Virus record (IMG/VR): IMGVR_UViG_3300044637_001164
Location: 1 to 37,603 of that record
Length of the DNA: 37,603 bases
Direction: 5' to 3' (one strand)
DNA from: a virus
Under the pieces are notes generated by a model. The model was not told where the DNA came from. It saw only the letters and a program-made list of their open reading frames with translations, and ran no database searches. The position numbers and the translations under genes are program-made. Shown piece by piece: positions 1-37,603 of this stretch (position 1 is the stretch's first letter; each line of letters begins with the position of its first letter).

Positions 1-617
1 TTAGTAGTGAGTACATCTTGATAATTAGTAGGTCTTTCGATTCCAGCTCCCATTCCAGTAGCTCTGTACTTCTCAGGATTCTTAGACATATCCTCTCTGA
101 TTCTATACCCTTCGTTTAGCTTATTTCCAAGCATTTTAGTTTTGCCTAAAAGCTCATTGTAGAGATTAGCCATGTTTCTCTCGTCTGGGTTCATTGGGTC
201 CGGGTCCTTGATGTTGAATCCTGCGCGAGCGGCAGTCTTTGAGATTTCACTCAATAGGCCCGCATTTTCATAATACTTTTTAGTAAGACCATCAATATTC
301 TCAAGTTCTTTTATCGGCTCAAATTCTGGAGCTTCAATTTGCTGCATTCCAGGATATTGCTGTCTTCCAGAAACATCTGGAGCTCCAGCATTAATTCCGT
401 AATCCATTCCCATGATGTAGGCATTTCCGCCAGCACCGGTGCCGAAAGATTGCCCGAATCCTGGCGCCTCACTAGATGGTGTCACTCTGTTTAATGGGTC
501 GATAAAACTATTTTGTTGCTCATAAGCAGCTTGGTTCATCGCTTGCTTTTGAGCAAGAGCGTCAGCGTTCTGCTGTCTTATATACAGATCTCTATCAATT
601 TGCTCTTGTGTCTTCAT
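1..617 (-). CDS. Virion-type protein of unknown function (C-terminus cut by window edge)
   Basis: The reading frame opens at an ATG on the minus strand and runs off the left edge after about 205 codons. The ATG shares one base with the TAA stop of the gene before it (TAATG), which supports this start and suggests translational coupling. The N-terminus is Gln/Ala-rich and looks helical; the middle has Pro/Gly-rich segments with GMGMDYG-like low complexity; the end is charged and helical. I do not recognise a domain. As the last visible gene of the virion block, after the muzzle-like gene and two Ala-rich proteins, it may be an internal cargo or tail protein. That role is inferred from position only. 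Confidence 0.7.
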   Translation of the reverse strand, partial: MKTQEQIDRDLYIRQQNADALAQKQAMNQAAYEQQNSFIDPLNRVTPSSEAPGFGQSFGTGAGGNAYIMGMDYGINAGAPDVSGRQQYPGMQQIEAPEFEPIKELENIDGLTKKYYENAGLLSEISKTAARAGFNIKDPDPMNPDERNMANLYNELLGKTKMLGNKLNEGYRIREDMSKNPEKYRATGMGAGIERPTNYQDVLTT

Positions 618-1927
618 TATCCTAAATAGTTTTGAGGTATTCCGTAGTAATTATCTTGAGGAGCTGGGCCAACAGGTGCGTCTTGGTAGTTTTTAAGGTA
701 ACTGTTTTTACCTAAGTTATAATCATACCAACTTTTTACATTTTGTCCTTGATCTTGAATCCAGCTTCCGGCTGAATTAAGCTTGCCTTTAATTAGGTTT
801 TCAGTAGCTTGTCTTCTAGCTAAATTCTCTATAGCTTTTTGCTGGTTGAATTTAGCTTGTTCCGCTTGTTGTTGTTCCCACTGAGGAGAACCTGGAACTG
901 GAGCATTACCTCTTTGAACTGGAGAGTTGTAATATTGATAAGCTAAATTAGCAGCTCTATAAGGAGCCATACTTAAAATATTACTCATATTTCTGTTTCC
1001 AGCCTGAGTCAACCCTCTGGCTTCAGCGTTCGCTATTTGCCATTCTTCTAGTTTAGGAGCGTATCCGTATTGTAGTTGTCTAGCTTGATTCATTGATTGT
1101 TCGCTAGCTTGAGCATTAGCTAACTCTGCGGAAAACTGAGCTTTGCCTAATCTTGCCGCCTCATCCTGAGCACCTGCAGCCAAGTTTCTATTCAATGTCT
1201 CTCCGTATAATCCTTGAGCAGCAGAACCAACTAAATTAGCTTGCCCAGCCCCAGCAGTTCTAGCCGCAGCTAAAGCGTTCGCGTATGCAGACAAATCCCT
1301 AGAAGCCACATAACCTTTAGTTCTATCTCCCATTCCATACTGAGCAGCAGCTTCTGCATCTTGAGCTGCTTTTTGTAATGGTTGAGACGGCAGAGCTTGC
1401 GGCATTTGAGGTCTGTTGCCTTTCAATTCAGCAGCAGCTTTTTGTCCTTGCTTGATTTGATTGATCGCTTGAGTTAATTTAATAGCATCAACTCCTGCTT
1501 GAGTTATGTTCGCTACGTCCTGCCTAGCGTATTCCTTTCCTCTTTTGAATTTATCGATAGCTTCTGCCTCCTTTTGTGAGGCGGCATTATATTCTGAGCT
1601 TGATTTTAATTTGTTTACAGCAGATTGTCCTAAAGCGTCCAATTTATCTGAAGATAATGAATACTCATCGCCTTCGTTTGCCATCTCACTATTAACGTCT
1701 CCAGCAGTTTCCGCAGAAGAGCCTTCAGCCTCTGAATCTGCAGTGTAATTTGTTTTAACATACTTATCCATGGCAGCCATGGTCTTCGGACCAGCGTCAC
1801 CATCAATTTTTACGTTAAATCCTTTATCTACTAAATATTGCTGAACTTGTTTTACTTCATCAGCCGATGCCTTTCCGCTAGCTATCTTATCATGAAGAGT
1901 AGCGTATTCTTTTGCTGTTAATCCCAT
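617..1927 (-). CDS. Ala/Gln-rich virion protein with N-terminal peptidoglycan-binding-like domain
   Basis: This 436-residue protein begins with a segment (about residues 20-60) that resembles a PG_binding_1 domain: a helix with VQQYLVDKGF, then DGDAGPKTMAAMDKY, matching the usual helix-loop 'DGxxGxxTxxA' pattern. The rest is a long Ala/Gln/Asn-rich, mostly helical region with coiled-coil character (about 100-330), and a Tyr/Asn/Gln-rich tail. Peptidoglycan-binding domains occur on phage lysins and on tail-associated proteins that cross the cell wall. Here the long helical body and the place behind the muzzle-like gene suggest an ejected cargo or tail protein that meets peptidoglycan during entry. 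No catalytic domain is visible. The function is inferred; the domain match is by eye. Confidence 0.75.
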   Translation of the reverse strand: MGLTAKEYATLHDKIASGKASADEVKQVQQYLVDKGFNVKIDGDAGPKTMAAMDKYVKTNYTADSEAEGSSAETAGDVNSEMANEGDEYSLSSDKLDALGQSAVNKLKSSSEYNAASQKEAEAIDKFKRGKEYARQDVANITQAGVDAIKLTQAINQIKQGQKAAAELKGNRPQMPQALPSQPLQKAAQDAEAAAQYGMGDRTKGYVASRDLSAYANALAAARTAGAGQANLVGSAAQGLYGETLNRNLAAGAQDEAARLGKAQFSAELANAQASEQSMNQARQLQYGYAPKLEEWQIANAEARGLTQAGNRNMSNILSMAPYRAANLAYQYYNSPVQRGNAPVPGSPQWEQQQAEQAKFNQQKAIENLARRQATENLIKGKLNSAGSWIQDQGQNVKSWYDYNLGKNSYLKNYQDAPVGPAPQDNYYGIPQNYLG

Positions 1928-1942
1928 ATCTGGTAAAATTAA

Positions 1943-2656
1943 TTAAACGAATCCATAAATAGAAGAGTTATACGCAGGAATATAATTTTGTCCTCGCATA
2001 CCTAAATTTCTGTTTTGGGCTGAAACCATGTTTTGCTTGTCGAAATTATCGTAATACGTATTCTGCGCGCCGATGTAATTCTTGTATCTATTCTTTTGAG
2101 CGGCTTCAAATTCATCTCGCTTCTTTGCCGCCGCACTTCCTTGAACGAGTCCAACTCCAGCACCAATTAATGCGCCAGCTCCAGCACCAATAGCGGTACC
2201 AATTCCAGGAGCAATAAGAGTTCCTATCTTAGCTCCCGCTCCAGCTCCTTTTCCAACGTACCCCATAGTCCTGTTAGCTGAAGCTTCTTTTGAAAATTGC
2301 TCCGGCGTAGCTTGCTTCTGGAATGACATCGGCTTGAAATATGGATTATAGGAATCTTGCTGGGTCATCTCTCCAATATTAGCGTTGCCTATAGCCGCGC
2401 CTTGTTGATACATGTCTATCCCTAGGTTAGCCACATCCATTCCTACAGAAACAATACCTCCAATATTCGATGGGTTAGACGGAGCGCCACTTAATACAGA
2501 AGGATTCTTATCATTAAAATCCTTAGCTTCTTGAGCTGTAGTCATTCCTATTTTCTGACCACCACTATCATAGGTTATTCCTTGCTTAGAAGGTTGGTAC
2601 CCGCTCACGCTTTGTATTGCGTATGGGTTTGTGTAGTATGGATTTGTTGTAGCCAT
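1943..2656 (-). CDS. Glycine-zipper protein, candidate ejection/membrane-penetrating virion protein
   Basis: The protein has 237 residues. The N-terminal third is polar and Tyr/Asn/Ser-rich. Residues about 131-175 form a Gly/Ala-rich hydrophobic stretch (GKGAGAGAKIG, then IGTAIGAGAGALIGAGVG), a typical glycine zipper that could insert in or cross a membrane. A basic, Lys/Arg-rich and Asn-rich C-terminal region follows. Similar Gly-zipper proteins occur among the internal virion proteins of short-tailed phages that form the channel for DNA entry. The gene starts at an ATG that overlaps the TAA of the muzzle-like gene by one base. Role inferred from composition and location. Confidence 0.75.
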   Translation of the reverse strand: MATTNPYYTNPYAIQSVSGYQPSKQGITYDSGGQKIGMTTAQEAKDFNDKNPSVLSGAPSNPSNIGGIVSVGMDVANLGIDMYQQGAAIGNANIGEMTQQDSYNPYFKPMSFQKQATPEQFSKEASANRTMGYVGKGAGAGAKIGTLIAPGIGTAIGAGAGALIGAGVGLVQGSAAAKKRDEFEAAQKNRYKNYIGAQNTYYDNFDKQNMVSAQNRNLGMRGQNYIPAYNSSIYGFV

Positions 2657-5600
2657 TATTTAAAAATTCTAGATTCTAATCTGTATTTCGAAAGTATTCC
2701 TGAAATCTTAATCTCTCTTGCATCTCCGTTATTCATGATAAATTTAGCAATAAAATACTTACCTCTTAATCTTTGCTTGTTAGCATCTTTGATTATCGGC
2801 AATTCATATCCGTCCATTCTTGGCTTAATATCCAAGCTCATTGTCGCGGTTTGTGTAGCCACGCCACTCTCTTTAAATGCTTGAACAACTAGAGTGTCTA
2901 GTCTTTCATTGGAGTCTATTCTAAGAACATCCAAAACCTTACCTAAAGGAGTGTCTGGGTTTATAGAGATAATTACCTCCGAAGCATTCACCTCGCCTAA
3001 TATCTGGCCGCTCACAGTTCCAGTGCAAACTTCTTCAAGAACGATATTACCAGCAGCTTTTTGACCTACAATATAGGGTAAGCTATTAGCAAACACAAAG
3101 TAATTAATTTTAGTTGAAGCATCAACAGAAATTTCATTTGTCCACGCATTTATTTTATCGCTGAACACATGAATGAATGTTCTTCTCGGTATTAACACAG
3201 GTATTGTTGGTCCGCCTGGATTGTTTACGTCAACAATATAATTAATATCATTGTATCCGTTCACTCCAATCCAGTACTCGTTATTATTCAAGTCATATCC
3301 AGCCACCACGTTCTTGTCAGGTATCCCAGAAATAGACGTGAGATCGGCAAGGAAAGATGAATACATGCCGTTTTCAGATATTTTACCAGCGTCATCTCCA
3401 CCAATCTTGAACACCTCCATTTTTCTAGCATCCATAAAAAAGATGTTAGAATCAGATGCCTTCACCGAACGAATGTGCTGAGAGCCGTTCTCATTTAAAA
3501 TGTACTGCTCTTTATTTATTAACGTAGTAGAGTTAATAACCATCTCGTTACCAGTCCCGTCCTCAATTACATTTTTATTGATTGGCAACACACATACTCC
3601 TGACTCTTGAATAGAAAACACGTTGTCGCTGGCAAGCTTGATTAGCTTGGTTATTCCTCCGTACTCTTCAGGCAAGTCATGGAATGCTAAAGCTCTAAAT
3701 CTATCAAATCCTTCTACATCTGACTGAAACACCTTTTGGTCGCTATAGATTATTCTCGCTGGAAATACAGTTCTGTTCGATTCAGTAATTGACTTAGACA
3801 ACCAAATCTTAGGTTCATTTTCTAATGAATAGCTAAAATGATACGGATACAAATAGTCTGTAGCGAACGGACCTAAAGCCACTTTTCTTTGAACCGGATA
3901 AATGAATTGGCTAGCTTGAAGCTCGCAATTCACATTGGATTCAAGGTATAAAGATAATATTTCTTGATGATCAGCTAATGCTAAAACTCTTTTTGGAGAA
4001 AATCTATCCAATGTTGTGTCAGATACCTTTACGTTATGTTTTGCAATAAAGCAATCTCCTCCAAACACCTCAACGGTTTTTACGTCTGAAGAGCCACTCA
4101 ATACTTCATAAACGCCGGTAAATATATATTGATGTGAGTCAGTAAGCTTCCCGTATCTATCATCTTCTATTCCTCTTACCATATTCACAATTGGAACAGA
4201 GCCTATTGAACCATCTAAGATATTCGTGATTACATTCACATTATCAGGTGAGCCGGAAATAATGAATGCGCTTTGCCCTGCATTATATTTTTGAGACAAT
4301 GGAGCAGGATAGAATATTGTGTCTCCAGCAAAATCAAAAGAAGGAAGAGCTATAGAATTTGAAACAGGTATAGTGCTGTTTTTACTGTAGTATGTTAAAT
4401 CTCCAAAAGAAGACTTCATTAAGATTGCTACTGATTTCTGATGCAAAACTTCGTTTCCGCAGTTTTGAAAAGATACAGGCTGTAATCCATATTTAATGAT
4501 TCTCTTTAATGAGAAGTTATCCGGAAGTGGCTGAGTAGGAAAGGTGTATTGAGTTCCTCTATTAGCCATCTGGCCATAATCTAAACAAATCTCACTTCCT
4601 CCAGTCTTGAATTGGCCAATATTGTCTGCAAACGGGTAAGAATTAAAGGATAAAACTCCTCCAATGTCTTTATAGTAGTAGCACCCAGCGGTGTCAGCTC
4701 TCATAGCTAATCCAAGCTGGTCCCCGGCATTGTCACCGTTATCTGCGCCCGAACCGTCTACGTCAAATTCTGACGTTCTGAACAGTGTCACAGCGTCAAC
4801 CATTTTTAATTTAGCCCCAGAAGGGAACAGTCCGTCTCCAAAGTTTACGCCTTGATTTTGATACATGTAGTCTGGAGGCACGCAAATAGCAATTGGCGGT
4901 ATATTCCCTCTCGAAATAGTCTGATTTTTTCTTGCAGCTAAATCTTCAGTAGCCACGGTTACAGCATTGGCTCTCTCTAAATTTTTAGCTACACCTTTAG
5001 TGAATACTTTTGGCCCAAAAGCGCCAGTAGGATCACCTCCATCTGTCGGCGTATCACATCCATCTGTGAAACCTACCTCTAAAGTAGAAGGCATAGCAGC
5101 TATAGCTGTGATGTGGGGTGATTGCCATAATATGTTTTTTAATCTCTTAACTCGAACAATAGCAAATGCTTTTGCCCAAGCTGGATGATTTCTTATCCCT
5201 GTTATTTTAAGGCCGATTGGATTTATAAACCCATTCTCATCAAGATTACCCAATGAATCGATATTAGTCATCATTGGGAATTGCTTATTACTTCTAGATG
5301 GAAACTTCCAATCCGTCCCAGAGTCAGCAAAAGAATACTTGCCGCCTCTCGTAGCGTTTATTGTAGCAGCAGTTATTGTTTCGCCTGGTAAAATCTCGAC
5401 CAATAAAGAGCCGTCTGCAAGAACTCCCATCACCAACTTATATCCTCCTGGATTAAGTAGAACTAAATCTCCCGCTTGTATTGTAGTTGTGGTAGATGGC
5501 TTTATTGCCACTAACCCCATTCTGTTCGGTGTTGACGAGGTGTATGGAGTTATTAATGAGACAGGAATAGCAGCACCGACTACATCCATAGCTTTTTTAG

Positions 5601-7575
5601 TGGAGAAGTCAAATGGTACTGGTCTAGACCAATTACCAAATTCGTTCATATATGTTAGTCCATATCTGTACACTTCTTCTCTCCAGTAAGACCTAGCATT
5701 AACACAATTTAATGGGTTTTTATATCCTCCCGCTGTTGAGGTGGAAGGATTTGTCTGCCAATCAGTTATTGCTGTAGTATTATTCACCACAGAAGTGTTA
5801 GCTCCTTTAGCTGCCCAAAATTCGATATCAACTATTCCGTATCTATCAGAAACAACTGTCCCTGGCGTTCTAGGTATTCTGCATCTAAATTGTAACATAC
5901 TTCCACTAGCAATAACCTCCATAATTGAAGTGTCGCCAAAAGCATTTAGTTGAGTAGCTATCTTAGATGCTACCGTAGTAGGAGTATCTCCCGCTTGAAC
6001 TATGTATGAATAGTCGGCAAAAAGATTGGTATAACTAGAGCTGCCGCCTCCTAAAAGAGACTCAATAGCAGAAAGCCATGAAGGAAGGGTAAACCCAAAC
6101 CCCAGTAAAGAAGAGAGGTAGTAATGAGATCTAACGCCAGTATCTGTTGAAAGAGCAAAATCTTGTAACGCTTCTTTATCGTAATTTATTTTAAAGTGAA
6201 ATTCATTCCCAGGAACAATGCCTGATGGAATAGTGAGTTTTGCATCGTCATCAAATATATTTCCATCAATAATAGAAAGTCCAGAAACAAATGTAAGTGG
6301 CTCTATATAGTTGCTTTCCAGTGGATTAAATTCGTATTCTGTTTTGTCGTAAATACGCATTATTTCTGTATTCACAGTGTTCCCGTAAACATCAGTAAAA
6401 GTCTTGCCTCCTGCTGCTCCAGATGGTTTATTTATGAAGCTTGGGTTATTTGTATTAGATGAGGTCGGCAAATATATGTCGCTCGACAAGCCAATCTGCT
6501 TAGTGACGGTTTCCGCATCATCAAACACCGCCTGGTTAACAGTTAAGTCATCGTATGTTATGTTCCCTCTAAACAACACATTGTCTTTCACAACCAATGT
6601 TTTCGCATTTTTAATAGGAGCGTCCTCAACCGTTACATCTGACAACGAAATCAACTCCTCTATGCCAGAGCCGTCATAAACAATATTAGATGGGTTATTG
6701 AACCACTCTATACTCGGCGTGGTGACATAAGCTGTAGTCTCAACAGATTTTTGTCCGTTGATATTTTTAATTACAATCAGTCTTATAGAATCAAAGTTTT
6801 GCGTATTAGCAGGTGTTGCCGCCACACTTACAACTATTGACTTAGAAGTTACTTCGTTTGGAACACCTCCGTATATCTCATCCAAACTTACGACATCATT
6901 AATGTTTGATGGGTAAATCGGTATTGGATTAGTGAATAAGCTGGCCGTAGTGTATTTTTTAGTTACGGTATTGAAATACTGATAGGCTATTTGATATGTT
7001 CCCGAAGCGTTTTGACCCGAACCTTCCTGAACCTGAACAAATGTTATAGGGTCAACAGGAGCATACGGCCTAACTGTAAGAAATCTCACGTTCGGTATAG
7101 TGGCATCTGTAACATCAATCTCTCTGAGAGTGTTTACATGATCGTCCCAGTAAATTTTATTTACATTCTTTTCTCCGAATAAAAACCCGTCAATAGTTCC
7201 GTCAATAGGGAAATTCAAGTCCCCAGTAAATACATTGTGCAGAGTAGCTCTTTTAATATCGTAAACCTGAATACGGTCAACATTTGGAGCTACTTTTGAA
7301 AATATAGTTATAGCTGGATTTATCTCAGGCGAGCCGTATGATGAAAATGTACCTCTACATTCAAAAGCCCCTAGAATATTGTATGATGTGGCACCAATAG
7401 AAGCGATTAATTCCTTTATTTCTTTGTTCCCTTTAATGTTTTTTAAAGCAAAAAAATCACCATTAGCGGTGAGTGACATATTCTTAACGGAAGAGTATGT
7501 TTCCGCAGATTTTTTTCTAGGGTCAACATCAGAGTTTCTCCCTTTAGAAAATGTGTTTTCCGTTACCTTTTCCAT
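2656..7575 (-). CDS. Very large tail protein, muzzle/tail-stem type
   Basis: At 1,639 residues this is the largest gene in the window. The protein is rich in Asn, Ser, Thr, Gly and Val with few Cys, has predicted alternation of short beta strands and loops, and no signal peptide or membrane segment, as expected for a beta-rich tail structure. It follows three 210-235-residue proteins of ring type, and in crAss-like phages one giant protein of this kind closes the tail tip (the muzzle). The N-terminus is polar and charged. The start and stop both take part in TAATG overlaps with neighbours, so it is probably translated in coupling with them. A tail-stabilisation or tubular protein is the main alternative name. 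Confidence 0.8.
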   Translation of the reverse strand: MEKVTENTFSKGRNSDVDPRKKSAETYSSVKNMSLTANGDFFALKNIKGNKEIKELIASIGATSYNILGAFECRGTFSSYGSPEINPAITIFSKVAPNVDRIQVYDIKRATLHNVFTGDLNFPIDGTIDGFLFGEKNVNKIYWDDHVNTLREIDVTDATIPNVRFLTVRPYAPVDPITFVQVQEGSGQNASGTYQIAYQYFNTVTKKYTTASLFTNPIPIYPSNINDVVSLDEIYGGVPNEVTSKSIVVSVAATPANTQNFDSIRLIVIKNINGQKSVETTAYVTTPSIEWFNNPSNIVYDGSGIEELISLSDVTVEDAPIKNAKTLVVKDNVLFRGNITYDDLTVNQAVFDDAETVTKQIGLSSDIYLPTSSNTNNPSFINKPSGAAGGKTFTDVYGNTVNTEIMRIYDKTEYEFNPLESNYIEPLTFVSGLSIIDGNIFDDDAKLTIPSGIVPGNEFHFKINYDKEALQDFALSTDTGVRSHYYLSSLLGFGFTLPSWLSAIESLLGGGSSSYTNLFADYSYIVQAGDTPTTVASKIATQLNAFGDTSIMEVIASGSMLQFRCRIPRTPGTVVSDRYGIVDIEFWAAKGANTSVVNNTTAITDWQTNPSTSTAGGYKNPLNCVNARSYWREEVYRYGLTYMNEFGNWSRPVPFDFSTKKAMDVVGAAIPVSLITPYTSSTPNRMGLVAIKPSTTTTIQAGDLVLLNPGGYKLVMGVLADGSLLVEILPGETITAATINATRGGKYSFADSGTDWKFPSRSNKQFPMMTNIDSLGNLDENGFINPIGLKITGIRNHPAWAKAFAIVRVKRLKNILWQSPHITAIAAMPSTLEVGFTDGCDTPTDGGDPTGAFGPKVFTKGVAKNLERANAVTVATEDLAARKNQTISRGNIPPIAICVPPDYMYQNQGVNFGDGLFPSGAKLKMVDAVTLFRTSEFDVDGSGADNGDNAGDQLGLAMRADTAGCYYYKDIGGVLSFNSYPFADNIGQFKTGGSEICLDYGQMANRGTQYTFPTQPLPDNFSLKRIIKYGLQPVSFQNCGNEVLHQKSVAILMKSSFGDLTYYSKNSTIPVSNSIALPSFDFAGDTIFYPAPLSQKYNAGQSAFIISGSPDNVNVITNILDGSIGSVPIVNMVRGIEDDRYGKLTDSHQYIFTGVYEVLSGSSDVKTVEVFGGDCFIAKHNVKVSDTTLDRFSPKRVLALADHQEILSLYLESNVNCELQASQFIYPVQRKVALGPFATDYLYPYHFSYSLENEPKIWLSKSITESNRTVFPARIIYSDQKVFQSDVEGFDRFRALAFHDLPEEYGGITKLIKLASDNVFSIQESGVCVLPINKNVIEDGTGNEMVINSTTLINKEQYILNENGSQHIRSVKASDSNIFFMDARKMEVFKIGGDDAGKISENGMYSSFLADLTSISGIPDKNVVAGYDLNNNEYWIGVNGYNDINYIVDVNNPGGPTIPVLIPRRTFIHVFSDKINAWTNEISVDASTKINYFVFANSLPYIVGQKAAGNIVLEEVCTGTVSGQILGEVNASEVIISINPDTPLGKVLDVLRIDSNERLDTLVVQAFKESGVATQTATMSLDIKPRMDGYELPIIKDANKQRLRGKYFIAKFIMNNGDAREIKISGILSKYRLESRIFK

Positions 7576-8282
7576 TATCTAGTGTGTCTTCTTTTATTTT
7601 GGAAATCCGGTGTCCGAGTAACCCATCTGCGAGCAATAGTATCCATTGCTAGTGGATCAGGCACTTTTCTAGCACCTCTAACTTCCATTCTTTTATTTCT
7701 CCATTGGGTGCCGTAGTAATCAACCTCAGACATAGGGATTTTATTTCTATCCTTATTTCTTTCTCTTTTGATGTACATGTACTCTATGAAGCAAATCATA
7801 GCTTCTTGCATTGACTCTTCAATAAGCATTTCACCCTCTTCATTAACTGGAGCGGCGTAATACGTTAGTTGAGCTGAAGTGATTCCGATATCTGCAGCAT
7901 TACTGCTAACTACAAACCTTTGTTTTGCTTCTGTGAGAACCAAGCGATTGAATCCTCCATTTAATCTTGAGCTTTGTCCAGTTGGACCACTATTATTTAC
8001 TTCTGACTCCATGAATCCCGCCTCACCGTATCTATAGCTATATACTCCCCCATTGGCATCAAGTAAGTTCATATCTAAAGCAGAAATGTAATCACAAGGA
8101 AATTCAAACCCGAGCTCACACATTTCAATGCATGTTGTTTTTTTATCAAGTCTAGTTGGGCCAATCTCTCTTGCAGCGTCCCACGCCCATTCTCTAAATA
8201 CATTCTCGTCTCTAGTGTCCTCTAAGTCTAATCTTAGAAACGCTGCAGAAACAAGTTCGTCTAATGTCATTAATCTAGGCAT
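7575..8282 (-). CDS. Neck/tail ring-type protein (crAss-like ring candidate)
   Basis: The protein has 235 residues. The N-terminus, MPRLMTLDELVSAAFLRLDL, is helical and resembles the start of head-tail connector proteins; the centre is beta-like and the C-terminus is strongly basic (many Arg/Lys, ending RRHTR). There are no membrane segments. It lies directly before the giant muzzle-like gene and after another protein of similar size, as the ring proteins of crAss-like phages do. The assignment to a ring is by size and order; no sequence signature proves it. The 3' end forms a TAATG overlap with the next gene. Confidence 0.7.
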   Translation of the reverse strand: MPRLMTLDELVSAAFLRLDLEDTRDENVFREWAWDAAREIGPTRLDKKTTCIEMCELGFEFPCDYISALDMNLLDANGGVYSYRYGEAGFMESEVNNSGPTGQSSRLNGGFNRLVLTEAKQRFVVSSNAADIGITSAQLTYYAAPVNEEGEMLIEESMQEAMICFIEYMYIKRERNKDRNKIPMSEVDYYGTQWRNKRMEVRGARKVPDPLAMDTIARRWVTRTPDFQNKRRHTR

Positions 8283-8284
8283 AC

Positions 8285-8923
8285 CTATTGATTTTGGTTT
8301 CCGTCATTTATTTGGTCTTCTTGGCCAGTCATAGCTTTTCTTCCTATTTCTACAACCATTGAGATGAGGTCGGCAATCAAATGGCCCGCGATTGGGAACT
8401 CATCTGAATCACTTAAATCACTTGTATCCAAAGGTATTAAATACAAATTAACTTTCCCATTATCCTTGAAGTTACTCGTGCCGCCCTCCAATATTAATTC
8501 TTTCCCTATTCTATGGTAGCACAAATTCTTCTTACTCACTCCTCCAAATCTCAAATGTTTAAATCTAGAGATGTCAGAAACTTTCATTCTTCTGATCGTA
8601 ACTCCAGATTGAGTCTCAACTCTATAAACACCGATATCATCAGGAAGAGAAGCTACTGACACAGGCATAACAACCTTGTAGTCGTATTCATCGCATCCAC
8701 CAGGACAATCTTTTTTAATCTTAGAAATTGGAATGCAATCGTAAGAAGATACGAATGACGTTATAGCGCTAGAGCCTTCGCGTTTAATTTCCTCGCGCAT
8801 CATTGCTATTCTACCGGTATCAAGCCAAAAACCTATCTGTCTTCTGTCGCCTTGAAAGTCGTCAGATATAGCTAGTTTCGATAGCTTCAACTCTATGTCC
8901 GATATTAATTGACCCTTTATCAT
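8285..8923 (-). CDS. Neck/tail ring-type protein
   Basis: A 212-residue soluble protein. It opens with a helical segment (MIKGQLISDIELKLSKLAIS) similar in style to connector proteins, has a CPGGCDEYDY segment in the middle that may bind metal or be a loop, and a C-terminal helix followed by a polar tail. It overlaps the resolvase gene upstream by four bases (ATGA) and is two bases from the next ring-type gene. Size and order suggest a second ring of the neck below the portal. The function is inferred from order, not from a recognised domain. Confidence 0.65.
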   Translation of the reverse strand: MIKGQLISDIELKLSKLAISDDFQGDRRQIGFWLDTGRIAMMREEIKREGSSAITSFVSSYDCIPISKIKKDCPGGCDEYDYKVVMPVSVASLPDDIGVYRVETQSGVTIRRMKVSDISRFKHLRFGGVSKKNLCYHRIGKELILEGGTSNFKDNGKVNLYLIPLDTSDLSDSDEFPIAGHLIADLISMVVEIGRKAMTGQEDQINDGNQNQ

Positions 8924-9258
8924 ACCTCAGTCACAGTTACAATGTAAGTATTGTGTTTCAAGCTTTCGTCTGGAGTTATTGAAAATCCTCTGAAATACTT
9001 TTTATTATCGTCAACTACAACCAAACCTTTTAATGAATCAATGAAGTACTTCAATGTAACATTGTCCGGGTCCAGCCTACTGTTATATTTTACATCCACA
9101 TGAAATTTATTCATTTTCTGCGGCTTTTGCTGTAAAACAAGAACGGTATATTTTTTCTTAATGGAGTTTTTTAAGCCATTCAAATCTCTCCATTGTTTAT
9201 TTCTTAAATCATTTACTGATGGCCATGTGCCTTCAAATTCAATTGTAAAACTATTCAT
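8920..9258 (-). CDS. rusA-like: RusA-family Holliday junction resolvase (endodeoxyribonuclease)
   Basis: The 112-residue length equals the usual size of RusA (about 120). The acidic core is clear: D63, D65 and N66 in a DPDN motif, K70, D74 in the FIDSL motif and D83-D84 in VVDDNK, matching the RusA pattern R-D-x-D-N-x-x-K-x-x-x-D-A-L...V-x-D-D. RusA enzymes are homodimers that resolve four-way DNA junctions by paired nicks; phages use them in recombination and to clear branches before packaging. The gene overlaps its neighbours on both sides (8 nt and 4 nt) and so is locked into the tail ring operon, which implies late expression. Confidence 0.88.
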   Translation of the reverse strand: MNSFTIEFEGTWPSVNDLRNKQWRDLNGLKNSIKKKYTVLVLQQKPQKMNKFHVDVKYNSRLDPDNVTLKYFIDSLKGLVVVDDNKKYFRGFSITPDESLKHNTYIVTVTEV

Positions 9259-9937
9259 TACTTGGTTTTTCGTTATTAATCATTTGGTAGAACTCAGCAT
9301 CTCTGATACTAATACCAGCCGAAATTAACGAAAGTAAAACAATTCTGTTCAATGATTTTATAGAAAGTTCGCAATCAACTGCATTTGCCCCTGGAACGCC
9401 CGTGCTATTCGGATCATCAAGGGTCACTGTTAGCGGCTCCATTACTACTGTGAATGTAGCTTTTGAAACCCCTTCAGGGTCGAACTTAACTCTCCCATTA
9501 AAAAACCTATGAACAGGATATTCTTCCGTTGGCTTCTTAAATTCATTTCTCTGCCACGCAAAAAACTCATTATGTCTGCAGAATCTTGACATCTTATAAA
9601 CATCCTTGCAGTCATTAGTTCCAGCCTTCGCGATGTTCAATATGTACATGAACTTTCTGCCAACAGGTAGAGCGGCGTTGATACTTGTATGCAATGCTTC
9701 CCCAGCAGCATTAGTATCAACATTTGCCGGCTCAATTAGTTCTGAAATTAATTCAACATCAACGTCTCTCTTTTCGGCTACATGAGCGTGATTCTGGATA
9801 GGATTGAAAAATTCCTGAACATAGGCTCTTATCCCCATGTTTATGAATTTATCCTTCTCGTCAGACTCAAAGTAAGGAGAGGCTGTCTTGTCGATTACTA
9901 AATCGAATAACTTATGTATGTCTACTATTGGTACCAT
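9251..9937 (-). CDS. Neck/tail ring-type protein
   Basis: A 228-residue soluble protein, mostly mixed alpha/beta, with an N-terminal helical part (MVPIVDIHKLFDLVIDKTAS) and a C-terminal helix (SLISAGISIRDAEFYQMINN). It starts with a TAATG overlap to the tail-collar gene. With the 212- and 235-residue proteins that follow it makes a set of three similar-size proteins upstream of the muzzle-like gene, which is the layout of crAss-like ring proteins that join portal and tail. I recognise no specific domain; naming is by context. Confidence 0.65.
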   Translation of the reverse strand: MVPIVDIHKLFDLVIDKTASPYFESDEKDKFINMGIRAYVQEFFNPIQNHAHVAEKRDVDVELISELIEPANVDTNAAGEALHTSINAALPVGRKFMYILNIAKAGTNDCKDVYKMSRFCRHNEFFAWQRNEFKKPTEEYPVHRFFNGRVKFDPEGVSKATFTVVMEPLTVTLDDPNSTGVPGANAVDCELSIKSLNRIVLLSLISAGISIRDAEFYQMINNEKPSNE

Positions 9938-11109
9938 TAAATAGCTTTAATGAATGTAAATACAACCAAGTATGGGTTTTTAATGTCTACTGCAGATTCG
10001 GTTGTCACGTTAACATCAGTAGTTCCAGTTACATCAACTGTAATGTCTTCTATCAAAGTTGACCCACTATTTCCGCCTTGTACGTATCCAGCGTCAGTTC
10101 CTCCGGTATGAACTGAATTAATTCCTGTATCTTGAGCCGCTGCTTCGAATGTGTGAGTATGTTCAGGAATATTATTTTCAACTAGCGTAACCGAATCAGC
10201 TCCACCAGACACAAAAGCATCGAAAGTAGCGTTACCCGAATGATACCCTCTAGTTGTTTTACCTCTAAAATCAGGTATATTAAATGTAGTCGAACCGTTA
10301 CCTACTCCGTAAGACGTACCGATTAAAGCAAATAGCGTAGCGTATGTAGTTCTTGAAATAGCGGACCCGTCGCATAGCAACCAACTAGCTGATGGAGCTA
10401 CATTTGCAGCTCTGTTAATCATTTCCCCTAAAAATCTATTATCAGGAGGAGATACAATAGCTGCCTGCAGAGAAACAATATCGGCTTCGGCTGTTGTTAT
10501 TCTTGATTCATGATCAAGAATGTCGGCCTCCGCAGAAGTGACTCTTCCGTCTAACGCGGTTAAATCTGCTTGTATCGCTAATATATCTGACTGTATTGTA
10601 GAAATAGTAGTTAATATCGAAGATATAGTAGTGTTAATAGATGAGACAGCAGAAGCCAGGCTTCCAATAGAAGCGGCGAATCCTGTTACTTTTCCTGACA
10701 ACCATGTGATAAAGTCGTTGCTCAACCCCACTTCATAATCATTCTTTTTGGCATCCGAACCCTTGGCTGTTGCGGATACAAGAACTTTTTGAGTGAGGTC
10801 GGCAATATCTTGAATCAACTCCGATAAAACCGGCAATTGATGAACTTGGGCTGCGTAAACAAATCCGTCATTAGGAGAAACATTCGTCTTAGCGTTTGAG
10901 TCGCTAACAATCTTCACTAATCCCTGTTCGGCTTCTTTAGCTCTGTCTTCTTTATCTAAAATAAAAGACACTGAATCCACAAGACGTCTAAACGTCTCCT
11001 CTGTAGGGATGTCGGTAGCAAGGAATCTTGTTCCAGGAATTAAGCCTCCAGAAGCGTTTGTTGTTGAGGTTTTTTCGAAGAAATATCCTCTGCTTTTTTT
11101 ATTTGCCAT
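9937..11109 (-). CDS. Tail fibre with C-terminal phage tail collar domain
   Basis: The 390-residue protein has three parts. Residues 1-130 probably anchor to the virion. Residues about 140-220 are a long heptad-like Ser/Thr/Ile/Leu region (SSINTTISSILTTIS, later LDGRVTSAEADILDHESRI) that should form a trimeric coiled coil. Residues about 221-300 are a tail collar domain: WLLCDGSAISR, YATLFALIGTSYGVG and FNIPDFRGKTTRGY are its classic motifs, as in microcystin-dependent-type proteins and T4 short tail fibres. The end, with PEHTHTFE, matches the same family. It is probably a receptor-binding or short fibre protein. It lies next to a glycosyltransferase and a beta-helix fibre. Confidence 0.88.
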   Translation of the reverse strand: MANKKSRGYFFEKTSTTNASGGLIPGTRFLATDIPTEETFRRLVDSVSFILDKEDRAKEAEQGLVKIVSDSNAKTNVSPNDGFVYAAQVHQLPVLSELIQDIADLTQKVLVSATAKGSDAKKNDYEVGLSNDFITWLSGKVTGFAASIGSLASAVSSINTTISSILTTISTIQSDILAIQADLTALDGRVTSAEADILDHESRITTAEADIVSLQAAIVSPPDNRFLGEMINRAANVAPSASWLLCDGSAISRTTYATLFALIGTSYGVGNGSTTFNIPDFRGKTTRGYHSGNATFDAFVSGGADSVTLVENNIPEHTHTFEAAAQDTGINSVHTGGTDAGYVQGGNSGSTLIEDITVDVTGTTDVNVTTESAVDIKNPYLVVFTFIKAI

Positions 11110-11112
11110 ATC

Positions 11113-11730
11113 TTAATATTCAACAATTTTTTCTCTTAATGTAGACCAATTTCTCTCAACATGAACAACAACACTAGGCTTTGTGGCGTATGACGCTCCC
11201 AGCTCCTTATGAAGCTCCATGGTTATTTGATCTATCGGTTTATCAAACTTAGATAATTCTTTAATATACCTGTCATAAACTCGCTCATTTATTCCGTAAG
11301 CCTGACAACACCATGCTCCACCCAACTTGATCAAACATGTTGAAACCCATTTAGGCTCATACTCATGGAACGTGTTTAGGTGAAAAAAATCCCATTCGTT
11401 AGGCAGGCCAGTTATTGCCGACTCAAAAATCTTATTAAAATTATGAGGAATAAAATTTACGTCATCCTCCATAATAAAAACACTTTTCCATTTATTTTCC
11501 TTGGCCTTCTTGATTATATTCAGAGTTGTTAATGCGAGAGCGGCAGCATTCCTATTCCATCCTTCTTTTTCGTTACCATTAAACTTCACTTCAGGACTTG
11601 AACCGGGAATAGCTTCGATTAACTCAAACTCAACACCCTCCCTGCCGCAATTATTGGTAGCATAAGCTAACCTATCTTTTGCTGTAGAGAGGTTTATTAA
11701 GAAGACTTTATCAAAATATTTCTGAATCAT
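11113..11730 (-). CDS. Glycosyltransferase family 25 (LOS/LPS-type) protein
   Basis: The 205-residue protein begins KVFLINLSTAKDRL, the family-25 signature near the N-terminus (VINL...R), and has FIMEDDVNF at residues 86-94, where the acidic EDD serves as the DxD-like nucleotide-sugar/metal site. The later part (WDFFHLN, AYGINERVYDRYI) also fits. Family 25 enzymes usually add galactose or glucose to lipooligosaccharide, or sugars to protein hydroxyls. Located between two fibre genes in the late operon, it could modify virion fibres or host surface sugar. No membrane segment is seen, so it would act in the cytoplasm. Family assignment is strong; the substrate is unknown. Confidence 0.85.
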   Translation of the reverse strand: MIQKYFDKVFLINLSTAKDRLAYATNNCGREGVEFELIEAIPGSSPEVKFNGNEKEGWNRNAAALALTTLNIIKKAKENKWKSVFIMEDDVNFIPHNFNKIFESAITGLPNEWDFFHLNTFHEYEPKWVSTCLIKLGGAWCCQAYGINERVYDRYIKELSKFDKPIDQITMELHKELGASYATKPSVVVHVERNWSTLREKIVEY

Positions 11731-11731
11731 A

Positions 11732-13597
11732 CTATCTGTTCAAAGAAGTTGTTGGGTCCCCAGCCTTAGTTAATCCTGCCGTTAAAGTTGAAGATAATGG
11801 ATATCCATCAGTAGTCCAAATAAATGCGTGTCCTGTCGGCATATTGCTCTGCACTCTAAATCCTGAAGCTGTTGTTCCGTCAGAGTTTTTAGCTGTAGAG
11901 CCGAAGAAAGTAGTGCCTGTTTGCTGGTATCCGATCATTAAGTTCCCTGCAGAGCTTACGTTGTTTTCCTGCCATGTTCTCTCTTTTACAGTTCCAACAG
12001 TGTCATCAGCATTAAGCCATATTGCCTGCGCGTACCACTTCGCAGATGTAATTGTAGCTGTTACTTGGCATGGCACAATGAATGAGCATCCATGAACAAT
12101 ATCTTCAAATGTTTTATTTTGAATACCTCTAGCGAAAGAACATCCAATTACTCTATAACCTAATCCTGCTGAAGTGAACAATAAGTTTCTGCACTCGTCA
12201 CCAAACTGATTGCCTCTTCCACCTAAAGTGTCAAATGTAATGTTTGAGCATCCTACTCCAAAACTATTTCTAAGCATCTCTGAATAAGGAGAATAGTAGC
12301 CGCCTCCAGTAAAAGCTGAATCTAACTCTCCCAATAAATTTATAGTGTCACACCCTGCGCCGAACTTGTTCTCTCCTCCAGAGAAAATCTGTATATCTGA
12401 GCATCCTGGGTCGAACACGTTGCTCACTGAATTTCCTAAAGTTATTCCAGAGCAGTTTTGAGATATGATGTTGTTACTAGAAGTTCTATTCATCATTAAG
12501 GATGTGCAATTAGAGCCAATCGAATTTCCGTTTGACGACTTAATGAACACCCCTATAGTCCCGCCTCCCACCGCGGTATCATTTGAAGATACGATTAGCG
12601 ATGTAGTAACATTGCTTCCTAGTTTTACTCTGTTTGAAGAGAATAAATACACGTCGCTATTATTATCTCCTAAGTCCACCATGCTACATCCACTAATAAC
12701 AATCTGAGCATTAGATGAACCCATCTCTACGTTTGAAGAGTTTACTATAGTTGCTTGAGAAACAGTGTTTCTGTTAGCTACTACGCTAGTGCATCCGTTT
12801 ATCAAAATATTATCACATCCAATAGCCAAATGAACATTAGTTGAATTGACTATCGATTGAGAATAAGAAGCTCCAGAAGAACTTACAGGTATTGATGTAG
12901 AAGAGAAATCTACCGTATCGTTTTTAGAGTAAAGAGTGCTATCAATAATATTAATATCCTCAAGCTTTCTGAAATCATTTATATCTGAAGTACCAGACTT
13001 TAGGCTTATTTTAAGTAGTCCGGCAACAGTGTCTTTAACTGTATTCCCTCTACTCACAGCTCCGCTAACATAAGCTATCCCTGATAAATCAAGAGGGTAC
13101 CTAACGACAACTCTATTTCTAACATCGAACCACGCCTCTATATCACTAACCTTGTTGTGTCTGTAATAAATGTAACCAGGACGATCATTAGGTGATTGCG
13201 CTGAATCAAGAGTGAAATCATAAAGTATATCGTCTGAAGGATAATTAAGTGATTTAGCTTGATGAAAGAACGTGCTGGTTGTTTTAGCTTGAATCATCAA
13301 TGTTTCTGTAATCGGAGAGTACCCCGTAGAAGCGGTATTTAAGATGGTTGTTTCCGGAATAACGTGTTTTGTTTCGTAAGGAAACGAATACCACATTCCA
13401 GGTTCAAGCCTGCTATTTGTTACCAATGTTTTTAAGTCAGCGTAAGACGCCATCGCAACTATTCCTAGTTTTAATGTGTCTATAGTATCTTCAAACGAAC
13501 TACGAATATCTTCAGCCGAAACCTCGTAATTAGTATTCGTAAATACCTTATTATCTATACTTATTTTTAGCGCCGATTTACTACCTAAGTCTGCCAT
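11732..13597 (-). CDS. Beta-helix tail fibre/spike protein
   Basis: A 621-residue protein. Residues about 1-230 form an N-terminal virion-binding and linker part. Residues about 230-480 consist of short irregular repeats in which a hydrophobic/Asn strand is followed by Gly-Cys/Asn/Ser turns (for example LAIGCDNILINGC, MGSSNAQIVISGC, LGDNNSDVYLFSS), typical of right-handed parallel beta-helix spikes. The last about 120 residues are a non-repetitive C-terminal domain that may fold or bind. No active-site motif of a lyase or hydrolase is obvious. It ends next to the glycosyltransferase gene and likely is a receptor-binding or polysaccharide-binding fibre. Confidence 0.8.
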   Translation of the reverse strand: MADLGSKSALKISIDNKVFTNTNYEVSAEDIRSSFEDTIDTLKLGIVAMASYADLKTLVTNSRLEPGMWYSFPYETKHVIPETTILNTASTGYSPITETLMIQAKTTSTFFHQAKSLNYPSDDILYDFTLDSAQSPNDRPGYIYYRHNKVSDIEAWFDVRNRVVVRYPLDLSGIAYVSGAVSRGNTVKDTVAGLLKISLKSGTSDINDFRKLEDINIIDSTLYSKNDTVDFSSTSIPVSSSGASYSQSIVNSTNVHLAIGCDNILINGCTSVVANRNTVSQATIVNSSNVEMGSSNAQIVISGCSMVDLGDNNSDVYLFSSNRVKLGSNVTTSLIVSSNDTAVGGGTIGVFIKSSNGNSIGSNCTSLMMNRTSSNNIISQNCSGITLGNSVSNVFDPGCSDIQIFSGGENKFGAGCDTINLLGELDSAFTGGGYYSPYSEMLRNSFGVGCSNITFDTLGGRGNQFGDECRNLLFTSAGLGYRVIGCSFARGIQNKTFEDIVHGCSFIVPCQVTATITSAKWYAQAIWLNADDTVGTVKERTWQENNVSSAGNLMIGYQQTGTTFFGSTAKNSDGTTASGFRVQSNMPTGHAFIWTTDGYPLSSTLTAGLTKAGDPTTSLNR

Positions 13598-13607
13598 ATA
13601 TCAATTA

Positions 13608-13973
13608 TTAATTTATCACTTTAGTGACATTGTTAACTACAAATTCTCCTTGTTTAAATTCTCCATACGGAGGTGGTCCCTGACCTACGGCTACACTCAT
13701 TACTGCGCATCCTGCAGGGCTGACTTCAATCTGCCACTCACCTATCCCTGTAAGACCAGTACATATAGCCGCCATGTTCTCGTTAATGTCCGGATCCTCA
13801 CATGTACTTTCTAATATTCCAATCTGATTATCGTACTCAACAGCTCTCCATAAAAAACATTCAGCTTGATCCCAATTACCCATACCATCTTGCACGGCGG
13901 CTGCCAGCACATTTCTGATAATGTAGTTTTCAGCTACAAATACTCCTGCTTCTATTTGAGATTGAGTCACCAT
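13608..13973 (-). CDS. Small structural-type protein of unknown function
   Basis: A 121-residue acidic protein with a helical N-terminal half (SQIEAGVFVAENYIIRNVL) and a C-terminal half rich in Gly, Pro and Val. Four or so cysteines are scattered. The start shares one base with the TAA stop of the 401-residue gene upstream. A beta-helix fibre gene follows after 10 nt. I do not recognise a family. Its position between two surface proteins suggests an accessory or assembly protein of the fibre, by inference. Confidence 0.7.
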   Translation of the reverse strand: MVTQSQIEAGVFVAENYIIRNVLAAAVQDGMGNWDQAECFLWRAVEYDNQIGILESTCEDPDINENMAAICTGLTGIGEWQIEVSPAGCAVMSVAVGQGPPPYGEFKQGEFVVNNVTKVIN

Positions 13974-15178
13974 TATTTACATCCGCATCCGCATGGCCCG
14001 CAAATAGACCATCCCATGTTTACTACTTTTTGAATATCTGAATCGTCGAATCCTCTTGTCTTCATCTTGTCAATTGCTCTAATGATGCTACGGATAAAGC
14101 AAGAGCTATTTCTAGACTCTGATTTGCCGCATCCACAATCTTGCACTGTTTTCAAAAAACAGCATTCAAAACTAGCTATATCATAAACCCAAGAATAAAA
14201 TATCCTTTCGTTCGTATTGTAGTCGCAAGCATCAACTACTGTCAAAATGGCAGTATATTTACCACCTTTGGCAGTTGGCTTGTATTCTATAAAGTCAGGG
14301 TTGATCCCATCAGGAATACCCATAGAGGAAATATTGTTAACTGTTGTTGATAATGTAAACAACGCTCCGCCTGTGTAAGCAACTGATATCTGAATAGGAA
14401 CTCCAGATTCTTTAGAGGTTAGAACCACGCTATTACCTGACACTTCGGCAGACACATACTTATAGAATTTACTATTAACATCTGTAACTGAGTTTATCGC
14501 GTTGGCAATTCCTTCCGCCACACAATTCGGTTTAGTCTCATCATTAACGAATGTAACATCATCGCCGCAAAAAGATACAGTCCATGTTTCACCTATCACA
14601 TAAGATGCTTGAGTTAATGCTATGTTGTCTACTTGTGCGACGGCACCTAAATCTACAACCTCTCCGTCTGGACCGATAAGAGTCAAGTTTCTTGCTGTTG
14701 GAATCAATCCATTTACAGGAGTGTCTAAAAGAGGAGTTATTGTTCCGCTGCCAGGAGTTGTGGTCGGGGCAGCTACAGAGACAGTTGCGCCTGAAACTGC
14801 TACGTCAAAAGTATAGATTTCTATGTACCAAAATCTATAACTCGTGTTAGCAGGCATCACAAGCCTAGCTCTAAATAAAGGGTTCGCTACGTCAAGTATG
14901 TCAACTAAAGCTCTGTACTGAATCTCTGGATTAATAATATTGCTAGCCCCATCAGTTTCTATAATGAAACTGCCTCCGGTCAATAATTCATTTCCATCAA
15001 CTATTATAGATGAAAAATCATAAGAAGTGTTAGCTGTTGGAAGACCTGTTCCGTAATCATGGAACATGAATTTAGAAGACACCGCTACACCTTCGGTAAC
15101 ATAATCTGTTCCGTCAATGATCGCAAACTCGTCTGCTGACTCTACAATCGGAGATATTAAGGTTTGAATCACTGCCAT
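13973..15178 (-). CDS. Surface-type protein with Cys-rich C-terminus
   Basis: The protein has 401 residues. Its first 330 residues are beta-rich with Ig-like or jelly-roll character (many Val/Thr/Ser, alternating strands, NPLFRARLVMPAN). Residues about 335-401 are different: charged and helical with a high density of cysteines (ECCFLKT, DCGCGKSESRNSSC and the end GPCGCGC), which may bind metal or form disulphides. There is no signal peptide. The gene lies after the lysis cassette and just before the fibre genes. It is probably a tail or head-surface protein; the Cys-rich tail is unusual and I cannot assign it. Confidence 0.75.
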   Translation of the reverse strand: MAVIQTLISPIVESADEFAIIDGTDYVTEGVAVSSKFMFHDYGTGLPTANTSYDFSSIIVDGNELLTGGSFIIETDGASNIINPEIQYRALVDILDVANPLFRARLVMPANTSYRFWYIEIYTFDVAVSGATVSVAAPTTTPGSGTITPLLDTPVNGLIPTARNLTLIGPDGEVVDLGAVAQVDNIALTQASYVIGETWTVSFCGDDVTFVNDETKPNCVAEGIANAINSVTDVNSKFYKYVSAEVSGNSVVLTSKESGVPIQISVAYTGGALFTLSTTVNNISSMGIPDGINPDFIEYKPTAKGGKYTAILTVVDACDYNTNERIFYSWVYDIASFECCFLKTVQDCGCGKSESRNSSCFIRSIIRAIDKMKTRGFDDSDIQKVVNMGWSICGPCGCGCK

Positions 15179-15180
15179 AA

Positions 15181-15621
15181 CTACAATAAAAGTATGAATA
15201 ACAAAACGCTCAAACTAACACCTACAATAGCTGAACTCTTGTAGCGTTTAACCTGCTGCGCTAATTTAATATTTTTCTCCTTACACTCAACATTCATTTG
15301 AGTAATTATTTCGTTATTTGATTTATATAACGCAATAACGCTGTCTGTAATAACTCTTTGTTGCTCATTTACTATCATGAGTGAGTCTATTAAAGATTTG
15401 TATTTTGGAAACTCTTTTCTCAGCTCGTTTAATTTTTTCTTGCTGTGATAATAATCGGCGTATGTCTCTGGGTTCATTAACACCATTATTTTGCAAGGGA
15501 TTCTATTGGTTGAATCTCCATGAATAACTGATTGATAAAAACCAGTACATGTATCCTGGCTCACTTGAGATTGAAGTGTGGCGGAAAAGAACACTAATAG
15601 TATTAGCAGCAACTTTCTCAT
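15181..15621 (-). CDS. Exported coiled-coil protein with C-terminal membrane anchor (spanin-like candidate)
   Basis: The 146-residue protein has a clear signal peptide (MRKLLLILLVFFSATLQSQ), a periplasmic coiled-coil region (about 55-120) and a hydrophobic C-terminal segment (about 127-146, VGVSLSVLLFILLL). This N-signal plus C-anchor layout resembles unimolecular spanins, which fuse outer and inner membrane in the last step of lysis, but there is no lipobox cysteine directly after the signal. The start overlaps the previous gene by four bases (ATGA). Sitting at the end of a row of membrane proteins behind a lysin-type gene, a lysis role is likely but inferred. Confidence 0.7.
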   Translation of the reverse strand: MRKLLLILLVFFSATLQSQVSQDTCTGFYQSVIHGDSTNRIPCKIMVLMNPETYADYYHSKKKLNELRKEFPKYKSLIDSLMIVNEQQRVITDSVIALYKSNNEIITQMNVECKEKNIKLAQQVKRYKSSAIVGVSLSVLLFILLL

Positions 15622-15953
15622 AGCTTCGTGTTAATATTTTTTAAAGCTTCATCAATCATGACTTTCTTCGATGAATCAGTAGCTACAGCAAAATCATCTT
15701 TCAAAATATTTTCTATAGCTTTTCTTTGCTTCTTTTCTTTTACTGCGACCTTTATGTAAACAGTATCCTTTTCTTCGAGCTGCTCTAATAGACTAGCTAT
15801 CATTTCGTCTGCCCTGATAATTATAGAATCTCTTTCGTCGTACTCGGAATTTACTACCGGGGCCTCGCAGCCATGAGATAAACCCATAGCTGCAGCACCG
15901 ATAATAATTCCTAGGATAGAAACAACCAAATATTTAATCAACTCTTTTTTCAC
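15618..15953 (-). CDS. Single-pass membrane protein (inner-membrane spanin-like or lysis accessory)
   Basis: A 111-residue protein with one N-terminal transmembrane segment (about 8-27, YLVVSILGIIIGAAAMGLS) followed by a charged, helical periplasmic domain, the topology of an i-spanin. A GCEAP sequence after the membrane part could be mistaken for a lipobox, but the preceding residues (SHG) do not fit well. It overlaps the holin-like gene upstream by 20 nt and the next gene by 4 nt, so the three are coupled. The role in lysis is inferred from topology and neighbours. Confidence 0.65.
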   Translation of the reverse strand: MKKELIKYLVVSILGIIIGAAAMGLSHGCEAPVVNSEYDERDSIIIRADEMIASLLEQLEEKDTVYIKVAVKEKKQRKAIENILKDDFAVATDSSKKVMIDEALKNINTKL

Positions 15954-16260
15954 TTTCTTCCGGCGTTTTTCTAGGTTCTTCTTTGTTCATTTTTAGCTTC
16001 AGTATCTGCTCAAAAGTTACAATGCCTAAGCATAGCAACACGAATAACAAATCAACGATATCAAACCAGAACAAAGCATCTAAGATAGCTACTTCATTCT
16101 TTCCAGTCATTACCATCTTTCGCAGTAGGTAATGAATATAAAAAGCAAAAGCCATCGCGGTTACAGCAGATAGCTTTCTTCCCGACCAGCCTTGGCTATG
16201 ATTATCTAGAGATGAATCTAGTTTTTCAAAAATACCTTTCATTAGTAACCTTATTTTCAT
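15934..16260 (-). CDS. Holin-like two-pass membrane protein
   Basis: The 108-residue protein has a short N-terminal cytoplasmic part, two hydrophobic segments (about 32-46, AVTAMAFAFYIHYLL, and about 63-88, WFDIVDLLFVLLCLGIV) and a highly charged C-terminus (KMNKEEPRKTPEESEKRVD). This is the usual layout of class II holins, which form lesions in the inner membrane. A second ATG at residue 7 is also a possible start; dual starts are known in holins. It is located between a membrane coiled-coil protein and a spanin-like gene. Confidence 0.7.
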   Translation of the reverse strand: MKIRLLMKGIFEKLDSSLDNHSQGWSGRKLSAVTAMAFAFYIHYLLRKMVMTGKNEVAILDALFWFDIVDLLFVLLCLGIVTFEQILKLKMNKEEPRKTPEESEKRVD

Positions 16261-16302
16261 AGCGTTAATTCGTAGCTCTCAAACATTTCAGCGATACTCA
16301 TA

Positions 16303-16668
16303 CTACCTAGATTCTTTACATTCCTCCAATTCCTTTGCAATCATTTTCATTTGAGCCTTGATATTGTTTATCTCATGCCCATACTCTATTGTCTTAGCCG
16401 CGTTATCCATAAGCATTTTGCTCATTTCAGACACTCTTCCGTTAGCTCTCTCTAAGTCTCTATCTATATTATTCAAGGAACTATTGATTCCGACCATGGA
16501 TAGATTAATAGAGTTTACTTTTTCATTAAGAATATTGAAGTTTTTTACATGATCAGTTAAATTATCTTCAATTCTTTTTAGTGTGGCTTTCAAAAAGAAA
16601 CCTAGAATAGCCATCGTTGGAATAACTATTACACTTACGATTATGCTTATTACTAGAGATTCACTCAT
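16303..16668 (-). CDS. Membrane-anchored coiled-coil protein (XhlA-like)
   Basis: A 121-residue protein with one N-terminal transmembrane segment (about 5-27, LVISIIVSVIVIPTMAILGFF), then an almost continuous coiled coil (about 30-115) with heptads of Ile/Leu/Met/Asn. The arrangement resembles hemolysin XhlA-type or lysis-accessory proteins of phages. The ATG shares one base with the TAA stop of the DUF5675-like gene upstream, so both are probably translated together. A 42-nt gap separates it from the holin-like gene. It might organise the lysis complex at the membrane; that is inferred. Confidence 0.65.
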   Translation of the reverse strand: MSESLVISIIVSVIVIPTMAILGFFLKATLKRIEDNLTDHVKNFNILNEKVNSINLSMVGINSSLNNIDRDLERANGRVSEMSKMLMDNAAKTIEYGHEINNIKAQMKMIAKELEECKESR

Positions 16669-17102
16669 TATCTATGAATAGTTAAAGTTACTTTTTCTCC
16701 TTTAGCTATTGCGGATTCGATTAACTTATACATTTCATTACAAGCCTCTCTACTTCTTGTTATCATATCTGCGGCGCGAGCTTTGCCCATCAACAAACAT
16801 CCTTCTGTGTGCTCCGATGTGTTTCCGGCGTGGATTCTGATTCCTGCCCATGACGCTCCTTTAGAGTCTTTTACAGTTAGGTCTGGCTGATTATACACCA
16901 ATGGCATCATTTTTTTAAAACGATTACTCATGGTCATTTTAACTTGATACTCTCCGCCTGGTATAGCTGTCTTGCTGTGAACTTTCTCTCCTGCCGGTCT
17001 CACAACGTCTTCCATTGAATACCCGAACATTTTGCCATCCACATAAACCTCACTAACTGTAGATTTATCTGTAAGCCATTTGGTGTGTAAATCTATTTTC
17101 AT
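16668..17102 (-). CDS. DUF5675-type protein, candidate peptidoglycan-active lysis enzyme
   Basis: The 144-residue protein has TAIPGGEYQV (residues 45-54) and a second motif IRIHAGNTSEHTEGCLLMG (88-106) with H91, G101 and C102. This His...Ser/Thr-x-Gly-Cys arrangement is the DUF5675 signature and resembles the catalytic His/Cys pattern of L,D-transpeptidases, although no activity is established for it that I know of. It is the first gene of a row of four membrane or exported proteins, including a holin-like one, and no other lysin is visible in the window. It may therefore be the endolysin. It has no signal peptide and would need a holin. Confidence 0.75.
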   Translation of the reverse strand: MKIDLHTKWLTDKSTVSEVYVDGKMFGYSMEDVVRPAGEKVHSKTAIPGGEYQVKMTMSNRFKKMMPLVYNQPDLTVKDSKGASWAGIRIHAGNTSEHTEGCLLMGKARAADMITRSREACNEMYKLIESAIAKGEKVTLTIHR

Positions 17103-17115
17103 AAATAATTAAATA

Positions 17116-17146
17116 ATCAGCAAGCGGAACGTGTCCACTTGCTGAT
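17116..17146 (-). terminator. Stem-loop terminator between structural gene and lysis cassette
   Basis: A perfect 9-bp inverted repeat (ATCAGCAAG with CTTGCTGAT, 13-nt loop) lies directly after the 210-residue gene on the minus strand, and is followed by an A/T-rich run that is not a pure U tract. It probably terminates or attenuates transcription before the lysis genes or stabilises the 3' end of the transcript upstream. Confidence 0.6.
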
Positions 17147-17154
17147 GTTAATAA

Positions 17155-17787
17155 CTATGCTCCTATTATAACGTAGTCAACAACTAAGTACAATTTACCT
17201 GCGGTAAGATTCTGAACAGCTACGGTAGCTTGGATAGCTCTTTCGTCTGTGGTTTCTTCACTGTAGTTAGAAACGGCTCCATCCTGGATAGTAGCTACAA
17301 AACCTGCAGCATCATAAGGATTGGCTCCGTTAGAAATTGCAATTGCAGCTTTAATTCCGGCAACATCATCTGTTGGGATTCCAAGAGCAATTGTTCCTGC
17401 GTCAGCTCCTGCTGAAGCGAAAGTTGTTTTTACTTTGTATTCAGCTCTAACCACTGTTGAGTATTGTGGAAGATAGAAAGGATTGCCATTGATATCTTTC
17501 AAATCGTAAGAACCAACTGCTTTTCCTCCAGTAGCATCAAAAACTAAAACTACAGACTTTTTAATATTCGTATCAGTAGAGCCTAAAGTGGCCATAACCG
17601 AAGAGAATGACTCAGAAGCTTCATACTTAGAAACCTCTCTTCCGCCCTGAACATCTCCAAGGACTTCAAAAGCAATGCCGCTCCCACTAGAAACGATATT
17701 ATTTAATGCAGAAGATTCGAAAGCATAAACAACTCCAGGAGATACTGTTTTGCCGTCTTTTTTTATTACTGTTAATTGAATTTTCAT
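17155..17787 (-). CDS. Probable structural protein, unknown function
   Basis: The 210-residue protein is mildly acidic with alternating beta strands and many Ala/Gly/Val/Ser, no signal peptide and no membrane segment. The N-terminus, MKIQLTVIKKDGKTVSPGVVYAFES, resembles a small beta domain; the end VQNLTAGKLYLVVDYVIIGA is also strand-like. A strong stem-loop follows directly after the stop, which suggests a high-level, separately terminated transcript, as for an abundant virion protein. I recognise no family. A minor capsid, decoration or head fibre protein is a reasonable guess. Confidence 0.7.
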   Translation of the reverse strand: MKIQLTVIKKDGKTVSPGVVYAFESSALNNIVSSGSGIAFEVLGDVQGGREVSKYEASESFSSVMATLGSTDTNIKKSVVLVFDATGGKAVGSYDLKDINGNPFYLPQYSTVVRAEYKVKTTFASAGADAGTIALGIPTDDVAGIKAAIAISNGANPYDAAGFVATIQDGAVSNYSEETTDERAIQATVAVQNLTAGKLYLVVDYVIIGA

Positions 17788-17808
17788 TATTGTTGTTTTT
17801 AATTGTTA

Positions 17809-17988
17809 CTACTTTTTACTCTTCACGTCAAGTGACTTTTTAACTACTGAAAAAGCTCTTTCAATCTCTAGTAAAAATTGATAGTTTGCCATCACATTAG
17901 CATTAACTAATGTAACTTGCGACGCTGTTGACTTTAGAAAATCTAAGCATTCTTCAGCAGTTTCTGGTTTTTTTCTTTCTCCTTGCAT
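17809..17988 (-). CDS. Small protein of unknown function (59 aa)
   Basis: An ATG at 17988 opens a 59-residue frame ending at TAG. The protein is charged and mostly helical (MQGERKKPETAEECLDFLKS and so on), with a Lys-rich end and one Cys. It fits neatly in the gap of about 200 nt between two larger genes on the same strand: two bases after the stop upstream and 21 bases before the next ATG. The stop codon is TAG. The perfect spacing and amino-acid composition support a real gene. Function unknown. Confidence 0.7.
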   Translation of the reverse strand: MQGERKKPETAEECLDFLKSTASQVTLVNANVMANYQFLLEIERAFSVVKKSLDVKSKK

Positions 17989-17990
17989 AA

Positions 17991-18395
17991 TTAATTGTTT
18001 TTGTTGCTTGCTTTTTCTACGTGATTCGGATCAATCTTGTTAAGCCCGTCCGCAATACCTTTACCTAATGGTTCAAACTTACCTAATTTCTTGTTATCTC
18101 CCAAATTATCGGAGATAGTTTCTTTAGGATTTCCAAATTTTTCTGAAGAGTCTTTTTTAATTAAAGTTTTATCGGCGAATAGAGCTATCATAACTCCTCC
18201 ATGCTGGTCTCCTGCAATTGAAAATGCCTTACATCTACTCTCCATTCTATTGTACTGTCTAACAACTTTTTTAAGTTGAAAGGTTAGTAAGAATAAAAGT
18301 ATTGATGCAAAGTAAAATAATAGAGTTGCAATCCATAAAGGAATACCTATTAGTATTATACCAAGTATAGCTATTATATGGATTCCAAACCACAT
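17991..18395 (-). CDS. Small membrane protein, unknown function
   Basis: The 134-residue protein has a hydrophobic N-terminal part of about 40 residues that can form two closely spaced transmembrane helices (FGIHIIAILGIILIGIPLWI, then TLLFYFASILLFLLTFQL), followed by a basic stretch and a hydrophilic, Lys/Asp-rich C-terminal region that should be cytoplasmic. It starts one base after the stop of the gene upstream. The location among head/fibre genes, well before the lysis cassette, makes its role uncertain; an alternative holin or a membrane factor of assembly are both possible. Confidence 0.65.
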   Translation of the reverse strand: MWFGIHIIAILGIILIGIPLWIATLLFYFASILLFLLTFQLKKVVRQYNRMESRCKAFSIAGDQHGGVMIALFADKTLIKKDSSEKFGNPKETISDNLGDNKKLGKFEPLGKGIADGLNKIDPNHVEKASNKNN

Positions 18396-18396
18396 A

Positions 18397-18726
18397 TTAT
18401 ATCACGTTTTCAACAGTTAGCCCTAGTGCTTCTAAGTTTCCTTTTATAAAAGCATATAGCAATGTGAAATAATCTTCAAGTTTCATTTGATAATCAAGAG
18501 GAGTTCCTGTACTCACTATTGTATATACGTAAGGAATCTGCACATCACACTGATTATCTGTGTAAGACGCATTTCTTTCTGCTTGATTTTTAAAAGCTGT
18601 TATTATTATTTTAATATCACCTGCCTTTGTGGTTTCAGTTCTATCAATAACAATGTAAGCTTCGTTAGTAGAAGATGGAATTAGCCCTTTTTTAATTCCT
18701 ATTGTTGATGTTATTTTTAATGCCAT
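18397..18726 (-). CDS. Small protein of unknown function, probably virion-associated
   Basis: A 109-residue protein with beta-like N-terminal half (MALKITSTIGIKKGLIPSST, AYIVIDRTE) and a helical C-terminal part (LEDYFTLLYAFIKGNLEALG). No membrane segment or known motif is seen. It is 19 nt from the fibre-like gene upstream and one base before the membrane protein. The size and small-domain fold suggest a structural accessory protein; no family recognised. Confidence 0.65.
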   Translation of the reverse strand: MALKITSTIGIKKGLIPSSTNEAYIVIDRTETTKAGDIKIIITAFKNQAERNASYTDNQCDVQIPYVYTIVSTGTPLDYQMKLEDYFTLLYAFIKGNLEALGLTVENVI

Positions 18727-18745
18727 TTTATTTTAGTTTAAATTA

Positions 18746-19864
18746 TTATGCCCAAGCCGCTCCATTATAACAAGATATAGCACCTAAAGTAGTGTCGTAA
18801 ACACACAAACCTGCTCTTGGAGAACCTATAGCGTTCTTTTGCGCTGTTGTCATTGTAGGAAGACCTAATCCTTTTGATGTGCTTTGAATATCTAATAATG
18901 CTGATGCGTGTGCTGTTGTACCTCCTATTGTCACAGGGTCTATGAAGTAGCTGTAATTTCCTGCATAGAATACTATCTTATTATCTACACCACTTCTAAG
19001 TCTTATGTAAGCTTGTGTTCCCGACTGAATATCCGCTAAAATTATATTGTTTCCTGCTGCGTTTAATACTTGCAATCCAGCATTTGCCCCTTTACAAACA
19101 AACCACCCGTATTTTCCGTCCACAGTTGCATATTCTGCTCCCGCTCCACCTTGAATACTAAACACAGAGTCACGAGGATTGAATGTTGCAAAATTAGCAC
19201 TACCTCTCTTAATATAGAATTGGTCTGTTAAAGCAGAATCTAAATAAATTGTAGGACGAATAAAATTTGTAGTGCTTCCTAAATCAATAGCGTTATCCCC
19301 CATCAATTTAAGTAAGTTGCCACCTCCGAAGTTATCAAACTCCAGGTATTGATTTGCTGTAGCTCCTGTTGGCAATGTGTACGTTCTTGCATTTGAAGTT
19401 TGAGGGAGATTCGAATTTCCTAAGTTTGAAGACGAACTCGATGTTTCGGACCAGTTAGAATCTGTTTGACCAGGAGCATCAACAACAGCTCTAATCCAGT
19501 CGCCATCAGAAACACTTCTCGTGCCAACTAAAGCAGAAACACCCGCACCTAGTCCAGTTATCTGCCAGATATCACCTTTAAGTATTGCGCCTGCTGTTCC
19601 ACTGCCATCAGTAGCAGGATAACTGCCTGCAGGAGTGAAATTACCTCTGTCATCTAACAAACCAACTACAGCAGTGTTTATCTGTGTTTGAGTTTTACTT
19701 GCTGACCAAATATCGGCTGATGTTGAGCCGCTGTCATTAATTATAGTGCTCGAATCTATCTGTGAGCCAGGAATCTTCCCGCTACCATCTAAAGAAGCTA
19801 CACCATTAGCTACACCTAGCTCTGACCTGTGAAGGTCATTTCTGATAATAATAGTCTCGCTCAT
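18746..19864 (-). CDS. Phage fibre protein (head or tail fibre)
   Basis: The 372-residue protein has an N-terminal segment typical for phage fibres (GVASLDGSGKIPGSQID, a common bridge to the fibre shaft), a Gly/Ser-rich middle with LKGDIWQITGLGAG and SVSDGDWIRAVVDAPGQTDSNWSE, which is a widespread fibre module, and a C-terminal end with PRAGLCVYDTTLGAISCYNGAAWA, also widespread at fibre ends. It is beta-rich with no signal peptide. As it follows the capsid genes at short distance it could be a head fibre, as known in crAss-like phages, or a tail fibre. Family by motif; location on the virion inferred. Confidence 0.8.
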   Translation of the reverse strand: MSETIIIRNDLHRSELGVANGVASLDGSGKIPGSQIDSSTIINDSGSTSADIWSASKTQTQINTAVVGLLDDRGNFTPAGSYPATDGSGTAGAILKGDIWQITGLGAGVSALVGTRSVSDGDWIRAVVDAPGQTDSNWSETSSSSSNLGNSNLPQTSNARTYTLPTGATANQYLEFDNFGGGNLLKLMGDNAIDLGSTTNFIRPTIYLDSALTDQFYIKRGSANFATFNPRDSVFSIQGGAGAEYATVDGKYGWFVCKGANAGLQVLNAAGNNIILADIQSGTQAYIRLRSGVDNKIVFYAGNYSYFIDPVTIGGTTAHASALLDIQSTSKGLGLPTMTTAQKNAIGSPRAGLCVYDTTLGAISCYNGAAWA

Positions 19865-19866
19865 AA

Positions 19867-20277
19867 TTAAGCAGTAGTTATAGTTACTTTAGCAGCTCCA
19901 TTGACAGCGCTCCAAAGACCAGTTAAAATTCCATTGTAATCCTTAACAATCAAAAGGTCGCCTGGAAGCAACTTATAGCTGTAATCAGATAAAGTTGCTC
20001 CAGAGCCTTCTTTAACGTACAAGTCAGCTGTACTAGCGTTGAATATTTTCGCTGCAATTCTTGCTGTATTTGAGGCGGCAAGAGTTTGTACTGCCATTGA
20101 GCTAGCTACAGAACTAACAACCGATGTAGAGCCAATTCCAGCAGCCCCAAAACTAACTGGGTCTCCATCAGGATTTACTACTAATACCGCTCTAACATTC
20201 TTACCGTCCATTGCCTTCGTCCCAGCTAAGGGATTTACAGCCGGGTCCATAAATGGTTGTTTCGTTGTGTTTGCCAT
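19867..20277 (-). CDS. Small beta-rich virion protein (capsid decoration or fibre-base type)
   Basis: The 136-residue protein has an N-terminal Pro/Gly-rich arm (residues 1-30) and a beta domain with ASNTARIAAKIFNAS, LYVKEGSGA and YKLLPGDLLIVKDYNGIL ending GLWSAVNGAAKVTITTA. This pattern, with a strand pair, a PGD turn and the final G-x-W-x-x-x-N-G-x-A, is common in small phage proteins that sit near head fibres. It is only 2 nt from the fibre gene that follows, so a role as its base or partner is plausible. Function inferred. Confidence 0.7.
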   Translation of the reverse strand: MANTTKQPFMDPAVNPLAGTKAMDGKNVRAVLVVNPDGDPVSFGAAGIGSTSVVSSVASSMAVQTLAASNTARIAAKIFNASTADLYVKEGSGATLSDYSYKLLPGDLLIVKDYNGILTGLWSAVNGAAKVTITTA

Positions 20278-20283
20278 TTTAAT

Positions 20284-20979
20284 CTATTTTTTGTTTTTTA
20301 ACTTCTCTTTTACTGCAGCAGCTAAACCTTCTTTTCTTCCAAGGCTTTCAATAGCTTTTGCTTCTGTATTTCCTATGGTCTCGTTTTCGAAAGTGTATAA
20401 GAAACCTTTCTTCAAGATAACTCCCTCGTTAAAGGCAATATTGAATAATCCAACATACGACATGTCTGGAGATTCGGCTGCTTTTAAGAAGTCTTTAGGA
20501 GCTGTTCTTGCGTAATCAGACACGGCATTCATTTGTACTTCTGAGTCCTCATCAAAACACCCAATGTACGCAGCCATATTTTTTAAGGCTTCTCCTTTCA
20601 AATCCATAGCCATATTCTCAGCCTTTAATCGCTCTTTCTTTTCGTCAAGCGCGATACCAGCATCTCTCTTAGGGTCAAATTCAAAGAACGCTCCCTGATC
20701 AGCGTCGCAAGCAGGGCTTCCGGTGCACATCGGATGATTTATCAAGAAATCAACATACGACGTCCCTAAAATATCTTTTTTGTTAGCAGGGAAAGAAATA
20801 GTTCTTTTTCCTGCTGGCCACTTAAAAGTGACATAAATTTCTTTGTCTCCTTGTTTTGAGACTAATAGCTTTCTTACCTCGCCTTTAGCGTCATTGTAGA
20901 TAGCTCTAAATTGGAACATTGCATCCCTTGGTGCATGAAGAACAAACTTTGCTTCTTTCTTTAAATTTACTTGTGCCAT
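20284..20979 (-). CDS. Head-associated protein of unknown function
   Basis: The 231-residue protein opens with a beta segment (MAQVNLKKEAKFVLHAPRDA), has a central Cys-containing loop (CTGSPACDADQGAFFEFD) that might bind a metal, and a helical, charged C-terminal half ending in a Lys-rich tail. It follows the major capsid gene but is separated from it by a strong terminator, so it should be expressed at a lower level than the capsid. An auxiliary capsid or head-completion role is possible. No known family recognised. Confidence 0.65.
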   Translation of the reverse strand: MAQVNLKKEAKFVLHAPRDAMFQFRAIYNDAKGEVRKLLVSKQGDKEIYVTFKWPAGKRTISFPANKKDILGTSYVDFLINHPMCTGSPACDADQGAFFEFDPKRDAGIALDEKKERLKAENMAMDLKGEALKNMAAYIGCFDEDSEVQMNAVSDYARTAPKDFLKAAESPDMSYVGLFNIAFNEGVILKKGFLYTFENETIGNTEAKAIESLGRKEGLAAAVKEKLKNKK

Positions 20980-21015
20980 GTGATTTTGATTTATGTTACT
21001 TGATTATTAATAAAG

Positions 21016-21048
21016 AAAAGGGGAGAGATTTCGAGCCTCTCCCCTTTT
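21016..21048 (-). terminator. Strong intrinsic terminator after the major capsid gene
   Basis: On the minus strand a perfect 12-bp inverted repeat with 9-nt loop (AAAAGGGGAGAG with CTCTCCCCTTTT) lies 6 nt after the capsid stop codon and is followed by a short U-rich stretch. The stem is flanked by A and U tracts, so it can also work on the plus strand. Placed behind the capsid gene it should give a high capsid:downstream mRNA ratio. Confidence 0.88.
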
Positions 21049-21053
21049 AAATT

Positions 21054-22400
21054 CTAGCCTATTGCGTATAACAAACCATGTTTGTTTTTACCTCTCATTT
21101 CAACAGAAATGTCGCTTAACAAGTGAGTTGTTTTTCCGTCTTTACCATTAGCAACTTTAGCACCGTCTCCCATCATTCCGTCTTCAGTTTTCAAAATGAA
21201 TTTTCTTTGCATTTTATCCAATTCTTTGTATTTCAAAGAAATGTATTTTTTACCTCTTTCACCACCCATGTTGAACCACGCAGAGAAATTGCTGTAATTT
21301 TTCTTAGTAGCTGTAGCAGTTGAAGTATGAGGCAATGTTTGACCGTCATCAAAAGTTGGGTAGTGAACAAACATTACTGTAGTGTCCATAAATTTGTAAC
21401 CAGCTAATGAGATACCAACCATGTTAGCGCTTCCGAAAGAACCGTAAGTAATGCCGCCACTTAATGCGTAAGGTTGTAACGCTGTGTGAGCGTCAGACAA
21501 GAACTCAGCACCACAGAATACAACATACTCAGTAGCTCCAGAAGAGATTTTCAATGCAGTGATATGATCTTTAATATCTTGCTCAGTCACGGCACCAGTG
21601 TAAGTAGTGGTCACGCCGCCAGCAGCAGTAGTGATGATACCTTCACAAGTCTGCGCGTCTGTACCTACAGCAGATAATTGACCGAATACAATCGCGTTCT
21701 CTCTATCTTTAGAGAACTCATCTAATTCAATCATTTCTTGCTCGTAAGCCCAAGACTTATCTTTGAAGTATGTTTTGTTAGTCAAAGCTTTACCAGAAAT
21801 ATAAATACTTCTACGTAATGTTTGAATAACATTATATCTTTCATTTGGTAAATACAAACGACCTTTAGGAGCATCAGAATACTCACCAAAAGAGTTCGCG
21901 ATATGACCGATTTTTTCGGCAGCAGTGATGTTACCAACACCCCAGTTTGTACCATCAGCTTTAGTCAAAGTGATTGTTTGGAAACCCCCTGAAGCACCAA
22001 CTGCAGATACGCGAGCTAAAACTCCAGTCTCAGTTAATACTTGGTCGCCTACGATGTAGTAACCATCAGAACCAGAGACAACAGCGATGTCAGTGGTTAC
22101 TGTAATTGTAGCAGAACCGGTTGCAGATACTGCAGATGCAGTTGCTCCTTTACGTGTTCTAGCCATTTCTGACCAAGAAAAAACGTCTTGTCCTACCGCT
22201 TCGTATCTACCAATACGCTCAAGAATAGCCGTAGCTAAATACTGAGGAAATTGATAAGATAAAAAGTCTGAATGTTCTGGTGATAAAATACCAGATGCGA
22301 AAATGTAATTGTCAGCTTCTCTAGCTACGGTTACATTTCCTTGTTTAGCTGCAACAGCCGCTTGGCTTACTGAGCTTGTACTTGGATTACCAAATGCCAT
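21054..22400 (-). CDS. Major capsid protein (crAss-like type)
   Basis: The 448-residue protein has the length and style of crAss-like capsid proteins. Motifs near the N-terminus (residues 28-75: NYIFASGILSPEHSDFLSYQ, ILERIGRYEAVGQDVFSW) are those of the N-arm and E-loop region. A Gly/Ser/Val-rich beta insertion occupies about residues 85-155. The C-terminal part (about 370-448) has KYISLKYKELDKMQRKFILK and SVEMRGKNKHGLLYAIG. It follows a scaffold-like gene and precedes a strong terminator, as expected for the most abundant virion protein. The stop is TAG. Confidence 0.88.
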   Translation of the reverse strand: MAFGNPSTSSVSQAAVAAKQGNVTVAREADNYIFASGILSPEHSDFLSYQFPQYLATAILERIGRYEAVGQDVFSWSEMARTRKGATASAVSATGSATITVTTDIAVVSGSDGYYIVGDQVLTETGVLARVSAVGASGGFQTITLTKADGTNWGVGNITAAEKIGHIANSFGEYSDAPKGRLYLPNERYNVIQTLRRSIYISGKALTNKTYFKDKSWAYEQEMIELDEFSKDRENAIVFGQLSAVGTDAQTCEGIITTAAGGVTTTYTGAVTEQDIKDHITALKISSGATEYVVFCGAEFLSDAHTALQPYALSGGITYGSFGSANMVGISLAGYKFMDTTVMFVHYPTFDDGQTLPHTSTATATKKNYSNFSAWFNMGGERGKKYISLKYKELDKMQRKFILKTEDGMMGDGAKVANGKDGKTTHLLSDISVEMRGKNKHGLLYAIG

Positions 22401-22428
22401 GATTTTTGAATTTTAAATTAAACAGTTT

Positions 22429-23562
22429 TTATTGAGGGCCATTTTGTTTTAGGTTTGCCATTAGCCCGTCAAGTGGCGAACCTTTTTCTTCAATTTTTGG
22501 ATTAGCCATGTTTCCATTCGTTCTCAACTTCGTGTTGGTTCTCTCGTTAAGGACTTCCTTCACTCCTTGATTCTTGAACTTTGTCATGTTAACATTCATA
22601 ATCTCCTTAATGTTCTTAATCAAGAAAGCGGCCTCCACCATACCTTTAGGATTTACGTTGCCATCTTTGTCGAAGAAAATACTATTAAGGAAATTTTGAC
22701 TTGTGATGTCATTGAACATATCTTTTCTTTTAGAAGGAGTCAGCTTCACTCCGTAAAGTGAGTCTGTCTTATCTAGAGATTCCTTAATAGAGTTGTCAAG
22801 CTTTTGCTTTTTAGCAGCGGCTTCGGCGAACAATCGCTGTTTTTCCGCTTGCTGTTGGGCTTTTAGCTCTGCTCTAATCTTGGAACCTTTAAGCTTGATA
22901 TCCGAAGGGTTAACTGATTCTAAGTACTTTTGCACTTCCTCAGCGTCGCCATTGAATGCCGGCTTTAATTCTAGTTCTACTAAAAGAGTTTGATCGTCAA
23001 TCAAATCATAGTTCGTTTCACTAATCTGTAAGAACGTCTTCCAGTCCCCTCCGCTCTGAGCCAATTCATTAGCTTTCTGAATCTCCTCGTTTGCGTAAGG
23101 ACTTTTTTCACTGATTTTCGAAAGAGAAGCGTGAGCCTCATCTCTCTCAGATTTAAGCTTTTCTATAGAAGATTTGATTTCATTTAGGTCTTTGCCTTCT
23201 ATTCCAAGAGACTTACTCAAGGTTTCATAGTTGACTTGTCCTAAATCTTCAACAACTTCCGTAGAAGGGCTTTCATCCTCCCACCAGGGTTTTTTGTCAG
23301 GGTCTTCACCTTCAGCACTTGACTGTTCATCGGCTTGACCTGAATCGGCAGCATTGCTACTCTCTGATTCATTTGTTGACTCTTCGGTCCCACTGTTTAA
23401 TTCTAAAGAACTTTCATCTTGGTCATCGGTATTTATATTTTCTGCGCTCTGAGATTCAACTTCCTGATTTACAGGATGCTCAACAGCTCTTTGCTGCATT
23501 AAACTGTCAATTACCGGATTTTCTGATTGCTTGTTTTGAGTTGCTTGTGTATTGTCTTGCAT
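22429..23562 (-). CDS. Probable scaffolding protein
   Basis: The 377-residue protein is highly acidic in the first 120 residues (runs of Glu/Asp/Ser/Gln, DQDESSLELNSGTEES), then has long helical, coiled-coil-like regions with Lys/Glu/Ala/Gln (about 130-300), and a Lys/Asn-rich basic C-terminus ending in Pro-Gln. This acidic, helical layout directly before the capsid gene is typical for phage scaffolding proteins, which fill the procapsid and leave before DNA enters. No protease motif is seen. The assignment is by composition and gene order. Confidence 0.75.
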   Translation of the reverse strand: MQDNTQATQNKQSENPVIDSLMQQRAVEHPVNQEVESQSAENINTDDQDESSLELNSGTEESTNESESSNAADSGQADEQSSAEGEDPDKKPWWEDESPSTEVVEDLGQVNYETLSKSLGIEGKDLNEIKSSIEKLKSERDEAHASLSKISEKSPYANEEIQKANELAQSGGDWKTFLQISETNYDLIDDQTLLVELELKPAFNGDAEEVQKYLESVNPSDIKLKGSKIRAELKAQQQAEKQRLFAEAAAKKQKLDNSIKESLDKTDSLYGVKLTPSKRKDMFNDITSQNFLNSIFFDKDGNVNPKGMVEAAFLIKNIKEIMNVNMTKFKNQGVKEVLNERTNTKLRTNGNMANPKIEEKGSPLDGLMANLKQNGPQ

Positions 23563-23606
23563 GACGTTTACGTGTTAAAATTAATAAATTTTCAATTGTT
23601 ACCTAT

Positions 23607-23622
23607 TTTTTTTTAAAAAAAA
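23607..23622. other. Perfect A/T palindrome (T8A8)
   Basis: Eight T bases followed by eight A bases sit just before the 125-residue gene's stop in the short gap to the scaffold-like gene. It could form a weak U-tract hairpin or a bent DNA segment. It is too A/T-rich to be called a terminator with confidence. Confidence 0.4.
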
Positions 23623-24000
23623 TTATTTTCCTGCTCTTTTTTCTTTTAGACGAGCTTGAAAAGCATCTACGATAGACATGTCTGTCTCAGTGTTTGACTT
23701 AACATGAGCCACGGTAGTTGTTGCATCCTTCTTAACAATCACATCGCTTTGCGCCGCCTCTACTGACACATCAATAGCTTCTTTTATCGATTCTACATTT
23801 CCTGGCTCCTGAACGTCAACACCTAAAACTGATTGAGATTTAGCTTTTTTTGCAGCCTTTTCAATTCCTTTATTTACTTCATCTTCCTTTAAGATGTTGA
23901 TGATTTCTTCTTTAAGTTTAGCGGTTGAAATATCAATGCCTTTTTTGTCGGCGTACGCTTTCAACTCTGGTTTACTCATTTTTTCAAATTCCTTTGCCAT
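23623..24000 (-). CDS. Small protein with N-terminal Rho-N/HeH-type motif
   Basis: The 125-residue protein begins with a helix-extension-helix-like segment (KMSKPELKAYADKKGIDIS, then KLKEEIINILKED), the pattern of Rho-N/HeH/SAP-like nucleic-acid-binding motifs that are common in phage head genes. The rest is Lys/Ala/Glu/Val-rich and probably unfolded or helical. It lies between portal and scaffold genes, suggesting a head-assembly or internal head protein that may touch DNA. Role inferred. Confidence 0.68.
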   Translation of the reverse strand: MAKEFEKMSKPELKAYADKKGIDISTAKLKEEIINILKEDEVNKGIEKAAKKAKSQSVLGVDVQEPGNVESIKEAIDVSVEAAQSDVIVKKDATTTVAHVKSNTETDMSIVDAFQARLKEKRAGK

Positions 24001-24010
24001 ATATTATTAA

Positions 24011-26188
24011 TTAAGAGTTTGTGATACTTATTCTTTCTTGCATTGCTAGCTTCTCTAATTCCTGCTGGTGCTTTTGCTGCTGAAGAGTCATTTTGTTTTG
24101 ACTATTTAACTGAGACTGTTGATTTAGTCTTTGACCTTTCAATTGTTCGTCTATTTGTTTAGACTGCATTTGTTGTTGTGCGGCGGCTTGCTGTGCTTGT
24201 TGCTGCATCATCATTTGTTGCTGCTGCATTTGTTGCTCGGCTTGCTGTCTATCTCTTTCTCTTTTCTTGATTGCTCTCTTTAATCTTCTAATTCCAAGGT
24301 CCGGGTCATTCTCCCTGATCAAGTCAAGCGCGTCTTCAATCTCTATTTTCTGAGCGTTGAGTGCGTTATTTATCATATTCGTGAACTGCTGCTTATCATT
24401 AAATAGAGGAGGTGTCATCTCTATAAAAGTGCCGTAGTCGTGAAGAGATAAATCTATATCCGCATTAATGAAGTCGATTCCTACATCTCCAATAATAGGA
24501 GCATACACTTCTTTATCGGTCCACGATATTTTAACTAGGCCAGCTAAATCATTCATTACGTTTTGAGAAAACTCTCTGAACGACTCGTGTAGTGTCTCTG
24601 TGGATAATTGGGAAGAGGCGATTGCTGCTTGAGTAACACCTACAGCTTGATTCGCGCTCTCGATAACACCTTGTCTAGCTCCGTTTATACCGGTGATCTC
24701 TTCCATCTCTCTATCAAACATCTGTGAGACGGCAATATACTGACTCAATGTTTGACTTACAGTTAAATCAAACTCACTAAAAGGCTGACCAGGAATATGT
24801 ATTCCATTTTGTTTAGAGTTCACAATGGCGATACCTGCAGTTTTCAGGTAGTATAATGCATCTTCAATATTCCATCCATCTGGCAACATCGAGATGTCAT
24901 AAGTAAAGCCTTTAGCTCCAGCTCTATTCAATGCTAATTGCATGTTATAGAGAGCCATATTCTTAGAGTCCTGAAGACCTTCCATTAATTGAACCTTACT
25001 TATTGTTCTAGCATTAACGAAGTTGTGACAAAGCGCATTGTAAGATGATTTTGTTTCATACATGTCATCTACGCTACACGGCATATTTTCTCTTACTCCC
25101 CAGTCTCTCATTACTTTTCCAGCAATAAGAGTTCCTTTTCTCCAAATCTTAACCTCTTTTTGAACTATGTCGTCACCTTTAGCGGTATCTTTAACTTTCT
25201 TGAAATGCTCTGTGCCATATTTGTCTACAGACTTTCTTCTCTTCATTTTCTTGTGGTCCTGGAACTCTCCAGAAAACACCATGACCTTTAAATCATTACC
25301 GGTTCCTGTTACGAAACTTAATGATGAGTCTCCAATTTTCTGAGATATGCCTAGCAGCCCAAGATTATTTCCAAACGCGTCGCCATTCGTTTTGATGTCT
25401 TCTATCTCATCCTTAGTCAATCTAAATGCTTGAACAGCTTCTGAAAGCGGCATATACTCGATGTGTCCGAAGTAAGTAGCGTCTGAAAGGAAGTCATCCG
25501 TAGCAGACGTGTCGATAACCATGTATCTTGGATCAATTTTTTTATAAGTAGGAAGACCATCGATTATAGATGTTTTAGTGAAACATCTCCCGGAAATCAA
25601 TAAATCCCTAAATAGGGATAACCTTACTCCTTGCCACTTGTATTTCTTAATCAAGTATTTGAGGGCGGCAGTCATTACTCTCTCTGAGACATCTTTCCAA
25701 TCATGAGTTAAATAATCTTCAAGTTCGTCTTCTGTTTCAGGTAAGTTTTTTGTCCCGGCTGTAGGCATTCCTGAAATCTGCTCCAACTCTTCCAAGTCTT
25801 GACGGATATTCATTTTGCCCAACATCTCGTATTTCTTATCAAGCTTGGCTGATTTAGATTCTTTATCTATAGAAGAAACTCTAATGTCAAATCCTTTTGC
25901 GGATAACTCGCCGAGCAATGTATCTACTTTAACTCTAATTTTATTGTAATTAATCCATACCGCAGGAAGCGTGTCTCCAGATTCGGATGTTTGCAGGAAG
26001 TCATAAGCGTCGGTGCCTTGTGTTCCATCGTAATAATCATACGATTGCTGCATACAAGTGTAAGCGACGTCATATCTGCCGTCGATAGCCTTGCCTATTA
26101 TTCCTAATAAGAAATCCTTATGCCATTGTTCGTTTTTTTCCTTTTCTGATACTTCTGTATCTGGGAAAGGAGAACTGAATCTTCCCAT
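24011..26188 (-). CDS. Portal protein (crAss-like type)
   Basis: The 725-residue protein has the features of large podoviral portals: an N-terminal part with YDYYDGTQGTDAYDF and WINYNKIRVKVDTLLGEL, a central wing/stem region with residues NMPCSVDDMYETKSSYNALC and KNMALYNMQLALNRAG, and a C-terminal region very rich in Gln (about 640-710) followed by EKLAMQERISITNS. The portal ring forms the gate for DNA packaging and ejection. It directly follows TerL. A strong Bacteroidetes promoter lies in the gap upstream, so this gene begins the main head transcript. Family by pattern and order. Confidence 0.9.
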   Translation of the reverse strand: MGRFSSPFPDTEVSEKEKNEQWHKDFLLGIIGKAIDGRYDVAYTCMQQSYDYYDGTQGTDAYDFLQTSESGDTLPAVWINYNKIRVKVDTLLGELSAKGFDIRVSSIDKESKSAKLDKKYEMLGKMNIRQDLEELEQISGMPTAGTKNLPETEDELEDYLTHDWKDVSERVMTAALKYLIKKYKWQGVRLSLFRDLLISGRCFTKTSIIDGLPTYKKIDPRYMVIDTSATDDFLSDATYFGHIEYMPLSEAVQAFRLTKDEIEDIKTNGDAFGNNLGLLGISQKIGDSSLSFVTGTGNDLKVMVFSGEFQDHKKMKRRKSVDKYGTEHFKKVKDTAKGDDIVQKEVKIWRKGTLIAGKVMRDWGVRENMPCSVDDMYETKSSYNALCHNFVNARTISKVQLMEGLQDSKNMALYNMQLALNRAGAKGFTYDISMLPDGWNIEDALYYLKTAGIAIVNSKQNGIHIPGQPFSEFDLTVSQTLSQYIAVSQMFDREMEEITGINGARQGVIESANQAVGVTQAAIASSQLSTETLHESFREFSQNVMNDLAGLVKISWTDKEVYAPIIGDVGIDFINADIDLSLHDYGTFIEMTPPLFNDKQQFTNMINNALNAQKIEIEDALDLIRENDPDLGIRRLKRAIKKRERDRQQAEQQMQQQQMMMQQQAQQAAAQQQMQSKQIDEQLKGQRLNQQSQLNSQNKMTLQQQKHQQELEKLAMQERISITNS

Positions 26189-26241
26189 TCTTATTGTTTT
26201 ACCTATGCAACGTCGATGTTACAAATTTTTACTAAACAAAA

Positions 26242-26271
26242 CAAATCTACGAATTAAAAATATAAAAACAA
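26242..26271 (-). promoter_or_regulatory. Bacteroidetes-type promoter upstream of the portal gene
   Basis: On the minus strand a TTG (26271-26269) and a TAGATTTG (26249-26242) are separated by exactly 19 bases. This matches the Bacteroidetes consensus TTG-N17-23-TAnnTTTG. Transcription should begin near 26235, leaving a leader of roughly 45 nt before the portal ATG at 26188. It overlaps the end of the TerL gene by its -33 element. It supports a Bacteroidetes host. Confidence 0.8.
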
Positions 26272-28125
26272 CTATATTTTTACTCGAACAGTTCTTCCGT
26301 TGACTACCCTGTAACGGAAAGAAGGTAGGGCTTGTTTCGCCGTTTGTATAGATTCTAGTGTGTCGGTTTCATCCTCCATGGACACAAGAGTCCATCCAAA
26401 AGCCACAGCTCTATCCGTATTCTCTGTTCCGTACACTTGAAATTCTCTAAGTAAATCAATGTCAGGTATTTGGTCGCAGTAATCATCGGTATAGTGATTA
26501 ATGGCGCCCTCCATTACTTTTGTGGATTGGACTGTTTTTCTAACCCCTATCCTTGGAGACTCGTGACGAACCAATGTGTTCTTTGGTGTAGGCTCTAGTT
26601 TTAGCAATCCTAATTGGCCGGCGCTCTCGTAATACTTAATCATCCCGTTCCTATTGTTCTCAATAAGAATTTTCGTGTGGCCGTAATAAATAAGGGCCAT
26701 TAATGATTGTTCGTAGTAGTCGTTTACTTTTTCTGGTCTGTCCGTATATGAGAAAACAATTCTTGGGGGTGTACTGCCTTTAGCTCTTTTCATTATGTAC
26801 ATCGATAAATCGGATGAGCCTTTGGCTACGTAATCATGATCAGCGGGGTCGCATCCGGCGCTATGTAGATTGGTTACGCTTGGATGTTCATAAACAATAC
26901 ATTTACCTATACCGCCGTATTCTGAATTTGGGATAAACACAACTGGTCCTTCGCCTTCTCTTCCCCATCTGAATCTACCAATATCTCTTCTTGGAGGGTT
27001 CTTCTCTAGAAAGTTTATTTGCTCCTGGATTTTTCTTGAGTTACCAATACCTGCAGCTCCTTTAGTTAAGAATGCTTCCTCTGAGTACAATGGATACTGC
27101 TGCACGAAATCCCAATAATCGACAGCTCCACTTTCAAGTTTCTCTTTTCTGGTGTCAAGAATCCATCTAACAACTACCTCTATATTATCATTCCCATTCT
27201 CATCAACTTTCATTCCTGCCCATCCTGGAAAGAAAAATCGAAGCAGACCATAACTCTCATTCTTGTACCAAAACTCTCTCTGTGCTTTCCCGTTTCCTTC
27301 CTGCTCACCAGCCGTTCCGAATAATAACGGAACGCCGACTCTCTCCATCTCCTCCATTAAACAATCTCGAGACATGGCCCATATAGTTAGAGCGTTATCT
27401 ATCTTACCGACCTCATCAATAATCATCTTGTTTAACATTCCCCCTTCAAAGCAAGAGTCAGTGGGAGGGCGGCAAAATAGAAGTGAGTTGTTCCCCTCCA
27501 TTTGAGAGGTGCCTAGTTCGTCTGTGCTTTTTCTGCTGAACGAAATGGATTCCTTTGTTTTACTGGATATGGGGTGCTTCAAGAATTTAGGAAGCCTTTC
27601 ATAAATAACGTGACACATGCCGAACAATTCCTTAGCATTGTCTTCCGATTTAGAAGTCATACCTATGTTTGCGCCTTCCTTGAATAATCCATCATGCACG
27701 CCGTCGCACGCTTCTTTCCATGTGAAACCAGCTCGACGTCTTTTCACACATATAACGCCTTTACCTCTATTGTAGTTTTGCGGCTCACATGATTCGATTA
27801 AATGAAACCATGTAGCATCCGCCATCCTGAATTGAGGTTGTATAAAACCTCCAGAGATATTCTTTATCCAGCAGTAGTTGTAGTAGAAGTAATACTTGCC
27901 AGGCATACCGTCATGTCCTTCAATACATCTTCTGATTTCTTCATGTTCCCAGTTTCTTTGAGCTACGGGATTATCGAACTCAGGAATCTCTACTCTTTTT
28001 GGTGCTTTTTTGCGTCTTGGAAAATATTTTTTAGCTACAGCAACATAAGCAGCTATATCAGCCTCCTCGTTTATCTTGGGTAGCTCGTAGTACTTGTACT
28101 TCCAGTCCTTTACCTGTAAACTCAT
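26272..28125 (-). CDS. terL: Terminase large subunit (TerL), crAss-like
   Basis: The 617-residue protein has the two-domain layout of TerL. The ATPase part shows KRRRAGFTWK (residues 128-137), a deviant Walker A with no GKS/T, which is a feature of crAss-like terminases; Walker B MIIDEVGK (234-241, D237 E238); and the coupling motif LFGTAGE. The nuclease part shows D426 in GCDPADHDY, then ILIENNRNGMIKYYE and the acidic DIDLLREF segment, as in RNase H-type nucleases. The enzyme drives DNA into the capsid and cuts genome ends. It is coupled to the gene before it by a TAATG overlap. Confidence 0.92.
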   Translation of the reverse strand: MSLQVKDWKYKYYELPKINEEADIAAYVAVAKKYFPRRKKAPKRVEIPEFDNPVAQRNWEHEEIRRCIEGHDGMPGKYYFYYNYCWIKNISGGFIQPQFRMADATWFHLIESCEPQNYNRGKGVICVKRRRAGFTWKEACDGVHDGLFKEGANIGMTSKSEDNAKELFGMCHVIYERLPKFLKHPISSKTKESISFSRKSTDELGTSQMEGNNSLLFCRPPTDSCFEGGMLNKMIIDEVGKIDNALTIWAMSRDCLMEEMERVGVPLLFGTAGEQEGNGKAQREFWYKNESYGLLRFFFPGWAGMKVDENGNDNIEVVVRWILDTRKEKLESGAVDYWDFVQQYPLYSEEAFLTKGAAGIGNSRKIQEQINFLEKNPPRRDIGRFRWGREGEGPVVFIPNSEYGGIGKCIVYEHPSVTNLHSAGCDPADHDYVAKGSSDLSMYIMKRAKGSTPPRIVFSYTDRPEKVNDYYEQSLMALIYYGHTKILIENNRNGMIKYYESAGQLGLLKLEPTPKNTLVRHESPRIGVRKTVQSTKVMEGAINHYTDDYCDQIPDIDLLREFQVYGTENTDRAVAFGWTLVSMEDETDTLESIQTAKQALPSFRYRVVNGRTVRVKI

Positions 28126-28658
28126 TAGCCTTTAGATTTTCGTTTACCATCCATGTACTGCTCCAGCGCCGTCTTCTCAATCTTGTTGATGTCGTCAGAA
28201 CCTTTATCTCTATACCCTACAATCTCTTCTAAGTTCTTGATGTGCTGCATGTATTCAGGAATCTTTCCGAATATCTTCTGAACAAGATTAAGTTCTGAGT
28301 CGGACTGCTTCTCTTTTTTCATTATTTTATTCCACTGCTCAATCTGATTCTTCATCGCGATGATCGTGTCATGGTCAACAGAATACTGCATCTTTTCAAA
28401 TGCCTCCATGGCCTTAGAAATATCTACAGCGTTTGACGTGAAGAAATCTATAATCTGCTTATCAGTATGCAGACCGATAGCAACAAGAACATTAGGCTTT
28501 CTTATGTCAAAAGATAGTCTTGAGTATGGGGAGTCATAATCCCACATTAAGAATACATATTTTAGCGCGTCATCATCGACACCTAAAAATTCGGGGACGG
28601 CATCTATGTTGTTATTCGTCTCCCTGACTGGTTTGCCAGCGACAACTTTAAATATCAT
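28125..28658 (-). CDS. Conserved protein before TerL, candidate small terminase or packaging factor
   Basis: The 177-residue protein has the sequence LKYVFLMWDYDSPYSRLSFDIRK near residues 32-54, which resembles a pattern (K-Y-V-x-x-x-Y-D-x-x-S-P-Y) seen in proteins next to TerL in several phages. Its C-terminal half is helical and charged. It overlaps TerL by one base (TAATG) and the upstream gene by four (ATGA), and so is coupled to packaging. A small terminase function is possible but not proved; no helix-turn-helix is obvious. Confidence 0.7.
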   Translation of the reverse strand: MIFKVVAGKPVRETNNNIDAVPEFLGVDDDALKYVFLMWDYDSPYSRLSFDIRKPNVLVAIGLHTDKQIIDFFTSNAVDISKAMEAFEKMQYSVDHDTIIAMKNQIEQWNKIMKKEKQSDSELNLVQKIFGKIPEYMQHIKNLEEIVGYRDKGSDDINKIEKTALEQYMDGKRKSKG

Positions 28659-28972
28659 CTTCCTACAACAGAATGATATAATTGTCTACTCCACTCCCAC
28701 GCGATGTCCAGTTTTAAAACCGAAATCAATCCGTACACTAAAATAAACACAGCTAAAAGTGGGGACATCATCCAGAACACTCTCTTTCCTTTTTTTGTTG
28801 GAATCTTACTGTAGAAAAATTTTACTCTTGTTTTCCAGCTAGACATAGCAACCTTCAACTCTTCGGCGAACTCTTGTTGGCCTAACATGTGTTGTTGTCT
28901 TTTTAAGCTGTCGATTCTCTTTACTTCTCTCTTGTTTTCGATACGTTTAATTTTTCTTGCAATACTTGTCAT
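28655..28972 (-). CDS. Small membrane protein of unknown function
   Basis: I chose the ATG at 28972 (MTSIARKIKRIENKREV) instead of an earlier ATG at 29056, since the earlier one lies inside the upstream gene and adds a low-quality extension. The resulting 105 residues are basic and helical at the N-terminus, then carry one transmembrane segment near residues 75-95 (FWMMSPLLAVFILVYGLISV) and a short Trp-containing C-terminus. The gene is coupled to the next by an ATGA overlap. Function unknown. Confidence 0.65.
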   Translation of the reverse strand: MTSIARKIKRIENKREVKRIDSLKRQQHMLGQQEFAEELKVAMSSWKTRVKFFYSKIPTKKGKRVFWMMSPLLAVFILVYGLISVLKLDIAWEWSRQLYHSVVGR

Positions 28973-28982
28973 AATATAAATG

Positions 28983-29282
28983 TTACTTGGTTTTTTTCTT
29001 CTTTGGAGCTGTAGAGTTGTTTCCATTTCTAGCTCTATTTGTAGATGCTTTTTCAAGCTTCACTACTTTTCCGTTCTTGTGTGAGGCGTCAAGACCATCA
29101 CCTTTTTTTCCGTGCTTCGCGTTGTATCTGTTTGCTTCCATACGCTTTTTAACCTGTTCTGGCTTATTCGAGAACTTAGTGTCGTATGCTTTCTTTTTTT
29201 CTCTAGCTTCTGGGTTAGACGCAAAATATTTTGCTGATGCGCTTTTACCTGTGCTCTTTCCGGCAAGTTTGTTGCGTGACAT
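28983..29282 (-). CDS. Small basic conserved phage protein
   Basis: This 99-residue protein is strongly basic (Lys/Arg/Asn/Ala-rich), with YNAKHGKKGDGLDASHKNGKV in the middle and the end STNRARNGNNSTAPKKKKTK. The pattern KKGDGxDASHKNG...STNRARN recurs in small phage proteins located near packaging genes; no function is known to me. It may bind nucleic acid because of the high charge. It lies 10 nt from the membrane-protein gene that follows. Confidence 0.72.
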   Translation of the reverse strand: MSRNKLAGKSTGKSASAKYFASNPEAREKKKAYDTKFSNKPEQVKKRMEANRYNAKHGKKGDGLDASHKNGKVVKLEKASTNRARNGNNSTAPKKKKTK

Positions 29283-29292
29283 AAATTACTGA

Positions 29293-29631
29293 TTATTTAT
29301 AGTTTGATAAAAATACTAATTCCTTGAAAGGTATCCAAACCTTCGTGTACCAATTATTTTCTCCGCATTCAGAGATGTCTCCTAGGTCGTAAAATTTCCT
29401 AGCCAACTTCTTTAACTTCTCCGTGGTGATCATCACCGCCACTTCTTTATCTGTTCCGGCTATGAATATGATGTGCCACTTAGCTTCTGTGAGGCCGATT
29501 CCTGACTTCTTCCCTTGGAATCTAAACTCGATTCCGATTTTATCATCAACGAGCTCTTCTTCTAAAACTTCTAGTGCGCCTTCTTTATTCGCGACCAATA
29601 TTTTGAGTAATTGAAATTCTGGCATATACAT
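29293..29631 (-). CDS. Protein of unknown function, 112 aa
   Basis: The protein is alpha/beta with alternating charged and hydrophobic stretches (MPEFQLLKILVANKEGALEV, GLTEAKWHIIFIAG, KLARKFYDLGDIS). No membrane segment. A terminator lies immediately upstream of its start, so its transcript comes either from readthrough or from an unseen promoter. The next gene begins 10 nt after its stop. No family recognised. Confidence 0.68.
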   Translation of the reverse strand: MYMPEFQLLKILVANKEGALEVLEEELVDDKIGIEFRFQGKKSGIGLTEAKWHIIFIAGTDKEVAVMITTEKLKKLARKFYDLGDISECGENNWYTKVWIPFKELVFLSNYK

Positions 29632-29642
29632 TATGTTAAATA

Positions 29643-29661
29643 GAAAAGGGGCCGAAGCCCC
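29643..29661 (-). terminator. UUCG-tetraloop intrinsic terminator
   Basis: Minus strand: GGGGC, loop TTCG, GCCCC, then TTTTC (T tract 29647-29643). It is the classic compact rho-independent shape. It ends the transcript of the small middle-gene cluster, 8 nt after the 22-residue gene stop, and is only 12 nt from the next ATG. Confidence 0.85.
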
Positions 29662-29669
29662 ATATTTCT

Positions 29670-29738
29670 TTACCTGTTTTTCGCAAGAGGAGGGTCTTTG
29701 CGGACTACCTTTTTAGTTTTGCCTTCTGGCTCTTGCAT
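29670..29738 (-). CDS. Very small Lys-rich ORF (22 aa)
   Basis: An ATG at 29738 opens MQEPEGKTKKVVRKDPPLAKNR then TAA. The peptide is short and basic. It stands between a 62-nt gap with a weak promoter-like sequence (TATATTCG) and a strong terminator directly after the stop. The close fit to the terminator makes translation plausible, but the length gives little support. It may be a micropeptide or chance. Confidence 0.4.
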   Translation of the reverse strand: MQEPEGKTKKVVRKDPPLAKNR

Positions 29739-29799
29739 AAACGAATATAATACACGTTTACACAAAAAGCAAATATTTGTTACATCTTTGAACATTTAT

Positions 29800-30045
29800 T
29801 TACTCTGTTGGCTCTAAAGGCGTGTTCAACTTATCTATCTCTTCCTGAGTTACTTCAGTCATTTGTGTGATTAAAACCCAAGCGATGTCGATTCCTTTTT
29901 CAGATTTTCTTCCTCTTAGCATTTGATTCTTTTCAACATCAACAACGCCAACGATTGCGCCAACAGTTATGCCGTTTATTGATGATTTGTAATCCATAGT
30001 CTTTGACCATTGAACTACTGAGTTTGAGTAGATTGTGTAAAACAT
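29800..30045 (-). CDS. Protein of unknown function, 81 aa
   Basis: The protein has 81 residues with a beta-like N-terminal half (MFYTIYSNSVVQWSK, ITVGAIVGVVDVE) and an acidic helical C-terminal part (EVTQEEIDKLNTPLE). It is coupled to the GroES-like gene by a one-base TAATG overlap and may work with it. After the stop there is a gap of about 60 nt before the 22-residue ORF. Family not recognised. Confidence 0.65.
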   Translation of the reverse strand: MFYTIYSNSVVQWSKTMDYKSSINGITVGAIVGVVDVEKNQMLRGRKSEKGIDIAWVLITQMTEVTQEEIDKLNTPLEPTE

Positions 30046-30461
30046 TATGCAGGGTTGTTAATAAGTGAAGGTGATTTTTTTAGTTCTCGCGGCTCACTCA
30101 TGAATATGCCGACTAGCCAGCTCTCCAAGTATTGAGTGTACATTCTTCCATCTAGGGATATAACAGATGGAGTTCCTTTGGTTAGGACGTAATCACCTGG
30201 CTTTACATTCACTACTTCAGGACCAACCTTAATTACTTTTAGCGCGATAGATTCATCCATCTTATTTCCGTTAGCTAAATCTTGTCTGTACTTCGGGTCT
30301 AGGTACAATCCTTTTCCATTACTGTCTGGAACGAACGGCGTCTCAGTGAGCACAAAGTTGTGAAGAGGTTCGTAGTTTTCTAGCTTCTGCTCAATAGTGT
30401 TTGTGTAGGTTGCTGGCACCTTACTGATTTCATCTTTTCTAAAGTCGATTAACTGTGTCAT
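30045..30461 (-). CDS. Candidate co-chaperonin (GroES-like) protein
   Basis: The 138-residue protein has residues about 70-120 that resemble the GroES beta-barrel: SIALKVIKVGPEVVNVKPGDYVLTKG, which matches the GroES pattern V-x-x-V-G-x-x-V-x-x-G-D-x-V-L-x-x-x-x-G, followed by YLESWLVGIF like the GroES strand E-x-x-I-x-A-I. Phages such as T4 carry a GroES substitute (gp31) to fold the capsid protein. A mobile-loop segment may be at residues 20-60. The similarity is moderate and judged by eye; without it this is an unknown protein. Confidence 0.55.
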   Translation of the reverse strand: MTQLIDFRKDEISKVPATYTNTIEQKLENYEPLHNFVLTETPFVPDSNGKGLYLDPKYRQDLANGNKMDESIALKVIKVGPEVVNVKPGDYVLTKGTPSVISLDGRMYTQYLESWLVGIFMSEPRELKKSPSLINNPA

Positions 30462-30563
30462 AAAATAGGTTTTAAAATTACCACTTAACCTGCAGTGGGC
30501 CGCGTTCCCTTTTATTCAGAGACTAATACCGCTTATGGTTTTGATTCGCTTTGCGGTAACGAA
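30462..30563 (-). promoter_or_regulatory. Leader region of the GroES-like gene with two hairpins
   Basis: The 100-nt gap holds no gene. On the minus strand there are ACCGC paired with GCGGT across a 20-nt loop, and CCACT paired with AGTGG across an 8-nt loop. No clear TAnnTTTG is seen. The hairpins may end the transcript upstream or shape the leader; weak evidence. Confidence 0.35.
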
Positions 30564-30806
30564 TTAATTTAAACTGATTGATTGAATACCTTTGCCCGTC
30601 ATCTCTGTCAGAACGGTCATTGCCGTCTCATCTATCAATGTCTGAATATCCTTCTTATCCGGAAACTCATGCGGCACATTATACGATGTGATCTCATACA
30701 GCTCGATAGAATCTTTAGTCACGCTAATACTGCACATCAAGTGGTTTGCTTTGACTGATATCTCGCATCCAGCGGGTCTCAGGGCATCTTCTAAAATTTC
30801 TAGCAT
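30564..30806 (-). CDS. Protein of unknown function, 80 aa
   Basis: A small acidic alpha/beta protein (MLEILEDALRPAGCEISVKA, then LIDETAMTVLTEMTGKGI). No membrane segment, no known motif. It starts one base after the stop of the gene upstream and is followed by a structured gap. Part of the leftward cluster of small genes. Confidence 0.62.
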   Translation of the reverse strand: MLEILEDALRPAGCEISVKANHLMCSISVTKDSIELYEITSYNVPHEFPDKKDIQTLIDETAMTVLTEMTGKGIQSISLN

Positions 30807-30807
30807 A

Positions 30808-31065
30808 CTACCTTCTTTTCATTTTAAAGTGAAGTGAACCTGCTGCGTGATTTTTTTCCATCGAAACAGTAAATCCAGAATGATCATTAAACTCTTTTAT
30901 TGCTGACTCTTCAGATATTCTTCTTGCCCCTGCGTGTCTAATTGAGTGGAAAAGCAGTGAATAAGCATGGTCGTAATCCAGCTCTTCCTTTTTTCTTTCA
31001 AATTCTTTCTTCAACTCCAGATACTGATCTAGGTCGATTGTTACTTTTGGTTTGTCGTAGCTCAT
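30808..31065 (-). CDS. Protein of unknown function, 85 aa
   Basis: Charged, helical in the first half (YLELKKEFERKKEELDYDHA), with a small beta-like C-terminal domain ending in KMKRR. One base separates it from the genes on each side. Function unknown; possibly a small regulatory or host-interaction protein. Confidence 0.62.
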   Translation of the reverse strand: MSYDKPKVTIDLDQYLELKKEFERKKEELDYDHAYSLLFHSIRHAGARRISEESAIKEFNDHSGFTVSMEKNHAAGSLHFKMKRR

Positions 31066-31066
31066 A

Positions 31067-31258
31067 TTACTGTTTTATTTGGAAATACTTATCAAAAATA
31101 TTACTTATTGCATTTCTATGTTCCTGTGTTAACTGATTAACATCGATAGATATTGATTCAGGAACCATAGGTGTATTAGAATAATCAATGTTATTCTCTT
31201 CGCAATACTCTTTAACCTCACTCATCAATGCAGGCTCATTTGTAAAATGTGTACTCAT
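31067..31258 (-). CDS. Small protein of unknown function, 63 aa
   Basis: The protein is acidic, with a helical N-terminus (ALMSEVKEYCEENNIDYSN) and a helical end. It starts two bases after a 50-residue gene and one base before the next gene, which supports translation. No family recognised. Confidence 0.6.
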   Translation of the reverse strand: MSTHFTNEPALMSEVKEYCEENNIDYSNTPMVPESISIDVNQLTQEHRNAISNIFDKYFQIKQ

Positions 31259-31260
31259 AA

Positions 31261-31413
31261 TTAATCGTTTTTATTTTTCTCTATTATCTCAAAAACCTCC
31301 TCCATCTGCTCAGCACTCAGGTTGCCAACACTAACGCTAACCCTTCCTTCAAACATAAAGTATTTAATATTTCTTTCTTCCAAATACTTTTGTAGCTCCG
31401 TCTTTACTTCCAT
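31261..31413 (-). CDS. Small protein of unknown function, 50 aa
   Basis: An ATG at 31413 opens a 50-residue frame (MEVKTELQKYLEERNIKYFM...) ending at TAA two bases before the next gene's ATG. The sequence has a helix, a short beta part (FEGRVSVSVGNLS) and a charged helix end (EQMEEVFEIIEKNKND), a plausible small folded domain. Tight spacing supports it. Confidence 0.65.
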   Translation of the reverse strand: MEVKTELQKYLEERNIKYFMFEGRVSVSVGNLSAEQMEEVFEIIEKNKND

Positions 31414-31455
31414 AATTACACCTTTAATTTAAATACTGGATACAACTTATCTACC

Positions 31456-31782
31456 TCACCTAAACTCCCCTTCCACAACAACTAACTTCTTCTTTTTAAC
31501 CAATAACCTAATCAGTCCCGTAATCACCACCACCGGACAATTACAATTCATTTTCTCGGTAGCTTCATAAGCCGTTAGGTTCTCGACGGCGAATAATTCT
31601 AGCAATCGCTTCTGCTTCTCCTCCACCTTATCAGCTGTGGTAACGTGTTTTATTTCTCGCGGATTTTCCATATCTAAATTATTTAAAACTTCTTCTACAA
31701 TCTGTTCCTTCTCCTCGTTAGAGTATTGGGTCGACCTACACAACCAAACCATTTCCTCGTATGTAGACACCTCGTAATACAT
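31456..31782 (-). CDS. Small protein with possible C-terminal winged-helix domain
   Basis: I chose the ATG at 31782 (MYYEVSTYEEMVWLC), because the longer frame begins with a GTG and a low-quality extension. The 108-residue protein has an acidic helical first half and a C-terminal region (about 55-108: KRLLELFAVENLTAYEATEK, CPVVVITGLIRLLVKKKKLV) in the order helix, helix-turn-helix, wing. This resembles winged-helix regulators, so it might bind DNA and control phage genes. The fold is guessed from pattern. Confidence 0.55.
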   Translation of the reverse strand: MYYEVSTYEEMVWLCRSTQYSNEEKEQIVEEVLNNLDMENPREIKHVTTADKVEEKQKRLLELFAVENLTAYEATEKMNCNCPVVVITGLIRLLVKKKKLVVVEGEFR

Positions 31783-31852
31783 CACTTTTTCAGTATTACC
31801 CACATTACCACCATGCCCAAAAGGAAGCACCCAAAACCATATCCAACAATCG

Positions 31853-32125
31853 CTACTTGCATAGGTAGAACAAAGCTATGATTATTACCGATATGATAAA
31901 CCCCGTAACAGAGAACATCAAAGCTTCCTCATCATCACTTGACGATTGCCGGGTTATCTCCCCGTTGCTACGCAGTAACTCCATCAAGTCCTCCATAGCC
32001 TGAACAGGTCCAAACTTTTCATATACCCTTGCAAGTTCCAGGTATGATTCTACTGAAATTGCACCACTGTTTCTAGAATGCTCTAGGAGTCTGTGGAATC
32101 TGTTGTCAAGTGCTTCTGTCTCCAT
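31853..32125 (-). CDS. Small C-tail-anchored membrane protein
   Basis: The 90-residue protein has a charged helical part (residues 1-65) and a single hydrophobic segment at the extreme C-terminus (about 70-88, VTGFIISVIIIALFYLC). The start lies 43 nt inside the upstream zinc-finger gene in another frame; this overlap is long but no better ATG is available. It may act on the host membrane early in infection. Function unknown. Confidence 0.6.
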   Translation of the reverse strand: METEALDNRFHRLLEHSRNSGAISVESYLELARVYEKFGPVQAMEDLMELLRSNGEITRQSSSDDEEALMFSVTGFIISVIIIALFYLCK

Positions 32126-32355
32126 TTTTTTAATTTACAATAATTAGAACAATACTTTCTTCCGGCAAAACTACTTATGTCACCACCGCATGTAGCACAT
32201 TCAGCCCACTTATCAATCACGGCATTGTCGAACTGTGGTTCCAAGCCAGCCTTTCTCATTCTGTACGACTTTTGGTTGCATGCCTGAGAGCAGTACTTCC
32301 TCCATTTTACAGTTACCATTTTGGTTCCACATACTATACAAGTGCATTTTTTCAT
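32083..32355 (-). CDS. Small protein with two Cys4 zinc-finger motifs
   Basis: The 90-residue protein has two tandem motifs of the form C-x2-C...Y-C-x3-C: C6, C9, C22, C26 and C53, C56, C69, C73, with surrounding Lys/Arg. Each can bind one zinc ion, and the duplicated arrangement suggests nucleic-acid or protein binding. As the first gene behind the leftward Bacteroidetes promoter, with a leader of about 30 nt, it should be made early in the leftward programme. Similar duplicated Cys4 proteins are found in phages as small regulators. Role inferred. Confidence 0.75.
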   Translation of the reverse strand: MKKCTCIVCGTKMVTVKWRKYCSQACNQKSYRMRKAGLEPQFDNAVIDKWAECATCGGDISSFAGRKYCSNYCKLKKWRQKHLTTDSTDS

Positions 32356-32388
32356 CGCGTTGTGTTGGCCGTTGACTTTGCGTTATCA

Positions 32389-32418
32389 CAAAGATAAAAA
32401 GTTATTCTATATATCCAA
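32389..32418 (-). promoter_or_regulatory. Bacteroidetes-type promoter for the leftward small-gene cluster
   Basis: Minus strand: TTG (32418-32416), exactly 19 bases, TATCTTTG (32396-32389), which fits TTG-N19-TAnnTTTG perfectly. Transcription should start about 7 nt downstream, giving a leader of roughly 25-30 nt before the zinc-finger gene ATG at 32355. It has the same spacing as the portal promoter. Confidence 0.82.
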
Positions 32419-32690
32419 CTACGTTATCAAAAATTTTCTCGTTTTGACCAAAATCAGGTACTTTTTACCCTTTTCAAAGGACCCTACCCCTTTTTTAATA
32501 CCCCCGGCATGGTTTGTTGGTGAGATTTGGGATTTTATTCTGGCCGATTTAAGATGATCGTTCGGTGGCAGACTTTTCAGGTGGTTCTGGAGGCGGCGTT
32601 TGGATGGTATGGCTGGAAGGCTTGTGGGAGTAAGGGAAATTTAATTTTCGCGGGGTGGGTTATACATGTATTGCCAGACGAAACCACATT

Positions 32691-33496
32691 GGAAACGAAA
32701 TACCCCCCGTGTTCGTTTCCTGAAAAAATAAGGATTGTTTTAATTTTCCCAGTGTTTACGGGCGTTTCCGAGCGTTTTGGGCGCGTTTTGCCTGTGCTCC
32801 TGGCTCCTCTTCATTGCCTTTTATCTTTGCTCCCTTTATTTTGTCGAGGCACTTATAAATTGGAAACGTTTTGTATTTTTTGCCTTCATTATGCTTTTAT
32901 TCATTCGCAAAGCCTTGACAATCAAGCGTTTCAAGTTCTATTTAACATAATACTAATTATAAGACAAATGAATTTTAGGTATTTTGTGCCATATTGTGCC
33001 ATTTTGTCAGGCGTTGACGATTATACTTTGTCAATGGTTTGCTTTTTTGTTGTGCTTACCTTCTTAATGCTTACTAAGTGCTTTATCTTTTAATGTGAGG
33101 CGGCAATTTTTTATTGTGTTGGGCTTGTTCTTTTCTCTCTTACTATACATATTCAATTGATGATGTGAGGCGGCAAACTTTGAGGGCTTAATATTGGGCT
33201 TTGTATTGCTTTTATCTTCTTGCTTATATACGTGAGCACTTGATGAGGTGAGGCGGCAAATATTGGGCGTTTGTTTATTGCCTTGCTTGCTTGGCTTGTT
33301 GCTCTTCTATATATACGCGCTCAATTGATGTTGTGAGGCGGCAAATTTTGCCCTATTATATAGCTATTATTTCACCCTATTTTTTACACCGTTTCCGCAT
33401 TTTTCTTGTTGTTGCTTATTGATTCTATTGGCTTTTAGCCGTTTTTACTATCATTTTTTTAGTGAGTTTCTTATTTTTTTTATACCCTTCGTTTCC
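32691..33496. repeat. Cluster of six GGAAACG / CGTTTCC motifs
   Basis: The 7-mer GGAAACG occurs at 32691 and 32862, and its complement CGTTTCC at 32714, 32763, 33390 and 33490. About 0.1 would be expected by chance in 800 bp of random sequence (both strands). They may be binding sites for a replication or regulatory protein. The two forward copies share a longer ATTGG- or TTGG- start. Confidence 0.5.
33050..33345 (+). repeat. Four tandem promoter-like units ending in GTGAGGCGGCAA
   Basis: GTGAGGCGGCAA occurs four times in one direction (33095, 33165, 33248, 33333; spacing 70, 83, 85). Exactly 17 bases before each copy ends a TA-rich hexamer (TACTAA, ACTATA, TATATA, TATATA), and 16-18 bases further up is a TTG-type hexamer (TTGTGC, TTGGGC, TTGTAT, TTGCTT). 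This constant geometry looks like four -35/-10 promoters firing rightward, each with a shared downstream element. The element could be an operator or RNA signal. An origin iteron array is an alternative. Confidence 0.6.
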
Positions 33497-33780
33497 TTCT
33501 GTGTCCCTAGGTATTCAAGCACTTCAGAAATTTTGTTCAATTTTTCACACCTTCTGAAACCCGCATTTTTGAAATTTACATTTTTACTGCAAAAAATATT
33601 TTTAAAAATTTTTTTCCTTCTGTAGTCCGCGCCATTACTACGTTTCATGATATTTTTAAATTTCACTTAAAAAAATATTTTGTTGTTTATTGTTTACATA
33701 TGTTCATCTTTGTTTCACGTTCATTCAACAACTGAAAAGCACAAAACTACAAAGCACGTCCAAAATGTTAATGGGCTTGC
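33346..33780. other. A/T-rich tract without genes
   Basis: This stretch is strongly A/T-rich with long T and A runs (for instance around 33590-33680). The open frames in it (68 codons plus, 71 codons minus) are low-complexity Phe/Lys/Asn sequence and are not believable genes. Such DNA would melt easily beside an origin or promoter array. No DnaA box was seen. Confidence 0.5.
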
Positions 33781-33812
33781 TATGTGGTAAAGTGAACTAA
33801 GGTTTAATAGTA

Positions 33813-34131
33813 CTCTCAGGAATTTATGGAGAGCACGCGAATAAATAGCCCCGTAAGGCTAGGCACATTGAGCGCCGCGTGAATCGGTTAGTCGTTCGCC
33901 CAATAGGTACTTTTGAACTTTGCATCTTTGAAATTTTGCAAGTCTTCACCCGTAAGTGGAGCAAGGGACAAAGCCTTTTTTGATGTCCTTGTATTTGCGT
34001 ATAATAAAACTCAGAGTACCTGAGGCGCAAAGAAAAAACGTAAAAGAAAAAGGCGCGAACTAAAAGACGCGCAATATATCTTAGTACGGGAGGCAATAAG
34101 ACAAAACACAAAGTATTTTTGAAATTGTCTT
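33813..34131 (+). ncRNA. Run of stem-loops: candidate structured non-coding RNA or long leader
   Basis: Stems seen in order: CTCTC 33813-33817 with GAGAG 33829-33833; CACGC(G) 33834-33839 with (C)GCGTG 33876-33881 enclosing TAGCC 33846 / GGCTA 33857; CTTCAC 33944 / GTGGAG 33956; CAAGGGACA 33962 / TGTCCTTG 33984 with one bulge; TTTGCG 33994 / CGCAAA 34026 enclosing CTCAG 34010 / CTGAG 34020; GCGCG 34053 / CGCGC 34068; AAGACAA 34098 / TTGTCTT 34125. Two separate hairpins have the same six-base loop CCGTAA. Strand is chosen because the promoter-like units and the following genes read rightward. Frames here code for nothing credible. Confidence 0.5.
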
Positions 34132-34143
34132 TTCTCGTATAAT
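34116..34143 (+). promoter_or_regulatory. Possible sigma70-like promoter, TTTTTG-N16-TATAAT
   Basis: TTTTTG at 34116 and a perfect TATAAT at 34138 are separated by 16 bases. The same CGTATAATAAAA/C string also occurs at 33998. A transcript from here would begin around 34150, exactly where a branched structure starts. The form differs from the Bacteroidetes consensus used in the left arm. Confidence 0.45.
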
Positions 34144-34149
34144 AAACAG

Positions 34150-34208
34150 TTAAGCCGTCCGTGCTACTTCTTAGCAGTCTCTCAAATGTGAGACGGGAGC
34201 GACGTTAA
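34150..34208 (+). ncRNA. Three-way-junction-like fold in the leader of the rightward operon
   Basis: TTAA 34150-34153 plus CGTC 34156-34159 can pair with GACG 34201-34204 plus TTAA 34205-34208 (GC bulge). Inside are the 5-bp hairpin TGCTA/TAGCA (loop CTTCT) and the 5-bp hairpin GTCTC/GAGAC. It directly follows the TATAAT promoter candidate and precedes the tRNA-like element, so it belongs to the same leader. No ribozyme core was recognised in it. Confidence 0.45.
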
Positions 34209-34220
34209 AATAAACTAAGT

Positions 34221-34266
34221 GGGCGCGAGCAGTTGGGCTTATCCTCGTTCGATTCGGGGCGCGTCA
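34221..34266 (+). ncRNA. tRNA-like element lacking an anticodon arm
   Basis: A 46-nt element: acceptor-like GGGCGCG (34221-34227) with CGCGTCA (34260-34266), six of seven pairs; D-arm-like AGC (34228-34230), loop AGTTGG with the D-loop GG, GCT (34237-34239); three-base linker; T arm CCTCG (34243-34247), loop TTCGATT (34248-34254), CGGGG (34255-34259), which matches the universal TTCRANN loop and the G53-C61 pair. There is no anticodon arm, variable loop or CCA. It might be a degraded tRNA or a mimic that recruits tRNA-processing enzymes such as RNase P. It is 40 nt before the first rightward gene. Confidence 0.55.
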
Positions 34267-34306
34267 CTATTAATCAATCAATTTTTAAACTTTAAATTTT
34301 ACAGCC

Positions 34307-34810
34307 ATGAAGACAAAAATCAACTCAGCAAAAAACATTGTTAACAAAGCGCCAAAAGTAGCGCCAAAAGTTAAGCAAGTGTTGACAATCAAGCCCACAC
34401 AAACGGAAGAGGCGAGCGAAAAAATGAGAGTCACTTTTAAACAAATGGGACTAAAAAAAGACGGGGGCGAATTAAGCGCGCAAATAGTGTTTGAAACAAG
34501 CGCCCCCGAAAATTTAGCAAAACAAGCATTGGGGCACTTCTACGCTATTATAGCGAAGTACAAAGCCGCAAATATCAAACTATTCAATTTCGCTTATCCT
34601 ATCTATTTAATAATTGAAAAAGACGGGCAAAAAATAGACTTGAGCGGCTTGCTAAGTACCGAGTACTTAGGTTTGACGCAAGGACTAAAACTAACTTGGA
34701 ATAACGAAGGATTGAAAAAGTTTGGGCGCAATGTTAGAATAGCAATTGATGCAGTGAACGAGGACAGAATGAGAATAGTTGAGAATGAGTATATTGTATT
34801 AAGCAAATAG
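34307..34810 (+). CDS. First rightward gene: protein of unknown function with basic N-terminal tail
   Basis: The 167-residue protein has a Lys/Pro/Val-rich basic tail (residues 1-30, MKTKINSAKNIVNKAPKVAP), then an alpha/beta domain (40-167) with QIVFETSAPENLAKQALGHF and LFNFAYPIYLIIEKDGQKI. The tail may bind nucleic acid. There is no Shine-Dalgarno site; the start context is ACAGCCATGA, repeated at the 198-residue gene further right. Its leader contains the tRNA-like element, and its TAG stop shares its last base with the hammerhead ribozyme stem. It is probably the earliest gene of this arm. Family not recognised. Confidence 0.75.
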   Translation: MKTKINSAKNIVNKAPKVAPKVKQVLTIKPTQTEEASEKMRVTFKQMGLKKDGGELSAQIVFETSAPENLAKQALGHFYAIIAKYKAANIKLFNFAYPIYLIIEKDGQKIDLSGLLSTEYLGLTQGLKLTWNNEGLKKFGRNVRIAIDAVNEDRMRIVENEYIVLSK

Positions 34811-34869
34811 GTTTACTGATGAGTCTTTAATAGACGAAACGTGAGGGCGCAAGTCCTCACGTATAAACC
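34810..34869 (+). ncRNA. Type I hammerhead self-cleaving ribozyme
   Basis: All core elements are present in order. Stem I: GGTTTA (34810-34815) with TAAACC (34864-34869), 6 bp. Core CTGATGA (34816-34822). Stem II: GTCT (34823-34826), loop TTAAT, AGAC (34832-34835). Core GAA (34836-34838) with A15.1 at 34839. Stem III: ACGTGAGG (34839-34846) with CCTCACGT (34855-34862), 8 bp, plus G-U and C-G pairs capped by a GCAA tetraloop. The cleavage triplet is GTA (34861-34863), so cutting is expected between 34863 and 34864. The open ends are in stem I, which defines type I. It lies between gene 34307-34810 and gene 34888-35073. Confidence 0.92.
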
Positions 34870-34887
34870 AATTAATTACTATCATTC

Positions 34888-35073
34888 ATGACGTACGAAG
34901 TAAAATTATTCAACGTGAGCGGCAATCATTGCTTTACTCACAAATGCGACGCTGAGAGTCAATATATAGCCGTAAACGAGGCGCAAAAATACGCGCGCGA
35001 AAACGGTATAAGCTATGCAAGCGCAAAGGCTAATGTTAAACGTTTAAAATTAAAAACCAATGGCAAAATATAA
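34888..35073 (+). CDS. Small protein of unknown function, 61 aa
   Basis: The protein is basic with a beta-like N-terminus (MTYEVKLFNVSGNHCFTHKC) and a helical C-terminal half (AQKYARENGISYASAKANVK). After hammerhead cleavage its messenger would begin with a 5'-hydroxyl about 24 nt before the ATG. It overlaps the next gene by 14 nt. No family recognised. Confidence 0.65.
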   Translation: MTYEVKLFNVSGNHCFTHKCDAESQYIAVNEAQKYARENGISYASAKANVKRLKLKTNGKI

Positions 35074-35311
35074 CTACAAAAAACTAATGAGTCATAACCC
35101 GACGGAGTACGGGCGAATGACAAATAAACTAGGGCAAAACATTGTATTTTTAGAGCACCCAATAAAAGGCGATGAGAGTTTTGTTATATGCGCGTGCCCT
35201 GAATTAGAGCTAGCCGCAGATAGCGACTTTTTTGAGCTCGACGATATGCTGCAGGAGCACGGAGAATACGCGCCAGCATTTGTGAACGGAGAATTTCAAC
35301 ACGGAGTATAA
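35060..35311 (+). CDS. Small acidic protein of unknown function, 83 aa
   Basis: The first half is basic (MAKYNYKKLMSHNPTEYGRM), the second acidic with LELAADSDFFELDDMLQEHGE. It may be a small host-interaction protein. AAACCA stands directly before the ATG. It overlaps the previous gene by 14 nt in another frame, which supports coupled translation. Confidence 0.65.
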   Translation: MAKYNYKKLMSHNPTEYGRMTNKLGQNIVFLEHPIKGDESFVICACPELELAADSDFFELDDMLQEHGEYAPAFVNGEFQHGV

Positions 35312-35328
35312 ACTAAAAAACCATAACT

Positions 35329-35637
35329 ATGAATCTAAATGTTATTAAAAAGTACGAAGCGAAAATACTAGAGGGTTTGAATGACCATTGTATAATGTTT
35401 AAACTAATCGGTACGCCTACAGAATCGCCGCGATGGTACAACGTGTACGAATACGATAAAGAAAACAAGGTGTTGAAAATACGTAGCACGCAAAAACCGC
35501 TAGGGTTTGATGTGGAGATAAGCGAAGAGGATGACGAATTGATGCGACATGGCAATTTCACCGATGCGTGGGCGTGGTTTAGAGAACTGCGAACAAAATT
35601 TTTAGCTGAAAATCACCCAACTATAAATAGATACTAA
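35329..35637 (+). CDS. Protein of unknown function, 102 aa
   Basis: An alpha/beta protein (MNLNVIKKYEAKILEGLNDH, then FDVEISEEDDELMRHG) with Trp/Arg-rich C-terminal helix (WAWFRELRTKFL). AAACCA precedes the ATG by five bases. No membrane segment or motif recognised. Part of the rightward small-gene operon. Confidence 0.65.
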   Translation: MNLNVIKKYEAKILEGLNDHCIMFKLIGTPTESPRWYNVYEYDKENKVLKIRSTQKPLGFDVEISEEDDELMRHGNFTDAWAWFRELRTKFLAENHPTINRY

Positions 35638-35649
35638 AACAAACCAGTC

Positions 35650-36018
35650 ATGAAAACAAAATACCTTACATTCTCTGAGCAAATAATCTTAGAGAGCATA
35701 GACTTGGACGGCTACGACGTGAGCGCCAACACCGACTTAGAAAAAATAAACGAAGTGTATGAAATATTTAAGAGCGAGTACGGATACATGATTGAAAGAA
35801 TAGGAGAGCGCAAAGCCTTTGAAGAATGGTTGCAAGGCTTGCCGTCCGCATTAAGCGTGCCGTTTTACAACTACAGAATATTGGAGTTGGCGTATGAGCG
35901 AAAAGCAATAACGACGTATAAGAATGAGCGCATGACAGAACATACAGAAAACAATTTTCTGAATCACTATTGGACTAGATTAGCTCACGCATTTTTTACA
36001 CTAAAAGAAAACCTATGA
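35650..36018 (+). CDS. Protein of unknown function, 122 aa
   Basis: An all-helical, charged protein (KYLTFSEQIILESIDLDGYD, EIFKSEYGYMIERIGERK, NFLNHYWTRLAHAFFTLKEN). AAACCA precedes the ATG by three bases. The stop TGA overlaps the start of the next gene by four bases (ATGA). No family recognised. Confidence 0.66.
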   Translation: MKTKYLTFSEQIILESIDLDGYDVSANTDLEKINEVYEIFKSEYGYMIERIGERKAFEEWLQGLPSALSVPFYNYRILELAYERKAITTYKNERMTEHTENNFLNHYWTRLAHAFFTLKENL

Positions 36019-36683
36019 AAAAATTCTTTGACTATATTCTACAAGGTAGCGGGGCTACTGAAGTGAACGCAATTAATGCCGCGATAGGGCTTGACTGGCA
36101 AGAAGTAGAAACAAAAATAGATAATTATCCACACCTTTCTTTTGTGTGTGAGAAGAACGGAGTTGGTATATGGTATAATTACGGGTGTGACTCATACTAC
36201 TTTACGGATGAGAGCGAAGAGTTTATTCCATGGGGTGAACACAATAGCTTTGAGATTCAACTAAGCGACGACCATAAACACCTACGCATGAGAGACAAAG
36301 ACACAGGAAGTGTGAGCGGCTATGTTGAGGTGTGGCAAAAACCTTATAGCGAAGTAATGTATCCATACTTTGATAATCCATTTGGTATGGGTTGTTATTG
36401 CGTGTATGAATTTAAAAAAGTAAACGATAGCGCTCCTGAGTTCGGTTATCCTGAAGACAAACCGTTCACTGCACACGGAGTGTATTCATGGTCGAATACA
36501 TGTGGATATGAGGTTGAAATAAATGAGAGCGGAGATGGTGCCCGACTAAGAATAGAGAATAGAGTAACTGAATGGTATGAAATAGAATACATTCAAGACG
36601 AAGACGAAGAAGAAGAGTTGGTGCCTACAATAGACCCGAACGGATTCAATGTACCATTAAACCAAGTAATGCGAGTAAGTTAA
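36015..36683 (+). CDS. Acidic protein of unknown function, 222 aa
   Basis: The protein is rich in Glu, Asp, Tyr and Trp, mainly beta-like (FVCEKNGVGIWYNYGCDSYY, AHGVYSWSNTCGYEVEINES), with the acidic run DEDEEEEL (about 195-202) near the C-terminus. It has the style of small phage proteins that bind or mimic host factors; acidic surface mimicry of DNA is possible, as in some anti-restriction proteins, but there is no specific match. AAACCT directly precedes the ATG. Confidence 0.66.
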   Translation: MKKFFDYILQGSGATEVNAINAAIGLDWQEVETKIDNYPHLSFVCEKNGVGIWYNYGCDSYYFTDESEEFIPWGEHNSFEIQLSDDHKHLRMRDKDTGSVSGYVEVWQKPYSEVMYPYFDNPFGMGCYCVYEFKKVNDSAPEFGYPEDKPFTAHGVYSWSNTCGYEVEINESGDGARLRIENRVTEWYEIEYIQDEDEEEELVPTIDPNGFNVPLNQVMRVS

Positions 36684-36699
36684 ACATAAAACCACAGCC

Positions 36700-37296
36700 A
36701 TGAGAACAGAAAATAAAGAGTTTAAAATCTTCACATACGAAGAGTTAAGCGACGAAGCAAAAGAAAAAGCACGTCAAATAATAGGTGAATCTAACACCGA
36801 CAATTCATGGTGGTACGAATGTATTACAGAAGAGTTCGACGCGGACGGATATTTTGAAGTAGACAAAGTTTACTTTAGTGGCTTTTGGTCGCAAGGTGAC
36901 GGAGCTATATTTGAGTACTCGAGAATCACCGATAAGTTAGTGAATGAAGCTATAGAGTCATTGTGGTTGCCTAAGTGGAAAAAAGACGTGCTAAAAGGGC
37001 TTGGTTTTGTTGGGAGCGGCAAACATCGAGGGCATTACTATCACTCAGGGTGCTGCGCTCACTATATAGAGCAAGACACGCAACAAATATATAGATACCC
37101 AAACATTGAAAAGTTCTACGACACATATCTAAGCGAAATCGAGGACTATGTAATATCAAAGTACGACGAACTGTGCGGTGAGCTATACCGTTCGTTAGAG
37201 AAGGAATATTGTTACCAATTCTCTGAGGAATGTGTAGTTGAAAACATAGCGTGTAACGGATATGAATTTAACGAAAACGGAACTATCTACAAATAA
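36700..37296 (+). CDS. Conserved phage protein of unknown function (LSDEAKEKA family)
   Basis: The 198-residue protein begins with FKIFTYEELSDEAKEKARQI, a pattern seen at the start of many phage and plasmid proteins of unknown function. It has WWYECITEEFDADGYFEVDK, FSGFWSQGDGAIFEY and a His/Cys/Tyr segment GKHRGHYYHSGCCAHY that could bind metal. The end is acidic. The start context ACAGCCATGA equals that of the first rightward gene, and AAACCA lies five bases before the ATG. Function not known to me; host takeover or defence evasion would suit the location. Confidence 0.75.
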   Translation: MRTENKEFKIFTYEELSDEAKEKARQIIGESNTDNSWWYECITEEFDADGYFEVDKVYFSGFWSQGDGAIFEYSRITDKLVNEAIESLWLPKWKKDVLKGLGFVGSGKHRGHYYHSGCCAHYIEQDTQQIYRYPNIEKFYDTYLSEIEDYVISKYDELCGELYRSLEKEYCYQFSEECVVENIACNGYEFNENGTIYK

Positions 37297-37304
37297 AAAT
37301 AAGC

Positions 37305-37603
37305 ATGAAAACCTACATCAAAAAAACACACGAAGCTATTATTGAATACCTTGAAGGATTAAACAATAGCGAATTAATGCAAGTGCACAATGAGTATTGT
37401 GAAAATATGCAGTACGACGAGGACAGAGTGTATGAAAATAGCGAGGACTTCTTAGAAGAGAACTTTGCTACGAAACTTGACGCTGTGAGAGCGGCAACGT
37501 ATGGCGAGTACGATTTTAGGCATGACTACGCAATAGTTAATGGCAACGGGAATATAGAAACATCAAACGATGTGTCTGACTTCGTAGATATACCGTCTAT
37601 TGC
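37305..37603 (+). CDS. Conserved phage protein, C-terminus cut by window edge
   Basis: An ATG at 37305 opens a frame of 99 codons that runs off the right edge (MKTYIKKTHEAIIEYLEGLN...). The segments LNNSELMQVHNEYCENMQYD, ATYGEYDFRHDYAIVNGNGN and the acidic DEDRVYENSEDFLEENF match a pattern (EL-x-x-x-x-NEYC...YGxYxxxxDYxxxNGxGN) that recurs in small phage and plasmid proteins of unknown function. It is 8 nt from the stop of the gene before it and continues the same operon. Confidence 0.72.
   Translation, partial: MKTYIKKTHEAIIEYLEGLNNSELMQVHNEYCENMQYDEDRVYENSEDFLEENFATKLDAVRAATYGEYDFRHDYAIVNGNGNIETSNDVSDFVDIPSI

Follow-up and report, generated by a model that had tools for sequence, protein, structure and literature searches.

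A compact subfamily of type I hammerhead ribozymes is found at gene ends in phages, and one complete member lies between the first two genes of the rightward early block in the window, the whole 37,603-nucleotide stretch of viral DNA that was analysed (IMG/VR record IMGVR_UViG_3300044637_001164). We consider it probable that this ribozyme acts constitutively and co-transcriptionally, cutting the early polycistronic RNA so that the first gene is separated from those that follow it. The first messenger would then carry the ribozyme hairpins directly behind its own stop codon and end in a 2',3'-cyclic phosphate, the downstream messenger would have a 5'-hydroxyl end and a leader of 24 nt and retain its start codon, and the two RNA parts would decay and be translated independently. 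The structure, the family, its covariation, the intergenic placement, the repeated use and the fact that ribozymes of unrelated classes occupy such places too can be read from sequence; from these we infer activity in the cell and a benefit, namely that each piece has its own stability and is translated separately.

A type I hammerhead between two early genes

The ribozyme occupies positions 34810-34869 of the + strand, on which all window features described here lie. Stem I is formed by the 5' strand GGUUUA (GGTTTA in the DNA, 34810-34815) and the 3' strand UAAACC (TAAACC, 34864-34869), the latter being the strand with which the downstream messenger would begin once the RNA is cut. The core CUGAUGA (CTGATGA, 34816-34822) leads into stem II, GUCU/AGAC closed by the loop UUAAU (GTCT-TTAAT-AGAC, 34823-34835), followed by the core GAA (34836-34838) and stem III, ACGTGAGGGC-GCAA-GTCCTCACGT (34839-34862), which has ten base pairs including one G-U, a GCAA loop and, as pair 34839-34862, the A15.1-U16.1 pair. 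H17 is an A at 34863, and from this core position cleavage is predicted 3' of A34863, with a 2',3'-cyclic phosphate at A34863 and a 5'-hydroxyl at 34864. The hammerhead features are thus all present (CUGANGA, GAA, A15.1-U16.1 and H17, and three stems with covariation), the sequence read directly giving an intact core and stems I, II and III of 6, 4 and 10 bp, and the fold assigns the ribozyme to type I, stem I being open-ended and stems II and III closed by loops. The minimum-energy fold of positions 34800-34880 is exactly the hammerhead (-24.8 kcal/mol, z = -4.85), and none of 200 shuffles was as stable.

The original prediction had held chance to be negligible, which is correct once the stems are counted (a structure-aware scan had no match in 818 kb of reversed sequence) and incorrect for the core alone: the bare core-motif pattern matched at least once in 61 of 100 shuffles, so the significance rests on the stems. 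A covariance model built from 18 relatives with the window left out (R2) scored the ribozyme at 60.0 bits (E = 2.1e-12, 135 kb searched), in agreement with the position, core, stems and GCAA loop that had been predicted from the letters and that sequence and fold bear out. The full model (R1) gave 61.5 bits and detected this single copy in the window, the runner-up scoring 11.7 bits. The search with Infernal and Rfam that had been proposed as a check came out differently from our held-out model: in an Rfam 15 scan of the window no family reached its gathering score, and there is hence no Rfam ribozyme match, the best sub-threshold scores being 25.6 bits for RAGATH-1-hammerhead (cut-off 56.3) and 21.9 bits for Hammerhead_3 (cut-off 48.5). 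Although the lack of a covariance-model match had been named beforehand as a refuting result, we rejected the Rfam miss as a refutation because the relatives that we examined fail the cut-offs too, none of those in the scanned loci reaching that of RF00163, RF00008 or RF03152; the miss arises because Rfam does not cover the subfamily and not because the ribozyme is absent. The subfamily is invisible to a standard Rfam scan at the curated cut-offs.

Two other candidates for the element were discarded: an intrinsic terminator, as stem III was not flagged by a terminator scan and no T tract follows it, and a tRNA-linked theta or HDV-like ribozyme, given the lack of an Rfam ribozyme match and of a tRNA in the window. 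Elsewhere, tRNA genes occur on ribozyme-bearing contigs (L017 / L086, 710-783; L065, 1313-1391), at a distance of some 0.8-1.1 kb.

A compact subfamily with a fixed stem I

Pattern scans and phage records yielded 263 unique relatives at 163 loci. A first pattern, TTACTGATGAG..CGAAAC..GTHTAA, matched 71 viral contigs, nearly all with a 6-bp stem I, a stem II and a stem III. A second pattern with a different inner stem I matched at least 120 stretches, and in a test set of 80 of those loci 96 of 97 matches have at least four stem I pairs beyond the 2 bp in the pattern, with stem I measuring exactly 6 bp in 90 of the 97. One locus with stems of 5, 1 and 2 bp (L034) had no match to R1 and was set aside as a chance pattern match. 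In two hammerheads on contig L081 (1426-1487 and 2121-2196) a single additional U separates CUGANGA from stem II, an insertion in the core that may affect their activity. The pattern matched only four times in 84,980 bacterial and archaeal genomes, and among the part of these candidates that was scored with R1 none gave a score.

The geometry of the subfamily is narrow. Stem I is exactly 6 bp in 239 of the 263 relatives, and in the 257 relatives whose stem I has at least 6 bp it is preceded by A (237), begins with G (237) and is followed by two positions that are A in 226 and 213, respectively; a seventh pair is avoided, occurring in 18 of the 257 compared to the 36% expected from flank composition. 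Stem II has 4-5 bp and a UNANU loop across the family, the loop reading U (217), N, A (201), N, U (173) in the 219 relatives with a 13-nt stem II. The window ribozyme fits every family position, with its 6-bp stem I, the A before it and AA after it, a UUAAU loop that conforms to UNANU, and a stop codon within -9 to +10 of stem I. Since the length of stem I is fixed and its flanks are conserved, the family columns suggest that the ends of stem I, with the flanking A residues, take over the role of the classical loop I and touch the UNANU loop, and the AA at 34870-34871 is the putative tertiary partner of loop II in the window.

The UUAAU and AUUAA segments of the window hinted at a pseudoknot between loop II and a flank, which we rejected: in the 219 relatives the mean longest Watson-Crick complementarity between loop II and either flank was not above that of re-paired controls, and no covariation was seen. 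The contact between stem I and loop II would thus be non-canonical. Within the stems, both partners vary among 42 aligned members (alignment A1) in 11 of the 13 pairs counted, and all three stems covary, a count inflated by the selection of the A1 rows for pairing, a bias from which the held-out set and the Pelagibacter phage comparison described below are free.

Ribozymes abut stop codons at gene junctions

The ribozyme lies where the original prediction had put it, between two co-directional early genes and thus in a place suited to separating their messengers, as the ORF list and the sequence confirm. Upstream is a 167-aa gene (34307-34810), the first of the rightward early block, with no Pfam or PHROG match; downstream are a 61-aa gene (34888-35073), whose start lies 24 nt after the predicted cleavage site, and an 83-aa gene (35060-35311) assigned to PHROG 11770 by the family scan. 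The conserved A (34809) and the G that opens stem I (34810) both belong to the TAG stop of the 167-aa gene (34808-34810), as had been noticed before for the G. This placement is a feature of the whole family. The upstream sequence was long enough for 250 ribozymes; 234 of them come after an ORF of 40 aa or more with a stop ending between -60 and +24 of stem I, and in 201 of these 234 it ends within -9 to +10, compared to about 6% of random positions. On the other side, starts were found for 225 of 251 ribozymes, 193 of them 14-40 nt after the cleavage site (median 25 nt).

The original prediction had also proposed that termination of translation could switch the ribozyme, a ribosome at the stop covering stem I and the core. 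On this reading the ribosome would delay cleavage, so that cutting would report upstream translation. Given the usual ribosome footprint, a terminating ribosome sterically overlaps the hammerhead core, and the overlapping or abutting of upstream stop and ribozyme across the family favours such a switch, as does the use of the core UGA itself as the upstream stop in 39 relatives (the window ribozyme not being one of them). However, the register between stop and ribozyme is not fixed and varies from -9 to +23, from before stem I through the core UGA into loop II, and the type II hammerheads of Streptomyces phage R4 likewise closely follow stops. Compact packing also suffices to explain the overlap, which looks like just that: the other junctions of the window operon measure at most 17 nt or overlap, so that the 77-nt gap is filled by the ribozyme and an ordinary leader. 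Cleavage, moreover, leaves the start region of the gene downstream in place, which gives a switch no obvious regulatory output. With no fixed register, an overlap that packing explains and the parallel in R4, the switch is unsupported as a specific mechanism and we regard it as unlikely; we are equally doubtful of its generalization, in which ribosomes finishing genes and stop-fused ribozymes compete for the same bases across many phage lineages and messenger cutting is timed by the level of translation. Translation could still delay cleavage by a ribozyme that is otherwise constitutive.

Arrays of hammerhead and Pistol ribozymes

Several phage contigs carry multiple hammerheads, with nine copies in 4.3 kb on G050, six each on G027 and G075 and five each on G035 and G001, and in all 56 multi-copy loci the copies lie on one strand. 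In two contigs hammerheads are interleaved with Pistol ribozymes in one early gene block, six with four in one (L084, G027:1-6500) and five with three in the other (L087, G035:29000-42000). Pistol ribozymes were present in only these 2 of 45 contigs tested and lie close to stops where an ORF was found. The occurrence of different ribozyme folds in equivalent places argues that cleavage, and not a specific fold, is selected, and the phages with nine copies or with both classes suggest that whole early operons cut themselves into single-gene messengers.

Dense arrays that flank single genes could instead free RNAs that a ligase such as RtcB circularizes or re-ligates, and the 5'-hydroxyl and 2',3'-cyclic phosphate ends left by such ribozymes fit RtcB. 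We give this reading hardly any credence: RtcB was found in 0 of 45 ribozyme-bearing phage contigs, which are partial, versus 9 of 14 control genomes (a host ligase being possible), and the window carries one copy only. Circular or spliced products were furthermore sought and not found by Perreault 2011 (PMC3088659).

Compensatory changes at one junction and turnover among relatives

Cultured phages also carry the subfamily, among them Flavobacterium elemo phages, Pelagibacter phages such as HTVC019P and Eistla, and Methylophilales phage MEP301. In five Pelagibacter phages (Jormungand, HTVC019P, HTVC131P, HTVC022P and HTVC304P) the ribozyme sits in the same gap, with a MarR gene and an integrase downstream. 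Stem I there is GCAAAA/UUUUGC in two phages and GUUGUA/UACAAC in three, which amounts to four compensatory pairs, and the ribozyme outside stem I is nearly unchanged. Compensatory changes in related phages, to which the original prediction had looked for support, are therefore found at this syntenic gap; for the window's own gap the comparison yielded nothing, as no close relative spans it. The elemo phages share the layout of the window phage, with structural and early genes on opposite strands and the ribozyme in the early block, and in them an unannotated 21-codon frame ends in a TAG exactly on stem I. An annotated hypothetical gene lies antisense over the elemo ribozyme (L215, 5962-6069, - strand; L216, 5962-6069, - strand) and is probably spurious.

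The relatives of the window phage itself are distant or incomplete. Its portal protein has 20-25% identity to portals of crAss-like and Flavobacterium phages, and portal relatives at 22-26% occur in 7 of 41 contigs tested. The 167-aa upstream gene has no relative among the viral contigs searched, a search with positions 35650-36018 gave none either, and two contigs related through the terminase, one near-identical (L094) and one at 42% (L095), stop short of the gap. The 83-aa gene of the window is shared by L081 and L083, each of which has a ribozyme directly after that gene, the window ribozyme sitting two genes earlier than these counterparts; no hammerhead was found in L077-L080 and L082, which share the gene as well, and the ribozyme is thus dispensable or replaceable. 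Because position and presence differ among the contigs with the 83-aa gene, the element must be gained, lost or moved among junctions. On the contig of L007 (G013, 87057-89189) the portal frame contains 12 in-frame TAG codons, pointing to reassignment of TAG.

Such variation in position, together with relatives that lack the ribozyme and the many copies in others, is what a selfish or passively spreading element of no benefit to the phage would leave. Against this, the compensatory change at the syntenic gap and the near-invariant non-core positions show selection for function, placement is confined to gene junctions and to the coding strand, neither shared flanking sequence nor a mobile gene was seen, and the Pelagibacter phages already suggest persistence at one junction over long divergence. 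We therefore deem a purely selfish element very unlikely and favour messenger cutting.

Relation to known ribozymes

The hammerhead class, type I, the phage location, arrays and the idea of processing are already known. Clustered hammerheads of types I, II and III in phages and prophages were described by Perreault 2011 (PMC3088659), who observed cleavage of polycistronic RNA by these ribozymes both in vitro and in E. coli and suggested a role in messenger processing; the core, the intergenic position, the multiple copies flanking single genes and the proposed cutting of polycistronic RNA are all as here, and some of our metagenomic members may already be among the alignments of that study. 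Unlike here, stop codons are mentioned nowhere in that paper and pseudoknots are stressed, whereas no such covariation is found in the present family. Apparently new are the compact subfamily, in which stem I and its flanks are fixed, the systematic fusion to stop codons, the mixed hammerhead and Pistol arrays and the presence in cultured marine phages, and in the main texts of the open-access literature we found no paper describing any of these four. The role of phage hammerheads, a question since 2011, becomes directly testable with a large gene-end family that occurs in laboratory-grown phages and is absent from Rfam 15 at the cut-offs.

Among the Rfam families, Hammerhead_1 (RF00163) shares the type I order, the core and the three stems, but the best relative reaches 27.4 bits versus a cut-off of 34, and the subfamily differs in its fixed 6-bp open stem I without loop I. 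RAGATH-1-hammerhead (RF03152) is the best sub-threshold match, from the score of the window ribozyme up to 31.3 bits, and has a similarly short, A/U-rich inner stem I; even the highest of these scores is below its cut-off, and its model has an additional hairpin upstream and a short stem II closed by a different loop. Pistol (RF02679) sits at equivalent junctions in phages that also carry the subfamily but has a different fold. Hammerhead_II (RF02276) occurs seven times in Streptomyces phage R4, at junctions of early genes or close to them, in a circularly permuted type II architecture. Some of these type II hammerheads (L221; NC_019414.1, 45254-51071, reverse complement) lie inside annotated genes, whose starts may be annotated too early.
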